A stretch of 64,000 nucleotides of DNA from Armatimonadota bacterium (GTDB lineage: Bacteria; Sysuimicrobiota; Sysuimicrobiia; Sysuimicrobiales; Humicultoraceae): positions 850,059 to 914,058 of the forward strand of contig JAVKHP010000001.1 of NCBI GenBank assembly GCA_031459855.1, given 5' to 3'. A program made the translations under genes and the position numbers. This document shows, piece by piece, positions 1 to 64,000 of the stretch; the stretch's first letter is position 1; every line of letters begins with the position of its first letter. The notes under the pieces were generated by a model. It had not been told where the DNA came from. It made no database searches and saw only the letters and a list, made by a program, of their open reading frames with translations.

Positions 1-1
1 G

Positions 2-169
2 ACGCGGCGCAACGAGATGTACCGACGCCTCAACCAGATCCTGCACCGCGACTGCCCGTGGGTCTACCTGTGGAACCAGCAGGGGGTCTACGCGCTGCAG
101 CAGCGGGTGAAGGGTTGGGAGCCGCACGTGGACGGCATCATCCGGCTGGGGAACATCAGCCTCGTGTGA
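2..169 (+). CDS. ABC transporter peptide-binding protein, 3' end only
   Basis: The last 55 residues of a protein that begins before the window. The tail reads RRLNQILHRDCPWVYLWNQQ and ends near GNISLV before TGA. This is the usual C-terminus of family 5 (peptide/nickel) extracytoplasmic binding proteins, where an NQILHxDxPWVYLW-type stretch precedes a final Gly-rich strand. Two peptide-type permeases follow on the same strand after a 79 bp gap, so it is most likely the binding protein of that importer. The ligand cannot be judged from this fragment. Confidence 0.8.
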   Translation, partial: TRRNEMYRRLNQILHRDCPWVYLWNQQGVYALQQRVKGWEPHVDGIIRLGNISLV

Positions 170-248
170 GGCCCCACCCACCGGGGCGCCACGGCCGTGC
201 AGCCGCGCACGACCCGTCCGGCCCTCGAGACGCGCGTGCACGTCCGCG

Positions 249-1175
249 ATGACCCGGTTCCTGCTGCAACGACTGGTCCACCTCGCCTGGGTCGTGCTGG
301 CCATCAGCATCCTCGTGTTCGTGCTGATCCACCTGAGCGGCGATCCCATTCGGCTGCTCACACCGCTCGACGCCCGCCCCGAAGACATCGAGCGCGTGCG
401 ACGGCTGTACGGGCTCGACAAACCCCTCGTGCTCCAGTACGTGGACTTCCTCGGCCGCGCGGTCCGCGGGGACCTGGGGGAGTCGTTCCGGTTCGGACAG
501 CCGGCGATGCCCCTGGTGCTCCAGCGCCTGCCGGCCACCGCGCTGCTGGCGGCCAGCACCGTGGCTGTCACCATCGCCGTGGGGATCCCTCTCGGCGCCT
601 GGTGTGGCGCCCGGGCCGGCAGCACCGCCGACTGGGCCGTGTCGGTGGGCACCTTCGCGGGGATCAGCCTGCCCTCGTTCTGGCTGGGCGTGCTCCTGAT
701 CCTGCTCTTCGCCGACCGCCTGCGGCTGCTGCCGGCCTCGGGGTTCGATGGCCCTGCGCACCTCGTCCTGCCGGTGGCCACGCTGTCGGTGTACACCACC
801 GGCCTCATCGTCCGCATGGTCCGCGCCGACGTCATCGCCGTGCTCGGTCAGGAGTTCGTCCGCACCGCACGGGCCAAAGGGCTGCCCGAGGGCGCGGTCC
901 TCGGCCGGCACGTGGTGCGCAACGCCCTGCTGTCGACGGTCACCGTGCTCGGCCTGCAGCTCGGCTCCCTGCTGGGTGGGTCGGTGGTCGTCGAGGCCGT
1001 GTTCGCCTGGCCGGGCGTCGGGTGGCTCATGCTCCAGGCGATTCAGACGCGGGACCTCCCGCTGGTGCGCGCCGTCGTGCTGGTCGTGGGCACGGCGTTC
1101 GTCCTCATCAACCTGGTCGTGGACTTGCTGTACGCCGCCCTCGACCCGCGCATTCGCTACGACCATGCGGGTTGA
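249..1175 (+). CDS. Peptide-type ABC transporter permease, DppB family
   Basis: A 308-residue inner-membrane subunit of a dipeptide/oligopeptide-type importer. It begins with the typical MTRFLLQRLVHLAWVVLAIS first helix and has about six membrane segments. The cytoplasmic EAA loop near residues 195-220 (EFVRTARAKGLPEGAVLGRH) contacts the ATPase. It ends RIRYDHAG, the usual DppB tail. The next permease starts inside its last codons (11 bp overlap), so the two are translationally coupled. No ATPase gene follows in this operon, so it must borrow one from elsewhere or have it upstream of the window. Confidence 0.93.
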   Translation: MTRFLLQRLVHLAWVVLAISILVFVLIHLSGDPIRLLTPLDARPEDIERVRRLYGLDKPLVLQYVDFLGRAVRGDLGESFRFGQPAMPLVLQRLPATALLAASTVAVTIAVGIPLGAWCGARAGSTADWAVSVGTFAGISLPSFWLGVLLILLFADRLRLLPASGFDGPAHLVLPVATLSVYTTGLIVRMVRADVIAVLGQEFVRTARAKGLPEGAVLGRHVVRNALLSTVTVLGLQLGSLLGGSVVVEAVFAWPGVGWLMLQAIQTRDLPLVRAVVLVVGTAFVLINLVVDLLYAALDPRIRYDHAG

Positions 1176-2079
1176 CCGTCCGCACCGGGGCGGCCGCGCG
1201 GGGCCGGTGGCTGTCGCGCTGCGGCACCGGCCCGGTAAGCGCCCTGTGCCCGCACCGCCACGACGCCATCGCCGTCCCGTCCAGTTCTACGTGGGGATCA
1301 CGATCCTCGCGTGCGTGGCCGTGGCGGCCGCCGTGGGACCGTACGTGACGCCCCACGGGTACGCCGAGCAGGACCTGCTGCGCTCGCTGCAGCCACCGGC
1401 CTGGGTCAGCGGCGACTGGTCCCGGCCGCTCGGCACAGACCGCCTGGGCCGCGACCTGCTGGCACGCCTCGTGGTGGGCGCGCGGGTGTCGATGGCCGTG
1501 GCGGCCCTCTCGGTGTTGCTCGGCGGGGGGCTCGGCACGGCGCTGGGGCTTGCCGCCGGGTACTTCCGGGGGCGCGTGGACCGCGTGGTGAGCCGGCTGA
1601 TCGACATCCAGCTGTCCTTCCCGCCGGTGTTCCTGGCCATCGCCATCATGGCGGCGCTTGGCCAGAGCCTCACCAAGCTCGTGGCGGTCCTCGCCTTCGT
1701 GTCGTGGGTCCAGTACGCCCGTATCGCCCGCGGGAACGCCCTGGCGGTGCGCGAGCGTGAGTTCGTGCAGGCCGCACGGGCCCTGGGCGCCGACGAGTTC
1801 CGGATCGTGCGTCGGCACGTGCTGCCCTCCATCGCGCCGCCGCTCCTCGTCGTGGGAGCGGTCAACATCTCCAGCGTGATCCTGGCCGAGGCCGCGCTGA
1901 GCTATCTGGGCCTTGGGGTCCAGCCGCCCACGCCGGCCTGGGGCAGCATGGTGAGCGAAGGACGCGCCGTGCAGGCCCTGGCGTGGTGGACCACGGTGTT
2001 CCCGGGCCTCGCCATCGCGGTGCTCGTCGCCGGCGCGAACCTGCTGGGCGACGGCTTACAGAGGAGGAGGACGACATGA
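1165..2079 (+). CDS. Peptide-type ABC transporter permease, DppC family
   Basis: A 304-residue partner permease of the DppB-type subunit. The ATG at 1165 lies in the last codons of the upstream gene, the usual arrangement. An open frame continues further upstream but is the shadow of dppB. The protein has an Arg/Pro-rich cytoplasmic start, a first helix near residues 40-60, the GTDRLGRDLLARLVVGARVS segment of DppC proteins, and the EAA loop EFVQAARALGADEFRIVRRH. It ends at TGA 2077-2079, overlapping the ATG of the amidohydrolase (ATGA). Family assignment is firm; the substrate is unknown. Confidence 0.93.
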   Translation: MRVDRPHRGGRAGPVAVALRHRPGKRPVPAPPRRHRRPVQFYVGITILACVAVAAAVGPYVTPHGYAEQDLLRSLQPPAWVSGDWSRPLGTDRLGRDLLARLVVGARVSMAVAALSVLLGGGLGTALGLAAGYFRGRVDRVVSRLIDIQLSFPPVFLAIAIMAALGQSLTKLVAVLAFVSWVQYARIARGNALAVREREFVQAARALGADEFRIVRRHVLPSIAPPLLVVGAVNISSVILAEAALSYLGLGVQPPTPAWGSMVSEGRAVQALAWWTTVFPGLAIAVLVAGANLLGDGLQRRRTT

Positions 2080-3374
2080 CCACCCTGCGCCTGCAACACT
2101 GCCGGCTGGTGGACGGCACGGGGGCCCCTGCCGTGGAGCGTGCAGCACTCGTCATCGCCGACGGGCGCATCGCCTGGTGCGGGCCGGCAGACGACGCGCC
2201 GGGCTCGCCCGCACCCGGCGCCCCGGGACCGGCTGCGGACCGGACCGTGGACCTCGACGGGCTCACGGTGCTGCCCGGCCTGTTCAACGTCCACGTCCAC
2301 CTGGGCCTGCGGTTGCCGTTCCCGGAGCGCCGGAGCGATCCGTTCACGCCCGGGTACCGCGTGCTGCTCAACTACCGCCGGGCGCTGGAGGCCATCCTGA
2401 CCGGGACGACCAGCCTGCGGGTCGTCGGTGAGCCGTACTTCACCGACATCGACGTCCGTGAGGCGATCCGCCGCGACCTGCTCCCGGGACCGCGTCTCGT
2501 CTGTGCTGGGCACGCCCTCATCGCCACCGGCGGGCACGGGCACAACTCGGTCGGCTGCGTGGAAGCCGATGGCCCGGACGCCTTTCGCCGTGCGGCGCGC
2601 GAGCAGCTGCGTGCGGGCGCCGACCTGCTCAAGATCTGCCTCACGGGCGGCATCGGCACCCCGGGCGAGGCACCGGCCGACAAGCAGATGACCGACGACG
2701 AGGTGCGCGCCGTGGTGGACGTGGCGCACAGCGCCGCCAAGCGGGTGGCCGTCCACGTGGGCGGCGACCGCGCCCTGCAAGACGCCGTCCGCCTGGGGGT
2801 CGACTCCATCGAGCACGGCTACAGCTTCACGGACGACACCGCGGCGCAGATGGCCGACGCGGGGACGTTCCTCGTCCCCACCCTGTGCGTGACCCAGGAA
2901 CTCGAATACCTGCGCCGCCACGGCGTCCAGGACTGGATGCTTGCCAAGGCCCGCCAGATCGCCGCGGAACACCTGGCGTCCATCCGGCGCGCCGTGGCGC
3001 GCGGCGTCACCATCTGCTGCGGCACCGATCTCCTCCCCAGCGATCCGGTGGACGGCACCGTGGCGACGATCCGGGAGGTCGAGCTCCTGGTGGAAGCAGG
3101 GCTGACGCCGCTGGCGGCGGTGCGCGCCGCCACGCTGGACGCCGCCCGTCTCTGTCAGGTGGACCACGTGACCGGGTCGCTGGAACCGGGGAAGGCGGCC
3201 GATCTGATCGCCGTGGCAGGACGACCGGACCACGACATCCGCGACCTGCGGAACGTGCGCCTGGTCCTCAAAGACGGCGTGGTGTTCCGCAGCCAGGTAC
3301 CCGGCCTGCCCGATCCCGGCCTGCTGGCCCTGGGGCCGGCGATGGCAGGCGGCACGTTCGCCCGGATCTGGTAG
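2076..3374 (+). CDS. Metal-dependent amidohydrolase (imidazolonepropionase/prolidase-like)
   Basis: A 432-residue enzyme of the amidohydrolase superfamily. The metal site is visible: H73 and H75 in NVHVHLG, K186 in LLKICLTGG (likely the carboxylated bridging lysine), H227 in AVHVGG, H247 in IEHGYSF and D318 in CCGTDLL. This matches the binuclear subgroup that hydrolyses dipeptides, imidazolones or related cyclic amides. The start ATG at 2076 has a purine-rich GAGGAGGAGG ribosome site and overlaps the permease stop, so enzyme and importer are co-expressed. The likely role is cleavage of the imported compound. The substrate is not determinable here. Confidence 0.88.
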   Translation: MTTLRLQHCRLVDGTGAPAVERAALVIADGRIAWCGPADDAPGSPAPGAPGPAADRTVDLDGLTVLPGLFNVHVHLGLRLPFPERRSDPFTPGYRVLLNYRRALEAILTGTTSLRVVGEPYFTDIDVREAIRRDLLPGPRLVCAGHALIATGGHGHNSVGCVEADGPDAFRRAAREQLRAGADLLKICLTGGIGTPGEAPADKQMTDDEVRAVVDVAHSAAKRVAVHVGGDRALQDAVRLGVDSIEHGYSFTDDTAAQMADAGTFLVPTLCVTQELEYLRRHGVQDWMLAKARQIAAEHLASIRRAVARGVTICCGTDLLPSDPVDGTVATIREVELLVEAGLTPLAAVRAATLDAARLCQVDHVTGSLEPGKAADLIAVAGRPDHDIRDLRNVRLVLKDGVVFRSQVPGLPDPGLLALGPAMAGGTFARIW

Positions 3375-3380
3375 CAGGTC

Positions 3381-4640
3381 TCAGCGGCCCGACGTCTCGC
3401 GCACCAGCGCCTCGTGCCGCCGGACCGCTGTCATCGCGAGCACCGCACCCGCGGTGAGTACCGCCGCGCTCGCCACGAACGGCGCTTGCGGCCCGGCGGC
3501 ATCCCACAGCAGCCCGCCCACCAGCGGCCCGACCACCAGGCCCAGGGCCTGCGCCGTCTCGGATGCGCCCACGGCCAGCCCCAGGCGGTCGGGCGGCGCC
3601 AGCTCGCTGACGAGCGCCAGCCACGCCGGCGCGGAGGCAGCATAACTCGCGCCCAGCAGCACAGCGGCACCCGCCAGTTCCCACAGTCGCGTCGCGAACG
3701 GAATCGCCCACATGCCCGCGGCACCGAGCGCCATCCCCAGCAGCACCATGCGCGCCTTGCCCACGCGGTCGGCCAGCCGGCCCGCGGGGACCGTGGCAGC
3801 CGCCACCGCCAGGACCAGCACCAGGAAGACCACGCCGATGGCGTGCTCGCTGAGCCCGACCACCTGCCTGGCGTAGATGGCCGCGATCGGCACCAGCAGG
3901 CCCGCGCCCAGCATCTGCACGAACGCCACCAGGTACAGCGCCGCCAGCAACGGGTCTATGCGGTTGCCCGCCACCAGACGCTGCAGGTCGCGGGGCCGTA
4001 CCGGCGAGTGGTAGTCGTTCCAGCGCGCCGGGGCCTCCGGCCGCGCACCCGGGAACATCCACGCGGCCAGCACGGCGCCGGCCAGCAGCAGCAGGCTCGC
4101 CAGCACGAAGCCCGCGCGGACGTCGCCGGCCAGCCCGGCCACGAACAGTCCCGCCGCCGGGCCCAGCGCCAGCCCGGTGAGGAAGCACACGTTCAGGGCG
4201 GCCATACCGGTGGCGCGCCGGTGGGGCGGCGTCGCATCGGCGATGGCAGCCGCCGCCGCGGGCCACAGCGCTGCCGAGCCCAGTCCGTCGACGAGGCGCA
4301 ACGGTAGGAACAGCACGGGCACGCGCAATACGACCATCACCGCCGGTGCCAGGCTGCTCAGCACCAGTCCGCCGATCATCACCGGCTTGCGGCCCAGCCG
4401 GTCGGTCAACCCACCCCACGCGGTCTTGAACACCGTCTCGACCAGAGCGAAGGTCGCCACGATGGCGCCGACCAGCTTCACCGAGGCGTGCAGGTGCTCG
4501 GTCAGGTAGAGGGGCAGCAGCGGGATCACGGCACCAAACCCGAACTGTGCCACCCCCAGCACGACGCCGACGCGCCACACCGTCGGCGCCAGCGCCTCGC
4601 CCGCGGCCGGCGCCGACGTCGTCCCCTGTGGCGCCCTCAC
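3381..4640 (-). CDS. Major facilitator superfamily transporter
   Basis: A 419-residue membrane protein with about 12 hydrophobic segments. The MFS signature GGLTDRLGRKPVMIGG lies in the first cytoplasmic loop (around residues 75-90), and a second copy (GRLADRVGKARMVLLG) in the second half. The length is typical of drug/sugar-type MFS carriers. The start is GTG at 4640, sharing GTGA with the stop of gatD, so it is coupled to the murT-gatD pair. Its substrate is unknown. Possibilities include an efflux pump or a carrier linked to cell-wall metabolism, the latter inferred only from position. The stop lies 6 bp from the convergent amidohydrolase. Confidence 0.9.
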   Translation of the reverse strand: MRAPQGTTSAPAAGEALAPTVWRVGVVLGVAQFGFGAVIPLLPLYLTEHLHASVKLVGAIVATFALVETVFKTAWGGLTDRLGRKPVMIGGLVLSSLAPAVMVVLRVPVLFLPLRLVDGLGSAALWPAAAAAIADATPPHRRATGMAALNVCFLTGLALGPAAGLFVAGLAGDVRAGFVLASLLLLAGAVLAAWMFPGARPEAPARWNDYHSPVRPRDLQRLVAGNRIDPLLAALYLVAFVQMLGAGLLVPIAAIYARQVVGLSEHAIGVVFLVLVLAVAAATVPAGRLADRVGKARMVLLGMALGAAGMWAIPFATRLWELAGAAVLLGASYAASAPAWLALVSELAPPDRLGLAVGASETAQALGLVVGPLVGGLLWDAAGPQAPFVASAAVLTAGAVLAMTAVRRHEALVRETSGR

Positions 4641-5374
4641 CCGGTCCGTGCCCGGGCTGCCGCCACCTCGGCGGCCCGGTGCTCCTCCTCGTCCGACAAC
4701 GGTGCGAGCGTGACGGCCCCGTAGCGGCGCTCCAGCGCCTGCGCGATGAGCAGGTCGGCCAACCAGGGGTTCTTCGGGAGCAGCGGGCCGTGGAGGTAGG
4801 TCCCGTAGACGCGCCGCCAGACCGCGCCCTCGGTGCGGTCGGTCCCGTTGTTGCCGAACCCGACCAGCACCTCACCCAGCGGGTGCACCTGCGGACCCAG
4901 GTACGTGCGCCCGCCGTGGTTCTCGAACCCCACGAGCCGCACGCCGCTGGTGCGCTCGCGGATCACGACGTTGCCGATCAACCGTCGGGCGCCCGGGCCG
5001 GGATGCACCGTGTGGAGGTCCAGCAGGCCCAGGCCCTCCAGGTCCGGGCCCTCGGCCGGTCGGTAGAAGTGCCCCAGCAACTGGTACCCGCCGCAGACCG
5101 CCAGCACGACCGCGCCGTCGGCCGCGGCGGCGCGCACCGCGTCGCCCTTCACCCGCCGCAGGTCGGGGGCGGCCAGGCGCTGCTGGCGATCCTCGCCGCC
5201 GCCGATGAAGAACAGGTCGTGCGCCTCGGGGTCGACGGCATCGCCCAGCCGCGCCTCCACCACGCGCACCTGGATCCCGCGCCAGCGCGCCCGCGCCACC
5301 AGCGTGGCGACGTTGCCGCGGTCGCCGTACAGGTTGAGCAGGTCGGGGTACAGGTGGCAGATGCGCAGCTCCAT
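4637..5374 (-). CDS. gatD: Lipid II isoglutaminyl synthase, glutamine amidotransferase subunit GatD
   Basis: A 245-residue class I-like (CobB/CobQ type) glutaminase. It liberates ammonia from glutamine for MurT, which amidates the alpha-carboxyl of D-glutamate in the lipid II stem peptide. The nucleophile C94 sits in LAVCGGYQLLGHF and the catalytic H195 in GTYLHGPLLP. The N-terminal MELRICHLYPDLLNLYGDRG is characteristic of GatD. ATG 5374 is chosen; a GTG at 5386 overlapping the murT stop (GTGA) is an alternative adding four residues. It is cotranscribed with murT immediately upstream. Confidence 0.95.
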   Translation of the reverse strand: MELRICHLYPDLLNLYGDRGNVATLVARARWRGIQVRVVEARLGDAVDPEAHDLFFIGGGEDRQQRLAAPDLRRVKGDAVRAAAADGAVVLAVCGGYQLLGHFYRPAEGPDLEGLGLLDLHTVHPGPGARRLIGNVVIRERTSGVRLVGFENHGGRTYLGPQVHPLGEVLVGFGNNGTDRTEGAVWRRVYGTYLHGPLLPKNPWLADLLIAQALERRYGAVTLAPLSDEEEHRAAEVAAARARTG

Positions 5375-5382
5375 GGTCGCGC

Positions 5383-6798
5383 TCACTGCGCCCAGAAGCC
5401 GGGCACGACGCCCTGCCGGGCCAGCAGCGCCCGCAGCTGCAGCATGGCGGTGTACGTCGGGAGGATGTACAGCCGCCGCCCGGCGGGGAGCCGGCGCAAC
5501 GCGGCCGTGAGGGCCAGGGCGCTGTCGCGCTCCAGGGTGATCCGCGCCGGTGGCACGCCCGCGTACTTCAGCCGCAGCGCCATCTCCTCGCCGCGCAGCC
5601 CGGTGACGACGGCGGCCCGCACGCGGTCGGCCAGCAGCTCGAAGTCCACGTCCCACAGCCACGAGACGTCGCGCCCGTCGGCGATCAGGTCGTTGATGGC
5701 GATGAGCACCACCGGGGCGCCGTCGGCCAGCAGCACCGTCCGGAGCACCTCGTTGAACCCCGCGGGATTCTTGGCCAGCAGCATGACGGCCTCGCGCCCT
5801 TCGAGCACCACGCGCTCGCCGCGCCCAAACGCCGGTGCGGTCTCGTCGAGCCCGCGGACGACGGCCGTGGCGTCGACGCCCAGCGCCCACGCCGCCGCCG
5901 CGGCGGCCGTGGCGTCGTAGACGTTGTACAGGCCCGGGAGCCGCGTCCGCACCGCCAGCCGTGCGCGGGCGTCCGGTGCGTCTGGCGACCCGCCGCGCGG
6001 TCCTGCGTCGACGACGAACGCTGCGCCGTCGACGCCCTCCAGGTGCACCTCCACGGCGCGCACGTCGGCCGCAGGCCGCGCGGTGCCGCACTGGGTGCAG
6101 GCGTAGTGGCCCATGTGGCCCAGCGTGACCAGCGTGTACACGTAGGGGCGGCCACAGGCGTAGCAGTAGCGCGAGTCCGCGGCGTGCTCGGGCGCCTGCC
6201 GCGACGGCAGGGCCTCGGGGAGCGCGTCCAGCCCGAAGGCCACGCGCCGGCCGGTGTGCGCCTGTGCCACCTCGGCCACCAGCGGGTCGTCGGCGTTGTA
6301 CACCACGGCGGCCTCGCGCGGCAGGCGCGCCAGCGCGCGCCGCCACCGGTCGGCCAGCAGGTCGATCTCGCCGTACCGGTCCAGCTGGTCGCGGAAGAGG
6401 TTGAGCAGCACCACCAGCCGCGGCTCGGTGGCCGCGAGTGCCGCGGGCAGCGTGGCCTCGTCGACCTCGAAGACGCCAAGGTCGCCGTGCACCCGCCCGC
6501 GCGCGGTGGCGTGCGCGAGCAGCGCCGCCGCGATCCCCGAGAGCAGGTTGGCGCCGGCCCGGTTGTGGACGACCCGCAGGCCGGCCGCCTGCGCGATCCC
6601 GCCCAGCAGGCGCGCCGTCGTCGTCTTGCCGTTGGTGCCCGAGATCAGCACGACGCCGCGGCGCAACTGGCGGGCGAGCGTCGGCACGAGGTCCGGAGCC
6701 AGCGCCATCGCCAGGCGGCCGGGCAGCGTGGTGCCCCCGCCGACCCGCAGCGCCCGGCTGCCTGCGGCGGCCGCCCGGGCGGCCAGGAACGCGGCCAT
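5383..6798 (-). CDS. murT: Lipid II isoglutaminyl synthase, Mur ligase subunit MurT
   Basis: A 471-residue Mur-ligase homologue that forms a complex with GatD and amidates D-Glu of lipid II in an ATP-dependent reaction. The P-loop SGTNGKTT is at about 53-60. The family-specific zinc ribbon inserted in the central domain has C212, C215, C234 and C237 (CYACG and CTQCG). A C-terminal DUF1727 region follows. Start ATG 6798 is chosen because AAGGAG lies about 9 nt upstream; earlier in-frame ATGs at the AAGGAG itself are less likely. A TATAAT box lies 20 bp further upstream. Confidence 0.95.
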   Translation of the reverse strand: MAAFLAARAAAAGSRALRVGGGTTLPGRLAMALAPDLVPTLARQLRRGVVLISGTNGKTTTARLLGGIAQAAGLRVVHNRAGANLLSGIAAALLAHATARGRVHGDLGVFEVDEATLPAALAATEPRLVVLLNLFRDQLDRYGEIDLLADRWRRALARLPREAAVVYNADDPLVAEVAQAHTGRRVAFGLDALPEALPSRQAPEHAADSRYCYACGRPYVYTLVTLGHMGHYACTQCGTARPAADVRAVEVHLEGVDGAAFVVDAGPRGGSPDAPDARARLAVRTRLPGLYNVYDATAAAAAAWALGVDATAVVRGLDETAPAFGRGERVVLEGREAVMLLAKNPAGFNEVLRTVLLADGAPVVLIAINDLIADGRDVSWLWDVDFELLADRVRAAVVTGLRGEEMALRLKYAGVPPARITLERDSALALTAALRRLPAGRRLYILPTYTAMLQLRALLARQGVVPGFWAQ

Positions 6799-6817
6799 GG
6801 TGCGCATCTCCTTCCGC

Positions 6818-6823
6818 ATTATA
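6818..6823 (-). promoter_or_regulatory. -10 promoter element for murT-gatD-MFS operon
   Basis: A perfect TATAAT on the minus strand, 19 bp before the murT start codon and just upstream of its AAGGAG ribosome site. No good -35 hexamer is visible 16-18 bp upstream (GGCCGA), so activity is inferred from the -10 alone. The resulting leader would be only about 12 nt. Confidence 0.5.
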
Positions 6824-6912
6824 GCCGCACCGCACAGCGCTCGGCCCGGCCACCCCCGCCAGCGGCATCCCACCGCGCCCGCTGGGGCGGCCGCGCAGTC
6901 CACGGTAGCGCC

Positions 6913-7458
6913 CTACCCGAACGCGACCGGGACCGGCTGGCGGGCTGCCTCGTCCATCTCGAAGTAGTCGCGCGGGGCGAAGCCGAACGGGCGCGCCATG
7001 AGGGTGGTGGGGAAGCTCTGCAGCGACGTGTTGTACCGCATCACGGTGTCGTTGTAGAACTGCCGGGCGAAGGCGATCTTGCTCTCGGTCCCGGCCAGCT
7101 CCTCCTGGAGCGCCCGGAAGGTCTCGCTGGCCCGCAGCTGCGGGTAGTTCTCGGCCACCGCGAACAGGCTGCGCAGGGCCTGGGTGAGCATGGTCTCGGC
7201 CTGTCCCTGGTCGCGCACGGTGCCCGCACTGACCGCGCGGGCCCGCGCCTCGGTGACCCGTTCGAACACCTCCCGCTCGTGGGCAGCGTAGCCTTTGACG
7301 GTCTCCACCAGGTTGGGGATCAGATCGTAGCGACGTCGCAGCTGCACGTCGATCTGCGCCCAGGCGTTGTCCACCCGGTTGCGCAGCGTCACCAACCGGT
7401 TGTAGACGACGATCGCCCAGAGCACCACCAGCGCCAGCGCCCCGACGACGTAGAGCAT
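6913..7458 (-). CDS. lemA: LemA family protein
   Basis: A 181-residue LemA protein. It has an N-terminal membrane anchor (LYVVGALALVVLWAIVVYNR, residues 2-21), then a helical domain with NRVDNAWAQIDVQLRRRYDL and IPNLVETVKGYAAHE, the hallmark of the family. The C-terminus has FNDTVMRYN-like FYNDTVMRYNTSL. The cellular role of LemA is poorly defined; it is usually a membrane protein with a small exposed helical bundle. The start ATG 7458 is preceded by GGAGGTGG. It stands alone here, upstream of murT and divergent from the nuclease gene. Confidence 0.93.
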   Translation of the reverse strand: MLYVVGALALVVLWAIVVYNRLVTLRNRVDNAWAQIDVQLRRRYDLIPNLVETVKGYAAHEREVFERVTEARARAVSAGTVRDQGQAETMLTQALRSLFAVAENYPQLRASETFRALQEELAGTESKIAFARQFYNDTVMRYNTSLQSFPTTLMARPFGFAPRDYFEMDEAARQPVPVAFG

Positions 7459-7624
7459 CGGCCACCTCCCTCGTCCTGCGGTCTCGGGCCGTCCACCACC
7501 CTCGGTACCGGCGGGTCGGCCGGCCATCGGGCGGCTGGCCCCCGCGTCCGCCCTCGCCGGCCAGTTCGCGCCCGGCCGGCCGCAGTCCCGCCATCCCCCC
7601 CGGACGTCCCCGCGACGGGTCTGG

Positions 7625-7630
7625 TATAAT
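7625..7630 (+). promoter_or_regulatory. Extended -10 promoter for the bifunctional nuclease gene
   Basis: TGGTATAAT: a perfect TATAAT preceded by TGn (extended -10), 35 bp upstream of the GTG start. The -35 region is GC-rich and not recognisable, as expected for an extended -10 promoter. Confidence 0.6.
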
Positions 7631-7665
7631 GGGTCCAAGGTCGGTGCAGGAAAGGGGTATCCGCC

Positions 7666-8175
7666 GTGCGTCTGATGCGAGTGCGTCGTGTCGCCCTCGA
7701 TCAGCAGAACAATCCGGTGGTGCTGCTCGTCGACGAAGACGAGACGATCGCCCTGCCCATCTGGATCGGCCAGGCCGAGGCCATGGCCATCGCCATGCGC
7801 CTCCAGAGCGTGCAGCCGCCGCGGCCGATGACCCACGATCTGCTGGCCAACGTCCTGGAGCAGCTCGCGACCAAGGTGTTGAAAGTGGTAGTGTCCGACG
7901 TGCGCGACGCCACCTACTACGCCGAGATCCACCTGTCGCGGAACGGCACCGCCTACGTGATCGACTCCCGCCCCAGCGACGCCATCGCGCTGGCGCTGCG
8001 CGCCGACGCGCCCATCTACGTGGAAGACAAGGTCGCCGCGCAGGCCATCTCGCTGCGCCGGCTGCCCGTCGAGGGCGAGGAACGCGCCGAAGAAGAAGGC
8101 GAGCTCGACCCGCAGGAGTTCCGTAAGTTCCTCGAGCGCGTCAAGCCCGACGACTTCCGCCGGACCGTGCACTAG
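7666..8175 (+). CDS. Bifunctional nuclease family protein (DUF151)
   Basis: A 169-residue protein with the DUF151/BFN core. VLLVDEDETIALPIWIGQAE near residues 23-42 and later YVIDSRPSDAIALALRADAP are the most conserved blocks of the family. Characterised members have nuclease activity on single- and double-stranded nucleic acid; the role in bacteria is unclear. The C-terminal 30 residues are acidic (EERAEEEGELD). GTG 7666 is used because of AGGAAAGGGG upstream; ATG 7675 is an alternative. It is a single gene with its own promoter and a hairpin downstream. Confidence 0.92.
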   Translation: MRLMRVRRVALDQQNNPVVLLVDEDETIALPIWIGQAEAMAIAMRLQSVQPPRPMTHDLLANVLEQLATKVLKVVVSDVRDATYYAEIHLSRNGTAYVIDSRPSDAIALALRADAPIYVEDKVAAQAISLRRLPVEGEERAEEEGELDPQEFRKFLERVKPDDFRRTVH

Positions 8176-8225
8176 CGGCCCACGCGGGGCACGGCACGCG
8201 CGCCCGCGCTGCCGCGGGCGGCGCG

Positions 8226-8250
8226 GCCCGCCCGGGTGTCCCGGGCGGGC
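8226..8250. terminator. Perfect 11-bp hairpin between convergent genes
   Basis: GCCCGCCCGGG and CCCGGGCGGGC separated by a three-base loop (TGT). It sits between the stops of the nuclease gene (+) and the DtxR-type gene (-), followed by TTGTG rather than a clean T-run. It could terminate either strand. Confidence 0.6.
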
Positions 8251-8295
8251 TTGTGGGTGCGCGTCGCGGCCGCCGTCGCAACGCCAGGGCGGGGG

Positions 8296-8976
8296 TTACG
8301 CGTCGCCTGCGGGTTGCTCGCCTTCCAGGGTGAGGTAGACTTCGCCGGCGAGCGCGGGGCCGATCCGGCGGGCGTGGCCTTCCACACGGATCTCCACGCC
8401 CCGTCGCCCCGCGGCCACCACCTCCACCGGCGCGCCAGGGACCAGGCCGGCGGCTGCCAGTTCGCGCACGGTACCGGCATCGCGGTCGTTCACCCGCGCC
8501 ACGGTGCCCCGTTGCCCGGCTCGGGCATCGGCCAGCACCACGCCCGTGGGCGGCGCCACCGCGCCCTCCCGGGTGGGGATCGGGTGACCGTGCGGGTCGA
8601 CCGCCGGTTCGCCCAGCGCTTCGGCGATCCGGTCTTCCAGGTCTTCGGAGAGCGCGTGCTCCAGGCGCTCGGCTTCCCCGTGCACCTGATCCAGGCTGAC
8701 GCCCAGGTACCTGCTGAGGTAGAGCTCGAGCAACCGGTGGTGACGGATGACCTCCAGCGCCACCTTCTCGCCGGCCTCCGTGAGCTCGACCCCGCGGTAG
8801 GGCACGTGCCGCACCAGGCGCAGCCGTGCCAGCCGCTTGAGCATGTTGGTCACCGAGGCGGGTGCCACGGCCAGCTCCTGGGCCAGGCGAGTCGTGGTCA
8901 CGGGACGCTCGCGTTCGGCGAGGCGGTAGATCGTCTTGAGGTAGTCTTCGACAGCCTGACTCAGCGGTGCCGCCAT
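8296..8976 (-). CDS. DtxR/MntR-family metal-dependent transcriptional regulator
   Basis: A 226-residue repressor. The N-terminal winged helix (about residues 1-65: SQAVEDYLKTIYRLAERE, VAPASVTNMLKRLARLRLV) is followed by the metal-binding dimerisation domain (HHRLLELYLSRYLGVSLDQV, EAERLEHALSEDLEDRI). A C-terminal FeoA/SH3-like domain (about 150-226) is present, as in full-length DtxR/IdeR proteins. It senses Fe(II) or Mn(II) in known members. It is the last gene of the multicopper oxidase-ZIP-regulator operon, 28 bp after the ZIP gene. It is thus likely to control its own operon through the palindrome at 11256-11276. Confidence 0.93.
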   Translation of the reverse strand: MAAPLSQAVEDYLKTIYRLAERERPVTTTRLAQELAVAPASVTNMLKRLARLRLVRHVPYRGVELTEAGEKVALEVIRHHRLLELYLSRYLGVSLDQVHGEAERLEHALSEDLEDRIAEALGEPAVDPHGHPIPTREGAVAPPTGVVLADARAGQRGTVARVNDRDAGTVRELAAAGLVPGAPVEVVAAGRRGVEIRVEGHARRIGPALAGEVYLTLEGEQPAGDA

Positions 8977-9004
8977 GCGCTGCTCCCGGGAGCGCCCTGG
9001 CTCC

Positions 9005-10177
9005 TCATGCGACGAACAGTCCCGTCAGGTACATGATCGCCAGCCCCACCACGAACCCGGCGACGTTGGTCGCGGTCATCAGCTCGTCCCCGGCCTGCTG
9101 GGCCATCAGGCGGCCGAGCTCGTAGACCACCTGGAAGATCGCGCCGGCCCCGATGGCCAGGAACACGGTGGCGGCCACCGGCGAGTAGACGAACCCGCCA
9201 AGCCACGCTCCCAGGATCGTGGGCGCGCCGGCGAGCAGCCCCATCCAGAGGAAGTGCGCCAGCCCCGGCCGGTCCCGGGCCACGGGGGCGACGATCCCCA
9301 GCCCCTCGGTCGTATTGTGCAGCATGAACCCCAGCACGAGGAAGGTGCCCAGTGCGATCTCGCCCACCGCGTAGGCGGCGCCGATGGCCAGCCCTTCGCC
9401 CAGGTTGTGCAGCCCGATGCCCAGCGCGATCAGGTACGCCAGCACGAGCCGCCCGGCCGCACCGCCCCCGGCCGCGCGGGCGGTCCGCCGCACCACCAGG
9501 GTCAGTCCCAGCAGCGTCCCCAGCACGCCCACGGCCACCAGCGCGGTCCCCTGGAGCGCCTCGGGCACTCCGGCGCGTAGCTCCAGGGCCTCCTCCAGCG
9601 TGTCCACGCCCAGGAACACCAACAGGCCACCGGTGAGGCTCAGGAAGAAGTGCGTCCACCGCCGCCCCAGGCGCCGCAGGAACGGGAACCAGAGCAGGCC
9701 CACGAAGACGGGGATCACGCCGACGTAGAGGCCCAGCAGCGTGAACGTCGCCAGGTATCGGGCGTCGGGTGCCGGCGAGGCCACGGCCACGGGCACGTCG
9801 TGGGTGATCACGAGGCCGGTGCTGGTCAGGAGCTTGAGGGCCACCGGCTCGCCCTCCACCCACGGGTAGGGGATCGTGATCACCGCGCGTCCCAACCGCG
9901 GGATGGTGCGGTCCGGCGTGATGGTGTGCCGCCAGTACGCGTCGTCCACCAGCACCTGGGCCACCGTCACGGGTTCCGGCCCGCCGTTGGTGACGTGCAC
10001 CACCACCTCGCCGTCTCGCAGCACCACCCGCTCCACGGTCAGGCGCTCCACGGGCGGGAACGCCGCCTCGAACACGCCCAGCGGCCCGTAGCGCAGGAAC
10101 AGCACGACGACGGCCGCCAGCAGCGCCAGCGGCGCGAGGCCGTAGAGCACCACGCGCCGGCGCTCAGACGGCCCCAT
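9005..10177 (-). CDS. ZIP-family metal transporter with N-terminal extracytoplasmic domain
   Basis: 390 residues. The C-terminal 240 residues are a ZIP permease with the signature helices HNLGEGLAIGAAYAVGE and GFMLHNTTEGLGIVAP, whose His and Glu line the binuclear metal site. Unusually, the first 150 residues form one anchor helix (LAPLALLAAVVVLFL, about 15-29) followed by a beta-rich domain (residues 40-135) resembling an immunoglobulin-like fold outside the membrane. ZIP proteins import Zn, Fe or Mn into the cytoplasm. The start overlaps the end of the multicopper oxidase gene by 14 bp. Confidence 0.9.
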   Translation of the reverse strand: MGPSERRRVVLYGLAPLALLAAVVVLFLRYGPLGVFEAAFPPVERLTVERVVLRDGEVVVHVTNGGPEPVTVAQVLVDDAYWRHTITPDRTIPRLGRAVITIPYPWVEGEPVALKLLTSTGLVITHDVPVAVASPAPDARYLATFTLLGLYVGVIPVFVGLLWFPFLRRLGRRWTHFFLSLTGGLLVFLGVDTLEEALELRAGVPEALQGTALVAVGVLGTLLGLTLVVRRTARAAGGGAAGRLVLAYLIALGIGLHNLGEGLAIGAAYAVGEIALGTFLVLGFMLHNTTEGLGIVAPVARDRPGLAHFLWMGLLAGAPTILGAWLGGFVYSPVAATVFLAIGAGAIFQVVYELGRLMAQQAGDELMTATNVAGFVVGLAIMYLTGLFVA

Positions 10178-11243
10178 CGGGGATCACCTCGAAGAAGCCG
10201 GTCCATCCCAGCTCGGTGAACTCGCTCTGGTGGGCGTGGAACATGAACCGGCCGGGACGCCGGTAGCGGAACTCCAGGATCGCGCGCTGGGCCTGGCAGA
10301 GCATCACGGTGTCGGTGTACTCCGACGGGGTGAGACTGGTGCCCGTGGGGTAGACGTGGAAGAAGTTGGCGTGCAGGTGCAGCGAGTTGATGGGGTCGAA
10401 CTCCGTGATGTTGACCAGGTAGATGCGCACCAGCTCGTGCTGCCGGATGCGGATGGGGTGCCGCAGGTAGTAGAACGGCACGGTGTTCACGGCGTAGATC
10501 TCGTTCTCGCCGTCGAAGTCGGTGTCGAAGGCGTTCATCATCATGACCAGCTCGCGGGCCGGCGGACGCCCCTGGGGCGGGTCGACGATGAAGACCCCGT
10601 AGAGCCCCTTGTGGATGTGGCGCTTGAGGGGCTGCACGTGGCAATGGTAGAGGTGCAGGCCGAACGGCGCCGCGTCGAACTCGTAGACGAACGTCCTGCC
10701 CCGCGCGATCGGCTCGATCCCGTCCATGGCCGCGTCGTGGAACCCGTGGAAGTGGATGTTGTGCGGGTGGGTGCCCGCGTTGACGAAACGCACGCGCACC
10801 CGGTCGCCCTCCCGGGCCCGCAGCGTGGGGCCGGGCACCTGGGCGTTGTACGTCCACGCGGCGAACCGCACGCCGGGCGCCACTTCGATCTCCCGATCGG
10901 TGGCCACCAGCTGGTATTCCCGCAGGGTCTGCCCGCTGGGGAGCCGGCTGACCCGCCCCCAGTCGAACGCGGTCAGGTACCGCATCGGGTCGACGCCGGC
11001 ATGGCGCAGCTCGACTTCGCCGACCGTGCCCAGGCCCTCGTGCGCCCCGTGTGCCTCCGGGGCCTGGGGCAGGCCCGTGCTCCCGGCGGCTGCCAGCATC
11101 CCGCCACCGCTACCTCCGGCCGACGCGCGCGCGGCGCGCGCGCCCGCCATCAGTCCTGCCCCGCTGACTCCTCCTGCGGCGGCCCCGGTCGCACCGAGTG
11201 CCGCCAGCCTGAACAGCTCGCGACGGGACAGCCTCCCCCCCAT
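10164..11243 (-). CDS. Two-domain multicopper oxidase, TAT-exported
   Basis: A 359-residue secreted oxidase. The twin-arginine signal is at residues 6-18 (SRRELFRLAALG). Domain 1 copper ligands are H159, H161, H164 and H166 (HPHNIHFHG) and H200-C201-H202 (YHCHVQPLKRHIHKG). Domain 2 has H289, H291, H296 and H336/H338. The domain 2 motif is HAH, so the type 1 copper cysteine is absent there and the blue copper site can only be in domain 1. Such two-domain enzymes oxidise metals or phenols. Cotranscription with a ZIP importer and a DtxR-type regulator suggests oxidation of Mn, Fe or Cu at the cell surface. Confidence 0.92.
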   Translation of the reverse strand: MGGRLSRRELFRLAALGATGAAAGGVSGAGLMAGARAARASAGGSGGGMLAAAGSTGLPQAPEAHGAHEGLGTVGEVELRHAGVDPMRYLTAFDWGRVSRLPSGQTLREYQLVATDREIEVAPGVRFAAWTYNAQVPGPTLRAREGDRVRVRFVNAGTHPHNIHFHGFHDAAMDGIEPIARGRTFVYEFDAAPFGLHLYHCHVQPLKRHIHKGLYGVFIVDPPQGRPPARELVMMMNAFDTDFDGENEIYAVNTVPFYYLRHPIRIRQHELVRIYLVNITEFDPINSLHLHANFFHVYPTGTSLTPSEYTDTVMLCQAQRAILEFRYRRPGRFMFHAHQSEFTELGWTGFFEVIPDGAV

Positions 11244-11255
11244 CGGCGCGCCTCC

Positions 11256-11314
11256 TTTAGGAGAAACTAAATTAGTCTGGGTTAAATCTTGCGGGCTGGA
11301 GCGGTGGCTGTCAA
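11256..11314 (-). promoter_or_regulatory. Promoter and probable DtxR/MntR-type operator of the metal operon
   Basis: An AT-rich island in GC-rich DNA directly upstream of the multicopper oxidase. TTTAG (11256-11260) and CTAAA (11267-11271) form an interrupted palindrome, and ACTAAATTAGT (11266-11276) is a perfect 11-bp one. TTAG/CTAA half-sites are typical of DtxR, IdeR and MntR boxes. On the minus strand a consensus TTGACA (11309-11314) lies upstream. A weak -10 (AAGATT, 18 bp spacing) puts the start near 11278, so the operator would cover the first transcribed bases and reach the ribosome site AAAGGAGG. Confidence 0.6.
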
Positions 11315-11445
11315 GCCCGCTACGAGGGCGGTCATCTCCTGACGGGCTCCGCAGGCGACGTCCACGGGCACACGCACCGGTCCGCGGTACCCGTGCGGCG
11401 ACTCATGGGCCCAGGGCAGGGCGGGGCGCATCCGAGCGCCCGCGC

Positions 11446-11610
11446 TTAGAGTCGCCAGTCGCTGGATCGGATGAAGACGATGACCGCGCCGCGCGGGCCG
11501 CGGATCGTCTCGAACGTCTGCTGGCGGCCGCCCTGGTCTTGGGCGGCAAATGGCGGGATCCGCGTTCCAACCGCCGGCCCCACCGCTGCGGTCGGCGCCT
11601 CGTCGCTCAT
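11446..11610 (-). pseudogene. Truncated AhpC/TSA-type redoxin (54 codons)
   Basis: The 54 codons look like the N-terminal third of a peroxiredoxin-like redoxin: VGTRIPPFAAQDQGGRQQTF then RGPRGAVIVFIRSSDW. In intact relatives the run VFxRSADW is followed at once by the peroxidatic Cys (CPYC or CPFC). Here it reads RL then TAA, so the catalytic residue and the remaining two thirds are missing. No continuation is recognisable in any frame downstream. The ATG overlaps the stop of the CoA-binding gene (ATGA), so it was the third gene of the redox operon. A functional 54-residue peptide is possible but unlikely. Confidence 0.6.
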
Positions 11611-12038
11611 GGCGTCCCCAGCAGCGCGTCGTGGGTCGTGGCCATACAGGTGTCCATGACGACCTCGAGCCCGGCGGCACGGGCGCGGGCGGCAGCCTCC
11701 TCGTGGACGACCCCCGGCTGCATCCAGACCACCCGCGCGCCGATGGCGATGGCGTCGTCGACGATGGGCGGCACGAACGCGCTGCGCCGGAAGATCAGCA
11801 CCACGTCCACGGGCTCGGGAACGTCCCGCAGGCTCGGGTAGGCACGCTCGCCCAGCACCTCGGTGAGCCTGGGGTTCACCGGCACGATGCGGTAGCCTGC
11901 CTCCTGGAGGTACCGCGCCACGGCGTGGCTGGGCCGCTCCGGACGGTCGCTCAACCCGACGACCGCGATCGTCCGCGTGGCGCGCAGGATCGCGGCGAGG
12001 GCCTCGGGAGCCGGTCGCCGCGCGTCGGGCACGCTCAT
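11607..12038 (-). CDS. CoA-binding domain protein (YccU-like)
   Basis: A 143-residue Rossmann-fold protein of the small CoA_binding family. ILRATRTIAVVGLSDRPERPS (residues 16-36) forms the nucleotide loop. YRIVPVNPRLTEVLGERAYP and GARVVWMQPGVVHEEAAARA match the conserved blocks. Proteins of this kind bind CoA; their role is not established, though redox protection by CoA-thiol modification has been proposed for relatives. The ATG overlaps the glutaredoxin stop (ATGA) and its own stop overlaps the redoxin fragment, so the three were made from one message. Confidence 0.9.
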   Translation of the reverse strand: MSVPDARRPAPEALAAILRATRTIAVVGLSDRPERPSHAVARYLQEAGYRIVPVNPRLTEVLGERAYPSLRDVPEPVDVVLIFRRSAFVPPIVDDAIAIGARVVWMQPGVVHEEAAARARAAGLEVVMDTCMATTHDALLGTP

Positions 12039-12268
12039 CCCTCCAGCAGCTGGTCGAGCTTCGCCCGGTTGAACCCCACCACGGCCTCGCCGTCGATCAC
12101 GGTCACCGGCGTCGCCGAGTAGCCCATCTGCAGCAGTTCTTCCAGCGCCTGCTCGTCGGCGCTCACGTCCTTCTCGGTGTACGCCACGCCCCGTTCGTGA
12201 AGGAACTCCTTCACCTTGCGGCAGAACAGTCAGCCAGGCTGGGAGTAGACGACGACCGTCCTGGGCAT
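12035..12268 (-). CDS. Glutaredoxin-like selenoprotein (in-frame UGA as selenocysteine)
   Basis: Read through one TGA, the frame gives a complete 77-residue glutaredoxin: MPRTVVVYSQPG, then TGA at codon 13 (12230-12232), then LFCRKVKEFLHERGVAY, a TPVTVIDGEAVVGF block (cis-Pro and GSH-site loop) and the end KLDQLLEG. The TGA replaces the first Cys of the CxxC active site, giving U-L-F-C with C16. Sequence conservation continues normally beyond it, and a hairpin follows at the right distance (12197-12214). That combination fits selenocysteine rather than decay. ATG 12268 has GGAGGGAG upstream. Ordinary gene calling would split or miss it. No sel genes are in the window. Confidence 0.8.
12197..12214 (-). 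promoter_or_regulatory. Probable bacterial SECIS hairpin of the glutaredoxin gene
   Basis: In the coding strand GTGAAGG and CCTTCAC form a perfect 7-bp stem with the tetraloop AGTT. The loop begins 22 nt after the in-frame TGA. Bacterial SECIS elements are short hairpins within the coding sequence whose apical loop, carrying a G, sits about 16-37 nt from the UGA. This one fits in length, distance and loop G. The encoded residues (VKEFLH) are also typical glutaredoxin sequence, so some of the symmetry could be chance. Confidence 0.6.
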
Positions 12269-12438
12269 GGCGTGTCTCCCTCCGACACGGCGTGGGACTC
12301 ACAGCGCACCGTCTCCCGGAACGTGTTCCCGCCCCGGACCGCCGACACGCTGCGTCCGATCCGAACAACCGCGCGGCCCGGTGCTGTATTCCGCACCGTA
12401 CGGGGCGGCGGGATCCGGCTCCCCGCGCAAGAAATGTG

Positions 12439-12489
12439 TTGCGTCATTCGTCCGGCACGTCTATACTAGCAGGACCTCCAGCTGGAGGT
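12439..12489 (+). promoter_or_regulatory. Sigma-70-type promoter with downstream 16-bp palindrome
   Basis: TTGCGT (12439-12444), a 17-bp spacer, TATACT (12462-12467). A perfect palindrome ACCTCCAGCTGGAGGT (12474-12489) covers the expected start site at about 12474. As DNA it could be an operator; as RNA a short hairpin at the 5' end. It drives the short ORF at 12498 and the LuxR-type regulator downstream. Confidence 0.6.
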
Positions 12490-12497
12490 TTCACCCG

Positions 12498-12611
12498 ATG
12501 CGTGGACGTCCTCTTGCACCGTTGACCTTGCCCGCTACCCAGGAGGAGACGCCGCAGCAGTGGATGCGGCGTCGGCAGACCGCCCAGGTCCTGGTCGTGC
12601 GTGCCCGGTGA
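12498..12611 (+). CDS. Possible 37-residue leader peptide
   Basis: The first ATG after the promoter and palindrome opens a 37-codon frame (MRGRPLAPLTLPATQEETPQ, then Arg-rich, ending VLVVRAR). It resembles nothing I recognise and has no clear ribosome site other than the palindrome half GGAGG 10 nt upstream. That half would be sequestered if the palindrome folded. It may be a leader peptide or simply untranslated leader of the regulator mRNA. Confidence 0.25.
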   Translation: MRGRPLAPLTLPATQEETPQQWMRRRQTAQVLVVRAR

Positions 12612-12753
12612 TCCTGACAGTGGCGGATGGGGCGCCCGCCCCCATATCGCCGAGCACCTGCGCGTGACATCCGGCCGGGGTGAAGGCCCGCGCGCTGGCT
12701 GCTGCCTTGCGGTGAGGCGCCGCTACGGGTACGAACAGGGCCTCGTGCGGGCC

Positions 12754-13383
12754 ATGACCGTGGGCATCATCCACGCCAGCCCGTTGATCCGGGACGCCGT
12801 GGCCGGCCTGCTGGGCCAGCGGCCCGGTGTCCGCGTGGTGGCCACCTTCGGCAGCGGGCGGGAGGCGCTGACGGCGCCCATCGCAGAGGAGCACGTCCTG
12901 TTGTACGACCTGGCCACGCACAAGGCCGATGGCAGGGCGGTGCTGGCGGCCCTCCGCCAGCGGGTGCCCGGCGGCAAGATCCTCATCTGGGGAGTGGCCG
13001 ACGACGACCAGGCGATCGTCGAGTGCGTGCGCGCCGGCGCCGCCGGGTGCGTGCTGCAGGGCACGTCCGCCGACGACCTCGTGGCGGCGGTGCACTCCCT
13101 GGCCGACGGGATCCCGCCCGTCTCCCCCAGGGTCGTCACGACCCTGTTCAGCTACGTGGCACGCCTGCAGGCGGGCGAGCCCGTGCCTCCCGTGGAGGCG
13201 CTCACGCCGCGAGAAGAGCAGATCCTGCAGCTGCTGGTGGAAGGTCTCTCGAACCAGGAGATCGCCCAGCGCCTGTACCTGCAGCCCCAGACCGTGAAGA
13301 ACTACGTCCACCTGGTCCTGCAGAAGCTGAACCTCCACAGCCGTCTGGAAGTCATCCGGATGTTTCGGGCCGGTAAGCCCTGA
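12754..13383 (+). CDS. LuxR/NarL-type DNA-binding response regulator
   Basis: 209 residues. The N-terminal receiver-like domain (about 1-115: VGIIHASPLIRDAVAGLLGQ, HVLLYDLATHK with a candidate phospho-Asp, then GVADDDQAIVECVRAGAAG) is joined to a LuxR helix-turn-helix: LTPREEQILQLLVEGLSNQE, then QTVKNYVHLVLQKL (about 145-200). Such proteins activate transcription when phosphorylated; some are orphan regulators. No histidine kinase is adjacent. ATG 12754 is chosen; an in-frame GTG lies 9 bp earlier, and longer starts (12601) lack family similarity. A nearly identical but truncated inverted copy lies at 14224-14611. Confidence 0.9.
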   Translation: MTVGIIHASPLIRDAVAGLLGQRPGVRVVATFGSGREALTAPIAEEHVLLYDLATHKADGRAVLAALRQRVPGGKILIWGVADDDQAIVECVRAGAAGCVLQGTSADDLVAAVHSLADGIPPVSPRVVTTLFSYVARLQAGEPVPPVEALTPREEQILQLLVEGLSNQEIAQRLYLQPQTVKNYVHLVLQKLNLHSRLEVIRMFRAGKP

Positions 13384-13706
13384 ATCCGCCCGGAGGCGAG
13401 TCGGCAGTAGGAGCACCGCCAGGGCCGGCACGAGCAGCGCATCCAGTTGGGCTCGACGGCTGGACTGGCTGAGCGGCTGCGTGTCTTGCCGCCACACCTG
13501 TACACACTGGAGGACTCCCGTGGACTGGGCGGTGGACTGCGCGGCGGGCGGCAACCGTGGATTGCGACGGTACGTCGGTACCGGACGGCCACGCCCTATC
13601 TTGGGTACCGCGGTACGTGGTGGAACACCCCGGGCACCCCTAACGTTGAGGATGCGACTCGACTCGCGATTCGGTGTCGGGCCGACGACCCGAGGGGGTG
13701 GAGAAC
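13384..13706. other. Intergenic stretch, no gene seen
   Basis: About 320 bp between the regulator and the small exported protein gene. No frame resembles a known protein. There are paired GGTAC-containing motifs (near 13575-13585 and 13605-13616: GGTACGTCGGTACC and GGTACCGCGGTACG), which could be protein-binding sites or a promoter region for the small gene. No clear -35/-10 pair. Confidence 0.4.
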
Positions 13707-13940
13707 ATGCGAGGGTTCTTGACGATCTTGGCGCTGGGCGTAATCCTTGCGACCATGGCGGTGCCCGCGTCCGCTCAGGTGGAGTTGCCGTTCTTGCAGC
13801 GGGGGCCGGGCAGCGAGAGCACACCGAGTGCAGCGATCACCGTACCGGCGCGTCCGGCGGTGAGCAAGCCGGCGGTTCCAGCCTCGACGCCCATCAGGCC
13901 TGCGCTGCAGCTGTCCCTGGCTGACATCGGCCTCCACTAA
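13707..13940 (+). CDS. Small exported Pro/Ala-rich protein, function unknown
   Basis: 77 residues. A clear signal peptide (MRGFLTILALGVILATMAVP, then ASA cleavage near residue 24) precedes a short, low-complexity mature part rich in Pro, Ala, Ser and Val (TVPARPAVSKPAVPASTPIR), with no cysteines or recognisable domain. ATG 13707 is preceded by GAGGGGGTGGAG; a longer GTG/ATG start upstream would spoil the signal peptide. It is enclosed by the inverted regulator copies and followed by a strong hairpin, so it may be the regulated target, but that is inference only. Confidence 0.55.
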   Translation: MRGFLTILALGVILATMAVPASAQVELPFLQRGPGSESTPSAAITVPARPAVSKPAVPASTPIRPALQLSLADIGLH

Positions 13941-14029
13941 CTGCGTATCGGCAGATCGCGGGGGAACGAGCAGTCGAGGCCTGGCCTGCGGGGACGACGC
14001 TCCGGGAAAGACCGACCGACGGTGGCTTG

Positions 14030-14062
14030 GGGGGCGGCAGCGGGAATCCCGCTGCCGCCCCC
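14030..14062 (+). terminator. Perfect 15-bp hairpin
   Basis: GGGGGCGGCAGCGGG and its exact complement around the loop AAT. It lies 90 bp after the stop of the small exported protein gene and 160 bp before the 3' end of the inverted regulator copy. There is no T-run. Probably a transcription stop for one or both flanking genes. Confidence 0.6.
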
Positions 14063-14223
14063 GCCGTTATCGATGCGCTGGAGCCCGATGCTCCTGGAGC
14101 GTGCCTGGGCCAGTCCGGGACATCGCACCCTGCTACCGCAAGGCGCAGCCACGGAGGTCGCCTCCTGGTGCACTTGGGTCCGTTTCAGACACCACTCCGG
14201 GCGCGGTGATGACCTCACGGGGC

Positions 14224-14611
14224 TCAGTGCTTGCCGGCCCGAAACATCCGGATGACGTCCAGACGGCTGCGGAGGTTGAGCTTCTGCAGAACCGCCCTGC
14301 AGCACGCACCCGGCGGCGCCGGCGTGCACGCACTCGACGATCGCCTGGTCGTCGTCGGCCACTCCCCAGATGAGGATCTTGCCGCCGGGCACCCGCTGGC
14401 GGAGGGCCGCCAGCACCGCCCTGCCATCGGCCTTGTGCGTGGCCAGGTCGTACAACAGCACGTGCTTTTCCGCGATGGGCGCCGTCAGCGCCTCACGCCC
14501 GCTGCCGAAGGTGGCCACCACGCGGACACCGGGCCGCTGGCCCAGCAGGCCGGCCACGGCGTCCCGGATCAACGGGCTGGCGTGGATGATGCCGACGGGT
14601 ACAGGTCCCAC
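14224..14611 (-). pseudogene. Truncated inverted copy of the LuxR-type regulator
   Basis: From GTG 14611 the frame matches residues 3-100 of the regulator at 12754 with two substitutions (to CVLQG). About 251 bp are then missing between two CTGCAG sequences that are about 264 bp apart in the intact gene. The remaining C-terminal codons (VLQKLNLRSRLDVIRMFRAG, ending KH then TGA at 14224-14226) are in another frame. The whole linker and most of the DNA-binding domain are lost. The frameshifted product would be a receiver with an unrelated tail running to 13937. CTGCAG microhomology suggests deletion by slippage or recombination. Confidence 0.85.
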
Positions 14612-14678
14612 GACTCCCCACTATCACCGTCGCGGGGGCGTGGACTGCTGACTGTGAGGCAGCAAACAGCCGCGGGCC

Positions 14679-15581
14679 TCACCCTGGCCGGACGGGATGT
14701 CCTCCGAACTGCTGACGGAGGGCTGCCAGAAGCCGGTCACCGAAGGGCGCGGGATCGCGCGACCGGAAGCGCCGCTGGAGCGCCAGCGTGATCACGGGGA
14801 TGTCGCACGCGAGCTCCACGGCCTCGATGACCGTCCAGCGTCCTGCGCCGCTGTCCTCCACGTAGGGAGCGATCCCCGCCAGCGTGGGGTTGGCGGCCAG
14901 GGCGCGGGCGGCGAGGTCCAGCAACCACGAGCGCACCACGCTGCCGTGTCGCCACAGCTCCGCGACCTGCGCCAGGTCCAGGGCGAACTCCGTTTTTCGC
15001 GCCATCAACGCGAAGCCCTCGGCGTACGCCTGCATGAGCCCGTACTCGATGCCGTTGTGGACCATCTTGACGAAGTGGCCCGCGCCCGGAGGGCCCACGC
15101 GCGCCCAGCCGCGATCAGGCTGTGGGGCCAGCGTCTGGAACACCGGTGCCAGCCGCGCGACGACGTCTGCGGCACCCCCGATCATCAGGCAGTAGCCGAG
15201 CTCGCGCCCGGCCAGCCCGCCGCTGGTTCCAACGTCGAGGAAGTGCACACCGCGCCGCGCGAGCGCCTCGGCCCGGCGCATCGAGTCACGGTAGAACGAG
15301 TTGCCACCGTCGACCAGCACGTCACCAGGCGCGAGGTGCGGGAGCAGCCCTTCGATCGTCTCGTCCACCGCTCGCACCGGCACCATCATCCAGACGACAC
15401 GCGGAGGAGTCAGCCGAGCGGCCAGATCGCCCAGCGACGTGGCCCCAGCGCCTCCCTGGACCACCAGGCGCGTGACGGCCTCGTCGTCCGGCGCGTAGCC
15501 GACCACGCGGTGTCCGCCGCGGATCAAGCGCTCGGCCATGCCCCCGCCCATGCGGCCCAGCCCGACCATCCCGATCTCCAT
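14679..15581 (-). CDS. gnd: 6-phosphogluconate dehydrogenase, decarboxylating (short NAD-type)
   Basis: 300 residues, the length of the short GndA/YqeC-like enzymes rather than the 470-residue form. Rossmann motif MVGLGRMGGGMAERLIRGGH at 5-24. Substrate motif GTSGGLAGRELGYCLMIGG near 120 and GHFVKMVHNGIEYGLMQ near 165-181, including the catalytic Lys of KMVHNGIEYG. It oxidises 6-phosphogluconate to ribulose-5-phosphate and CO2. The ATG 15581 has GGGAGGAA upstream. It follows pgi by 40 bp, so both act on hexose phosphates in one operon. Its last codons lie within the conserved leader of the adjoining regulator copy. Confidence 0.93.
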   Translation of the reverse strand: MEIGMVGLGRMGGGMAERLIRGGHRVVGYAPDDEAVTRLVVQGGAGATSLGDLAARLTPPRVVWMMVPVRAVDETIEGLLPHLAPGDVLVDGGNSFYRDSMRRAEALARRGVHFLDVGTSGGLAGRELGYCLMIGGAADVVARLAPVFQTLAPQPDRGWARVGPPGAGHFVKMVHNGIEYGLMQAYAEGFALMARKTEFALDLAQVAELWRHGSVVRSWLLDLAARALAANPTLAGIAPYVEDSGAGRWTVIEAVELACDIPVITLALQRRFRSRDPAPFGDRLLAALRQQFGGHPVRPG

Positions 15582-15621
15582 CCCGGTTCCTCCCGCCGTT
15601 GCGCGCGCGGATCGTCGCCCG

Positions 15622-17259
15622 TCATCCCAGCAGGTGCCGGAGCCTGGCCAGCAGCCGGGCGAGCCCTGCTGGGGCGTCCCGCCCGAGCCCGATGCGCAGC
15701 ACGTGCCGGCCCCGCTGCACGAGCGCCTGGTAGTCGCCGTCGGCCTGCGCCCGGAGCAGCGCGTGGAACGTGAGGGCTCGGCCAGGCACGGGCGCATCGT
15801 CGACCGGTTCGTCCACGAGCTGCAGGAACCACCCGCTGTGCGGTCCGCCCTTGTGGAGCTGCCCGGTCGAGTGCAGGTAGCGCGGCCCGAACCCCACCGT
15901 GGTCGCCACGCGTCGCCGCTGCCCAAGCAGGGCACGAATCTCCTGCAGGCCGTGCATCACCTCGGGCCGTGGCGCCAGGAACGCCAGCACCGCCACGTAT
16001 GCGCCCTCCTGCAGGCCCGCCAGCCAGGCGCGCAGCGCCTGGGACGTCGCTGCGTCATCCACCGCGACCTCCGGCACGGCACCGGGCGGCGCGTCCTGGG
16101 CCATGGCGCGCTCTGTCAGGTCCTTGGCCAGCTGGACGTCGGGTTGGTTGAACGGATGGACGCCGAGCACCGCGCCGGCGGCCGCGGTGGCCACCTCCCA
16201 GCGCAGGAACTCTTGCCCCAGCTGGGTGATGGCATCCAGGGTAATTTCCACCACCGGATGCCCCGCCGACGCCAGCGCCGCCAGGCGATCGTCCAGCACG
16301 TCCGTCGCACCGGCCATGCCCACGCCCACGAAAACCCGATCGGCCCCGTAGGCACCGTCCAGCCACGGTTCGTCCACCACCGGCACCACGCCCCGGCCGT
16401 CCTTGCCCGTGCTCTCGGCCAGCAGTTGCTCGACCCACACCGGAAAGGCGGCGATCGCCGGCGACGCCAGGAACGTCACCTTGTCGCGTCCTGCCAGGAC
16501 CAGTTCGCCCAGCGCCGCACCCAGCGCCAGCGCCGGGTTGTCCGCGCACGGGACCTCCGGGCCGATCGCCGCGGCGAAGGCACGGGCACCGGCCAGCACA
16601 GCGCGGACGTCGACGCCGACGAGGGCTGCGGGCACCAGCCCGAACACCGACAGGGCCGCATACCGACCGCCGACGTCGGGCGGGGCGTACACGATGCGGC
16701 GGAAGCCGCGCGCCGACGCCAGCGCCGCCAGCGGCGTCTGCGGATCGGTGATGGCCAGGCACCGCCGACCCGGCGGGCCGCCGGCGGTGCGGCTCCACTC
16801 CCAGAAGTAGTGGAACAGCGCCAGAGTCTCGGTGGTGGTGCCGGACTTGCTCGACACGACGATGAGCGTGCGGGCGGGATCCAGTCGGGCCGCCACCGCC
16901 CGGACGGCGGTCGGGTGCGTCGAGTCCACCACGGTGAGCGCCAGCGCGCCCGGCCTGGGCGGCGTCGTGCGCGCGAACACCTCGGGGGCCAGGCTCGACC
17001 CACCCATGCCCAGCAGCAGGACGTCCGTCAGCCCCTCGTCGCGCACCTGGTGCGCGAGCGCGTCGAGCTCGTCGACCAGCGTGGGCGGCGCCCATGGCAG
17101 CCCGAGCCAGCCCAGGCGGTCGGCCAGCTCGGGCAGAGGGGCTGGGGCCCACAGCGTCGGATCCCGGGCCCACAGCCGGCGGCCGAACCCGATCGCGTCC
17201 CACTGCCGCAGGCGATGCGCGACCTGCCCCTCGTAGGGGCCCAGCCTCATGCGCTGCAT
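15622..17259 (-). CDS. pgi: Glucose-6-phosphate isomerase
   Basis: 545 residues of the SIS-domain isomerase family, converting glucose-6-phosphate and fructose-6-phosphate. Visible signatures are GMGGSSLAPEVF (about 90-101), the phosphate-binding VVSSKSGTTTETLALFHYFWE (near 145) and GQEFLRWEVATAAAGAVLG with HPFNQPDVQLAK (around 360). The form resembles the PGI part of transaldolase-PGI fusions, but no transaldolase domain is attached here. ATG 17259 is used; MRLGPYEG three codons later is equally possible, and neither has a good ribosome site. It is followed by gnd and preceded by a CDF transporter. Confidence 0.93.
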   Translation of the reverse strand: MQRMRLGPYEGQVAHRLRQWDAIGFGRRLWARDPTLWAPAPLPELADRLGWLGLPWAPPTLVDELDALAHQVRDEGLTDVLLLGMGGSSLAPEVFARTTPPRPGALALTVVDSTHPTAVRAVAARLDPARTLIVVSSKSGTTTETLALFHYFWEWSRTAGGPPGRRCLAITDPQTPLAALASARGFRRIVYAPPDVGGRYAALSVFGLVPAALVGVDVRAVLAGARAFAAAIGPEVPCADNPALALGAALGELVLAGRDKVTFLASPAIAAFPVWVEQLLAESTGKDGRGVVPVVDEPWLDGAYGADRVFVGVGMAGATDVLDDRLAALASAGHPVVEITLDAITQLGQEFLRWEVATAAAGAVLGVHPFNQPDVQLAKDLTERAMAQDAPPGAVPEVAVDDAATSQALRAWLAGLQEGAYVAVLAFLAPRPEVMHGLQEIRALLGQRRRVATTVGFGPRYLHSTGQLHKGGPHSGWFLQLVDEPVDDAPVPGRALTFHALLRAQADGDYQALVQRGRHVLRIGLGRDAPAGLARLLARLRHLLG

Positions 17260-17268
17260 GGGAGGGGA

Positions 17269-18189
17269 CTACTCGGCACCCGTCCGCCATCCCTCCGCAG
17301 GCCGGGCAGGCGGGTCCGCGCGCCTCGTGGCTTCCAGCGCCGCGCAGCGCGCACACGACGCGTCGCAGGGCTCCACGTGGATGGTGACGTCCACGCCGGG
17401 CAGCGCGTCGCGGATGTGCTGCTCGAGGTCGTCGGTGAGCGCGTGGGCTTCCTGCACCGTCGACGACCGGTGCACGACCAGGTGCACGTCGATGAACCGG
17501 TCGGCGCCCGCCTGCCGCGTGCGCAGGGCGTGGTAGTCGAGCACGTCCGACCGATGCGCCTCGAAGATGCCGTGCACCGTCTGGATCTCGTGGGGCGGGA
17601 GCTGCACGTCCATCAGCCCGGCGACCGAGCGGCGTACGAGCCCCGCGCCCATCCAGGCGATGTGGCCGCCCACGACGAGCGCGGTCAGCGCGTCGAAGGG
17701 CGCCCACCCGGTGAGGGTGGCCAGCCCCAGGCCCACCGCCACGCCCACGGAGGTCAGGACGTCCGAGAGCAGGTGCCGGGCGGACGCCTCGAGCGCAATC
17801 GATCGGCTCACGTGGGCGATGCGCAGCAGGAACAGCGCCACGGCCAGGTTGGCCGCCGCGGCCAGGGCCAGCAGCCCGAAGCCGACGGGAAGCTGCTGCA
17901 GCGGCTGTGGCCGGAGCAGGCGCCCCACCGCGGCCACGACCACCCAGCCGCCCGCCACGGCGATCAGGGCGCCCTCGGTCGCGCTGCTCACGTACTCGGC
18001 CTTGGCATGCCCGTACGGGTGCGTCTGGTCGGGCGGCCGGCCGGCGACGACGATACTCACCAGGGCCACGTTGGCCGCGACGACGTTCACCACCGATTCC
18101 GCAGCGTCGGACAGGAGGGCGACCGAGCCCGTGATCAGGTAGGCGGCCACCTTGAAGACGAGGATCGCCACGCCGGTGATCACCGACAC
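17269..18189 (-). CDS. Cation diffusion facilitator (CDF) metal exporter
   Basis: 306 residues. Six membrane helices: TGSVALLSDAAESVVNVVAAN holds the helix II D/E metal residues (SDAAES). HPYGHAKAEYVSS gives the histidine-rich loop, and SARHLLSDVLTSVGVAVG the H-x3-D of helix V. A cytoplasmic ferredoxin-like domain follows (residues 200-285) and ends in CDASCARCAALEA. CDF proteins export Zn, Fe, Mn or Co by proton exchange. Start uncertain: GTG 18189 is the first usual start after an in-frame TGA at 18232, but family similarity (VKVRAALVSVITG) begins about nine codons earlier, so a rare CTG start is possible. Confidence 0.9.
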   Translation of the reverse strand: MSVITGVAILVFKVAAYLITGSVALLSDAAESVVNVVAANVALVSIVVAGRPPDQTHPYGHAKAEYVSSATEGALIAVAGGWVVVAAVGRLLRPQPLQQLPVGFGLLALAAAANLAVALFLLRIAHVSRSIALEASARHLLSDVLTSVGVAVGLGLATLTGWAPFDALTALVVGGHIAWMGAGLVRRSVAGLMDVQLPPHEIQTVHGIFEAHRSDVLDYHALRTRQAGADRFIDVHLVVHRSSTVQEAHALTDDLEQHIRDALPGVDVTIHVEPCDASCARCAALEATRRADPPARPAEGWRTGAE

Positions 18190-18574
18190 CAGCGCGGCAC
18201 GGACTTTGACCGGAGGGACGCTCGCCAGCTGTCACCACTCGCTTCCGGCACGGGCAGGCTGACACGCTGCCCGCCAGGCGCCGGCGCGCGGCAGGGTGCG
18301 TCACCACCGGCTCCTCGCACGGGCAGGCCGGCACCTGTCCGATCCATTGTAGGCGCATCCACGGGAGGGCGCATCCGTGCACACGCGCAGCTCCAGCGTC
18401 CGCGCTCGGCACCTGCCGCGGCGCCCGACGCCGTCCCAGCGTCCGTGCCCGGTACCTGCCGCGGTGCCCAATGCCGCCCGTCGTCCGCCACCCCGGCCGT
18501 GGACCCCAGGAGTCACGGGCGCCGATCCCGAACCCTTCCTCAGGCCGGGTGTTCCCGGCGTGTGATCTGCGTCC
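18190..18574. other. Intergenic region with short direct repeats
   Basis: 385 bp between divergent CDF and fad genes with no recognisable gene. Besides the 43-bp tandem pair at 18393-18478, two loose copies of a GTCACCAC...GCACGGGCAGGC block (near 18231 and 18299) are visible. The region must hold promoters for both directions, but none stands out. Confidence 0.5.
18393..18478. repeat. Two tandem 43-bp repeats
   Basis: Units 18393-18435 and 18436-18478 start CCAGCGTCCG and share CACCTGCCGCGG/TACCTGCCGCGG cores. They agree at 36 of 43 positions, and all seven differences are transitions. They lie 100 bp upstream of the fad operon. Confidence 0.75.
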
Positions 18575-20998
18575 ATGGCCGTCTCCTCTCCCGCCACCGT
18601 CCGCCGCCGCGGCCGCCTCGCCCGTGCCGCCGTGCTGGGTGCCGGCGTGATGGGCGCCGCCATCGCGGCGCACCTGGCCAACGCCGGCGTGCCCACCCTG
18701 CTCCTGGACATCCCGCCGCAAGACCTCACCGACGACGAGCGGCGCCGCGGCCTGACGCTGACCTCGCCCGAGGTGCGCAACCGGCTGGCCCGCGCGGGGC
18801 TGGAGCGCGCGCTACGGGCGCAGCCCGCGGCGTTCTACAGCCCTGCCCGGGTCGGGCTGGTGACCGTCGGCAACCTCGAGGACGACCTGGCGCGGGTGCG
18901 CGAGGTCGACTGGATCATCGAGGCGGTGGTCGAGGACCTGGCGGTCAAGCAGGAGCTCCTGGCGCGGCTCGAAGCGCACTGGACGCCCGGGACGATCGTG
19001 AGCACCAACACCTCGGGGCTGCCGGTGGCACAGATCGCCGCGCACACCGGCGAGGCCTTCCGCGCGCACTTCCTGGGCACCCATTTCTTCAACCCGCCCC
19101 GCTACATGAAGCTGCTGGAGGTCGTCCCGACGCCCCACACCGCGCCCTGGGTGGTGGCCACCGTCGCGCGCTGGGGCGAGGAGATGCTGGGCAAGGGCGT
19201 GGTCTACGCCAAGGACACGCCCAACTTCATCGCCAACCGCATCGGCACGTACGGGTTCCTCAAGGCCGTCCACCTGATGGTGGAGCTGGACCTCGACGTG
19301 GACGAGGTCGACGAGCTCACGGGCCCGCTGGTGGGACGGCCGCGCAGCGCCACGTTCCGCACCACCGACCTGGTCGGGCTCGACGTGGCGCTGCACGTGG
19401 CGGCCAACTCGGCCCGCCTGCTGGCCCACGAGGAGGACCGGGAGGTCTACCGGCCGCCGGCCTTCATGGAGGAGATGGCCCGACGCGGCTGGCTGGGCGA
19501 GAAGGCCGGCGCAGGGTTCTACCGGCGGCAGGACGGGGAGATCCACGTCCTCGACTACCGCACGCTGACCTACCGGCCGCGTCGGCGTCTGGCGACGCCT
19601 GCGCTGGAGGCGGCGCGTGCCATCGAGGATCCCGCGCGGCGGCTGGCCGCCCTGCTGGCGATGCAGGACCGCTACGGCGAGTTCCTGCGGCGGCTGGTGC
19701 GGGCGGTGGTGGTGTACGCCGCGCACCGCATCCCCGAAATCAGCGACGACGTCACCAACGTCGACCGCGCCATGCGCTGGGGCTTCGGCTGGGACCAGGG
19801 GCCGTTCGAGCTGCACGACACGCTGGTGGCGGTCGGGGCAGCGCAGACGCTGTTGCCCGCCGAAGGCGCCCTGCCGCCGCTGCTGCGTGCGGTGCGCGCG
19901 CGCGGCGTGGGGACGTTCTACCAGGACGTGGGCGCTACCCGGCACGTCTTCGACCCCGCCACCGGCACGTACCGTCCCGAACCGGGCACCCAGGACCGTC
20001 TGCTGCTGGTCCGCCTCAAACGCGCCGGCGGCGTGGTGGCCACCAACCCCGGCGCGAGCCTGGTCGACCTGGGCGACGGCGTGGCCTGCCTGGAGTTCCA
20101 CGCCAAGGTCAACGCCATCGGCGAGGATACCCTGCGCATGGCGCGCATGGCGCTGGAGCGGGTCGCCGCCGACTTCGACGCCCTGGTCATCGGCAACCAG
20201 GGACAGGACTTCAGCGCCGGCGCCAACCTCATGCTGGTGCTCCTCGAAGCCCAGGAGGGCAACTGGGAGGAATTGGACCTGGCGCTGCGCGCGTTCCAGC
20301 AGGTGACGACCGCGATCCGGCGCGCGCCGTTCCCGGTGGTGGCGGCGCCCTTCGGGCGGACGCTGGCGGGCGCCGTGGAGCTGTGCATGGCGTGCGCGCA
20401 CGTGCAGGCCGCGGCCGAGACGTACATGGGCCTCGTGGAGACCGGCGTCGGGCTGATCCCGGCCGGCAGCGGCACCATGGAGATGGCGCGGCGCGCCGCC
20501 GCGCGGATCCCCGACGGGGTCGACGCCGACCTGCTGCCCTTCGTGCGGTGGGTGTTCGAGACCATGGCCACCGCGCGCGTGTCCACCTCGGCGGAGGAGG
20601 CCCGTGCGCTGGGCTACCTGCGGCCCTCGGACGGTATCACGATGCATGGCGACCGGCTGCTGGCCGACGCCAAGGCTGCGGCGCTGGCGCTGGCGCGCGC
20701 CCACTGGCGGCCCGCGCCGCCCGCACCCATCCGGGTCGTGGGGCAGCGCGGGTACGCGGCGATCGAGTCCTGGCTCCACATCATGCGCACCGGCGGGCAC
20801 ATCACCGACCACGACGTGGTCGTGTCCCGGAAACTGGCGTACGTCCTCTGCGGGGGCCCGGTGCCCGACGGCACCCGTGTCGCCGAAGAGTACCTGCTGG
20901 ACCTGGAGCGCGAGGCGTTCCTGAGCCTGCTCGGGACCCGGGCGACCCAGGACCGCATCCGCCACATGCTGCAGACCGGCAAGCCGCTGCGCAACTGA
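18575..20998 (+). CDS. fadN: 3-hydroxyacyl-CoA dehydrogenase / enoyl-CoA hydratase (FadN/FadB-like)
   Basis: 807 residues. The N-terminal NAD domain (AAVLGAGVMGAAIAAHLANAG, about 18-38) and the dehydrogenase helical domain (HFFNPPRYMKLLEVVPTPHT, about 170-190) come first. A C-terminal crotonase domain from about 480 has KVNAIGEDTLRM, NQGQDFSAGANLML and LVETGVGLIPAGSGTMEM. The dehydrogenase-first order is that of Bacillus FadN and opposite to E. coli FadB. It hydrates 2-enoyl-CoA and oxidises 3-hydroxyacyl-CoA in beta-oxidation. It is the first gene of a three-gene fad operon, with thiolase 22 bp later. Confidence 0.95.
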   Translation: MAVSSPATVRRRGRLARAAVLGAGVMGAAIAAHLANAGVPTLLLDIPPQDLTDDERRRGLTLTSPEVRNRLARAGLERALRAQPAAFYSPARVGLVTVGNLEDDLARVREVDWIIEAVVEDLAVKQELLARLEAHWTPGTIVSTNTSGLPVAQIAAHTGEAFRAHFLGTHFFNPPRYMKLLEVVPTPHTAPWVVATVARWGEEMLGKGVVYAKDTPNFIANRIGTYGFLKAVHLMVELDLDVDEVDELTGPLVGRPRSATFRTTDLVGLDVALHVAANSARLLAHEEDREVYRPPAFMEEMARRGWLGEKAGAGFYRRQDGEIHVLDYRTLTYRPRRRLATPALEAARAIEDPARRLAALLAMQDRYGEFLRRLVRAVVVYAAHRIPEISDDVTNVDRAMRWGFGWDQGPFELHDTLVAVGAAQTLLPAEGALPPLLRAVRARGVGTFYQDVGATRHVFDPATGTYRPEPGTQDRLLLVRLKRAGGVVATNPGASLVDLGDGVACLEFHAKVNAIGEDTLRMARMALERVAADFDALVIGNQGQDFSAGANLMLVLLEAQEGNWEELDLALRAFQQVTTAIRRAPFPVVAAPFGRTLAGAVELCMACAHVQAAAETYMGLVETGVGLIPAGSGTMEMARRAAARIPDGVDADLLPFVRWVFETMATARVSTSAEEARALGYLRPSDGITMHGDRLLADAKAAALALARAHWRPAPPAPIRVVGQRGYAAIESWLHIMRTGGHITDHDVVVSRKLAYVLCGGPVPDGTRVAEEYLLDLEREAFLSLLGTRATQDRIRHMLQTGKPLRN

Positions 20999-21020
20999 GC
21001 CGGCGGGGAGGGAGCGCGTC

Positions 21021-22196
21021 ATGCGAGAAGCCCTGATCGTCTCCGCGGTGCGCACGGCGGTGGGCAAGGCGCCCCGGGGCGCGCTCAAGGACACGCGTCC
21101 CGACGAGCTGGGCGCGCTCGCCGTCCGCGAGGCCATCCGCCGTGTCCCGGGGCTGTCGCCGGACGAGGTCGAGGACTGCATCATGGGTTGCGCCCTGCCC
21201 GAAGCCGAGCAGGGACTCAACATGGCCCGCATCATCGCCTTGCGCGCCGGTCTGCCCGTGACCACGGCGGGGATCACCATCAACCGGTTCTGCTCCTCGG
21301 GCCTCCAGGCCATCGCCTTCGCAGCCCAGCAGATCGCCACCGGGCAGCACGAGGTGGTGGTGGCCGGCGGCGCCGAGAGCATGAGCCTGGTGCCCATGAG
21401 CGGCAACAAGTACGCGCCCAACCCCACGCTGGCGACGGAGTGGCCGGACGTCTACCTGAGCATGGGCCTCACGGCCGAGATCGTCGCCCGGCGATACGGC
21501 GTCTCCCGGGAGGACCAGGACCGGTTTGCGCTGCGCAGCCACCGGAACGCGATGGCCGCGCAGCAGGCGGGGAAGTTCGACGACGAGCTTGTCCCGGTGG
21601 AGACCGTGCGCTGGCAGGTCGACGACGGGCGGCCGCGCGCAGAACCGATCACGCTGCGGCAGGACGAGGGGGTCCGTCCGGACACCAGCCTGGAGGCCCT
21701 GGCGAACCTCAAACCGGTCTTCGCCCGCGACGGCACCGTCACCGCGGGCAACGCCTCACAGACGAGCGACGGCGCCGCCGCCGCGGTGGTCATGTCGGCC
21801 GAGCGCGCCCGCCGGCTCGGGGTCGAGCCACTGGCCGTTTTTCGCGCCTTCGCCGTGGCGGGCGTCGCGCCCGAGGAGATGGGCATCGGCCCGGTGCAGG
21901 CCATCCCCAAGGCGTTGCGCCTCGCCGGGCTGCGCCTGGACGACGTCGGGCTCATCGAGCTCAACGAAGCGTTCGCGGCGCAGGCCCTGGCGGTGATTCG
22001 GCTCGCCGGGCTGGACCCCGACCGGGTCAACGTGAACGGCGGGGCCATCGCCCTGGGCCACCCGCTGGGGGCGACCGGCGCCAAGCTCACCGCCACGCTG
22101 CTGGCCGAGATGCGCCGCCGGCAGGTGCGCTACGGCATGGTGACGATGTGCGTGGGCGGCGGGCAGGGCGCCGCCGGGATCTTCGAACTCGCGTAG
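21021..22196 (+). CDS. fadA: Acetyl-CoA C-acyltransferase (3-ketoacyl-CoA thiolase)
   Basis: 391 residues. The acylated Cys lies in NRFCSSGLQAIAFAAQ (about 90). C-terminal active-site blocks are NGGAIALGHPLGATGAKL (His near 349) and MCVGGGQGAAGIFE (Cys near 379). It cleaves 3-ketoacyl-CoA with CoA to acetyl-CoA and a shortened acyl-CoA. Start ATG 21021 has GGGAGGGAGCG upstream. Position between the bifunctional enzyme and acyl-CoA dehydrogenase supports a catabolic thiolase rather than an acetoacetyl-CoA synthase. Confidence 0.95.
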   Translation: MREALIVSAVRTAVGKAPRGALKDTRPDELGALAVREAIRRVPGLSPDEVEDCIMGCALPEAEQGLNMARIIALRAGLPVTTAGITINRFCSSGLQAIAFAAQQIATGQHEVVVAGGAESMSLVPMSGNKYAPNPTLATEWPDVYLSMGLTAEIVARRYGVSREDQDRFALRSHRNAMAAQQAGKFDDELVPVETVRWQVDDGRPRAEPITLRQDEGVRPDTSLEALANLKPVFARDGTVTAGNASQTSDGAAAAVVMSAERARRLGVEPLAVFRAFAVAGVAPEEMGIGPVQAIPKALRLAGLRLDDVGLIELNEAFAAQALAVIRLAGLDPDRVNVNGGAIALGHPLGATGAKLTATLLAEMRRRQVRYGMVTMCVGGGQGAAGIFELA

Positions 22197-22363
22197 GCCC
22201 GCGGCCACGACGCACGGCCAGGTGCAGCGCGCCGGGGCACGGGCTGCGCGCCGCGGGACGGTGCTGCGCTGCGCGCGCCACACCCTGCGGGGCACGACGC
22301 GTGTGCACCGACCGAGACCTGGGAAACGGCAGGACACCGGGGGGAGACGGGAGGCAGGAGGGA

Positions 22364-24145
22364 ATGGACACCGGCACCATGCACGCCGCGCAGGTCGGGG
22401 CCCCCGGCGGCGGGTTCCTGCTGGGCCCGACGGCTCCCGAGGCGAGCTTCACCCCCGAGGACCTGACCGACGAACAGCGCCTCGTGCGGCGCACCGTCCA
22501 GCAGTTCATCGAGGACGAAGTGCTGCCGCAGACCGCCGCCATGGAGCAGCACGACTGGGCGCTGGTGCGGCGGCTCATCCGTCGCGCCGGCGAGCTCGGG
22601 TTCCTGGGCGCGGACATCCCCGAAGCCTACGGGGGCAGCGGCCTGGACAAGATCACGGGCCTGGTGATCAAGGACGCCCTGGGGATTGGCGCCTCGTTCT
22701 CGGTCTCGGTGGGCGCGCACATCGGCATCGGCACGCTGCCCATCGCGTTCTTCGGCACCGACGCCCAGAAGCGCCGCTACCTGCCCGGGCTCGTGGCGGG
22801 CGAGGTGATCGGCGCCTACGCCCTCACGGAACCCACGGCGGGCTCCGACGCCATGGCCATCCGCACCCGGGCGACCCGGACCGCCGACGGCGGGTTCGTC
22901 CTGGACGGGACCAAGCAGTTCATCAGCAACGCGTCGTTCGCCGACGTCTTCACCGTCTTCGCCAAGGTGGACGGCGAGCACCACACGGCGTTCATCGTGG
23001 AACGGCGCACGCCCGGGCTGACGGTGGGCCCCGAAGAGCACAAGATGGGCATCCGGGGCTCTTCGACCGCGAGCGTGATCCTCGAAGGCGTGCGCGTGCC
23101 GGCCGGGGCGGTGCTGGGCGAGATCGGTCAGGGGCACAAGATCGCCTTCAACATCCTCAACGTGGGCCGGTTCACGCTGGCCGCCGGCGTCACCGGCGCC
23201 GCACGCTACGCCCTGCGCCAGGCGACCGGCTACGCCCGGGAACGCCGCCAGTTCAACCGGGCGCTGGTGGAGTTCGGGCTGATCCGGCAGAAGCTGGCCC
23301 GACTGGCCACCGCCATCTACGCGGCCGAGAGCATGGTCTACCGCACGGGCGGACTCGTCGCCGGCGCGCTGGGAGCGCAGCACCAGGATCCCGCGCAGGT
23401 CATGGCCGCCCTGGAGGAGTACGCCGTCGAGTGCTCCATCGCCAAGGTCTTCGCCTCCGAGATGCTGGATCTCGTCGTGGACGAGATGGTGCAGATCTAC
23501 GGCGGCTACGGCTTCATCGAGGACTACCCGGCCGCACGGGCCTACCGCGACGCCCGTATCAACCGCATCTTCGAAGGCACCAACGAGATCAACCGGCTGC
23601 TGATCCCGGGGATGCTCTTCCGGCGGGCGCTGAAGGGCCGGCTGGACGTGCTGGGGGCCGCGCGGCGGGTCGCCGACGAGGTGCTCGCGCCCGCCCTGCC
23701 CGATGGCGGGGAGCGCGGGCCGCTGGACGAAGCGCAGCGCCTGGCCGACGGCGCGCGCAAAGCGACGCTGTTCGCCGCGGGTGCGGCCGCCCAGAAGCAC
23801 CTCGCGGCGCTGGAGCACGAGCAGGAGCTGCTGGGCTGGATCGCCGACCTGGTCATCGAGACCTTCGCCGTCGAGAGCGCGGTGCTGCGGGCGGTCAAGG
23901 CCGCCAGCCGGGGCGACCCCGCCGCCGACCTGCACACGGCCATGGTGCGCCTCTACCTCGACGACGCGCTGCCCCGGATGGAGGCGACGGCCCGTCGCCT
24001 CCTGGCGGCCACCGCCCAGGGCGATACGCTGCGCACGATGCTGGCCGGGCTGCGGCGGTTCCTCAAGGTCCCGGCGCTCGACGTCGTGGGGACCGCACGG
24101 ACGGTGGCCGACGCGGTCGTCGACGCCGGCGGCTATCCGCTCTGA
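22364..24145 (+). CDS. fadE: Acyl-CoA dehydrogenase (FadE-like, long form)
   Basis: 593 residues, the length of Bacillus FadE. The ACAD core has YALTEPTAGSDAMAIRTRAT (FAD/substrate loop), DGTKQFISNA, then YGGYGFIEDYPAARAYRDAR and RIFEGTNEINRLLIPGML around the active-site base. A C-terminal 160-residue helical extension is present, as in FadE/VLCAD-type enzymes. It performs the first oxidation of beta-oxidation, passing electrons to ETF. ATG 22364 has GGCAGGAGGGA before it. A 167-bp gap separates it from the thiolase gene, but no promoter is evident. Confidence 0.94.
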   Translation: MDTGTMHAAQVGAPGGGFLLGPTAPEASFTPEDLTDEQRLVRRTVQQFIEDEVLPQTAAMEQHDWALVRRLIRRAGELGFLGADIPEAYGGSGLDKITGLVIKDALGIGASFSVSVGAHIGIGTLPIAFFGTDAQKRRYLPGLVAGEVIGAYALTEPTAGSDAMAIRTRATRTADGGFVLDGTKQFISNASFADVFTVFAKVDGEHHTAFIVERRTPGLTVGPEEHKMGIRGSSTASVILEGVRVPAGAVLGEIGQGHKIAFNILNVGRFTLAAGVTGAARYALRQATGYARERRQFNRALVEFGLIRQKLARLATAIYAAESMVYRTGGLVAGALGAQHQDPAQVMAALEEYAVECSIAKVFASEMLDLVVDEMVQIYGGYGFIEDYPAARAYRDARINRIFEGTNEINRLLIPGMLFRRALKGRLDVLGAARRVADEVLAPALPDGGERGPLDEAQRLADGARKATLFAAGAAAQKHLAALEHEQELLGWIADLVIETFAVESAVLRAVKAASRGDPAADLHTAMVRLYLDDALPRMEATARRLLAATAQGDTLRTMLAGLRRFLKVPALDVVGTARTVADAVVDAGGYPL

Positions 24146-24185
24146 GCCCGCCGGCGCCCCGGGTGCTGGGCCGGAGCGTACCGTC

Positions 24186-25052
24186 CTACCGGAACAGCCG
24201 CAGCATGGGCTCGGGATCCACGTCTGCCAGCTCCTCGTCCCACAGCGGCAGGCGCTGGTGCGCCGTCCGCTGCCGGGGATGCCGGTAGACGACCCCCAGG
24301 GGGAGCTTGCCCTTCCGATCGAACTCGTCGAGCAGGCGCCAGGCCGCCTGCATGTCGGCAGGATCGTGGTCCTTGGGCAGGTGCTCCACGTGCTCCTTGT
24401 ACCAGTCGTAGGTGTTGAACTTGTTGTAGGTCACGCAGGGCGAGAAGTCGTTGATGACCGCAAAGCCAGGATGTCGCAGCGCCTCCACTAGCACGTCGGC
24501 CGAGTGCTTGGGGTCCCCGGAAAACGTCTGCGCCACGAACGACGCCCCGCAGACCAGCGCCAGCCGCAACGGGTCCACGAACGGCGGATCTTCTTCGGTC
24601 GACACTCCCTGCGGCATACCCAGCCCGTGGGTCGGCGACTTCTGCCCCTTCGTCAGCCCGTAGACGCCGTTGTTCATGATCAACAGCGTCACCGCCGGAT
24701 CGCGGCGGCAGACGTGCACGAAGTTCTCGATGCCGATGGCCAGGGTGTCGCCGTCGCCCGCCAGCGCGATGACCGTGAGCGCGGGGTTGGCCATCTTGGC
24801 GCCCAGGGCGTAGGCCAGCGCCCCCCCGTGGGTCCCGTGGAACGCATTACCGTTCAGGTAGTTCCGGATCTGCCCGGAGCAGCCGATGCCGCCCACCAGC
24901 AGCACGTCGTGGGGCATGAGCTCCAACCGGGCCAGGGCGGCCTTGAGGGCGTTCAGCACGCCGAAGTCACCGCACCCCGGGCACCACTGGATCCGGTGCT
25001 TGGGGGTGGCGTTCTGCTCCCACAGCTTCTGGTTCACTGCCGCCGTGCTCAC
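24186..25052 (-). CDS. korB: 2-oxoacid:ferredoxin oxidoreductase, beta subunit
   Basis: 288 residues, thiamine diphosphate-binding subunit. WCPGCGDFGVLNALKAAL (C24, C27) with GGIGCSG near 55 and a later Cys (SPCVTYNKF) provide the four Cys ligands of a [4Fe-4S] cluster. The TDP-Mg motif is GDGDTLAIG...NNGVYGLTKGQKSPT. With the fused gamma-alpha subunit it oxidatively decarboxylates 2-oxoglutarate or related oxoacids to acyl-CoA, reducing ferredoxin. The GTG start at 25052 is 2 bp after the alpha stop. The family (2-oxoglutarate versus other oxoacids) is not settled by sequence alone. Confidence 0.93.
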   Translation of the reverse strand: MSTAAVNQKLWEQNATPKHRIQWCPGCGDFGVLNALKAALARLELMPHDVLLVGGIGCSGQIRNYLNGNAFHGTHGGALAYALGAKMANPALTVIALAGDGDTLAIGIENFVHVCRRDPAVTLLIMNNGVYGLTKGQKSPTHGLGMPQGVSTEEDPPFVDPLRLALVCGASFVAQTFSGDPKHSADVLVEALRHPGFAVINDFSPCVTYNKFNTYDWYKEHVEHLPKDHDPADMQAAWRLLDEFDRKGKLPLGVVYRHPRQRTAHQRLPLWDEELADVDPEPMLRLFR

Positions 25053-25054
25053 CG

Positions 25055-26938
25055 CTAGTCCCCCTCGGGTACCGTTTCCAGCACCACGGCTGGCGCGCGG
25101 TCGCCGACCCGCACCACCCGCGTGCCGTTGGTCAGCAGCTGCCGGACCCCGCCGGTGATGTCGGACGTGTAGAAGGGCCGGCCGTTGTACTTCAGGATGC
25201 GACGGGTGGGCAGCAGGCACTCCTGCTGGATCAGGTCCGCGAGCTGGCCCGCGTAGTTCTGCTCCACCACGATGATGTCCTTCCCGCGCTGCAGCAGCGG
25301 CCGGACCAGGTGCGTGGGGAACGGCCACAGGTGCGTGAAGTGCACCACGCACGTCTCCAGGCCCTCGGCCCGCAGGCGCGCCTGCGCGTCCAGCAGGGGC
25401 AGACGCGTGGAACCCCACCCCACCAGCAGCACGGCGCCATCGGGCGTGCCGAACACCAGGGGCGGTTTGGCGTCTTCCTTCAAGTAGGTCTGCATCTTGC
25501 GCATGCGCTTCTCGACCATCGCCTTGCGCTTGGGCGGGTCGGTGGTGATCATCCCCTGCTCGTCGTGCTCCGAGCCGCTGCTCTTGAAGATGCCCCCGGG
25601 CACCCCCGGCACGTTGCGGGGCGAGATGCCCGACTCGGTGATCTGGTAGCGCCGGTACCCGTCCTGGCGCAGGTCGGCCTCGCGGAGCAGCCCGTGGCGG
25701 ACGACGGGCCGGCGGTTCTTGAGGAAGAACTCCTCGGGCACGTCCCGTCGGCCGTCGGCCAGCGTCAGGTCCGACAGCAGGAACACCGGGCACTGGTACT
25801 TGTCGGCCAGGTCGAACGCTTCGAACGCCAGGGTGTAGCACTCTTCGATCGTGCCGGCCGCCAGCACGATCCGCGGGATCTCCCCGTGGCCCGCGAAGAC
25901 CGCCATGGCCAGATCGCCCTGCTCGGGCTTGGTCGGCATGCCCGTCGAGGGGCCCGCACGCTGGGTGTCGATGATCACGACGGGGGTCTCGGTGACGCCG
26001 GCGACGCCGAACTCCTCCACCTTGAGCGAGATGCCCGGGCCCGAGGACCCCACCGCGCTGCGCACGCCGGCCAGCGCCGCGCCGATCGCGGCGCGGATCG
26101 ACTCCCGCTCGTTCTGCCCTTGCAGCGCGCGCCCACCGTAGCGCGGCAGGTGGGCCTCCATGAACTCCAGGATGGCGGACGCCGGGGTGATCGGGTATCC
26201 GGCGTAGAAGCGACACCCGGCCAGGATCGCCCCCATGCTGAGGGCGTCGTTCCCGTTGAGGAGCACCGCCCGGCCCGTCGTGGGCTGGGGCACCAGCCGG
26301 TAGCCCACGTCGTGCCAGCCGTTGGTCCGCAGGACCTCCTCGATGACGGCGCGCCCGCGGCGGGCGGCTTCGAGGTTCAGCTCAACGATGTCCTTCCCCT
26401 TGCGCCCGAAGCGTTCCTCCAGGTACTGGCGGAACAGCGCCAGGTCCATGTCGAACTCCAGCAGGCGCAGCAGGGCGCCGGTCACCACCGTGTTCTTCAC
26501 GACCTCGCGCTTGAGCTCCCGCAGGGCGATCTGCCGCGCGGGGAGGGGGAACACCTTCACACCACGGCGCTCCAGGTCGCCGGTGTCCACCGTACCCGTG
26601 GTGCTGTCGTAGAGCAGCACCCCGCCGTCGACCAGGTTCTTGCCGTGGCGCAGGATCGTGTCGCGATTGGGCTGGATCGGGGCGTCGGGGTTGGTGTCGA
26701 ACTCGAGGGCCACCAGGATGTCGGAGCGGTCGTCCCCGTAGGACAGCGGTGGCGTCGCCGACACCACCATGGGATCGTACTGGTGCGCGCCGTAGATCGT
26801 CGACGCGTAGCCCTTCTCCATCGCCAGCACGTGCAGCCCTGCGCGCACGAACATCTTGCCCAGGATATCGGTAACCGTCGTGACCCCGTCGCGCAGCTGC
26901 ACGCCTCCGACGAGCAGCTTCAGGTTGTTGACCACCAC
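25055..26938 (-). CDS. korA: 2-oxoacid:ferredoxin oxidoreductase, fused gamma-alpha subunit
   Basis: 627 residues. The gamma domain leads (about 1-180: VGGVQLRDGVTTVTDILGKM, EKGYASTIYGAHQYDPMVVS), followed by the alpha domain (from about 195, NGNDALSMGAILAGCRFYAG, YPITPASAILEFMEAHLPRY, SSGPGISLKVEEFGVAGVTE). This gamma-alpha fusion with a separate beta is typical of archaeal-type and many bacterial KorAB enzymes that need no delta subunit. Start GTG 26938 (or the adjoining GTG 26935) follows AAAGGAG by 9 nt. The reaction links acyl-CoA formation to low-potential ferredoxin. Confidence 0.93.
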   Translation of the reverse strand: MVVNNLKLLVGGVQLRDGVTTVTDILGKMFVRAGLHVLAMEKGYASTIYGAHQYDPMVVSATPPLSYGDDRSDILVALEFDTNPDAPIQPNRDTILRHGKNLVDGGVLLYDSTTGTVDTGDLERRGVKVFPLPARQIALRELKREVVKNTVVTGALLRLLEFDMDLALFRQYLEERFGRKGKDIVELNLEAARRGRAVIEEVLRTNGWHDVGYRLVPQPTTGRAVLLNGNDALSMGAILAGCRFYAGYPITPASAILEFMEAHLPRYGGRALQGQNERESIRAAIGAALAGVRSAVGSSGPGISLKVEEFGVAGVTETPVVIIDTQRAGPSTGMPTKPEQGDLAMAVFAGHGEIPRIVLAAGTIEECYTLAFEAFDLADKYQCPVFLLSDLTLADGRRDVPEEFFLKNRRPVVRHGLLREADLRQDGYRRYQITESGISPRNVPGVPGGIFKSSGSEHDEQGMITTDPPKRKAMVEKRMRKMQTYLKEDAKPPLVFGTPDGAVLLVGWGSTRLPLLDAQARLRAEGLETCVVHFTHLWPFPTHLVRPLLQRGKDIIVVEQNYAGQLADLIQQECLLPTRRILKYNGRPFYTSDITGGVRQLLTNGTRVVRVGDRAPAVVLETVPEGD

Positions 26939-27030
26939 TGCGGCTCGCTCCTTTGCTGCGAGTTCGACCGCCTCACAGACACAACAACCCCTGGCGGGGT
27001 GCGTCGCGGGACCCCGCGCAGGGCAGGTCC

Positions 27031-27036
27031 AGTATA
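27031..27036 (-). promoter_or_regulatory. Extended -10 promoter of korAB
   Basis: TGTTATACT on the minus strand (TATACT with TGn), 93 bp upstream of the korA start. The -35 area is GC-rich and unrecognisable. The leader of about 85 nt contains C-rich and G-rich runs but no clear riboswitch. Confidence 0.5.
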
Positions 27037-27072
27037 ACACAGGGGCCCCGGGCGAACCACACCGCGAATCGC

Positions 27073-27129
27073 GCCATCTAAAGTGTTACCGAGGGGGCTA
27101 TCGTCGCGCCACAGAAACTGTTACCGAAA
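27073..27129 (+). repeat. IS left terminal inverted repeat
   Basis: Contains GTGTTACCGA (27083-27092) and CTGTTACCGA (27119-27128), 36 bp apart, each preceded by GCGCCA. It matches the reversed right end with scattered mismatches. The internal duplication suggests two transposase-binding sites per end. Confidence 0.7.
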
Positions 27130-27155
27130 ATCGTCCTTTTCCCCGGAGCGAGCCT

Positions 27156-28445
27156 ATGAGCCCCACATCCAAGCGCGAGTACCTCCAAGCCGTTCGCCGG
27201 CGCTATACCCAGGCCTCCAAGGGGGCCAAGGGGCAGATCCTGGATGAGGTCTGCGCCACCCTGGGCTATCATCGCAAGGCGGCCATCCGGGCCCTGGCCG
27301 GGTCGGGGCCCCGCCCAGGCCGTCGCCGTCGCCCCGCCCGGACCTATGGGGACCAGGCGCTGGGCGTGCTGAAGGCCATCTGGGAGGCGGCCGGGTTCCC
27401 CTGGTCCGTGCGCCTGAAGGCGCTCCTGCCGCTGTGGCTGCCCTGGGCCAAGCAGCGCTGGGCCCTCCCCCCGGCAGTCGAGCAGCAACTGCGCGCCATC
27501 AGCCCCCGCACCATCGACCGCCGCCTCCAGCCCTACAAACAGCGGCTCCGCCGGCGCCAGTACGGCCGCACCAAGCCCGGGACGCTGCTCAAGCACCACA
27601 TCCCCATCAAGGCCGACCGCTGGGACACCACCGTCCCGGGGTTTGGCGAGGTCGATCTGGTCGACCACGGCGGTGGCGCCACCGACGGCGAGTATGTCCA
27701 CTCCCTGAACTTCACCGACATCGCCACGACCTGGGTGGAGACCCACGCCGTGTTCGGCAAGAGCCAGCGGGCGGTGGGCCAGGCCCTGGACGAGATCGCC
27801 GCCGCGCTGCCCTTCCCCCTGCAGGGCATCGATTCCGATAACGGCACGGAGTTCATCAACGCCCACCTGCTGCGCTACTGTCGCGCCCACGGCCTCCAGT
27901 TCACTCGCAGCCGGCCCTACAAGAAAGACGACAACGCCCACGTCGAGCAGAAGAACTGGACCCATGTCCGTAAGCTGCTGGGTTGGGACCGCTACGCCTC
28001 CCCGGACGCGCTCGCCGCCATCAACGAGCTGTACCGCCACGAGTGGCGCCTCATGATGAACCTCTTCCAGCCCTCCGTGAAACTGGTCCGGAAAGTCCGC
28101 GTCGGCTCCCGGCTGCAGCGCCTCTACGACCCCCCGCAGACCCCGCTGGATCGCCTGCTCGCTTCCGGGCAGGGCGACCCGGCCAGGGTCCAGGCCCTCC
28201 AGACGCTGCGGGCGCGCCTCGACCCCTTCGCCCTGGCCGAGGCGATTGAGCGCAAACTCGCCCAGATCCATCGCCTGGCCACCCTGCCGCCGCGGTCGCA
28301 GCTCCCCGCCAGCGCACGGGCGGCATTCCGCGAGGTCACCCACCGCCTGCGCATCCCCACCGTCGTGGGTGAGGCTCCCCCTGGCCTGAACCCGCGCTAC
28401 CCTTCGGTAACACCTTCGATGGCGCGACGACAGAGGATTCGGTAA
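27156..28445 (+). CDS. DDE (integrase-core) transposase
   Basis: 429 residues. An N-terminal helix-turn-helix region (YTQASKGAKGQILDEVCATL, YHRKAAIRALAG, about 17-50) is followed by a basic linker. The rve catalytic core has D167 in EVDLVDHGG, D228 in SDNGTEFINAH and E264 in NAHVEQKNW, the complete DDE triad. ATG 27156 lies just inside the left terminal repeat, with GGAG 10 nt before it. The stop codon TAA is formed within the right terminal repeat, so the coding region spans the element. It resembles IS481/IS3-type integrases in the core only. Confidence 0.93.
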   Translation: MSPTSKREYLQAVRRRYTQASKGAKGQILDEVCATLGYHRKAAIRALAGSGPRPGRRRRPARTYGDQALGVLKAIWEAAGFPWSVRLKALLPLWLPWAKQRWALPPAVEQQLRAISPRTIDRRLQPYKQRLRRRQYGRTKPGTLLKHHIPIKADRWDTTVPGFGEVDLVDHGGGATDGEYVHSLNFTDIATTWVETHAVFGKSQRAVGQALDEIAAALPFPLQGIDSDNGTEFINAHLLRYCRAHGLQFTRSRPYKKDDNAHVEQKNWTHVRKLLGWDRYASPDALAAINELYRHEWRLMMNLFQPSVKLVRKVRVGSRLQRLYDPPQTPLDRLLASGQGDPARVQALQTLRARLDPFALAEAIERKLAQIHRLATLPPRSQLPASARAAFREVTHRLRIPTVVGEAPPGLNPRYPSVTPSMARRQRIR

Positions 28446-28459
28446 CACCTATTGATGGC
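28403..28459 (-). repeat. IS right terminal inverted repeat
   Basis: Reversed, it reads GTGTTACCGA twice (ending at about 28448 and 28412), again about 36 bp apart, with GTCGTCGCGCCA between them as at the left end. It includes the transposase stop codon. Confidence 0.7.
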
Positions 28460-28536
28460 TTGACAGGCACCGGTGCGTGGCGTCCTCTGCTGCGCGGCGT
28501 CATCGTCATCTGGAACCGTTCTTGGACCATCTACGG

Positions 28537-28617
28537 GAACGTCTACGGAAGTGTCGACGCACCGGCTGGACACGGCCGCCGCCCGGCCGTCCGATCGGAA
28601 CGTCCACGGAAGTGTCG
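28537..28617. repeat. 20-bp direct repeat upstream of livM
   Basis: GAACGTCTACGGAAGTGTCG (28537-28556) and the same with one T-to-C change (28598-28617), 61 bp apart start to start. This is roughly six helical turns, so both face the same side of the DNA. They lie 75-155 bp before the livM start, outside the IS. Candidate regulator-binding sites. Confidence 0.6.
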
Positions 28618-28692
28618 CCGCCGCCCGCCACGGGCACCGTCGTCTCAGATGCGGCAGGGCGCGCCCCCGCGCGGCGCGAACCTCCTCGGCCG

Positions 28693-29694
28693 GTGGCCAC
28701 AGACCTCCTCGAACGCTACGAAGACGACCTGGCCCTGGTCAAAGGCGCTGCCGGCTGGACCGCGGTGCTGGCGTTGCTTGGCGCGCTGGCCGTGGCACCG
28801 CTGCTGCTCCCGCGCCTGGGCCTTGGCTACCTCCTGTTCATCGCGGTGCTCGCGGCCGCCCACGTCGTCGTGGCCGTGGGGCTGAACCTGCTGGTGGGCG
28901 TCGCCGGCCTCATCTCCCTAGGCCACGCGGGGTTCGTGGCCATCGGCGCCTACGCCTCAGGGCTGCTGATGGCCAGGGTCGGCGTGCCGTGGTACCTGGC
29001 GTGGGCCGGCGCTGCGGTGGCCAGCGCCCTCTTCGGCTTCCTCGTGGGGCTACCGGCCCTGCGGCTGGCCGGCCCCTACCTCACCATCGCCACCCTGGGG
29101 TTTGGCATCGCCGTCTACCAGGTCCTCACCAACTGGACCGCGCTGTCGGGCGGACGCATGGGGCTGCCCGTGCCCGCGCTGCCCGTCTACGTCTCCGGGC
29201 TGAGCGCCATGCAGCACCTCTACTACCTGGCCGTGGGCACGGCCGCCCTACTGGTGTGGATGGCGTACAACCTGACGCGGTCCCACGTGGGCCGGGCGTT
29301 CGTGGCCCTGCGCGACAGCGACATCGCCGCCGAGGTGCTCGGGATCAACCTCACCCGGTACAAGACCCTGGCGTTCGGACTCTCGGCCGCATACGCGGGC
29401 GTCGCCGGCGCGATCCTTGCCCAGGCCCTGCGGCACCTGGAACCCCAGGCGTTCACCTTCCTGGAGTCGATCACCTACCTGGCCATGATCGTGGTCGGCG
29501 GGCTTGGCACCGTCTCAGGTGCGGTCATCGGCGGGGTGCTGCTCACGCTCCTGCCGCACTACCTGTCGGACCTCAAGCAGTGGCTGCCCGTGGTCTACGG
29601 CGGAGTGATCATGCTCATGATGGGCCTGGAGCCCCTGGGGCTGTACGGCCGCTGGGTGCGCATCCGCCTGTACCTGCGGCTATGGCCCCTGTAG
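28693..29694 (+). CDS. livM: Branched-chain amino acid-type ABC transporter permease, LivM family
   Basis: 333 residues with about 9 hydrophobic segments. Family blocks are VAVGLNLLVGVAGLISLGHAG, FVAIGAYASGLL and the ATPase-contact loop SHVGRAFVALRDSDIAAEVLG. GTG 28693 is the best start because family similarity begins soon after; no convincing ribosome site precedes it. It is the first gene of livM-H-J-G-F. The order, with permeases first and the binding protein third, differs from E. coli. Substrates of such systems include branched-chain amino acids, amides, urea or organic acids. Confidence 0.92.
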   Translation: MATDLLERYEDDLALVKGAAGWTAVLALLGALAVAPLLLPRLGLGYLLFIAVLAAAHVVVAVGLNLLVGVAGLISLGHAGFVAIGAYASGLLMARVGVPWYLAWAGAAVASALFGFLVGLPALRLAGPYLTIATLGFGIAVYQVLTNWTALSGGRMGLPVPALPVYVSGLSAMQHLYYLAVGTAALLVWMAYNLTRSHVGRAFVALRDSDIAAEVLGINLTRYKTLAFGLSAAYAGVAGAILAQALRHLEPQAFTFLESITYLAMIVVGGLGTVSGAVIGGVLLTLLPHYLSDLKQWLPVVYGGVIMLMMGLEPLGLYGRWVRIRLYLRLWPL

Positions 29695-30626
29695 GCGACA
29701 CGAGTCTCGTGGCGCCGGGGGCCGCGGTGGTGGGGACGCTGGCCCAGGCGCTGGGCCCCGCGGCCCAGTACGCGATCGGGGGACTGGCGACCGGCAGCCT
29801 GTACGCGCTGGTGGCGCTGGGCATCGTCCTCCTCTACCGCGCCTCCCGGATCCTCAACTTCGCCCATGGGGACCTGGCCACGTTTGCCACCTTCGTCGCC
29901 TTCACGCTGCTCGGCCGGGGCGCCCCGTTTGGCGTGGCCGTGGGGGTGGGCCTGGCGGGGGCGGCGGCCATGGGCGCGGGCTTCTACGCCGTCGCGATCC
30001 GCCCCATCCGGGAAGGCACGCTGCTGGGCCAGATCGTGATGACACTCGGGCTGGCCCTGGCGCTGTCGGGGCTGATGCAGGTGCTCTGGGGCGCACAGAC
30101 CGAGGTCTTCCCCTTCCCCCTCTCCCAGACCCGGGTCTACCGGCTTGGGAGCCTGGTCGTCAGCGAGATCAGCCTGGGCACCATCGCTGCGGGCGTCGTC
30201 CTCATGGGGGTGCTCTACGCGCTGGTCCAGCGCACGCGGATCGGGCTGGCCATGCGCGCCGTCGCCCAGCACCCCACGGCGGCCCAGGCCCTGGGCATTC
30301 CCACGCGGCGCATCTACGCGGCCACGTGGGCGCTGGCGTCCGCCCTGGGTGGCGCCGCCGGCATCCTGCTGGCGCCGGTCGTCTACCTCGACCCGTTCAT
30401 GATGCTGGATCCGTTCCTCAAGGGCTTCGCGGCCGCCGTCCTGGGCGGGATGGACAGCCTGCCGGGCGCGGTCGTCGGGGGATTCCTGCTGGGCGTCGCC
30501 GAAGCCCTGTTCGCAGGGTTCGTCTCGCTGACGTTCAAGACGACCCTGGCGTTCGTTATCATCATTGTGGTCCTGCTGGTCCGTCCCCAGGGCCTCCTGG
30601 GGCGGGAGTACCGCCGGCGGGTATAG
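29682..30626 (+). CDS. livH: Branched-chain amino acid-type ABC transporter permease, LivH family
   Basis: 314 residues. GLATGSLYALVALGIVLLYR and ILNFAHGDLATFATFVAFTL are the LivH hallmark. The ATPase loop is RTRIGLAMRAVAQHPTAAQA with LGIPTRRIY. The start ATG 29682 overlaps the end of livM by 13 bp. It ends GREYRRRV, typical of LivH. With LivM it forms the membrane channel of the importer. Confidence 0.93.
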   Translation: MAPVGDTSLVAPGAAVVGTLAQALGPAAQYAIGGLATGSLYALVALGIVLLYRASRILNFAHGDLATFATFVAFTLLGRGAPFGVAVGVGLAGAAAMGAGFYAVAIRPIREGTLLGQIVMTLGLALALSGLMQVLWGAQTEVFPFPLSQTRVYRLGSLVVSEISLGTIAAGVVLMGVLYALVQRTRIGLAMRAVAQHPTAAQALGIPTRRIYAATWALASALGGAAGILLAPVVYLDPFMMLDPFLKGFAAAVLGGMDSLPGAVVGGFLLGVAEALFAGFVSLTFKTTLAFVIIIVVLLVRPQGLLGREYRRRV

Positions 30627-30660
30627 GAGACGCACGACCCGCACAGAGGAGGGGTGCAGC

Positions 30661-31845
30661 ATGCGCACCGGACTTCGTCTTGCGGGACTGCTGGCGCTCG
30701 TGTCGCTGGTGGCGGCTGCGGCCGTCGCCCAAGAGCGCGGCGTCACCGCCACCGAGATCGTCCTGGGCACGTCCATGCCCACCTCGGGCCCCGCGGCCTT
30801 CTGGGGGTTGGGCGTCGGCGGGGGCATCGACGCGTGGCTGCGGCACACGAACGAGCAGGGCGGCATCCACGGCCGCCGGTTCCGGTTCATCGTCAAGGAC
30901 GACGGCTACCTGCCACCCCGTGCCGTCGCCAACGTGCGCGAGCTCGTCGAGCGCGATGGGATCTTCGCCCTCGTCTCGCAGATCGGCACCGCCAACTGCT
31001 TTGCGGTGCGTGACTTCGTGGTGGAGGCTCGGGTGCTCTGGATCACCCCCGCCTGCGGCGCCGACATCTGGGCCGGGATGCGCGACCGCAACCGCTACCT
31101 CTTCGTCACCTACCCCGGCTACACGGACGAAGGCATCTTCCTGACGAAATACGGCGTGGAGAAGCTCAACGCCAGGAAGATCGCGGTCTTCTACCAGAAC
31201 GACCTCTACGGGCAGCAGGGGCTGCTGGGCGTCAAGCGCGGCGTCGCCCAAGCCAAGGGCGCCAGGCTCGTCGCGCAGGTCTCCTACGAGGTGACCGACG
31301 CCGACGTGGCGGCCCAGGCGCTGAAGCTGAAGGAGTCGGGCGCCGATACCCTGATCCTCTACGCGACGCCGCGCCACGGGGCGCTGATCGTCCGCGAGAT
31401 CGTCAGGCTGGGCTACCGGCCCACCCTGCTGTCCACGTTCACCCTGCTGGATCCCATCATGTTCCAGCTGGCGGGCGACGCCTGGGACGGCGTCCACCTG
31501 GCGTCCTACATCCCGCTGCCGGGTACTGACCCCAAGGTCGATGCCGTGCTGGCGACGCTGACGCGCATCAACCCGGCGCTGGCGCGCAATCCCTTCAACG
31601 CCATCGCCGGCGTCTCGTTCGTCGAGCCGTTCCTGGAGGGCCTGCGGCGGGCCGGGCCCGCCCTGACGCGGGACCGCGTCGTCGAGGCGATGGAGACGAT
31701 CCAGAACTGGGACGGTGAGGTGATCCGCGGCGTCACCTTCTCGCGGGAGCACCGGCAGGGCATCAACCGCCTGTTCATGGTGCGTGTCGAGCGGGGGCGC
31801 TTCGTGAAGCTCACCGACTGGTACACGTACCCCAAGAAGTTCTGA
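30661..31845 (+). CDS. livJ: Branched-chain amino acid-type ABC transporter binding protein
   Basis: 394 residues with a Sec signal peptide (residues 1-23, ending AAAAVAQ). The mature part is a type I periplasmic-binding fold of the leucine/amide-binding group: ITATEIVLG-like VTATEIVLGTSMPTSGPAAF, GGIHGRRFRFIVKDDGYLP, RKIAVFYQNDLYGQQGL. No lipobox cysteine is visible. ATG 30661 has AGAGGAGGGG upstream. Some relatives bind aromatic or fatty acid-like compounds; the neighbouring acyl-CoA synthetase makes an organic acid ligand plausible. Confidence 0.92.
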   Translation: MRTGLRLAGLLALVSLVAAAAVAQERGVTATEIVLGTSMPTSGPAAFWGLGVGGGIDAWLRHTNEQGGIHGRRFRFIVKDDGYLPPRAVANVRELVERDGIFALVSQIGTANCFAVRDFVVEARVLWITPACGADIWAGMRDRNRYLFVTYPGYTDEGIFLTKYGVEKLNARKIAVFYQNDLYGQQGLLGVKRGVAQAKGARLVAQVSYEVTDADVAAQALKLKESGADTLILYATPRHGALIVREIVRLGYRPTLLSTFTLLDPIMFQLAGDAWDGVHLASYIPLPGTDPKVDAVLATLTRINPALARNPFNAIAGVSFVEPFLEGLRRAGPALTRDRVVEAMETIQNWDGEVIRGVTFSREHRQGINRLFMVRVERGRFVKLTDWYTYPKKF

Positions 31846-31893
31846 GATGGGCGGGCCGATCGCCTGAGGGTGCGGCCGGCCGCCCGAGGGCCC

Positions 31894-32688
31894 ATGGCGG
31901 GCGAATCCGATCCCGCCGCGCGGGAGGTCCCCCTGCTGGAGGTCGCGGGCCTGTCCATGGCCTTTGGCGGGATCGTGGCGCTGCACCGCGTGGACCTGAC
32001 CGTCCGGGCGCGGGAGCTGGTCTCCATCATCGGGCCCAACGGCGCGGGCAAGACCACCCTGTTCAACTGCATCTGCGGGCTCTACCGGCCCCAGGCCGGC
32101 GTCGTCCGCTTCCGCGGCGCGCCCCTGCCGCCGCGGCCCGACGCCGTGGCCCGGTGCGGCATCGCCCGCACCTTCCAGAACATCGAGCTGTTCCGCGGCA
32201 GCACCACCCTCGACAACGTGATGCTCGGCCGCCACCTGCACATCCGCGCGTCGTTGCTGGACGCTGCCCTGGCCACGCCGCGCTGGCGGCGCGAGGAGGC
32301 CCGGCACCGCCGGCGGGTCGAGGAGATCCTCGACTTCCTGGACCTCCAGGCGTACCGGCGTCGCCGGGTCGGCGACCTGCCGCTGGGGCTGCAGCGCCTG
32401 GTGGAGATCGCCCGCGCCCTGGCCACCGAGCCCGCCCTCCTGCTGCTGGACGAACCCTCGGCCGGCATGACCGCCGAGGAGAAGGCCGACCTGGTCCACC
32501 GCATCCGCGACATCCGCGAGGAGTGGGGCATCACGGTGATCTTGGTCGAACACGACCTCAAGCTGGTGATGGGCATCTCCGACTGGATCGCGGTCCTCGA
32601 CCACGGCGAGAAGATCGCCGAGGGCCCTCCTGCGGCCGTGCAGCGCGATCCGGCGGTGATCAGCGCCTACCTGGGGGAGCCCGCGTGA
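31894..32688 (+). CDS. livG: Branched-chain amino acid-type ABC transporter ATPase, LivG family
   Basis: 264 residues. Walker A GPNGAGKTT (around 48-56); the LivG-type CGIARTFQNIELFRGSTTLD Q-loop; LGLQRLVEIARALAT signature region; Walker B LLLLDEPSAGMT; VEHDLKLVMG H-loop. In place of LSGGQQ it has DLPLGLQRLVE, as LivG proteins commonly do. ATG 31894 is taken; GTG 31870 is an alternative. It overlaps livF by GTGA. Confidence 0.93.
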   Translation: MAGESDPAAREVPLLEVAGLSMAFGGIVALHRVDLTVRARELVSIIGPNGAGKTTLFNCICGLYRPQAGVVRFRGAPLPPRPDAVARCGIARTFQNIELFRGSTTLDNVMLGRHLHIRASLLDAALATPRWRREEARHRRRVEEILDFLDLQAYRRRRVGDLPLGLQRLVEIARALATEPALLLLDEPSAGMTAEEKADLVHRIRDIREEWGITVILVEHDLKLVMGISDWIAVLDHGEKIAEGPPAAVQRDPAVISAYLGEPA

Positions 32689-33470
32689 CCGACGACGCGG
32701 CCCTGCTGCGAGTCCGCAACGTCGAGACCGCGTACTACGGCCGCCTGACCGTGCTGCGGGGGGTCTCGCTGGACGTGCGGGCGGGCCAGGTGGTGGCGAT
32801 GCTGGGGTCCAACGGCGCGGGCAAGACGACCCTGCTGCGCACCATCATGGGCTTCATCCCCGACCAGCCCCACAAGGGCACGGTGGAGGTGCTGGGCCGT
32901 CGGGTGAACGGCTGGGCCCCCGAGGACATCGCGGCGCTGGGCGTGGCCTACATCCCCGAGGGCCGGGGCATCTTCCCCGAGCTCACCGTGGAAGAGAACC
33001 TGGTGCTGGGCGCCTACACCCGGCGCGACCGGGACGTGGCCGCCGACCTGGCGGCCCTGACGGCGCGCTTCCCGATCCTCGCCGAGCGCCGCCACCAGCT
33101 GGCGGGGACGCTGTCGGGCGGGGAGCAGCAGATGCTGGCCATCGCCCGCGCCCTGCTGGCCCGCCCGAAGCTGCTGCTCCTCGACGAGCCGTCGCTGGGG
33201 CTGGCCCCGCGGGTGGTCGTCGACGTCTTCCGCATCCTCCGCGAGATCCATGCGGCGGGCGTGGCGATCCTGCTGGTCGAGCAGAACGCGCGCCAGGCGC
33301 TGGCCGTGGCCGACTACGCCTACGTCCTGGAGAACGGCCGCATCGTGCTCGAAGGCGCCAGCGCGCGCCTTCAGGAGGACCCCAACGTGCAGGAGCTCTA
33401 CCTGGGGGTCGTCCGCGAGGAGTCGGTGAAGGGCTACCGGCGCTACAAGATCCGGCGGCGGTGGGCCTGA
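32685..33470 (+). CDS. livF: Branched-chain amino acid-type ABC transporter ATPase, LivF family
   Basis: 261 residues. Walker A GSNGAGKTT (about 41-49), the LivF block YIPEGRGIFPELTVEENL, signature LSGGEQQMLAIARAL, Walker B LLLLDEPSLGLAP and H-loop LVEQNARQAL. A C-terminal extension of about 20 residues (GVVREESVKGYRRYKIRRRW) is longer than in typical LivF. A similar tail occurs in LivF proteins encoded beside acyl-CoA synthetases. GTG 32685 overlaps the livG stop. Its stop is 13 bp from the convergent synthetase gene. Confidence 0.93.
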   Translation: MTDDAALLRVRNVETAYYGRLTVLRGVSLDVRAGQVVAMLGSNGAGKTTLLRTIMGFIPDQPHKGTVEVLGRRVNGWAPEDIAALGVAYIPEGRGIFPELTVEENLVLGAYTRRDRDVAADLAALTARFPILAERRHQLAGTLSGGEQQMLAIARALLARPKLLLLDEPSLGLAPRVVVDVFRILREIHAAGVAILLVEQNARQALAVADYAYVLENGRIVLEGASARLQEDPNVQELYLGVVREESVKGYRRYKIRRRWA

Positions 33471-33483
33471 GCCCGCGCGCCGG

Positions 33484-35313
33484 TCAGTCGCGGTACAGCG
33501 CGGCGATCACGTCGGCGTACTTCTCCATGATCGCCTTGCGCTTGACCTTCAGGGTGGGCGTCACGTCGCCTTCCTCGGCGTGCAGCCGCCGGGGGAGGAT
33601 CGCGAACCGCTTGATCTGCTCGGGCGAGGACAGGGTCCGGTTCACCGCGGCCACCTCGGCCTTGATCAGGTCGTAGACCTCCGGCCGGGCCGCCAGGTCG
33701 GCGTAGGTCGTGAACGGCACGCGGCGGTCCTGCGCCCACGTCGTCACGTTCTCCTCGTCGATGACGATCAGCGCGGTGCAGTAGCGACGCCCGTCGCCGA
33801 TCACCACGGCGTCGTTGATGTACGGGCTGGCCTTGAGCTTGTTCTCGATGTACTGGGGCGCGATGTTCTTGCCGCCCGCGGTGATGAACAGGTCCTTCTT
33901 GCGGTCGGTGATGCGCAGGAAACCGTCGGCGTCCAGCTCCCCCACGTCGCCGGAGTGCAGCCAGCCGTCGACCAGGGCGGCCGCGGTCGCCGCCGGGTCG
34001 CGGAAGTAGCCCGCGAAGACGTTGGGCCCCCGCACCAGGATCTCGCCGTCGGGCGCGATCCGCACCTCCACGCCGGGCAGCGGTTTGCCCACGGTGCCCA
34101 GCCGGATGTCGTCGCCCTGCACCATCGTGGTGGGGCCGCAGTCCTCGGTCTGCCCGTAGATCTCCCGCACGGGGACGCCGATCGTCCAGAAGTACGCCAG
34201 CAGCTCCGGGGCGATCGGGGCGCCCGCCGAGTAGGCCAGCCGGATCCGGTGCAGCCCCAGCCGGCGGCGCAGGGGCGCCAGCACCAGGCGATCGGCCACC
34301 CCGGCCGCGGCGCGCAGCCAGGCGGGCACCGGCTGGCGCGCCAGTCGCCGCTGCACCGCCGCGCGGGCGACGGCCAGCGCCACCCGGTAGGCCGTGCGCT
34401 TGACCGCGTCGTTCTCCTGCATCCGCAGGGAGACGCCCGAGTAGAGCTTCTCCCACACCCGGGGCACCCCGAAGAAGACCGTGGGCGCGACCTCCCTGAG
34501 GTTCTCCAGCACCGTATCGGTGTTCTCGACGAAGTTCACGGTGTAGCCCCACCGCGCCGGGAGGAAGACCGAGAACTGCCGCTCGGCGATGTGGGCCAGC
34601 GGCAGGTAGGACAGCACCTCGTCGTCGGCCCGGACCGGCGTGGCGGCGTCGATCGCCGCCGTGGTCCACGTGATGTTGCGGTGCGTGAGCATCGCGCCCT
34701 TGGGCGGGCCGGTGGTCCCTGAGGTGTAGATCAGCACCGCGACGTCCTCGGGCGCGATCTGGGCCAGGCGCTCGTCGACGGCGGTAGGCGCGCGCCGGGC
34801 GTGCTCTGCGCCCAGGGCCAGGAACTGGTCCCACAGGAGCACCTGGGGGTCCTGGAACCCGCGCAGGCCCTCGGGGTCCATCACGACGATGTGCTCCAGC
34901 ACCGGTAGCCGGCTGCGGACCTCGAGGGCCTTGTCGAGTTGCTCCTCGCCCTCGACGATGAAGACGCGGCACCCAGCGTGGTCGAGGATGTAGTGCACCT
35001 GCTCGGGGCTGCTGGTGGTGTAGATGCCTGTCGTGATGGCCCCAACGCTCTGAATGGCCAGGTCGGCGAACAGCCACTCGGGCCGGTTCTCACCGATGAG
35101 CCCGACGCGCTCGCCGCGCTGCACGCCCAGGGCGAGCAGCGCGTGCGCCACCAGGCGCACCTGGGCCGCGTACTCCTCCCAGGTGATGCGCTGCCAGATG
35201 CCGTAGCGCTTGCGCCGCAACGCCACCGCGCGCCCGCGGCGGGCCGCCTGGGCGAAGAAGAGGCCCGGGACCGTCTCGAGGGAGACCGTGGGCGGTGCCA
35301 GGGTCACCGTCAT
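33484..35313 (-). CDS. Long-chain acyl-CoA synthetase (AMP-forming)
   Basis: 609 residues, the FAA1/FadD15-like long form. AMP-binding motif AVLIYTSGTTGPPKGAMLTH (about 180-200), the adenine loop EIYGQTEDCGPTTM (A5), GWLHSGDVGELDADGFLRIT (A7, hinge) and ITDRKKDLFITAGGKNIAPQ (A8). The C-terminal lysine that catalyses adenylation is in the LKVKRKAIMEKYADVI tail. It activates fatty or aryl acids with ATP and CoA, feeding the fad operon nearby. A TAACAT box with TGn lies about 50 bp upstream of the start (near 35365) but is weak. Confidence 0.93.
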   Translation of the reverse strand: MTVTLAPPTVSLETVPGLFFAQAARRGRAVALRRKRYGIWQRITWEEYAAQVRLVAHALLALGVQRGERVGLIGENRPEWLFADLAIQSVGAITTGIYTTSSPEQVHYILDHAGCRVFIVEGEEQLDKALEVRSRLPVLEHIVVMDPEGLRGFQDPQVLLWDQFLALGAEHARRAPTAVDERLAQIAPEDVAVLIYTSGTTGPPKGAMLTHRNITWTTAAIDAATPVRADDEVLSYLPLAHIAERQFSVFLPARWGYTVNFVENTDTVLENLREVAPTVFFGVPRVWEKLYSGVSLRMQENDAVKRTAYRVALAVARAAVQRRLARQPVPAWLRAAAGVADRLVLAPLRRRLGLHRIRLAYSAGAPIAPELLAYFWTIGVPVREIYGQTEDCGPTTMVQGDDIRLGTVGKPLPGVEVRIAPDGEILVRGPNVFAGYFRDPAATAAALVDGWLHSGDVGELDADGFLRITDRKKDLFITAGGKNIAPQYIENKLKASPYINDAVVIGDGRRYCTALIVIDEENVTTWAQDRRVPFTTYADLAARPEVYDLIKAEVAAVNRTLSSPEQIKRFAILPRRLHAEEGDVTPTLKVKRKAIMEKYADVIAALYRD

Positions 35314-35546
35314 ATGCCACCTGCAGCCGCCGCCGCGTCCTGCTGCGCGGCCACGCTTCCATGTTAGCACCGCCGGGGCCGGCCTCCTGCCGCGGCCGCC
35401 CTGCGCCCGTGCCCCGACGCGCCGCCGGCCGCGCGCAGCGTCGTCCACACCACCTACGGCTGGACACGGGCACACCTGACCGTGCCCGTCGTGCCCCCGG
35501 CAGGGCGCAAGGGGGGCTGGACGGAATACTCGCAGGCGACTGCGCC

Positions 35547-36326
35547 ATGGCCGGAATTCTCGAGCGGCTCTTCGACCTCCACGGCCACGCCGCCCTGGTC
35601 ACCGGCGGCTCGCGGGGCATCGGGTTCGAAATCGCCCGGGCGCTGGGCGAAGCCGGCGCGCGGGTCGCGATCCTCGCGCGCCGCTCCGAGTGGCTGCAGC
35701 CCGCCGAGCAGGCGTTGCGCGCGGCGGGCGTGCCGTGCGCGGGCATCGCCGCCGACGTGGCCGACCCTGACCAGGTGGCCCGCGCGGTGGACGCCGCGCA
35801 GCAGGCGGTGGGCGACCTGACGATCCTGGTGAACGCCGCGGGCCGCACCTGGGGCGCGCCGGCCGAGGCGATGCCCCTGGAGCGCTGGCGCGAGGTGATG
35901 GAGGCCAACGCCACCGGCACGTTCCTGGTGAGCCAGGCGGTGGGGCGCGGGATGATCGCCCGGCGGTACGGGCGGATCCTCAACGTGGCGTCGGTGGCGG
36001 GCCTCCAGGCCTCAGCCCCGGAGATCGCGCCCATCTCGGGCTACGCCGCCAGCAAGGGTGCCGTCATCGCCTACACGCGCCAGCTGGCGGTCGAATGGGC
36101 GCCGTACGGCATCACCGTCAACGCCCTGGCACCGGGATTCGTGCACACCCGCATGGCGGACGTGGTGATCACCCGCGCGGGGCAGCGCTTGGTCGACCGG
36201 ATCCCGGTCGGCCGCGTCGGCGAGCCCGCCGACCTGCTGGGCATCGTCCTGGCGCTGGTAGCGCCGTCGGCCGGCTACATCACGGGACAGGTCGTCGTCG
36301 TGGACGGCGGGATGACGGCGGTCTGA
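35547..36326 (+). CDS. SDR-family oxidoreductase
   Basis: 259 residues of the classical short-chain dehydrogenase/reductase type. TGGSRGIGFEIARALGEAGA (cofactor loop, about 18-37), LVNAAG near 95, catalytic Ser in LNVASVAG and the YxxxK motif in SGYAASKGAV (around 165-172). It ends VVVDGGMTAV, the usual SDR tail. The substrate is unknown; family relatives reduce 3-ketoacyl or sugar carbonyls with NAD(P)H. ATG 35547 is chosen because upstream frame sequence lacks similarity. It stands alone, 15 bp from the convergent radical SAM gene. Confidence 0.92.
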   Translation: MAGILERLFDLHGHAALVTGGSRGIGFEIARALGEAGARVAILARRSEWLQPAEQALRAAGVPCAGIAADVADPDQVARAVDAAQQAVGDLTILVNAAGRTWGAPAEAMPLERWREVMEANATGTFLVSQAVGRGMIARRYGRILNVASVAGLQASAPEIAPISGYAASKGAVIAYTRQLAVEWAPYGITVNALAPGFVHTRMADVVITRAGQRLVDRIPVGRVGEPADLLGIVLALVAPSAGYITGQVVVVDGGMTAV

Positions 36327-36341
36327 CTGGCGCCTGTGTCC

Positions 36342-37340
36342 TCAGAACAGCGCGATTTGGGTGGCCACGGGACACGTCGTCGGCGTCGGGTGGACGTCGT
36401 CTGCGGGGGGCTCCACCGCGCCGGACGGAGCGCCCGCGGCGCGCGGACGCGCTCTGTCCGCGGCAGGCCCATCATCGAACCCCGCCCGGCGCTTGACCGC
36501 CGCCACGACGGCCTGGACCCGTCGCTGGTAGGCTCGGGGCGCGTACTTCCCCCGGTAGAGCGCCGCGTACTCCTCCACCAGCTCCGGGTGCCACCGTTCC
36601 AGGTAGGCGAAGAAGGCCTGGCGCGTGACGTCGCCCAGGTGCAGCGTGTTGGTCCACAGCCAGCGGGCCCCGTGCGCGCGCGCCGCCTCGACTACCGCCG
36701 CGAGCTGCGCCGGCGCGTCGGTGAGCCCCGGGAGCACCGGCGCCAGCAGGACGCCGACCGGCACGGCGGCCTCGGCCAGCGTCCGCAGCGCCGCCAGCCG
36801 GCCCTCCGGCGGCGGCACATCGGGCTCGAGCTGGCGCGCCAGCGCCACGTCCAGCGTGGCGATGCTGACGCAGACCGTCACCCCCGGACCGCACGCCAGC
36901 TGGCGCAGCACGTCGAGGTCGCGGACGACCATGGTGGACCGGGTCACGATGCAGGCCGGCGTGTGGAAGTCGCGCAGCACCTCCAGGATCCGCCGGGTGA
37001 GCCGGTAGGCGCCCTCGGCCGGCTGGTACGGGTCGGTGGCGGTGCCGATGTGGACCTCCTCGCGGGTCCACGCAGGGTGCGCCAGTTCCCGGCGCAGCAC
37101 CTCGGGCGCGTTGACCTTGACGAAGATCCGGGCCCCCCAGTCCTGCACGCCGTCCTGGTCCAGGAACCAGTGGGTGCGCCGGGCGTAGCAGAACACGCAC
37201 TGGTGCTGGCAGCCGCGGTAGGGGTTGATCGACCAGCGGAAGGGCATGCCCTCGACGCGGTTGAGGACCGACCGGGCCTCGACCTCGACCCACTCGACCC
37301 GGGGCAGCACGCGCACGCCGGTGGGCTGCCACGGTCGCAT
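36342..37340 (-). CDS. Radical SAM protein, Rv2578c/SplB-like family
   Basis: 332 residues. The iron-sulfur motif is C44-x3-C48-x2-C51 (YRGCQHQCVFCYARRTHWF), the CxxxCxxC form. The text INPYRGCQHQCVFCYAR followed by IFVKVNAPEVLRREL and GTATDPYQPAEGAYRLTRRI is typical of the Rv2578c group, related to spore photoproduct lyase. These are thought to generate a 5'-deoxyadenosyl radical; a DNA-repair role has been suggested but not shown for this group. The C-terminal 50 residues are Pro/Ala-rich and unconserved. It is 4 bp downstream of the sugar ABC permease, perhaps only by read-through. Confidence 0.9.
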   Translation of the reverse strand: MRPWQPTGVRVLPRVEWVEVEARSVLNRVEGMPFRWSINPYRGCQHQCVFCYARRTHWFLDQDGVQDWGARIFVKVNAPEVLRRELAHPAWTREEVHIGTATDPYQPAEGAYRLTRRILEVLRDFHTPACIVTRSTMVVRDLDVLRQLACGPGVTVCVSIATLDVALARQLEPDVPPPEGRLAALRTLAEAAVPVGVLLAPVLPGLTDAPAQLAAVVEAARAHGARWLWTNTLHLGDVTRQAFFAYLERWHPELVEEYAALYRGKYAPRAYQRRVQAVVAAVKRRAGFDDGPAADRARPRAAGAPSGAVEPPADDVHPTPTTCPVATQIALF

Positions 37341-37344
37341 GGGC

Positions 37345-38211
37345 TCAGCCCTTCACGGCCCCCGCCGTCAGCCCTGCGATGAAGCGGTCGATCACCAGGT
37401 TGTAGACCACGGCGATGGGGACGCTGGTGAACAGACAGGCCGCCATCAGCGAGCCCCAGTAGAAGACGTCTCCCCGCACCAGGGCCACGGGCACGCCCAG
37501 GCTGACGGTCATGCGGTCGACCGAACTGATGAACGTCAGCGCGTAGACGAAGTCCTGCATGACCTGGGTGAAGGCGAAGATGGCGATGGTGAGCAGGCCC
37601 GAAACCGCCAGTGGCAGCACCACGCGGCCGGCGACCGCCAGGCGGCTGTACCCGTCGATCATCCCCTGTTCCTCGATGTCGCGCGGGATCGACCGGAAGA
37701 ACCCCGCCATCAGCCAGGTGCAGAACGGCACGGTGAACGTCGGGTAGACCAGCACCAGCGCCCACAGCGAGTTCTGCAACCCCAGCACGGCGATCAGGCG
37801 CGAGAAGGGGATGAACAGCAGCGTGGGCGGGACCAGGTAGGTCAGGAAGATCCCGATGCTGAGCCGCTCGCCCCACCGGCCGGTGAGCCGGGCCAGGCTG
37901 TACCCGGCGGGGGCCGCCAGCACCAGGGTGATCGCTACCACCACCAGGCCGACCAGCACGGTGTTGCGCACCCAGACCAGGTAGAGCGTCTGCCGCAGCA
38001 GCAGGGTCACGTGGTCCAGCGTCGGGGGGAGGTTGAAGATCCACGGGATGTGGGTCATCACCGTGCCGCCGACGTAGAGGTCCCGGTCCTGCTTGAACGT
38101 GGTCAGGAACATCCAGTAGAAGGGGAAGACGGCGAAGACGGTGAAGGCGGCCGCCGCCAGGTAGAGCGCGGCGCGGCGGACGGCACGGCCCAGACGGCGC
38201 CGGCGTCTCAT
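37345..38211 (-). CDS. Sugar-type ABC transporter permease, MalG family
   Basis: 288 residues, about six membrane helices, starting with an Arg-rich cytoplasmic tail (MRRRRRLGRAVRRA). The EAA loop is IPRDIEEQGMIDGYSRLAVA, followed by VVLPLAVSGLLTIAIFAFTQ, as in MalG/UgpE-type permeases of CUT1 importers. Start ATG 38211 is preceded by GGAGGGAG; an upstream in-frame GTG would add 11 residues. It pairs with the upstream MalF-type permease (73 bp gap). Confidence 0.93.
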   Translation of the reverse strand: MRRRRRLGRAVRRAALYLAAAAFTVFAVFPFYWMFLTTFKQDRDLYVGGTVMTHIPWIFNLPPTLDHVTLLLRQTLYLVWVRNTVLVGLVVVAITLVLAAPAGYSLARLTGRWGERLSIGIFLTYLVPPTLLFIPFSRLIAVLGLQNSLWALVLVYPTFTVPFCTWLMAGFFRSIPRDIEEQGMIDGYSRLAVAGRVVLPLAVSGLLTIAIFAFTQVMQDFVYALTFISSVDRMTVSLGVPVALVRGDVFYWGSLMAACLFTSVPIAVVYNLVIDRFIAGLTAGAVKG

Positions 38212-38284
38212 GGAGCTCCCTCCACCTGCGCCGGCCGTGGCCACGTCGCGGTCTCGCAGCGGTACGCCCGCGCGCGTGGCGGCG

Positions 38285-39223
38285 TCACGTCCCCACCTCG
38301 GCGCGTCGCGCCGTCCGCAGCATGCCCGCCGCGACGACCACCAGAACGGGCAGCAGGAACAGCGCCACGGCGGCGCCCTGGCCCAGGTTGGCGCCCAGGA
38401 TGCCCCGCTGGAACGCCAGGCTCGCCAGCACGTGGGTGCTGTTGTAGGGGCCGCCGCGGGTGAGCAGGTAGACCACCCCCAGATCGGTCGACGTGAACAC
38501 CACCCCGAAGAGCACCGCGACCGTCACGATGGGCAACAGCAGCGGCAGGTTGATCTCCAGCAGCCGGCGCCAGAAGCTCGCGCCGTCGACCACCGCCGCC
38601 TCGGTGATCTCGTGGGGCAGTGCCGTCAGCCCGGCCAGCGTCACCACCGTGGCGAAGGGGAACATGCGCCAGACGTGGACGGTGATGATGGCGATCATGG
38701 CCAGGGTGGGGTCCCCGAACCAGTAGTACCAGTCCTGGGTGAGCCGCAGGAACCGCAGGGTCCAGTTGACCACGCTGAACGTCGAGTCGAAGATCCACGT
38801 CCACGCCATGGTCGCCAGCGACACGGGCGCTGCCCAGGGCAACAGCAGCAGGAAGCGCACGGCGCGCCGGCCGAGGAAAGCGGCCTGCAGCACGTGCGCC
38901 GCGGTCACCGCCAGGACGATGACGAGCGCCTGCGAGACCAGCGTGAAGATCAGCGTGTTCCACAGCGCACGGTGAAACTGCGGGTCGGGCAGGATCGCCA
39001 GGAAGTTCCGCAGGCCGACCCAGGAGAGCTCCAGGCTGCCCGCGGTGGCCGACGAGAAGCTGAGGACGATGGCCAACACAAACGGCACGCCCACCAGCGC
39101 GATAACGTAGACGAGGGCCGGCGCCAGCAGCAGCCGCGCCAGCACGTCGTCGCGGTCGGCCAGGGTGCGTCGCGCGACAGCGGCCGGTGCGGGCAGCGCG
39201 CGGGCGCCGCTAGGCAGGGCCAC
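38285..39223 (-). CDS. Sugar-type ABC transporter permease, MalF family
   Basis: 312 residues. First helix LLLAPALVYVIALVGVPFVL; the EAA loop LPHEITEAAVVDGASFWRRL and INLPLLLPIVTVAVLFGVVF mark a CUT1-type permease. GTG 39223 overlaps the ATPase stop by 14 bp, so translation is coupled. With the MalG-type subunit it forms the importer for a sugar, polyol or glycerol-phosphate-like solute. Confidence 0.92.
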   Translation of the reverse strand: MALPSGARALPAPAAVARRTLADRDDVLARLLLAPALVYVIALVGVPFVLAIVLSFSSATAGSLELSWVGLRNFLAILPDPQFHRALWNTLIFTLVSQALVIVLAVTAAHVLQAAFLGRRAVRFLLLLPWAAPVSLATMAWTWIFDSTFSVVNWTLRFLRLTQDWYYWFGDPTLAMIAIITVHVWRMFPFATVVTLAGLTALPHEITEAAVVDGASFWRRLLEINLPLLLPIVTVAVLFGVVFTSTDLGVVYLLTRGGPYNSTHVLASLAFQRGILGANLGQGAAVALFLLPVLVVVAAGMLRTARRAEVGT

Positions 39224-40259
39224 GGGTACGGGCCAGCCCCGTGCGGGCGTCGAAGTAGCGCAGCGCGCGTCGCGGCACCACGAAGGGGTAGACCTCGCCC
39301 TCGGCGATGGCCACGGTGACGGTCGCCGGCAGGTCGGCGATGACCGTCCGCTCGGCTGCCGGACGGTCCTCCAGGGCCCCGTAGAGCAGCCGAGACGCCC
39401 CCAGGTGCTCGATCTGGCGCACCCGGAACCGGAAGGACTCCACGTCCTCGCCGGGCGGCACCGCCTCCCGCGGCAGGAAGGCCTCCGGTCGGAACCCCAG
39501 CAGCGTGCCGTCGGTCCACTCGACCAGGTTCATGGGCGGCGAGCCCAGGAAGGTGGCCACGAACACGTCCGCCGGGTAGTCGTAGACCGCCTGGGGCGTG
39601 CCGATCTGCCGGATCTTCCCCTTGTCCATGACGGCGATGCGGTCGCCCAGGCCCATGGCCTCCACCTGGTCGTGGGTGACGTAGATGGTGGTGGTCCCGA
39701 TTTGGCGCTGGAACTCCTTGAGCTCGTAGCGGGCGATAGCGCGGAGCTGCGCGTCGAGGTTGGACAGTGGCTCGTCGAAGAGGAAGACCTTGGGGTCGCG
39801 CACCACCGCCCGGGAGAGCGCCACCCGCTGACGCTCGCCGCCCGAGAGCTGCCGGGGCCGCCGCGGCAGCAGGTGCTGGAGCCCGAACTTCCTGGCCGCC
39901 TCATGCACCCGCTCCCGGATGGTGGCCGGCGGGGTGCGCAGCGCCTCCAGGGGGAACGCGATGTTCTGGAAGGCGGTCTTGTGCGGGTAGAGGGCGTAGC
40001 TCTGGAAGACCATGGCGATGCCTCGGGCCCGCGGCGGGACGTCGGCATCCATCAACTGCCCGCCGATGTAGATCTCGCCGGCGGTGGGCACCTCCAGGCC
40101 TGCGATCATCCGCATCAGGGTGGTCTTCCCGCACCCCGAGGGCCCCAGCAGCACCAGCAGTTCGCCCTCGAAGACGGTGAGGTCGACGCCGTCGACCGCG
40201 CGCACCTCCCCGAAGTGCTTGCGCAGCCCGCGGGTTTCGACATAGGCGGTCTGGCTCAC
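39210..40259 (-). CDS. Sugar-type ABC transporter ATPase, MalK/UgpC family
   Basis: 349 residues. Walker A GPSGCGKTT (39-47), Q-loop VFQSYALYPHKTAFQNIAFP, signature LSGGERQRVALSRAVV, Walker B VFLFDEPLSNLDA and H-loop YVTHDQVEAMGLGDRIAVMD. The C-terminal 110 residues form the TOBE/MalK regulatory domain. It is the second gene of the operon, after the binding protein and an intervening hairpin. Confidence 0.94.
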   Translation of the reverse strand: MSQTAYVETRGLRKHFGEVRAVDGVDLTVFEGELLVLLGPSGCGKTTLMRMIAGLEVPTAGEIYIGGQLMDADVPPRARGIAMVFQSYALYPHKTAFQNIAFPLEALRTPPATIRERVHEAARKFGLQHLLPRRPRQLSGGERQRVALSRAVVRDPKVFLFDEPLSNLDAQLRAIARYELKEFQRQIGTTTIYVTHDQVEAMGLGDRIAVMDKGKIRQIGTPQAVYDYPADVFVATFLGSPPMNLVEWTDGTLLGFRPEAFLPREAVPPGEDVESFRFRVRQIEHLGASRLLYGALEDRPAAERTVIADLPATVTVAIAEGEVYPFVVPRRALRYFDARTGLARTRGPA

Positions 40260-40291
40260 GACGTGCTCCGCACCCTGCAGGGCCGCACGTG

Positions 40292-40318
40292 GGGGCGCCC
40301 GCCTGCGGCGGGCGCCCC
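40292..40318 (-). terminator. Intercistronic 12-bp hairpin after the sugar-binding protein gene
   Basis: GGGGCGCCCGCC and its exact complement around the loop TGC, between the binding-protein stop (40335) and the ATPase start (40259). There is no T-run. In such operons a hairpin here usually lets some transcripts stop or protects the binding-protein mRNA, making that protein more abundant than the membrane parts. Confidence 0.65.
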
Positions 40319-40334
40319 TCGCATGCCCCCTACA

Positions 40335-41801
40335 CTACACCTTGCGATCGCGGCTGCCACCGCCGACCAGTCCGGCGCGCCGCCACTTCTCGAAGATCTG
40401 CAGACAGCGACGGTGCGCCTCCTCCACGGCCTGCTTGGCGGTCAGCTGGCCCGTGGCCGCCTTGGCGAACATGTCGGTGATCACGTAGGTGTCGAAGATC
40501 TCGCCCTCGGCGGCATTGGCCGGTCCCGGATGGCCCACGTTGGTGGACCACTTCTCGGCATCCGCCAGCACCTTCAGCTTGTCCGGCGGAATGGAGCCAA
40601 ACGGATCGCGGAACACCTGGCGACGCAGCCACTGGCGTCCGGCGTCGGGCTTCTGCGCCACCGGCACGGTGCGGTCCGCCACCGAGCCCATGAACGACGG
40701 GAAGTTGTAGAGCTTGCTGGCCATGACGGCGTCGCGGTAGTTGTCCAGCAGGTGGAGCAGGAACTCCTTGGCGTGGTCGGGGCTGCGCGAGAACCGCCAG
40801 ATCACCCACACGCCCATGACGTGCTCGCTGGCCCACGCCGCCCTGGGCCCGCGCAACGCCGGCACGAAGAAGATGTCGGGCGCCGTGGGCAGGTTGCGGT
40901 CCTGGGCCGAGCGGTAGGCGGAGATCGAGTTGAGGATGTAGGCCGTCTGGCCGGCCTCCAGGGCCTGGTTGTTGGACGCCGCGTTCCAGCTCAGCACCGC
41001 CGGGGTCATCGCCTCGCGGAAGAGCCGCGTGGCGAACTCGACGGCCTGAATGGTCTCCTCGGAGTTGAGGACGACGTTCTCCTCGGCATCCTGGATCGAG
41101 GCCCCGAACGACCACAGCATGGCCCGGGTGGCCATGTTCGAGTCGATGTCCTGCGACAGGCCGATGCCGATGGGGATCTGGATCTGGGGGAACTTCCTGC
41201 GGATCTCGCGCCCCGCGGTCAGCAGGTCGTCCCAGGTCCGCGGCCCGTTCACCATGCCGATGCCCGCCCACACGCTCTTGAGGTAGTCGCCGGGGTCGGG
41301 CACCCAGTTGTCCGAGAACCCGAAGTACTTGCGGGTGCGGGCGTTGTAGGTGCTCTTCTTCGCCAGCGGGTGGATGGGGCCGTAGCGCCGTTCCGCCTCC
41401 GCCACGACGTCGGAGAGGTCGAGCACCTGCGGCTCGAACGCCGCGGGCGGCGCCAGGAAGAAGAACAGGTCGTGGCCCTGCTGCGCCGCCACCTGCGCGT
41501 TGGCCCGGGGCACGATGTCGGCGAACGAGATGTGGTCGACCGTGACCTGGATGCCCTTGCTCTCGCCCCAGGCCCGCGCGAAGGGGTCGAACCACCGGTC
41601 GAACGCCGGCACGAAGTGGCTCCAGGTCATGATGCGGAGCGTGCGGGGCTGTGCGTGCACGATGTAGGGCCCGGTCAGGCGGGCCGCGCTGCCCAGGCCC
41701 AGCCCGACGGCGCCGGCGGCCGTGAGCTTCAGCAGGTCACGCCGGGTGACCCGGCGCCAGCGACCGTCGTCGATACGGATCCAGCGTGCGTCGTCGCCCA
41801 T
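40335..41801 (-). CDS. Sugar-type ABC transporter binding protein, TAT-exported
   Basis: 488 residues. The twin-arginine signal R20-R21 (VTRRDLLKLTAAGAVGLGLG) is followed by the mature domain beginning RTLRIMTWSHFVPAFDRWFD, a type II (family 1) solute-binding fold. Other family features are NGPRTWDDLLTAGREIRRKF and the hinge WSFGASIQDAEENVVLNSEE. The ligand is probably a sugar, sugar alcohol or glycerol-phosphate derivative by family. ATG 41801 has GGTGGAG upstream. It leads the operon with ATPase and two permeases. Confidence 0.92.
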   Translation of the reverse strand: MGDDARWIRIDDGRWRRVTRRDLLKLTAAGAVGLGLGSAARLTGPYIVHAQPRTLRIMTWSHFVPAFDRWFDPFARAWGESKGIQVTVDHISFADIVPRANAQVAAQQGHDLFFFLAPPAAFEPQVLDLSDVVAEAERRYGPIHPLAKKSTYNARTRKYFGFSDNWVPDPGDYLKSVWAGIGMVNGPRTWDDLLTAGREIRRKFPQIQIPIGIGLSQDIDSNMATRAMLWSFGASIQDAEENVVLNSEETIQAVEFATRLFREAMTPAVLSWNAASNNQALEAGQTAYILNSISAYRSAQDRNLPTAPDIFFVPALRGPRAAWASEHVMGVWVIWRFSRSPDHAKEFLLHLLDNYRDAVMASKLYNFPSFMGSVADRTVPVAQKPDAGRQWLRRQVFRDPFGSIPPDKLKVLADAEKWSTNVGHPGPANAAEGEIFDTYVITDMFAKAATGQLTAKQAVEEAHRRCLQIFEKWRRAGLVGGGSRDRKV

Positions 41802-41864
41802 CTGTCTCCACCCCCGTCGCGGGTCGCTTCCGGTTCCGGCCAAACACCACGCAGTTGCAGGGAG

Positions 41865-41894
41865 AGTATAGGATCCTGGGCATTCCTCTTGCAA
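41865..41894 (-). promoter_or_regulatory. Promoter of the sugar ABC operon
   Basis: On the minus strand TTGCAA (41889-41894), 18-bp spacer, TATACT (41865-41870), about 64 bp before the binding-protein start. Good match to the housekeeping sigma consensus. Confidence 0.6.
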
Positions 41895-42071
41895 CAGTGA
41901 ACACCGCCCCGCGCCCATGGGCGCAGGCCCCGGGGATGCGCCCACGCCGGGGCCGCCGCGTGCCCCTGCGGCTCGCAGACCCGGTGCTGCCGGCGACATC
42001 GACACGCCCACGCCCCCGCGCCCGTGGACCGCAGGGGAACGACAGCCCCCCTGCCGAAATGCCGCAGCGTC

Positions 42072-43016
42072 GTGCGCATCACGCCGATCCCCCTGCCCAC
42101 CCCGTTTCCTGTCGGGGCTGTAAACGCCTACCTGCTGCCCGGGCCGCCGGTCACCCTGGTCGACTGCGGACCCAAGACCCCCGAGGCGCTGGATGCGCTG
42201 CGCCAGGGCCTGGCCGCCGCGGGGATGGGCCTTGAGGCGATCGAGCGCCTGATCCTGACCCACGGCCACCTGGACCACTTCGGGCTGGCCGCCACGGTGG
42301 CCGCCGCGAGCAACGCCCGCATCTACGCCCACCCCGCCGAGGTCCCCAAGCTGACCGCCGACCGCGCGTTCGTCGAGCCCGCCCGCGTCTTCATCAGGGA
42401 AGCCGGGTTCGAGGCCGATGTAGCCGACCGGTGGCTCGAGGTCATGCGCAGTTACCGCCACCACCTCGATCGCGTGACGCCCACAGACCTGGTGGACGAC
42501 GGGGACCGGCTGCCGCTGGGCGATGGCACCCTCGAGGTGCTGCACACGCCAGGCCACGCGCAGGGCCACATCTGCCTGTGGGACGGACACAGCCTGATCG
42601 CCGGTGACCTCCTGCTGGAGGAGGTCAGCCCGAACCCGGTCGTCGAGTTCGACGCCACCGGCCAGCGGCTGCGCACGCTGCCGGCCTACCTGCGGTCGCT
42701 GCGCCGCGTGGCCGCCCTGCGCCCCGCAGTGGCGTACCCGGGCCATGGCTCACCGCTCCAGGCACCGGCGGCCCGCGCCCTGGAGCTCATCCGCCACCAC
42801 CAGGCGCGCAAGGACGCCCTGGCCGCGCTCCTGACCGGGCGGCGGTGGACCGTGCGTGACTTGATCGCCACGTGGTTCCCCACCCTGGACCCCCGCCAGC
42901 TCTACCTGGCCATCTCCGAGGTGACGGGCCACCTTGATCTGCTCGACGCGGAGGGCCGCCTGGTCGTCGAGCGCCGAGACGGCGTCTGCTACTACACGCA
43001 CGCCACGGCGGCCTGA
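42072..43016 (+). CDS. MBL-fold metallo-hydrolase with C-terminal winged-helix region
   Basis: 314 residues. Metal motif THGHLDHFG (HxHxDH) near residue 73, third and fourth His in HTPGHAQGHICLWDG and the final metal His in AYPGHGSPL. Asp of AGDLLLEE bridges the metals. A C-terminal winged-helix-like extension (RRWTVRDLIATWFPTLD, YLAISEVTGHLDLLDAEGRL) is shared with the LACTB2/BLH-like subgroup. Likely a hydrolase of thioesters or other small esters, or a nuclease; not resolvable here. GTG 42072 is chosen since PIPLPTPFPVGAVNAYLL is the usual opening; no strong ribosome site. Confidence 0.9.
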   Translation: MRITPIPLPTPFPVGAVNAYLLPGPPVTLVDCGPKTPEALDALRQGLAAAGMGLEAIERLILTHGHLDHFGLAATVAAASNARIYAHPAEVPKLTADRAFVEPARVFIREAGFEADVADRWLEVMRSYRHHLDRVTPTDLVDDGDRLPLGDGTLEVLHTPGHAQGHICLWDGHSLIAGDLLLEEVSPNPVVEFDATGQRLRTLPAYLRSLRRVAALRPAVAYPGHGSPLQAPAARALELIRHHQARKDALAALLTGRRWTVRDLIATWFPTLDPRQLYLAISEVTGHLDLLDAEGRLVVERRDGVCYYTHATAA

Positions 43017-43056
43017 GCGCAGACACGGGGACGACCCGCGCAACAGCGCCCGCTGC

Positions 43057-43085
43057 TTGATCCCGCTGCGCGCGCGTGCTACGCT
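43057..43085 (+). promoter_or_regulatory. Promoter of the proC T-box transcript
   Basis: TTGATC (43057-43062), 17-bp spacer, TACGCT (43080-43085), about 7 bp upstream of the start of the structured leader. Confidence 0.55.
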
Positions 43086-43091
43086 TCCATG

Positions 43092-43352
43092 CACCGGGTA
43101 CTGGCGATGACGGAGGCCAGTAGCGGCGGGCGCGGCGGAAGCGAGCCGGGGACGGTGTGAGCCCGGCGTCGGTGCCGCCGGCGAACCCACCTCCAGAGCT
43201 GCGGCCGAGATCGTTCTCGCGCAAAGGCCGCCGGGTCGTGCCCGAGATCGCACGCCGAGTGCGCGGGCGTGCTGTCAAGCCGCAGCCGCCCGCGAACCGA
43301 GGTGGTACCGCGGACGCCCCTCCGCCCTTGGCGGAGGGGCGCATGTTGTTTT
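43092..43352 (+). ncRNA. T-box riboswitch (proline) upstream of proC
   Basis: A leader of about 260 nt. The core T-box GGTGGTACCGCGG (43301-43313), which pairs with the uncharged tRNA acceptor end in the antiterminator, is followed at once by an intrinsic terminator. Stem I features are visible: GATGACGGAGGCCAGTAGCG (from 43108) resembles the conserved 5' side, and AGCGAGCCGGGGACGGTGTG (43139 on) the distal AG-bulge/loop. On the 3' side of stem I, GAACCCACC (43183-43191) would place CCC or CCA, both proline codons, in the specifier loop. Uncharged tRNA-Pro would switch on proC, the last step of proline synthesis. Confidence 0.88.
43315..43352 (+). terminator. T-box terminator hairpin
   Basis: CGCCCCTCCGCC and GGCGGAGGGGCG pair around CTT... 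as a 12-bp stem (43315-43341), followed by CATGTTGTTTT. It ends 20 bp before proC and is the attenuator controlled by the T-box. Confidence 0.88.
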
Positions 43353-43371
43353 CGGCAGGACGGTGAGGGTG

Positions 43372-44175
43372 ATGAACGCGACGATCGGGTTCGTGGGCGC
43401 CGGCAACTTCACGGAAGCCCTGATCCGGGGGCTCCGCATGGCCGGCGTGGCGGGCGACCGGCTCCTGGTCACCACGCGCAGCCGGCTGGATCGCCTCGAG
43501 GCCCTGCAGCGCCAGTGGAGCGTCGTGCCCGTGCGGGACAAGGCCGCGCTCTGCCGTGCCGCCTCGGTCCTGATCCTGGCCATGAAGCCCCAGGATCTCC
43601 ACGAGGCCATGCGGGACCTGGCACCGGCCGTGACCACTGGTCACATGCTGATCACCGTGCTCGCCGGCGTCCCGACCGCGGCGGTCGAGCGCTACGTCGA
43701 CGGCGCACCCGTCATCCGAGCCATGCCCAACCTGCCCATGGCGGTCCGCGCGGGCGCCACCGCGATCGCCTGCGGCCGGCACGTCCGCGACGAACACCGG
43801 GCGCAGGCCCGGGCGCTCTTCGACCTCGTGGGCGAGACGGTCGAGGTCAGCGAGGAGTGGATGAACGCCGTGACGGCCGTCTCGGGCAGCGGCCCCGCCT
43901 ACGTCTACCTGCTCCTCGAGGCGCTCATCGAGGCAGCCGTCGCCGTGGGCATCCCGCCCGAGCCCGCCCGCGCCCTGGCCCTGCAGACCGTGCTGGGTGC
44001 CGCCCGGCTCGTGCGCGACACGGGCGCCGATCCGGCCGACCTGCGCCACCGCGTCACCTCCCCCGGCGGAACCACCCGCGCCGCGCTGGCGGTGCTGGAG
44101 GCACGCGGGTTCAAGCCGGCGGTGATCGAGGCGGTCCGGCGGGCGACGGAGCGGGCGCGGGAGCTGGGAGCGTAG
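43372..44175 (+). CDS. proC: Pyrroline-5-carboxylate reductase
   Basis: 267 residues. N-terminal Rossmann motif ATIGFVGAGNFTEALIRGL (3-21), AMKPQDL near 75, MPNLPMAVRAGATAIACG near 120 and the C-terminal dimer signature VTAVSGSGPAYVYLLLEALI (around 165-184) plus RHRVTSPGGTTRAALAVLEA. It reduces 1-pyrroline-5-carboxylate to proline with NAD(P)H. ATG 43372 follows GGTGAGGGTG; a GTG at 43363 is an alternative. Control is by the proline T-box upstream. Confidence 0.96.
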   Translation: MNATIGFVGAGNFTEALIRGLRMAGVAGDRLLVTTRSRLDRLEALQRQWSVVPVRDKAALCRAASVLILAMKPQDLHEAMRDLAPAVTTGHMLITVLAGVPTAAVERYVDGAPVIRAMPNLPMAVRAGATAIACGRHVRDEHRAQARALFDLVGETVEVSEEWMNAVTAVSGSGPAYVYLLLEALIEAAVAVGIPPEPARALALQTVLGAARLVRDTGADPADLRHRVTSPGGTTRAALAVLEARGFKPAVIEAVRRATERARELGA

Positions 44176-44196
44176 CCCCGCGCGGGCTCAGAACCG

Positions 44197-45882
44197 CTAG
44201 CGCGTCATCCACCACTCCTCACTGTTCCAGAACAGCCCCACGAACGCCTGCGGGTTGCTGGGCCGCAGTCCGCGCACCCGATGGTGGACCGAGTTGATGA
44301 GGATGCGGTTAAACATCGGCATCAGGGCGTAGCTGTTGTAGACCATGCGTTGTGCGCGATCCAGCAGCGCACGTCGCCGTTTTGGATCGGGCGTCTCGTT
44401 GAGTTCCTCCAGCACCCGGTCCAACGAGGGAGTCCAGAAGCCAGTGAAATTAAACCCTGTTGGCCGGCGCTCTGAAGGTATCTGGCTCGAGTGCCACCAG
44501 GTGTACAGGTCGGGATCGAGCCCCGTCAGCCCGTTCGCATGCCCGGCCATGTCCCACTGGCGACGATAGAGCACGGCACCGGTCGCCCATGATCCGAAAA
44601 ATCGCGGCGGCGGGTAGTTCTGGATACGCATCTCGATGCCAACCTCGCGGAGGTTCTGCTGCATGACAACCTGCATCGCCTCACGCGTCGGATCGCCGGC
44701 GGTGGTTGAATGGACGAAGCTGAACCGCACCCCCTCCTTGACCCGAATACCATCAGGTCCCAACCGCCACCCCGCACGGTCCAGCAGCTCCCGAGCCCGT
44801 GCGGGATCCACCGGGTACGGCTTGAGGTCCTTAGCAAACCACGGCGTGTTTTGCAGCATGTTGACGGCCTCGGTGGTTGCCCCCCGCAGAATCGTCTTGA
44901 TCATCGTGACGCGGTCGGTGGCAAAGACCACTGCCTGCCGCGCCCTCACGTCTGCAAAGATTGGATGCGGTTGGCTGAGATCCCGTGGGTCGTTCAGATT
45001 GAACAGCCACCGTTCCAGTGTCGCTGGGAAGACGTTGACGAGGCGCACATCGCGCAGCCGCTCCAAATCACCCAACTGCGCCTCGGAGAAGTTGATACCT
45101 ATCTGTACCTCCGCCGTCTGGGCCTGCGCCAGCATCACAGCACGATCCGGCACGACCTTGAACACGATGCGGTCCAAGTACGGCTTCCCCTGCTGCCAGT
45201 ACGCTGGATTGCGCTCGACCGTAATGTGGGAACCAGAAAGCCACTCGACGAACCGGAAGGGCCCGGTGCCGACCGGCCGACGTGCAAACTCCCGCGGCGC
45301 AGTGCGCGTCAGCACGTGCTCGGGGAGCAAGAAACCATGCGCAAGTACGTTTTCGAGGAACGGCACGTACAGGTTCTTGAGACGCACAGTGGCCGTTAGC
45401 CCGTCGGCGGCCACGTCGACGCTAGTGATGCTGTCCCAGCCGCGACGGTAGACAGCGCCACTTCCCGGATCGGTGATCCACCGCCAGGTGAATGCGAAGT
45501 CCCGCAGCGTCACCGGCTGCCCGTCATGCCAGCGCAGGCCGGGACGTAGCTTCAGCGTGTACGTCATTCCATCCAGGGCAATGCCGCCGTTGTCCCGCGT
45601 CGGCACTTCCCGCAGCAGCCGCGGGACGAAGCGATTCTGATCGTCCACGGCGATCAGCGGATCGTTGATGGTCGTCATCACCATCATCGACATCGCGTAC
45701 GGGGTGGCGTGCTGCGGCCATAAGAGCGTGACGGGCTCCTGCCAGATGCCGACCACCAGCGTACCGCCACGGCGCGGGAGCTCGGTGGGCGCGGAGTTAC
45801 CGCGCAAGGGCATCAGGACCACGACCACTGCGCACAGTCCGAGCACAAGCCCACCCAGGGCGGACGACCGCCGACTACGCAT
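44197..45882 (-). CDS. Peptide-type ABC transporter binding protein (family 5)
   Basis: 561 residues. Signal peptide residues 1-31 (LGGLVLGLCAVVVVLMPLRG). The family 5 (Dpp/Opp/Nik) fold begins RRGGTLVVGIWQEPVTLLWP; other hallmarks are YTLKLRPGLRWHDGQPVTLR, PVGTGPFRFVEWLSGSHITV and RARQAVVFATDRVTMIKTIL. ATG 45882 is preceded by AAGGAGG at 9 nt. It is the last gene of an operon with adenine-deaminase-like enzyme and two permeases, separated from the permease by 132 bp. Base composition is noticeably less GC-rich than neighbouring loci. Confidence 0.93.
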   Translation of the reverse strand: MRSRRSSALGGLVLGLCAVVVVLMPLRGNSAPTELPRRGGTLVVGIWQEPVTLLWPQHATPYAMSMMVMTTINDPLIAVDDQNRFVPRLLREVPTRDNGGIALDGMTYTLKLRPGLRWHDGQPVTLRDFAFTWRWITDPGSGAVYRRGWDSITSVDVAADGLTATVRLKNLYVPFLENVLAHGFLLPEHVLTRTAPREFARRPVGTGPFRFVEWLSGSHITVERNPAYWQQGKPYLDRIVFKVVPDRAVMLAQAQTAEVQIGINFSEAQLGDLERLRDVRLVNVFPATLERWLFNLNDPRDLSQPHPIFADVRARQAVVFATDRVTMIKTILRGATTEAVNMLQNTPWFAKDLKPYPVDPARARELLDRAGWRLGPDGIRVKEGVRFSFVHSTTAGDPTREAMQVVMQQNLREVGIEMRIQNYPPPRFFGSWATGAVLYRRQWDMAGHANGLTGLDPDLYTWWHSSQIPSERRPTGFNFTGFWTPSLDRVLEELNETPDPKRRRALLDRAQRMVYNSYALMPMFNRILINSVHHRVRGLRPSNPQAFVGLFWNSEEWWMTR

Positions 45883-46014
45883 CCGCGTGTTCCTCCTTAC
45901 CGAAGACGTTGGCTGGCTTCCATGGAACAACACTCCACACACGGAAAGCCACACCGTTATACACCACGCCACCTGGCCATTGCCCCCCGTGTGCTGCATG
46001 CCGTCGGACCGAAC

Positions 46015-46929
46015 TCATGCGCCGGTTCTCGTCACCCGCGGATCCAGGGCGTCCCGCAGGCCATCGCCGACGAAGTTGGTACCCAGGACGGTGACGAAGA
46101 TCAACAGCCCCGGGGGGATCGCCACATGCGGCGCTTGCAGCAGGTACTTCTGCGCAGCATAGAGCATGTTACCCCACGACGGGTCCGGTGGTTGTACACC
46201 GAGACCCAGGTAGCTGACCGTCGCCTCGGTCAGCAGTGCGTTCCCGACACCCAGCGTCGCGCCCACCACGACGGCGGCCATCGTATTCGGCAGGATGTGC
46301 CGACGGATGAGGAAGGCGTCGGTGGCCCCCAACGCGCGTGCGGCCTGGACGAACTCCCGCTCGCGCAAGGCAAGCACGCTCGCACGGATAACCCGAAACG
46401 ATTCCATCCAGGACAGCCCACCGATCACGAGCACCAGGGTGGGCACGCTGGGACCGAAGAATGCGGCAAGGACGATGAGGAGGAACAGACGCGGCAGGCT
46501 CAGCAACACCTCGCTGGCTCGCATCAACACCGCGTCCACCCATCCCCTGTAGAAACCCGCGGCCGCGCCGAACGTCGTACCGACCGTAATGGCCACCACC
46601 ATGGCGAGCACACCCACGGTGAGCGACACACGCGCACCAACCACTAGGCGAGCCAGCACATCGCGCCCCACCTCGTCGGTACCCAGCGGGTGCGCAGCCC
46701 CAGGTGGCATGAACATCCGGCCGGGCTCCGGTCGATACGCGAGGTCGCGAGGCACGAGCGTGGGCCCCACCGTTGCCATACCAACGACGGCCAGCAGAAT
46801 GCCAAACCCCACCACCGCCAGCCGGTGTCGTGCGAAGCGACGCCCGGCTGCCCACAAAGGCGACATTGGCGGTGATACTCGTCGTGCCACCACTGCTTGC
46901 ACCAGCCTGCGCTCACCCGCGCACGTCAT
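46015..46929 (-). CDS. Peptide-type ABC transporter permease, DppC family
   Basis: 304 residues. AAHPLGTDEVGRDVLARLVV near 75 and the EAA loop EFVQAARALGATDAFLIRRH near 200 define a DppC-type subunit; it ends with NFVGDGLRDALDPRV, the classical DppC tail. ATG 46929 overlaps the upstream permease by 17 bp. Start could also be the Met of SPPMSPLWAAG about 20 residues later. Confidence 0.93.
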   Translation of the reverse strand: MTCAGERRLVQAVVARRVSPPMSPLWAAGRRFARHRLAVVGFGILLAVVGMATVGPTLVPRDLAYRPEPGRMFMPPGAAHPLGTDEVGRDVLARLVVGARVSLTVGVLAMVVAITVGTTFGAAAGFYRGWVDAVLMRASEVLLSLPRLFLLIVLAAFFGPSVPTLVLVIGGLSWMESFRVIRASVLALREREFVQAARALGATDAFLIRRHILPNTMAAVVVGATLGVGNALLTEATVSYLGLGVQPPDPSWGNMLYAAQKYLLQAPHVAIPPGLLIFVTVLGTNFVGDGLRDALDPRVTRTGA

Positions 46930-47887
46930 AGCGGATCGTTGGGTCCAGGAAGGCATAAAGGAGGTCGGCGATCAGGCTGGCCAGTGCCACAAGCCCCGCC
47001 ACACAAACGACAAGCCCCATGAGCACAGGGTAGTCGCCACGAAAAGCATGGTCGACGAACAAGCGCCCCATGCCCGGCCAGGCAAAAACCTGCTCCGTGA
47101 CGAGCGCCCCGGAAAACAGCCGAGGGATGTCCAGGGAGATCAATGCCACAAGAGGCGCACACGCGTTACGAAACGCATGGCGCACGTGCACGGTGCGTGG
47201 TGACAGTCCCTTGGCGCGCGCCGTTCTGATGTAGTCCATCTCAAGTATCTCGATCATCGCCGATCGCAGGTATCGGGTGTAGGTCGTCACAGGAAGGACG
47301 CTGAGGACGAGTGTGGGAAGAATCAAGTGGCGCACCATCGACAGAAACGATCTTCCCGCCGCCAGGTCGTACATGCCGCCCGCGGGGAGCGCGGGCAACC
47401 CCCAGGCGGAAAACTGCACGTTGAAGAACAGAATCAGCAGTATGCCCAACCAAAACGAGGGGGTGGCATAGGCGGCAAACGCTGCACCGGTGAGTAGATA
47501 GTCCGCCCATGAATAGCGCCGCACTGCCGAGTAGATGCCCAGCGGCACCGCTACCGTCAGGCTGAGCGCGAACGCCGACCCCATGAGCAGCAGCGTATTG
47601 GGCAGCCGCTCCAGGATGAGGCTGAACACCGGCTGTTGCACGTACAGCGACGTCCCCCAGTCGCCCGTAGCCATGTCGCGGAGCCAGTAGAGGAACTGCA
47701 TCGGCAGGGGCCGATCCAGGCCGTGGTGCGCCCGTAGTCGCGCCACGTCTTCCGGACGCATGCCGGGATCCTGGACGTACATGGCCAGCGGGTCAGCAAC
47801 GCTCCGAATCAGGTAAAAGGCCAGCGCGGCCACCACCAGCAGAGTGGGGAGGAACTGCAGGGCACGCCCGACCAGGTAGCGCGTCAC
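46913..47887 (-). CDS. Peptide-type ABC transporter permease, DppB family
   Basis: 324 residues. MTRYLVGRALQFLPTLLVVA opening (GTG start), LGLDRPLPMQF-like HHGLDRPLPMQFLYWLRDMA, and the EAA loop DYIRTARAKGLSPRTVHVRH near 230; ends TIRYDVRG. GTG 47887 shares GTGA with the adenine-deaminase-like gene stop, so the enzyme and the permease are coupled. No ATPase in the operon, as in the similar locus at the window start. Confidence 0.93.
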   Translation of the reverse strand: MTRYLVGRALQFLPTLLVVAALAFYLIRSVADPLAMYVQDPGMRPEDVARLRAHHGLDRPLPMQFLYWLRDMATGDWGTSLYVQQPVFSLILERLPNTLLLMGSAFALSLTVAVPLGIYSAVRRYSWADYLLTGAAFAAYATPSFWLGILLILFFNVQFSAWGLPALPAGGMYDLAAGRSFLSMVRHLILPTLVLSVLPVTTYTRYLRSAMIEILEMDYIRTARAKGLSPRTVHVRHAFRNACAPLVALISLDIPRLFSGALVTEQVFAWPGMGRLFVDHAFRGDYPVLMGLVVCVAGLVALASLIADLLYAFLDPTIRYDVRG

Positions 47888-49677
47888 GGCAAGAACAACC
47901 CTACCCCCTCCGCCCGTCCCGGCGCGACCTCCACGAGCCCGGCACAACAAATCTTCAGGGACGGAATGGCTCGGGGCATGGAGATGAACGCCACAGGCCG
48001 CCACACTTCACGGGGCGCCTGCAGTTCCACCGCTATGGCTGCGTTCAACCGCTCGAACTTCTCGACCACGACCTCCAACGGTTCTGCGGCCATAACACCC
48101 AATAACGGCATCTCCACCTGGCCAATAATCCGTCCTCCCCGCGCCGCAGCGAATCCGCCGCCAGCCGCCACAATGGCGTTTGCCGCGGTCACGATGTCCT
48201 CGTCGTTGGTGCCGATGACCGTCAGATCCTCCACGCCCGGGGTCCACGACGCCCCCACGGCTCCGGCGCGCAACCCCACGCCCTGAACGAAACCCTTTCC
48301 AACCCGGCCTGACCCGTGGTGGCGGTCGAACACGACCACCTTCAGAATGTCATGCGCCAAATCGGGCTGCACCGCGCCATCACGTACGGGCAGCACCGCG
48401 CTTCGTGTCTCGGTTCGGAAGAGGGGATGCGGGCACCCGATGACGCGGACCCGCACCTGCTGAAGGCCGGAGGGTGCTCCGATGCGTACGTCGTCGAGCG
48501 CCACGGTCTTCCCAACCTTCATGGTCGCCTGCCAGCCCGCAGGGTATGCCGGTGCCTCCAGCGGCGCCGTGTAACGGTAACGTTCCGCGACCAAGGTTCC
48601 GCGCGCGAACACTGCGGCCACTGGGAAGGTTTCGTCCAAAGCGTCAACGACGCACACGTCGGCCATCTTGCCGGGCGCAATGCTGCCGTAGTCGTCGTGC
48701 ACGCGAAAGTACTCGGCGTTATTCAAGCTCGCCATCTGGATCGCCGTCACGGGATCCACTCCTAGCCGGATGGCGATCCGAATCTGCTCGTCCAGATGTC
48801 CCCGTCGGTAGAGATGGTCCGGCGTGTCGTGGTCCGTGGAGAATGAGATGTAGCGACTGTTCACGCGGCGCTCGACCACCAGCCGCAGAATCGGTTCCAT
48901 GAAGTCGACCGCGCCGTTCTGCTTGATCATCACCTTGTATCCTCGCCGGAGCTTCTCCAGCGCATCATCGGCGCTTACCGCCTCGTGGTCAGAGTACCCG
49001 TTGACGCACGCATAGGCCTGGACCGCCGGCAGCGGGTAGGAGTGAGCGTGCCCCACCAGAAGTCGGCGCTCACGAAGCATTCGCTGGAAGAGCAGCTGTA
49101 CATAGGGATCGTTGCGATCAACCATGTCGTAGATCCACTCGCTGATCCCCACAGTCTCCGGCCAGTCGTAGCAGGCCAGCATGTCGTCTCCGGAAATCTT
49201 CCCCGTGTGGCCGAACTTCTCGTTTTGCAAGTACATCTGATAGCCCACCGTCAAGAGCGTTCGCAGCGGCGTCTGATTGAGTTCGTCGAGACAGAACCGC
49301 ATGGCCTCCAGGCCGCCAACGACGGCGGCTTCGTACAGATCAGTGCAGATCACAGTGGTGCCGTGCGCCACGAGGACCTTTGCCAGCTCGGTAAGGGACA
49401 CCTGACAACCTGTGGCGTGGATGTGCCCCTCGATGAACGCGGGGGTCAGGAACTTGCCGGTCGCATCGTACACGTGAGTCCGAGGGCCCATCGTGTAGCT
49501 GACATCGCCGGTCGCAGCGATCCGTGGCCCCTTGATGGCGACATCGGCAGGGTAGATTTCACCGGTGTGTACGTCCACCAACCGCGCACCGCTGATGATG
49601 AGGTCAGCCGGCTCCTTGCCTTGCGCCACACGCCAGCAGGCGACGCGCGCTGCGGCGCTGTCAACAATGTCGTTCAT
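47884..49677 (-). CDS. Adenine deaminase-like amidohydrolase
   Basis: 597 residues. Architecture of adenine deaminase: amidohydrolase barrel with H85-x-H87 (EGHIHATG), E180 (GISEW), H210/H212 (VGHAHSYPLP), H231 (SDHEAVSADDALEKLRRG) and D282 (FSTDHDTPDHL). The AdeC C-terminal domain from about 420 includes VVFDRHHGSGRVGKGFVQGV. The usual HVHIESS after the metal histidines is replaced by HIHATGC, so it diverges from textbook adenine deaminase and may act on another purine or cyclic amidine. ATG 49677 has GGGAGCG 9 nt upstream. First gene of the operon feeding a peptide-type importer. Confidence 0.88.
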   Translation of the reverse strand: MNDIVDSAAARVACWRVAQGKEPADLIISGARLVDVHTGEIYPADVAIKGPRIAATGDVSYTMGPRTHVYDATGKFLTPAFIEGHIHATGCQVSLTELAKVLVAHGTTVICTDLYEAAVVGGLEAMRFCLDELNQTPLRTLLTVGYQMYLQNEKFGHTGKISGDDMLACYDWPETVGISEWIYDMVDRNDPYVQLLFQRMLRERRLLVGHAHSYPLPAVQAYACVNGYSDHEAVSADDALEKLRRGYKVMIKQNGAVDFMEPILRLVVERRVNSRYISFSTDHDTPDHLYRRGHLDEQIRIAIRLGVDPVTAIQMASLNNAEYFRVHDDYGSIAPGKMADVCVVDALDETFPVAAVFARGTLVAERYRYTAPLEAPAYPAGWQATMKVGKTVALDDVRIGAPSGLQQVRVRVIGCPHPLFRTETRSAVLPVRDGAVQPDLAHDILKVVVFDRHHGSGRVGKGFVQGVGLRAGAVGASWTPGVEDLTVIGTNDEDIVTAANAIVAAGGGFAAARGGRIIGQVEMPLLGVMAAEPLEVVVEKFERLNAAIAVELQAPREVWRPVAFISMPRAIPSLKICCAGLVEVAPGRAEGVGLFLP

Positions 49678-49894
49678 ACAGACACGCTCCCTGACACCGG
49701 GCTCAAGACCACGTGCACTGTTCCTTCGTTCGTCACATCCGTCGACCCTGCAGCGTCCCACAGTACGAGATGCCACAGCAGCGCTGGCCTCGCGCAACGC
49801 GACGCAGTGGGCCCAAAGCGGCGGGCCGGGCACAACCGTCACGGGCGCGCGCGTATGCTGCGATCCAGTAGGCTCAGAAAGCGAGACCAGTTAC

Positions 49895-49900
49895 TATAGA
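49895..49900 (+). promoter_or_regulatory. -10 element giving a possibly leaderless lhr mRNA
   Basis: TATAGA ends 4 bp before the GTG start codon at 49905, so transcription should begin at or within a base or two of the start codon. No ribosome site lies in front of the GTG. The -35 region (GCTCAG) is poor. Confidence 0.45.
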
Positions 49901-49904
49901 CTCT

Positions 49905-52900
49905 GTGAGCGCAGTCTTCCATCCCCTGGTCGCCCGCTGGTTCGCCGGGCGATTCGCCGCGCCCACGCCCCCGCAGGCCGCAGGCTGGGCGGAGATCGCC
50001 CGGGGGCGCGACGTGCTGATCGCCGCGCCCACCGGATCGGGCAAGACGCTGGCGGCGTTCCTGTGGGCGATCAACGGCCTGGTCGAGGCCGCGACGCGCG
50101 GCGCGCTGCGCGACGAGACCGCCGTGGTCTACGTCTCGCCGCTGCGGGCCCTCAGCAACGACATCGAGCGCAACCTGCACGACCCGCTGGCGGGCATCCG
50201 CGCCCTGGCTGCACACGACGGCCTGGCCCTGCCCGAGCTCCGCGTGGCGGTGCGGACCGGCGACACACCAGGGCACCAGCGGGCGCGGATGGGCCGCCGG
50301 CCCCCGCACATCCTGATCACGACCCCCGAGTCTCTCTACATCCTGCTCACCGCCGAGCGGAGCCGGCAGTGGTTACAGACCGCCCGCGTGGTCATCGTCG
50401 ACGAGCTCCACGCCGTCGCCGGCGACAAGCGCGGCGCCCACCTGGCGCTGTCGCTGGAGCGCCTGGATCTGCTGGCGGGCACGCGTCTGCAGCGCATCGG
50501 CCTGTCGGCCACGCAGCGGCCGATCGAGGAGATCGCGCGGTGGCTCGTGGGCACCGCGCGGCTGCACCCCGACGGCACTCCCGACTGCGCCGTCGTCGAC
50601 ATGGGCCACCAGCGCGCCTGGCAGCTCTCGATCGAGGTCCCCCAGCAGCCCCTGGGGGCGATCGCCACCCACGACCACTGGGCCGAGGTCTACGACCGGG
50701 TGGCCGCGCTGGCCACGGCGCATCGCACGACGCTGGTGTTCGTCCACACCCGCAGGCTCGCCGAACGGGTGGCACACCAGCTCACCCAGCGCCTCGGCCC
50801 CGGCCGCGTCGCCACCCACCACGGAAGCCTGGCGCGCCACGTGCGGCTGGACGCCGAGCAGCGGCTGAAGACCGGCCAGGTGCCCGTGGTGGTCGCCACC
50901 GCGTCGCTGGAGCTGGGCATCGACATCGGGGAGGTGGACCTGGTCTGCCACCTGGGCGCCCCCCGCTCGCTGGCCCAGCTGGTGCAGCGCGTGGGCCGGT
51001 CGGGCCACGGCATCGACGCCGTGCCCCGCGGCGTCCTCTTCCCCCTCACCCGCGACGATCTGCTGCAGAGCGCGGCGGCGGTGTACGCCGTGCGCGCGGG
51101 CCAGCTCGACCGCACGGTGCTCCCCGACGCGCCGCTGGACGTGCTGGCGCAGCAGATCGTGGCCACGGTGGCCGCGCAGGAGATCTCCGAGGAGGCCCTG
51201 TGGACCATGGTCCGCCGGGCCTACCCCTACCGGGGGCTGTCCCGCGCGGCGTTCGAGCAGGTCGTCGCGATGCTCGCCGACGGCATCGCAGCGCGCCAGG
51301 GCCGGACCGGCGCGTACCTCCACCGCGACCGCGTCCACGGCATGCTGCGCCCCCGGCGCGGCGCGCGCCTAGCGGCCATCACCTCGGGCGGCGCCATTCC
51401 CGAGACCGCGGACTACGACGTGGTCGAAGATCCCACCGGCGTCACGGTCGGCAAGGTCAACGAGGACTTCGCCGTGGAGAGCCAGGCCGGGGACATCTTC
51501 CTGCTGGGCAACCAGTCGTGGCAGATCCGACGCGTCGAGGCGGGCACGGTGCGGGTGACCAACGCGCACGGGGCGCCCCCGTCCATCCCGTTCTGGCTGG
51601 GCGAGGCGCCAGGCCGGACGCCCGAGCTGTCCGCCGCGGTGTCGGCGCTGCGCGAACGTCTGGCGGCCGGGCTCGCCGACCGGGAGGCCACCATCGCCTG
51701 GCTGGTGGAGGAGACCGGCGTCGACCGGTGGGGCGCCGAGCAGCTCGTGGCGTACGCGGCGGACACCATCGCCGTCCTGGGCGTGATGCCCAGCCAGCGC
51801 ACCGTGGTGGCCGAGCGGTTCTTCGACGAAGCGGGCGGCATGCAGCTGGTCCTCCACGCGCCCTTCGGCAGCCGGATCACCCGGGCGTGGGGGCTGGCGC
51901 TGCGCAAGCGCTTCTGCCTGACCTTCGACTTCGAGCTGCAGGCGGCCGCCACCGACGATGGGATCGTGCTGTCGCTGGGCGAGCAGCACGCGTTCCCGCT
52001 GGAGAGCGTCTTTGCCTTCGTGCGCACCGCCACGGTGGAAGCCGACCTGGTGCAGGCGCTGCTGGCCTCGCCGTTGTTCACCACCCGCTGGCGGCAGAAC
52101 GCGACCCGGGCACTGGCGGTCCTCCGGTACCGGGGCGGCCGGCGCGTGCCGATGCCCATCCAGCGCATGCGCGCCGAAGACCTCCTGGCCGCGGTCTTCC
52201 CCGCGCAGGTGGCGTGCCAGGACAACCACGCCGGTCCGATCACCCCGCCGGACCACCCGCTCGTCACCGAGACGATCCGCAACGGGCTCTACGAGGCCAT
52301 GGACCTCCAGGGCCTGCGGGCGGTCATCGGCGCCCTCGAGCGGGGGGAGATTCGCACCGTGGCGGTGGAGACGCCGGCTCCCTCCCCGGCCTCCCACGAG
52401 ATCCTCCACGCGAACCCCTACGCGTTCCTCGACGACGCGCCGCTGGAAGAACGACGGGCCCGCGCCGTGCGCGTACGTCGCCTCGCCCCCGAACTGGCGG
52501 CTGGCGTGGGCGCGCTGGACGATGCGGCCATCGCCCGGGTTCGCGCCGAGGCCTGGCCTCCGGTGCGCGACCCGGAGGAACTGCACGACCTCTTGCTCAC
52601 GGTGGGGCTGCTCCCGGTCGACGACGCGCCCGCGTGGACGCCGTTCGCGCAGGCGCTGGCCGCAGCCGGTCGCGCCACCCTCGTCACCTGGGACGACGCG
52701 CGCGGCCGCGCACACCGCGCCTGGGTGGCCACGGAACGCCTGGCGCTGGTCCGCACGGTGTATCCCGACGCGACGTGCGCCCCCGAGGTCAGCGGGGCGG
52801 CTTGCGGCGCGCCGGCGCCCGACAGCCCCGAGGCGGCCCTGATGGCGCTCGTGCACGGGTGGCTGCAGGTGATCGGCCCCACAACGGCGGCGGCGCTGGC

Positions 52901-54290
52901 CGACAGACTCGGCCTGCCCGTCCGCGGCGTCGAGCAGGCCCTCCTGGGGCTGGAGGCCCAGGGGGTGGCGCTGCGCGGTCGGTTCACCTCCGACGTGGAG
53001 GAGCTCGAGTGGTGCGAGCGCCGGCTGCTGGCGCGCATCCACCGGCTCACGCTGGGCCGGCTGCGCGCCGAGATCGACCCGGTACCCGCCGCGGAGTTCA
53101 TGCGGTTCCTCTTCCGGTGGCAGCACGCGCACCCGGGCACCCAGCTGCACGGCCGGGACGGGCTGCTGGCGGTGATCGGGCAGCTGCAGGGCCTGGAGCT
53201 GCCCGCGCCAGCGTGGGAGGCCACGGTGCTGCCGTTGCGCGTGCGCGCCTACGACCCGGCCGACCTCGACGCGCTCTGCCTGGCCGGCACCGTGACGTGG
53301 GGACGGCTGTCCGGAGGCGCGGAGAGCCCGCCTGCGGACGCGCACGCCGCGCCGCGCCGTGGTCGGCCGCCCCGACCCCTGCGTACGGCGCCGCTGTCGT
53401 TCGTGCTGCGCGACGACCTGCCGGCGCTGCTGGACCCGCACAGGAGCGCCCGCACGCAGGTCAAGCTGTCGCCGGCGGCGCGGGAGGTGGTGGCCCACCT
53501 TGCGGCGCACGGCGCGTCGTTCTTCCCCGAGATCGTCCGGGCGGTCCGGCGCTCGCCGACCGAGGTCGAGGACGCCCTGTGGGAGCTCGTGAGGCGCGGG
53601 TGGGTGAGCGGCGACGGCATGGCAGGCTTGCGCCGTCTGCTGCGGGGACCGTCGCCCCATCGGCGCCGCCCGACGTATGCCGCGGGCAGCGGATCGGGCT
53701 GGAGCCGGGCGGGCGGGCATCCCGAGGGGTCGCTCGCCGGACCTGCAGCAGACCGCTCGTGGACCGGGTGGAGCCTGCGGATGCACGCCCGCTCCTTGCC
53801 CACCGGCCGCTGGGCGCTGTGGCCTGCCGGCGACGAGCGCACGCCCGCAGGAGAGCGCGCCGAAGCCTGGGCGCGTCAGCTACTCCGGCGCTGGGGCATC
53901 GTGCTGCGGGAAGTGCTGACCCGTGAGCACGCCGCGCCGCCCTGGCGTGTCCTCCTGGAGGTCTACCGGCGCTGGGAGGCTCAAGGGCTCGTCCGTGGCG
54001 GGCGGTTCGTCGCCGGGTTCGTCGGCGAGCAGTTCGCGCTGCCCGAAGCGGTCGAGGCGCTGCGCGTCGTGCGGCGGACGCCGGCAGCCGGCGAGGTGGC
54101 CGTGGTCGCCGCGGCCGACCCGCTCAACCTGGTGGGCGTCCTGCTGCCGGGCGCTCGCGTGGCGCCCACCGCCGACCTGGCCATCGCGTTTCGCGATGGG
54201 GCACCGCTGGATGCCGGGCCACCGGGCGCGGTGCTGCGCCGGCTGCAGCCGTCCCTCCCCCCGCCGCCATCGGCACGCACGCAAGGATAG
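49905..54290 (+). CDS. lhr: Lhr-family ATP-dependent helicase
   Basis: 1461 residues, close to the full-length bacterial Lhr. Superfamily 2 motifs: Walker A APTGSGKT (41-48), Ia VSPLRALSND, DELH box D166-H169 (Walker B), III SATQRP (201-206), IV VHTRRLAERVA, V ATASLELGIDIGEVD (331-345) and VI QRVGRSGHG (361-369). After the two RecA domains come the Lhr winged helix and beta-barrel core, then a long C-terminal region of about 600 residues. Lhr unwinds RNA-DNA hybrids 3'-5' and is linked to DNA repair. The GTG start is supported by similarity from residue 5 (FHPLVARWF). Confidence 0.95.
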   Translation: MSAVFHPLVARWFAGRFAAPTPPQAAGWAEIARGRDVLIAAPTGSGKTLAAFLWAINGLVEAATRGALRDETAVVYVSPLRALSNDIERNLHDPLAGIRALAAHDGLALPELRVAVRTGDTPGHQRARMGRRPPHILITTPESLYILLTAERSRQWLQTARVVIVDELHAVAGDKRGAHLALSLERLDLLAGTRLQRIGLSATQRPIEEIARWLVGTARLHPDGTPDCAVVDMGHQRAWQLSIEVPQQPLGAIATHDHWAEVYDRVAALATAHRTTLVFVHTRRLAERVAHQLTQRLGPGRVATHHGSLARHVRLDAEQRLKTGQVPVVVATASLELGIDIGEVDLVCHLGAPRSLAQLVQRVGRSGHGIDAVPRGVLFPLTRDDLLQSAAAVYAVRAGQLDRTVLPDAPLDVLAQQIVATVAAQEISEEALWTMVRRAYPYRGLSRAAFEQVVAMLADGIAARQGRTGAYLHRDRVHGMLRPRRGARLAAITSGGAIPETADYDVVEDPTGVTVGKVNEDFAVESQAGDIFLLGNQSWQIRRVEAGTVRVTNAHGAPPSIPFWLGEAPGRTPELSAAVSALRERLAAGLADREATIAWLVEETGVDRWGAEQLVAYAADTIAVLGVMPSQRTVVAERFFDEAGGMQLVLHAPFGSRITRAWGLALRKRFCLTFDFELQAAATDDGIVLSLGEQHAFPLESVFAFVRTATVEADLVQALLASPLFTTRWRQNATRALAVLRYRGGRRVPMPIQRMRAEDLLAAVFPAQVACQDNHAGPITPPDHPLVTETIRNGLYEAMDLQGLRAVIGALERGEIRTVAVETPAPSPASHEILHANPYAFLDDAPLEERRARAVRVRRLAPELAAGVGALDDAAIARVRAEAWPPVRDPEELHDLLLTVGLLPVDDAPAWTPFAQALAAAGRATLVTWDDARGRAHRAWVATERLALVRTVYPDATCAPEVSGAACGAPAPDSPEAALMALVHGWLQVIGPTTAAALADRLGLPVRGVEQALLGLEAQGVALRGRFTSDVEELEWCERRLLARIHRLTLGRLRAEIDPVPAAEFMRFLFRWQHAHPGTQLHGRDGLLAVIGQLQGLELPAPAWEATVLPLRVRAYDPADLDALCLAGTVTWGRLSGGAESPPADAHAAPRRGRPPRPLRTAPLSFVLRDDLPALLDPHRSARTQVKLSPAAREVVAHLAAHGASFFPEIVRAVRRSPTEVEDALWELVRRGWVSGDGMAGLRRLLRGPSPHRRRPTYAAGSGSGWSRAGGHPEGSLAGPAADRSWTGWSLRMHARSLPTGRWALWPAGDERTPAGERAEAWARQLLRRWGIVLREVLTREHAAPPWRVLLEVYRRWEAQGLVRGGRFVAGFVGEQFALPEAVEALRVVRRTPAAGEVAVVAAADPLNLVGVLLPGARVAPTADLAIAFRDGAPLDAGPPGAVLRRLQPSLPPPPSARTQG

Positions 54291-54341
54291 CACCCCGGCC
54301 ATGGGGTAGTTCTTCCCTACCCTACGAGCGAGGTGAGCGAC

Positions 54342-55697
54342 ATGCGCACGCAACTCCGCCCGGTCCTTCGTACCGCGCGCTTTGCAGCGGTCGTGCTGGC
54401 GGTGGCGGTGGTGCTGGCACCCACGCCACTGCGCGCGCAGGGCCAGCAGGTCGTGGTCCTGACGTCGTTTCCCAAAGAGCTGTTCGACGCCTACAAGGCC
54501 GCGTTCGAACGCGCCAACCCCGGCTGGACGATGGTGGTCGTCCCCAAACCCACCTCGGCGGCCATCACCCACGTGCGTGAGCGCGGCGCCCGCCCCGACG
54601 TCGACGTCTTCTGGGCCAGCGCCGTCGACGCGTTCATCTACCTAAAGGCCAACAACTTCCTCGAGCGCTACACGCCCCCCGCCGACCTGCGCCGCGGCAT
54701 TCCCGAGAAGGTGGCCGGGTTCCCCATCAGCGACAGCGATGGGTTCTTCCACGGCTTTGCGGTCAGCGGGTACGGCATCATGTGGAATCGGACCTACCTG
54801 GAGCGCCACCGGCTGCCGGCCCCGCGGGAGTGGGACGATCTCGTCAAGCCCGTCTACTACGGCCACCTGGTCATCTCCGCGCCCAGCCGCAGCGGCACCA
54901 CGCACCTCACCGTCGAGACGATCCTGCAGGGCTACGGCTGGCAGAAAGGATGGGAGTTGCTGATCCAGATGGGCGGCAACATGGGCGCCATCACCGAGCG
55001 CTCGTTCGGTGTGCCCGAGGCCGTCATCGCCGGCCACTACGGGCTGGGGATCGTCATCGACTTCTTCGCGCTGTCGGCCATCGCCTCGGGCCAGCCCATC
55101 GACTTCGTCTACCCCACCCTCACGTCCATCGTGCCCGCCAACGTCGGCATCGTCCGGGGCGGCCCGAACCCCGAGGGGGCCCGGCGGTTCGTGAACTATC
55201 TGTTGAGCGACGACGGCCAGCGCCTGCTGTTCCGGCCCGAGATCGGCCGCCTGCCCGTACGCGCCACCCTCTACGCCGAAGCGCCCAAGGGCATGCCCAA
55301 CCCCTTCAAGATGAAGGCCGGCGTGCAGTTCAACGCCGACCTGTCGGCCGGACGCTACCAGGTGACCAACCGCATGTTCGACCAGATCATCACGTTCCGC
55401 CACGCGGAGCTCAAGCAGGCGTGGGGCGCCATCTACCGCGCCCAGCAGGCGATCGACGCCGCCCGGCAGGCGGGGCGCGACGTGACCGACGCCGAACGGC
55501 TGCTGCGGCAGGCCGTGGCCTCGGCGCGCTACGTCCACGTGAGCGAGCGCATGGCCGCGGAGGTGAGCGGCGGCATGGAACGCGACGCGGCCTACCGGGC
55601 CGCGAAGGAACGCGAGTGGGGCGAGATCGCACGCGCCAGCTACCAGCGGGCGGCGCAGCTGGCCGCGCAGGCCGAGGAGGCCCTCCGGCGGCGGTAA
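54342..55697 (+). CDS. Iron(III)-type ABC transporter binding protein
   Basis: 451 residues. Signal peptide 1-34 (AVVLAVAVVLAPTPLRAQG). The mature part begins QQVVVLTSFPKELFDAYKAA, then RPDVDVFWASAVDAF and SGYGIMWNRTYLERHRLPAP, typical of the FbpA/AfuA (type II) family of Fe3+, thiamine or phosphonate binding proteins. The C-terminal 100 residues are an extra charged helical extension (ARQAGRDVTDAERLLRQAVA), longer than usual. ATG 54342 follows GAGGTGAG. First of three genes of this importer. Confidence 0.9.
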   Translation: MRTQLRPVLRTARFAAVVLAVAVVLAPTPLRAQGQQVVVLTSFPKELFDAYKAAFERANPGWTMVVVPKPTSAAITHVRERGARPDVDVFWASAVDAFIYLKANNFLERYTPPADLRRGIPEKVAGFPISDSDGFFHGFAVSGYGIMWNRTYLERHRLPAPREWDDLVKPVYYGHLVISAPSRSGTTHLTVETILQGYGWQKGWELLIQMGGNMGAITERSFGVPEAVIAGHYGLGIVIDFFALSAIASGQPIDFVYPTLTSIVPANVGIVRGGPNPEGARRFVNYLLSDDGQRLLFRPEIGRLPVRATLYAEAPKGMPNPFKMKAGVQFNADLSAGRYQVTNRMFDQIITFRHAELKQAWGAIYRAQQAIDAARQAGRDVTDAERLLRQAVASARYVHVSERMAAEVSGGMERDAAYRAAKEREWGEIARASYQRAAQLAAQAEEALRRR

Positions 55698-55866
55698 CGG
55701 CCCCGGGCGCTCAGGGCGGTGGTGCGGGCGCGGCGCCCTCCGTGGGGAACGTCCGGCACCCGCGGGGTTCCGCACCGCGCGCCTGCGCGGGGACCATGAC
55801 CGCCCAGGCGCTGCCCGCAGGATCCGACGGGCCACCCGCGTGGGGCGGGCCGTCGGTAGACGGACG

Positions 55867-57597
55867 ATGACGATCGAGACCCTACCCGCGGTCCCACGGC
55901 CGCGGCTGCCCGCGGTCTGGCGCGCGCGCGTCGATCCCGGGCACCTGCTGCTGATGCTCCTGCTGCTGGGGCTCCTGAGCGTGCTCGTCGTGCTGCCCAT
56001 CGCCACCGTGCTCGCGGTCGCCCTTACCGACGCCAACGGGCGTCCCACCCTGGCGCACGTGGCGCGGTTCGTCCAGAACCCGCTCTACCGCGAGTCGCTG
56101 GCCAACAGCCTGATCGCGGGCGCGTGGACGGTGGTGGCAGGCAGCGCGCTGGCCCTGCCGCTGGCCTTCGTGGTGGCGCGCTTCGACTTCCCCGGCCGCG
56201 TCCTGGTGACCACGCTGGCCACCCTGCCGCTGGTGCTGCCGCCCTTCGTCGGCGCCATGGCGCTGCTGCAGGTGTTTGGACGCGCCGGGACCGTGACGTT
56301 GCTCCTCCAGGACGTCGTCGGGGTGCGCGCCAACCTCATGGAGGGACTGCGCGGCGTGATCCTGGCCCAGGCCCTGCACTTCTTCCCGTTCATCTTCATC
56401 ACCGTCAGCACGGCGCTCGCGCGCCTGGACCCGTCGCTGGAAGAGATGGGACAGATGATGGGCGCCTGGGGCTGGCGCCTGCTGCGGCGCGTGGTCTTCC
56501 CGCTGGTGCTGCCGGCCTACGCCGCCGGGGCGCTGCTGGCGTTCGTGCGCGCCGTGGACGACATCGGCACGCCGCTGATCCTCAACGTGAAGAACATGCT
56601 GGGCCCCCAGGCCTACCTGCGCATCACCACCGTGGGCCGTGACGATCCCGACGGCTACGCGATCTGCGTCGTCATGGTCGTGCTGTCGATCGCCTGCGTG
56701 CTGGCGGCCAACCGGCTGGTGGCCCGGCGAGAGTACGCCACGGTGCAGACGGGTGCCCCGGCGGAGCACCGGCGCGCGCTGCGCGGCTGGCGGCTGGCGG
56801 CGACCGGCAGCCTGTGCGCGGGCGTGCTGGGACTGGCGCTGCTCCCCCACCTGGCGGTCGTCATCCTGTCGTTCAGCAGGGTGTGGAGTCTGAGCTACCT
56901 GCCCAGCGCGTACACGCTGGGCCACTACCGGGAGATCTTCGTGCGCGCGCCACAGTTCGTCTGGAACACGGTGGGGTACAGCGTCGCCGCCGCGGTGCTG
57001 GCGGCGCTGGTCGCCACGGCGACCGCGTACCTGCTCCAGCGCGGCCGCGCGCCGGGCCGCGGGCTGCTCGACGCCGTGGCCATGATGCCCATCGCCCTGC
57101 CCGGCGTGGTCATCGGCATCGGGTTTCTGCGGGTCTTCTACGGCCGCCCGTTGCCGGGCCTGGACGTGCCGCTGACGGCCACCTGGCTCGTCTTCCCGCT
57201 GGCGTTCATGGTCCGCCGGCTGCCCTACGCCCTGCGGGCCAGCCACGCCGCGCTCCACCAGGTGCACCCCTCGCTGGAAGAGGCCGCGGCCGTGGCGGGC
57301 GCGCCGCGCGTGCGCGCCTTCCGCCGCGTGGTGTTGCCCCTGATCGCCGGTGGCGTGGTCGCCGGCGCCCTGCTGGTCTTCGTCACCGCCGCCGTGGAGT
57401 TCAGCGCCACGGTCATCCTGGTGACGCGCATCGAGCAGAGCCCGCTCTCCTACGGCATCTACGTCTATTCCCAGAGCCCGCTCGGGCGGGGCGCGGCGGC
57501 AGCGCTGGGCGTCGTGGCCATGGGCCTGGTCACGGCCGGAACCTATCTAGCCAACCGCCTGAGCGGCCGCGGGCGGACGGCGTTCACCCTGGGATGA
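55867..57597 (+). CDS. Iron(III)-type ABC transporter permease, two fused modules
   Basis: 576 residues with about 12 membrane helices and two EAA loops: SLEEMGQMMGAWGWRLLRRV (first half) and SLEEAAAVAGAPRVRAFRRV (second half). It is thus the FbpB/AfuB form in which both permease modules are fused in one chain. Start ATG 55867; the 170 bp before it show no gene. Its stop shares ATGA with the ATPase gene. Confidence 0.93.
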   Translation: MTIETLPAVPRPRLPAVWRARVDPGHLLLMLLLLGLLSVLVVLPIATVLAVALTDANGRPTLAHVARFVQNPLYRESLANSLIAGAWTVVAGSALALPLAFVVARFDFPGRVLVTTLATLPLVLPPFVGAMALLQVFGRAGTVTLLLQDVVGVRANLMEGLRGVILAQALHFFPFIFITVSTALARLDPSLEEMGQMMGAWGWRLLRRVVFPLVLPAYAAGALLAFVRAVDDIGTPLILNVKNMLGPQAYLRITTVGRDDPDGYAICVVMVVLSIACVLAANRLVARREYATVQTGAPAEHRRALRGWRLAATGSLCAGVLGLALLPHLAVVILSFSRVWSLSYLPSAYTLGHYREIFVRAPQFVWNTVGYSVAAAVLAALVATATAYLLQRGRAPGRGLLDAVAMMPIALPGVVIGIGFLRVFYGRPLPGLDVPLTATWLVFPLAFMVRRLPYALRASHAALHQVHPSLEEAAAVAGAPRVRAFRRVVLPLIAGGVVAGALLVFVTAAVEFSATVILVTRIEQSPLSYGIYVYSQSPLGRGAAAALGVVAMGLVTAGTYLANRLSGRGRTAFTLG

Positions 57598-58688
57598 CTG
57601 CGGTCGAGGTCGAGCTCCGCGGGCTGTCCAAGCGCTTCCGCGACCACGCGGCGGTGGTGAACCTCTCGCTGCACGTGCGTCGCGGTGAGTTCTTCACCTT
57701 GTTGGGCCCCAGCGGCTGTGGAAAGACCACGACCCTGCGCATGATCGCCGGGCTTGTGGACCCCGACGCTGGCGAGATCCTCTTCGACGGCCGACCGGTG
57801 ACGCGCACACCGCCCTGGCGGCGCAACATCGGCATGGTCTTCCAGCACTACGCGCTGTGGCCCCACATGACGGTCTTCGAGAACGTCGCCTTTGGGCTGA
57901 TCGAGCGGGGCGTGCCGCGGCGCGAGGTGGTCCGACGGGTCGAGGACGCGCTGGCGCTGGTGGGGCTGGCGGGCGCCGGCGCCCGGTTGCCCTCCCAGCT
58001 CTCGGGGGGCCAGCAACAGCGCGTGGCGCTGGCGCGGGCCGTCGTGGTGCGGCCCGCCCTGCTGTTGCTCGACGAGCCGCTGTCGAACCTGGACGCGCGG
58101 CTGCGGGTGCAGATGCGCGCCGAGCTGGTCCGGCTGCAACGGCAGCTCGGCATCACCACCATCTACGTCACCCACGACCAGGAAGAGGCCCTCATGCTCT
58201 CCAGCCGCATCGCGGTGATGTCCCAGGGCCGCTTGGTCCAGCTCGGCACGCCCCAGGACGTGTACGAGCGGCCGGCCGACCCCTTCGTCGCGGACTTCCT
58301 GGGCGGGGCCAACTTCCTGCCCGGGGTCGTGCGCGAAGCAGGCGGCGAGACGGTGGTGGTGGACCTGGAAGGCCTGGGGCGCCTGCGCGCCGCCGCGGCG
58401 CGCAACCCGGGCGTGACGGCGGGCGCGCGTGTGGTGGTCTGCCTGCGCCCCGAGGCACTGACCCTGGCGTCCCCGGCGGCCGCCGGCACGGACAACACCC
58501 TGGCGGGGACGCTACGCCTGCGCACCTACCTGGGGTGGCTGGCGGCCTGCGAGGTGGAACTGCCCACCGGCGCCGTGTTGCGCGTCCACAGCGCCAACCC
58601 CCGCGCGGCGCTGGGGTTCACGGAGGGGGCACCGGTGGCCGTGCGGGTGGCGCCGGACGACGTGCTATTGCTCGCCAGGTCCGGATGA
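57594..58688 (+). CDS. Iron(III)-type ABC transporter ATPase
   Basis: 364 residues. Walker A GPSGCGKTT (38-46), Q-loop VFQHYALWPHMTVFENVAFG, signature LSGGQQQRVALARAVV, Walker B LLLLDEPLSNLDARL and H-loop YVTHDQEEALMLSSRIAVMS. A C-terminal TOBE domain starts near 280 (TLAGTLRLRTYLGWLAACEV). FbpC/PotA-like group; substrates of such importers include Fe3+, 2-aminoethylphosphonate or thiamine, so iron is a best guess. Completes the three-gene importer. Confidence 0.93.
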   Translation: MTAVEVELRGLSKRFRDHAAVVNLSLHVRRGEFFTLLGPSGCGKTTTLRMIAGLVDPDAGEILFDGRPVTRTPPWRRNIGMVFQHYALWPHMTVFENVAFGLIERGVPRREVVRRVEDALALVGLAGAGARLPSQLSGGQQQRVALARAVVVRPALLLLDEPLSNLDARLRVQMRAELVRLQRQLGITTIYVTHDQEEALMLSSRIAVMSQGRLVQLGTPQDVYERPADPFVADFLGGANFLPGVVREAGGETVVVDLEGLGRLRAAAARNPGVTAGARVVVCLRPEALTLASPAAAGTDNTLAGTLRLRTYLGWLAACEVELPTGAVLRVHSANPRAALGFTEGAPVAVRVAPDDVLLLARSG

Positions 58689-58835
58689 GCCGTCCGAAAC
58701 CCTCGTGCCCTTTGGCGTCGCGGTGGTGCTCACGCCGTTGCGATCCGTAGCCCTCCTCGCCCACGCGCAGCGCCACACCCGCGCCCGTGAGACGCCCGCA
58801 CCCGCGCCGCACGGTTGAGGAATCGCGGACGGCTC

Positions 58836-59080
58836 CTACGGCCGTACCAGCGTGCGCAGCGTGCCAACCAGCTCGTCTCGTCCCGCGGGCCGAACGCTGC
58901 GCGCACCAGGCTCCCGTCACGGGCGATCACGGCCCACTACGGTTGGTGGGCGAACCCGTAGGCCCGCGCGATGCGTCCGTCGGCGTCGAACCCGTTGGGA
59001 AACGTGAGGTAGCACAACGGCAACGCGCACGCCCCCATTTTCGGGAATACGCCGGACGGCCGCTGCACGTTGTCTTCCTG
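58836..59080 (-). pseudogene. Decayed thioredoxin-like (TlpA-type) gene remnant
   Basis: In the 419-bp gap before the dienelactone hydrolase gene, the minus strand holds pieces of a redoxin C-terminus in shifting frames. The first is NGGVRVAVVLPH; the second, in another frame, FPNGFDADGRIARAYGFAHQ. Then P and a TAG (58937-58939), then WAVIARDGSLVRAAFGPRDE, and after another shift LVGTLRTLVRP with TAG at 58836. This is the usual end of TlpA-like proteins (partner-strand, cis-Pro loop, GxIV hairpin). At least two frameshifts and one stop are present and the CxxC region is gone. The rest of 58689-59107 shows nothing. Confidence 0.6.
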
Positions 59081-59107
59081 CGAACGTGACCTCACGGAGG
59101 GGGGGCG

Positions 59108-60052
59108 ATGGCTGTGACCGACATGGAGCGGTACGTGCTGGAAGAGTGGGCCGAAGACTATCGGGCCGGCCGGCTGGCGCGGCGCGAGTTCTTGCGCCGT
59201 CTGACGGTCATGGCCGGCGGCACTGCACTGGCCGTCCCGATCCTGGAGCGCCTGGGCATCGCAGCCAGCGCGGACGAGCTCGCCCAGGCCGCGGGGACAC
59301 CGCCCGCAGCCGCCGCTGCGCCCTCGGGCGTGACCGTCCCACCCGACGACCCGGCCATCGAGGTGGTGGGGATGATCACCTTCCCCGCGGGCACCGGCAC
59401 GGGGCTCGGGTACGTGGCCAAACCCCGCGGCAGCGGCCCCTTCCCCGGCGTGCTGGTGATCCACGAGAACCGTGGCCTCCTTGAGCACTTCAAGGACGTC
59501 GTCCGGCGTCTGGCCAAGGTGGGGTACGTGGGGCTGGCCGTGGACCTCGCGTCGTACCAGGGCGGTACGGAGCGCTTCAGCGACCTGGCCCAGGTCACCG
59601 CGGTGCTGGCGCAGACGCCGCCCGATCAGCACGTGGCGACCATGAACGCCGCGATCCGCTACCTGCAGGGCCTGCCCTACGTGCGCCGCGACCGCATCGG
59701 CGCCACGGGCTTCTGCTTCGGCGGCGGCATGTGCTGGCGGCTGGCCACCGCCAACCCCGACCTGCGCGCGGCCATCCCCTTCTACGGCCCCAATCCCCCG
59801 CTGGAGGACGTGCCGAAGATCCGGGCCGCGGTGCTGGCGATCTACGGCGAGCTCGACGGCCGCATCAACGCCGGTATCCCCGCCCTGCGCGAGGCGCTGC
59901 AGCGCGCCGGCGTTACGCACGAGATCGTCATCTACCCCGGCGCCGACCACGCCTTCTTCAACGATACCGGCGCCAGGTACAACGCTACCGCGGCACGCCA
60001 GGCGTGGGAGCGCCTGCTGGGCTGGTTCGACCGGTACCTGCGCGGAGGATGA
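59108..60052 (+). CDS. Dienelactone hydrolase family protein, TAT-exported
   Basis: 314 residues. Twin-arginine signal R25-R26 (LARREFLRRLTVMAGG) followed by an Ala-rich linker. The alpha/beta hydrolase domain has E120 (IHENRG), the nucleophile C203 (TGFCFGGGMC), D250 (YGELDGRIN) and H281 (GADHAFFND), the Cys-Asp-His triad of dienelactone hydrolases. Such secreted forms hydrolyse enol lactones or other esters; the natural substrate is unknown. ATG 59108 follows GGAGGGGGCG. It precedes the KDG kinase gene by 78 bp on the same strand. Confidence 0.93.
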   Translation: MAVTDMERYVLEEWAEDYRAGRLARREFLRRLTVMAGGTALAVPILERLGIAASADELAQAAGTPPAAAAAPSGVTVPPDDPAIEVVGMITFPAGTGTGLGYVAKPRGSGPFPGVLVIHENRGLLEHFKDVVRRLAKVGYVGLAVDLASYQGGTERFSDLAQVTAVLAQTPPDQHVATMNAAIRYLQGLPYVRRDRIGATGFCFGGGMCWRLATANPDLRAAIPFYGPNPPLEDVPKIRAAVLAIYGELDGRINAGIPALREALQRAGVTHEIVIYPGADHAFFNDTGARYNATAARQAWERLLGWFDRYLRGG

Positions 60053-60130
60053 GATCGTCTGGCGCCGTGCTCGCCCGATGGGCGCCCCCAGGCAGGGGGC
60101 GGTACGCGGCCGGCCAAGTAGTGATGCGCC

Positions 60131-61087
60131 ATGCTCGACGTGGTGGGCATCGGGGAGGCCATGCTCCGTCTGTCGCCGCGCCGGGGCGAGACGCTCGAAG
60201 CTGCAGCCGTCTTCGAGGTCCGCGCCGCGGGCGCCGAGGCCAACGTCGCGGTCGCGCTGGCCCGCATGGGCTTCAGGGCCGGATGGGTCTCGCGCCTGGT
60301 CGAGGGGCCGCTGGGCCGCCGCATCGCCGCCGAGTTGCGGCGGCACGGGGTGGATCTGTCGGCGGTCGTCTGGACGTCGCATGGACGCACCGGCCTCTAC
60401 TTCCTCGAGCCCGGCGTGCCCCCGCGCGCCGCCGTGGTCCACTACGACCGCGCGGGGTCGGCCGCGAGCGCGCTGGCGCCCGACGACGTCGACTGGGCCT
60501 ACGTGCGCAGCGCGCGCTGGATCCACCTCACGGGCATCACCCCGGCACTCGGCCCCTCCTGCGCCGCCACGGTCGCGCGGGCCGTCCAGGAGGCACGGGC
60601 AGGCGGCGTGCGCGTGGCGTTCGACGTCAACTACCGGCGCACGCTGTGGCCGCCGGACCGCGCCCGTGCCGTGCTCGAACCGCTGCTGGCCGGCGCCGAC
60701 CTGCTGCTGTGCGCCAGCGACGACGCCCGCGAGGTCTTCGCACTCGACGGTCCGCCGGGGCGGCAGGCCGAGGCGTTGCGGGCCCGCACGGGGGCCGGTG
60801 CGGTGGTCGTCACCGCAGGGCCGGACGGTGCCTACCTGGCGGCCGGCGATACTGGCGTCGTACACCAGCCGGCGATCCCGGGCGAGGAGCTGGACCGTAT
60901 CGGCCGCGGGGACGCGTTTGCGGCAGGCGTGCTGTGGGGTGCCCTCGAAGGTGACCTCCGGGCGGGCTTGCGCTATGGCTCCGCGCTGGCCGCGCTGGCG
61001 CAGACGTACTATGGCGACGTCGCCTGGAGTACCCGCGCCGACGTACTGCACCTGCTGGCGGGCCAGGGGCAGCGCCCGCACCGGTGA
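60131..61087 (+). CDS. kdgK: PfkB-family sugar kinase, probable 2-keto-3-deoxygluconate kinase
   Basis: 318 residues. Opens DVVGIGEAMLRLSPRRGE, with AGAEANVAVALARMGFRAGW (PfkB signature 1 region, about 33-53) and the ATP/anion-hole motif DRIGRGDAFAAGVL near 258, whose Asp is the catalytic base. FDVNYRRTLWPP near 160 is typical of KDG kinases. It makes KDPG from KDG and ATP. The next gene, KDPG aldolase, overlaps by 4 bp (GTGA), which strongly supports the assignment. Confidence 0.9.
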   Translation: MLDVVGIGEAMLRLSPRRGETLEAAAVFEVRAAGAEANVAVALARMGFRAGWVSRLVEGPLGRRIAAELRRHGVDLSAVVWTSHGRTGLYFLEPGVPPRAAVVHYDRAGSAASALAPDDVDWAYVRSARWIHLTGITPALGPSCAATVARAVQEARAGGVRVAFDVNYRRTLWPPDRARAVLEPLLAGADLLLCASDDAREVFALDGPPGRQAEALRARTGAGAVVVTAGPDGAYLAAGDTGVVHQPAIPGEELDRIGRGDAFAAGVLWGALEGDLRAGLRYGSALAALAQTYYGDVAWSTRADVLHLLAGQGQRPHR

Positions 61088-61740
61088 TCGCCATGCCAGA
61101 CGCTCACACCGCCGCCCTGGTCGCCGCCCACGTGCTGGACGCGCGCCTGATCGCCATCCTGCGCCGCCTGCGGTCGCCGAAGGTCGAACGCGTCGTCGAG
61201 ACGCTGCTGGAGGCCGGCGTCCGCTGCGTCGAGATCACCTTCGAGACCGCCGGCGGGGCGGCGGCGCTGCGAGCGCTGCACCACACGTTCGGCGATGCCG
61301 TGATCCTTGGCGCCGGGAGTCTCCTGGAGGGGGGACAGGCCACGGAAGCGATCGATGCCGGTGCGCAGTTCCTGGTCTCCCCAGGCCTGGTCGAGGAGGT
61401 CTCGCAGATCGCCCACCGGCTGGATCGGCTCTACATCCCCGGCGTGACCACGGCCACCGAGGTCGGGGTCGCGCTGCGGTGGGGCCATGCGATCCAGAAG
61501 CTGTTCCCGGCCGGGCTGCTGGGCCCCGACTACCTGCGCGCCCTGCAGGCGCCCTATCCCCAGGTGCGGTTCCTGGCCGTGGGCAACATCGGTGTGGGCG
61601 ACGTCGCCGCCTACCTGCGCGCCGGTGCCGCAGGGGTGGCCATGGGCTCGCAGCTCGTCACCCCCGGCGTCCCCCTCGAGGTGCTGGCCGCGCGCGCCCG
61701 CGCGGTCACCGCGCAGCTGCGCGCGCTGGCGTCGGCCTGA
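61084..61740 (+). CDS. eda: 2-dehydro-3-deoxyphosphogluconate (KDPG) aldolase
   Basis: 218 residues, (beta/alpha)8 class I aldolase. E50 in CVEITFETAG, the GAGSLLEGGQATEAIDAGAQ segment and the Schiff-base K139 in AIQKLFPAGLLGPDYL; phosphate site VGNIGVGDVAAYLRAGA. It splits KDPG to pyruvate and glyceraldehyde-3-phosphate, the last step of the Entner-Doudoroff route. GTG 61084 overlaps the kinase stop; ATG 61093 is an alternative. Confidence 0.94.
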   Translation: MIAMPDAHTAALVAAHVLDARLIAILRRLRSPKVERVVETLLEAGVRCVEITFETAGGAAALRALHHTFGDAVILGAGSLLEGGQATEAIDAGAQFLVSPGLVEEVSQIAHRLDRLYIPGVTTATEVGVALRWGHAIQKLFPAGLLGPDYLRALQAPYPQVRFLAVGNIGVGDVAAYLRAGAAGVAMGSQLVTPGVPLEVLAARARAVTAQLRALASA

Positions 61741-61750
61741 GCAGCGTCGC

Positions 61751-62917
61751 CTACCCGACGATCTCCGGCCGCCGGCAGGCTTCGGGCACCACCAGCGCCA
61801 GCAGCGCGGCCCGGTGCGGCAGCGACGCGATCTCGAGGTACTCGTCCGCGCTGTGGAACCCGCCGCCGACCGCGCCCAGGCCATCCAGCACGGGCACGCC
61901 GAGTGCGGCCACAAAGTTCCCGTCGGAGCCGCCACCGGTGCTCGTGGCGGGGAGCGGCAGCCCCAGCGCCTGAGCGCAGCCCTGCGCCAGCGCCAGCAGC
62001 GCGTGACTGCGGGGGGAGGGTTCCATCGGCGGCCGGTTGAGTCCCCCCTCCAGCACGCCGCGCGTGCGCGGCAGGTGTTCGTGGGCAGCGATCTCCCGCA
62101 GGCGCGCTTCCAGCGGGGCGACCTGGGTCAGCGCCGGCACCCGCACGTCGATCTCCGCCCGCGCGATGTCCGGGACGACGTTGGCCCGCGTCCCGCCCTC
62201 GGTGACGATGGCGTTCACCGTGAGCCCCCGGGCGTAGTCGTTCAGTCCGTGCAGCGCCACGATCTTGTGGGCCAGGGCCACCACGGCGCTCGCGCCGTCC
62301 TCCGGGTACGCCCCCGCGTGGGCTGCTCTGCCGTGCACGGTGAGGGTGTACCGGCCCACCCCCTTGCGCGCCGTCACCACCGACCCGTCGGGGCGGCCGG
62401 GCTCGAGCACGAAGCACACGTGGGCGCGGCGGGCTTCCTCCTCGATCACGGCCCGCGAGCGGGGCGACCCGATCTCCTCGTCGGCGTTGTGCACGACCAC
62501 GAGCGACGCGTAGTCGGTCCACCCGGCGGCCGCCAGCAGCCGCAGCGCCTCCCACAGCGTGACGACGCCACCCTTCATGTCGGCCACGCCGGGCCCGTAC
62601 GCCCGCGCCCCGTCGGTGCGAAACGGCCGGCGTCGCACATCGTCGGCCCCGAAGACCGTGTCGTAGTGCGCCAGGAAGAGCACGCGCGCGCGGCCGGTGC
62701 CGGTGCGCGTCCCCACGAGCACCGGACCGGTGTCCGGGAACTCCAGACGGCGCACCGCGAACCCCAGCAGGTGCAGCTGCGTCTCCACCCACCGGCTGGC
62801 AGCCGCCAGCGCCTCCAGTGCGTAGGACCCGGTGTCGAGGTTGACCAGCGTCTCGAGCAGGGCCAGCGCCTCTGGGAGACGGCTCCGGGCCAACGCGAGC
62901 GTGTCCTGCGCGTTCAT
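61751..62917 (-). CDS. M20-family metallopeptidase (glutamate carboxypeptidase-like)
   Basis: 388 residues. Zinc site: LFLAHYDTVF (first His and the catalytic Asp), GPGVADMKGG (bridging Asp), NADEEIGSPRSR (catalytic Glu and ligand Glu), ending with GGGFHSADEYLEIASL (last His). The dimerisation domain spans about 190-300 (AAHAGAYPEDGASAVVALAH). Relatives are CPG2-like carboxypeptidases that remove C-terminal Glu or act on folyl and N-acyl amino acids. ATG 62917 shares ATGA with the stop of the small HTH gene, so the two are made together. Confidence 0.92.
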   Translation of the reverse strand: MNAQDTLALARSRLPEALALLETLVNLDTGSYALEALAAASRWVETQLHLLGFAVRRLEFPDTGPVLVGTRTGTGRARVLFLAHYDTVFGADDVRRRPFRTDGARAYGPGVADMKGGVVTLWEALRLLAAAGWTDYASLVVVHNADEEIGSPRSRAVIEEEARRAHVCFVLEPGRPDGSVVTARKGVGRYTLTVHGRAAHAGAYPEDGASAVVALAHKIVALHGLNDYARGLTVNAIVTEGGTRANVVPDIARAEIDVRVPALTQVAPLEARLREIAAHEHLPRTRGVLEGGLNRPPMEPSPRSHALLALAQGCAQALGLPLPATSTGGGSDGNFVAALGVPVLDGLGAVGGGFHSADEYLEIASLPHRAALLALVVPEACRRPEIVG

Positions 62918-63174
62918 CGGTCGCCGATCCACTCCTCTGCCGGCGGCAGCGGCAGCCGCAGTGCGTGTCCTCGACCGCGCCGACCGGCAGGCCGGAGACG
63001 CACCAGGGCCTCCACGTCGCGCCGCAGGTAGAGGCGTCGGCGCCGCATCCCCTGTCGGTAGCTGCGCAGAATCCCGCGGCTGACGTAGGCGTACAGCGTC
63101 TGCGGCTTGACGCCCAACACCGCGCACGCCTCTGCGGCTGTCAGGTACTCCTGCTCGTCGATGCGCACGACCAT
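62914..63174 (-). CDS. Small helix-turn-helix DNA-binding protein (excisionase/MerR-type)
   Basis: 86 residues. EYLTAAEACAVLGVKPQTLY and AYVSRGILRSYRQGMRRRRL give the HTH_17 (excisionase-like) wing: residue pattern YLTxxEAAxxLGVxxxTLYxYVxRG, then YLRRDVEALVRLR. The C-terminal 20 residues are not conserved. The first ATG that fits is 63174; a longer frame to 63249 has no similarity. Upstream 63175-63403 is unassigned but contains two TTGACTGCT copies and an AT-rich patch (63340-63380) that may be its control region. Confidence 0.85.
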   Translation of the reverse strand: MVVRIDEQEYLTAAEACAVLGVKPQTLYAYVSRGILRSYRQGMRRRRLYLRRDVEALVRLRPAGRRGRGHALRLPLPPAEEWIGDR

Positions 63175-63403
63175 GGCTGCACCGCCCTCACCCGCGCGCC
63201 GCTTGCGTCCCACCCAGCGGTGGCCCGATGGGCTCGACGCGCTGACCAACGAGCCCCTCCTCCAGACCTGCGGAGCCCTCTACCAGCAGTCAACCGCACC
63301 CAAGCAGTCAAAGCGCACCGCTGCCGTCGCTGCAAGCACTGATCTTGATTGAAGTTGATTCTACCAGCTTGAGATTGACCCCTCCAGGCTCTCGTCATCG
63401 GCC

Positions 63404-64000
63404 TCACCGGCGCGGCGACCTGTTGGTGACCACCGCCCAGCCAGCAGGCGTGGTGAGCACCGTGTGGACGCGGGGCTGCGGGGGCAACTGGTCGAGGTCC
63501 CGGACTCTGAGGAACACAACAGCAGGCTCCAACGTCCACCACCGCCCCAGGGTGGCGGCATCCTCGGTGTGCTCCACGTCGACATCGAGGACGTACTCGG
63601 GGAAGTTCAGCGCGGCGCCGCGAAAGACGACGACCCGATCCCCTGGCTGCATCAGATGCGTGATCGTCGCGCCGATCTGTCGCCAGGGCCACAGCCGCGG
63701 CCAGTGGACCGCAAGGCCGCGCTCTGCAAGCCCCCAGGCCACCAGCGCGCCACCGGCGAGGAGCGCGACGGCCGTCCGGGGCCGGCCGGCGAGCGCGAGC
63801 ACGGCAAACAGCACCAGCGCGCCGGCCAGCGCCAGCGCAAAGGGCGCCACGATGGGCAGGTACAGGCCGGCCTCGTCCGGAAAACGGCCCGCCAGCCAGG
63901 CTGCCGTGAGCGCAAGCGCGGGCGCAGCGACGAGCACCCCGCCCCAGGCCGCGCCGCGCAGGGCGCGCGGTGCGTCCCACGTCGAGGTCACCGCGCGCGC
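63404..64000 (-). CDS. Membrane glycosyltransferase, C-terminal part (5' end beyond window)
   Basis: The frame stays open to the window edge (a GTG at 63991 is probably internal). About four membrane helices (GGVLVAAPALALTAAWLAG, VAPFALALAGALVLFAVLAL, TAVALLAGGALVAWGLA) precede an extracytoplasmic tail with QIGATITHLMQPGDRVVVFR and EHTEDAATLGRWWTLEPAVV. This layout matches the end of PMT/ArnT-type (GT39) mannosyl- or aminoarabinosyltransferases using polyprenyl-linked sugars. The catalytic N-terminal loop is outside the window, so the family is provisional. Confidence 0.55.
   Translation of the reverse strand, partial: ARAVTSTWDAPRALRGAAWGGVLVAAPALALTAAWLAGRFPDEAGLYLPIVAPFALALAGALVLFAVLALAGRPRTAVALLAGGALVAWGLAERGLAVHWPRLWPWRQIGATITHLMQPGDRVVVFRGAALNFPEYVLDVDVEHTEDAATLGRWWTLEPAVVFLRVRDLDQLPPQPRVHTVLTTPAGWAVVTNRSPRR

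Follow-up and report, generated by a model that had tools for sequence, protein, structure and literature searches.

The window considered here (the whole stretch of 64,000 nucleotides of Armatimonadota DNA that was analysed) carries on its minus strand, at 12268..12035, a gene of 77 codons followed by a TGA stop. We consider it to be an intact glutaredoxin gene in which the UGA at codon 13 would be decoded as selenocysteine (Sec), with a probability of about 96%. The Sec reading is based on the intact frame, the location of the UGA at the catalytic position, the cysteine three codons further on, a hairpin found in most UGA-containing homologues, and the genes of the Sec pathway. A selenoprotein had been proposed before in a sequence-only reading, and the Sec genes, the occurrence of Cys or UGA in the homologues and the published constraints on bacterial SECIS elements (bSECIS) all support that proposal. 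The product would be a functional Sec-containing dithiol glutaredoxin of the YruB/NrdH-like type with a UxxC motif; its electron donor and its partners are much less sure.

The glutaredoxin gene

The in-frame TGA (12232..12230, minus strand) occupies the first position of the redox motif U-L-F-C. Translation of the minus strand gives MPRTVVVYSQPG-U-LFC-RKVKEFLHERGVAYTEKDVSADEQALEELLQMGYSATPVTVIDGEAVVGFNRAKLDQLLEG, then the TGA stop; past codon 13 the glutaredoxin frame runs LFCRKVKEFLHERG... up to LLEG and the stop, so that, as had been claimed (for a strand that was not given), codon 13 is the sole interruption of the 77 codons. The plus strand at 12035-12268 was considered as the coding strand and rejected, as it does not carry the glutaredoxin. 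Upstream of the ATG, a GGAGG-type ribosome site is visible by eye.

The protein matches the Pfam family Glutaredoxin (PF00462) with 60.2 bits (gathering score 22.9, E 2.2e-16). An AlphaFold2 model built on 36 aligned sequences has a mean pLDDT of 96.2. Position 13 (TGA being read as C), C16 and P54 are invariant across the 36 sequences picked for this alignment, from which four CxxS rows were left out. P54 is presumably the cis-proline of the thioredoxin fold, opposite the active site. The assignment to the glutaredoxins thus relies on a PF00462 score above gathering, the UxxC motif and, as far as the model goes, a thioredoxin fold with P54.

When the codons that follow the UGA are compared with those of 12 loci of near relatives, pN/pS ranges from 0.24 to 0.53: the frame downstream of the UGA is in use and under purifying selection. 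The list of open reading frames under table 11 contains none of at least 60 aa that represents the glutaredoxin, in line with the earlier expectation that standard annotation loses it: gene calling that takes UGA as a stop is expected to miss this protein or to start it past the catalytic residue.

Selenocysteine machinery

The genome to which the window belongs (3.19 Mb, 97.66% complete) contains the full set selA, selB, selC (tRNA-Sec) and selD, as the sequence-only reading required. The selA gene (C1:2656168-2657523, 549 bits) adjoins selB (C1:2654244-2656115, 349 bits), and the gene for tRNA-Sec (C1:2651865-2651956, 66 bits, anticodon tca according to ARAGORN) lies 2.3 kb from this pair, the three genes spanning at most 5.7 kb. 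The selD gene (G000:C1:1149867-1150790, locus L009, 388 bits) has its own in-frame TGA, at CAG-U-ASK, and is likely to encode a selenoprotein itself, so that a second gene of the same genome also appears to call for UGA decoding.

By our own count from the table of matches, 22 of 118 genomes have a glutaredoxin match that contains an in-frame TGA, which in 20 of them was read as lying at the active site, G029 and G115 being outside this reading. A selA match over the cut-off is found in 16 of these 22 genomes and was not found in G015, G017, G035, G042, G073 and G115. Five of these six have a selD over the cut-off, each with a TGA, and selB is over the cut-off in G073 only. Four of the six are less than 90% complete, G017 is at 93% and G115 at 97%. 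G115 is a case of its own: it has two UGA-containing glutaredoxin matches and a UGA-containing selD, no selA match, and for selB only partial, elongation-factor-like matches, which its completeness of 97% does not explain.

Codon 13 in the homologues

A tblastn search over 98 loci, some of which had been chosen for other genes, yielded 78 rows in which the site is covered, one row that falls short of it having been dropped. At the site, 51 rows have TGA, 15 have TGT and 11 have TGC; the remaining row, L059, has GGC there and a TGA beside it as the result of a one-codon insertion. Removal of three rows identical over 63 nt leaves 75 distinct sites, including the window gene (L021), with UGA at 49, Cys at 26 and no other residue; these counts cover the sites that were read, and the search of 118 genomes listed further matches outside them. 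The homologues were expected to show Cys in place of UGA, and they do so at 26 of the 26 distinct sites without UGA. The second cysteine, at +3, is common to the 49 UGA genes and 22 of the 26 Cys genes, the remaining four having Ser.

TGA also stands at this site throughout the rest of the window's group, 12 loci that belong to 11 genomes as we read the records, and the UGA-containing glutaredoxins are spread over several phyla. The family tree, built on too few columns, requires six or more changes of the Sec/Cys label, two of them forced by the starred branches, with no direction given. Plasmid and phage records (136 and 181, respectively) also have matches, of which the five listed for each are all below 60% identity. 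We also note that a genome of Methylomirabilota contains two different UGA-containing glutaredoxins in tandem (L065:3001-3539), the stem of the second being different (GCCGAAGA/UCUUCGGC).

The hairpin

A putative upper stem-loop of a bacterial SECIS element, GUGAAGG-AGUU-CCUUCAC, is found at 12214..12197 of the minus strand. It consists of seven base pairs and a 4-nt AGUU loop whose second nucleotide is G (-8.9 kcal/mol), its stem starting 15 nt and its loop 22 nt after the UGA, exactly as had been described. According to the parts of a 2026 review available to us, the bacterial SECIS model asks for 3-9 nt in the loop and 4-16 bp in the upper stem, a G among the first two nucleotides of the loop, a spacing of 16-37 nt and a minimum free energy of at most -7.5 kcal/mol (PMC13188914). 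The SECIS prediction called for earlier was made with a custom script, and the window hairpin falls within all four published constraints, the value of -8.9 kcal/mol being that of the upper stem-loop alone. An Rfam search of 11900-12400 gave only a microRNA match (E 0.89), far under the gathering score.

The fold of a 61-nt stretch is unremarkable: of 200 dinucleotide shuffles, 29 do as well (z -1.0). Since this test of the whole stretch is uninformative, the hairpin was assessed by synonymous recoding and by comparison of the homologues. Only 7 of 500 synonymous recodings of the window gene reach its hairpin (p 0.016), which makes the hairpin, on its own, only moderately unlikely. The same test was applied to each gene, the best SECIS-like hairpin being compared with those of 500 synonymous recodings with a cut-off of p<=0.02: 37 of the 49 UGA genes have a hairpin that beats the recodings, and not one of the 26 Cys genes does. 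Among the 49 UGA genes, 46 have a loop that begins 22 or 23 nt past the UGA, and the upper stem alone reaches -7.5 kcal/mol or lower in 18 of the 49 and in 0 of the 26 Cys genes, a further 16 UGA genes having values from -7.0 to -7.4 kcal/mol. With this comparison across the family, the hairpin is beyond chance.

Covariation was analysed in 46 of the 49 UGA genes (L033, L034 and L035 were omitted), split by the form of the loop into a set A1 of 14 (the window's group and L036) and a set A2 of 32, mostly from other phyla. The 7-bp stem of A2 is 94.2% paired, with changes on both sides in four of the seven pairs (18 cells), and none of 500 shuffles scores as high; sliding the partner strand lowers the pairing to 33-73%, in a test whose structure was derived from the same sequences, which favours it. 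The stem of A1 is 99.1% paired and nearly invariant, and 219 of 500 shuffles score as high, so that it has too little variation to judge covariation. The compensatory changes, as judged from these alignments, are those of the more distant relatives (A2), and the glutaredoxin family clearly illustrates how a SECIS-type hairpin evolves by compensatory changes within a coding sequence.

Twelve of the 49 UGA genes miss p<=0.02; five of these (L033, L034, L035, L076 and L080) have a short hairpin at best and may use another form of SECIS. In L033, L034 and L035, which belong to family f7, it is only 4-5 bp long.

Alternative explanations

That the gene is a pseudogene, inactivated by a nonsense mutation in codon 13, is very unlikely. 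In favour of this idea, UGA terminates translation in nearly every gene and the adjacent redoxin is truly broken; yet the same UGA is found at 49 of 75 distinct sites in several phyla, and this conservation already refutes the idea for the family, to which one may oppose also the purifying selection on the frame past the UGA and the Sec pathway genes of the genome. A sequencing or assembly error that turned TGC or TGT into TGA would agree with the codons of 11 and 15, respectively, of the 78 homologous rows. We regard it as extremely unlikely, because the 12 other loci of the group, in 11 genomes, all have TGA, and because the hairpin of the window gene beats its recodings, unlike that of any of the 26 Cys homologues. 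As for a reassigned code in which UGA means Trp or Cys throughout, nothing speaks for it other than the in-frame UGA itself, and its likelihood is practically nil: the glutaredoxin itself terminates at TGA, which already refutes it, the stop of the gene in 22 inspected loci is TGA in 13, TAG in 8 and TAA in one, and tRNA-Sec, selA and selB are present.

A last alternative accepts Sec decoding and differs in function only. The protein would be a selenium- or metal-binding carrier, as proposed for the UXX-star families, rather than a thiol-disulfide glutaredoxin. To judge by their names and descriptions, these families (NF041212, NF041211, NF041114 and NF047338) are glutaredoxin-like with a Sec near the N-terminus, similar to the window protein, and their models do match it, at 59.1 bits for a cut-off of 66 (NF041212), 47 for 100, 32.6 for 72 and 40.5 for 97. 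The accessible text of the 2026 review indicates that the Sec of UXX-star proteins may bind metals (PMC13188914). However, the scores are under every cut-off, and the window protein has a second Cys, as do all 49 UGA genes, whereas the UXX-star families are listed with UxxT or GxGU in what we have of the same review (PMC13188914). We therefore find the carrier function improbable, and keep the dithiol Sec-glutaredoxin as the preferred reading.

Neighbouring genes and a second selenoprotein family

The stop of the glutaredoxin gene overlaps the start of the next gene (ATGA, 12038..12035). The latter (11607..12038, minus strand) codes for a CoA-binding domain protein of 143 aa (PF13380, E 4.2e-47), as the sequence-only reading had it, and its stop overlaps in turn the start of the remnant of a redoxin. 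The former redoxin suspected there is indeed broken, into two remnants without the Sec codon. One (11446..11610, minus strand) comprises 52 N-terminal residues up to '...SSDW', which falls just before the Sec codon of the relatives, and meets a stop two codons later. The other (11282..11407, minus strand), in another frame, corresponds to the C-terminal region; in a comparison with 13 redoxins it matches that of L104 with E 6.5e-8, and three others with E 3e-4 to 5e-4. The simplest reading is that an internal deletion removed the Sec codon from the window's redoxin. No other match near a full redoxin copy was found in the same genome: the strongest one (E 2.0e-10) is none other than the remnant, and the next ones have 26-35% identity over the first 140 residues.

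The window's group, which is weakly supported as a clade in the family tree, comprises 13 loci (12 relatives and the window). The CoA-binding gene follows the glutaredoxin in 11 of them and the redoxin follows directly in the other two; a redoxin lies within the examined flank in 4 of the 13. Neither gene was found at the loci L033-L036.

In the relatives, the redoxin reads ...SADW-TGA-PYCK... and matches AhpC-TSA, with a DsbD_N match below its cut-off. The motif across the family is (S/T)ADW-U-PYCK or similar (loci L022, L023, L026, L099-L106 and L108-L111, L099 being the redoxin copy of L026 and L104 that of L022). The Sec position is a stop codon, TGA, in all 11 full or nearly full redoxins (L099-L105 and L108-L111); a stop is likewise present there in the 113-residue fragment L106 and in the weak match L115, and absent in L107. 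Minimum-energy folding gives a hairpin after the UGA in the three redoxins looked at. These sequences indicate that the redoxin family found near the glutaredoxin is a second selenoprotein, whose UGA is kept in relatives and lost in the window.

Elsewhere in the window, a gene that we named by eye, from its translation, as a LuxR-type response regulator has an inverted, partly deleted duplicate: 12738-13073 pairs with 14283-14618 (94% over 336 nt) and 13314-13383 with 14224-14293 (91% over 70 nt).

Proposed function

The mechanism that we propose is as follows. SelB carrying Sec-tRNA-Sec would recognise the hairpin, and UGA-13 would be decoded as Sec. The selenolate of U13 would then attack disulfides of partner proteins, or oxidised intermediates, and C16 would act as the resolving thiol that resolves the mixed selenenyl-sulfide. 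Re-reduction would probably be carried out by a thioredoxin-reductase-like enzyme or by a small thiol other than glutathione, since no match to glutathione synthetase (GshB, PF02955) was found in the genome; a GCS2-type ligase has one match there (63 bits). In close relatives, the Sec-redoxin whose gene lies close by is a likely partner. As this redoxin is broken in the window's genome, the glutaredoxin would serve other partners there.

It is also conceivable, and for now speculative, that the Sec-glutaredoxin, the CoA-binding protein and the Sec-redoxin (whose C-terminal part is weakly DsbD-N-like) form in this lineage a glutathione-free, selenium-on-selenium relay, perhaps with CoA or CoA-protein disulfide as the thiol currency, and that the window's genome retains the Sec-glutaredoxin but is in the course of losing the Sec-redoxin. 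Our literature search found nothing on a combination of Sec-redoxin and DsbD.

Relation to known glutaredoxins

The kind of selenoprotein is already known, and the window gene adds an example from a poorly studied lineage. As far as the available parts of these sources go, Sec-containing glutaredoxins (UxxC) were catalogued in papers of 2005 and 2006 (PMC1088965, PMC1794560) and appear in reviews of 2022 and 2026 (PMC9312934, PMC13188914). The Grx selenoprotein family of these reviews, with WP_010943784.1 as an example, shares PF00462 and UxxC with the window protein and differs in lineage, the likeness being one of family and motif, with the sequence of WP_010943784.1 outside the comparison. 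The literature search found nothing that pairs Sysuimicrobi- names with a selenoprotein, and the phrase 'selenocysteine-containing glutaredoxin' had no match. For this little-studied lineage, we thus add a well-supported selenoprotein, and a second one in relatives. Among named records, 'Terrabacteria group bacterium ANGP1' and 'Armatimonadetes bacterium 13_1_40CM_64_14' come nearest, both of which we take to belong to the phylum Sysuimicrobiota (CSP1-3).

The closest described protein is Grx1 from Clostridium oremlandii (cGrx1), which, according to the accessible part of its description, is natively a selenoprotein and has the motif U(or C)PXC (PMC7642778). It is the best PDB match by sequence (7c10 and 7c12, E 2.7e-16), and its dithiol form 7c10 is the best fold match to the window model (TM 0.92, 46% identity). 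The best NCBIfam model is the same for both, TIGR02196 (YruB-family glutaredoxin), likewise below the cut-off of 88.55: the window protein scores 76.7 bits and 75 residues of cGrx1 score 85.1. Kim et al. (2011) reportedly described a pair of Sec-Grx and Sec-MsrA in C. oremlandii. The two glutaredoxins differ in their motif, U-P-H-C in cGrx1 and U-L-F-C in the window, and in their surroundings: the partner proposed for cGrx1 is the selenoprotein MsrA and its reductant is GSH, in the portion of the paper at hand (PMC7642778), whereas no GshB match was found in the window's genome, where the glutaredoxin has a CoA-binding protein and a redoxin for neighbours. The window glutaredoxin also resembles, in sequence and fold, the NrdH redoxins and the thioredoxin-like protein BC3987, which unlike it are presumably Cys proteins.
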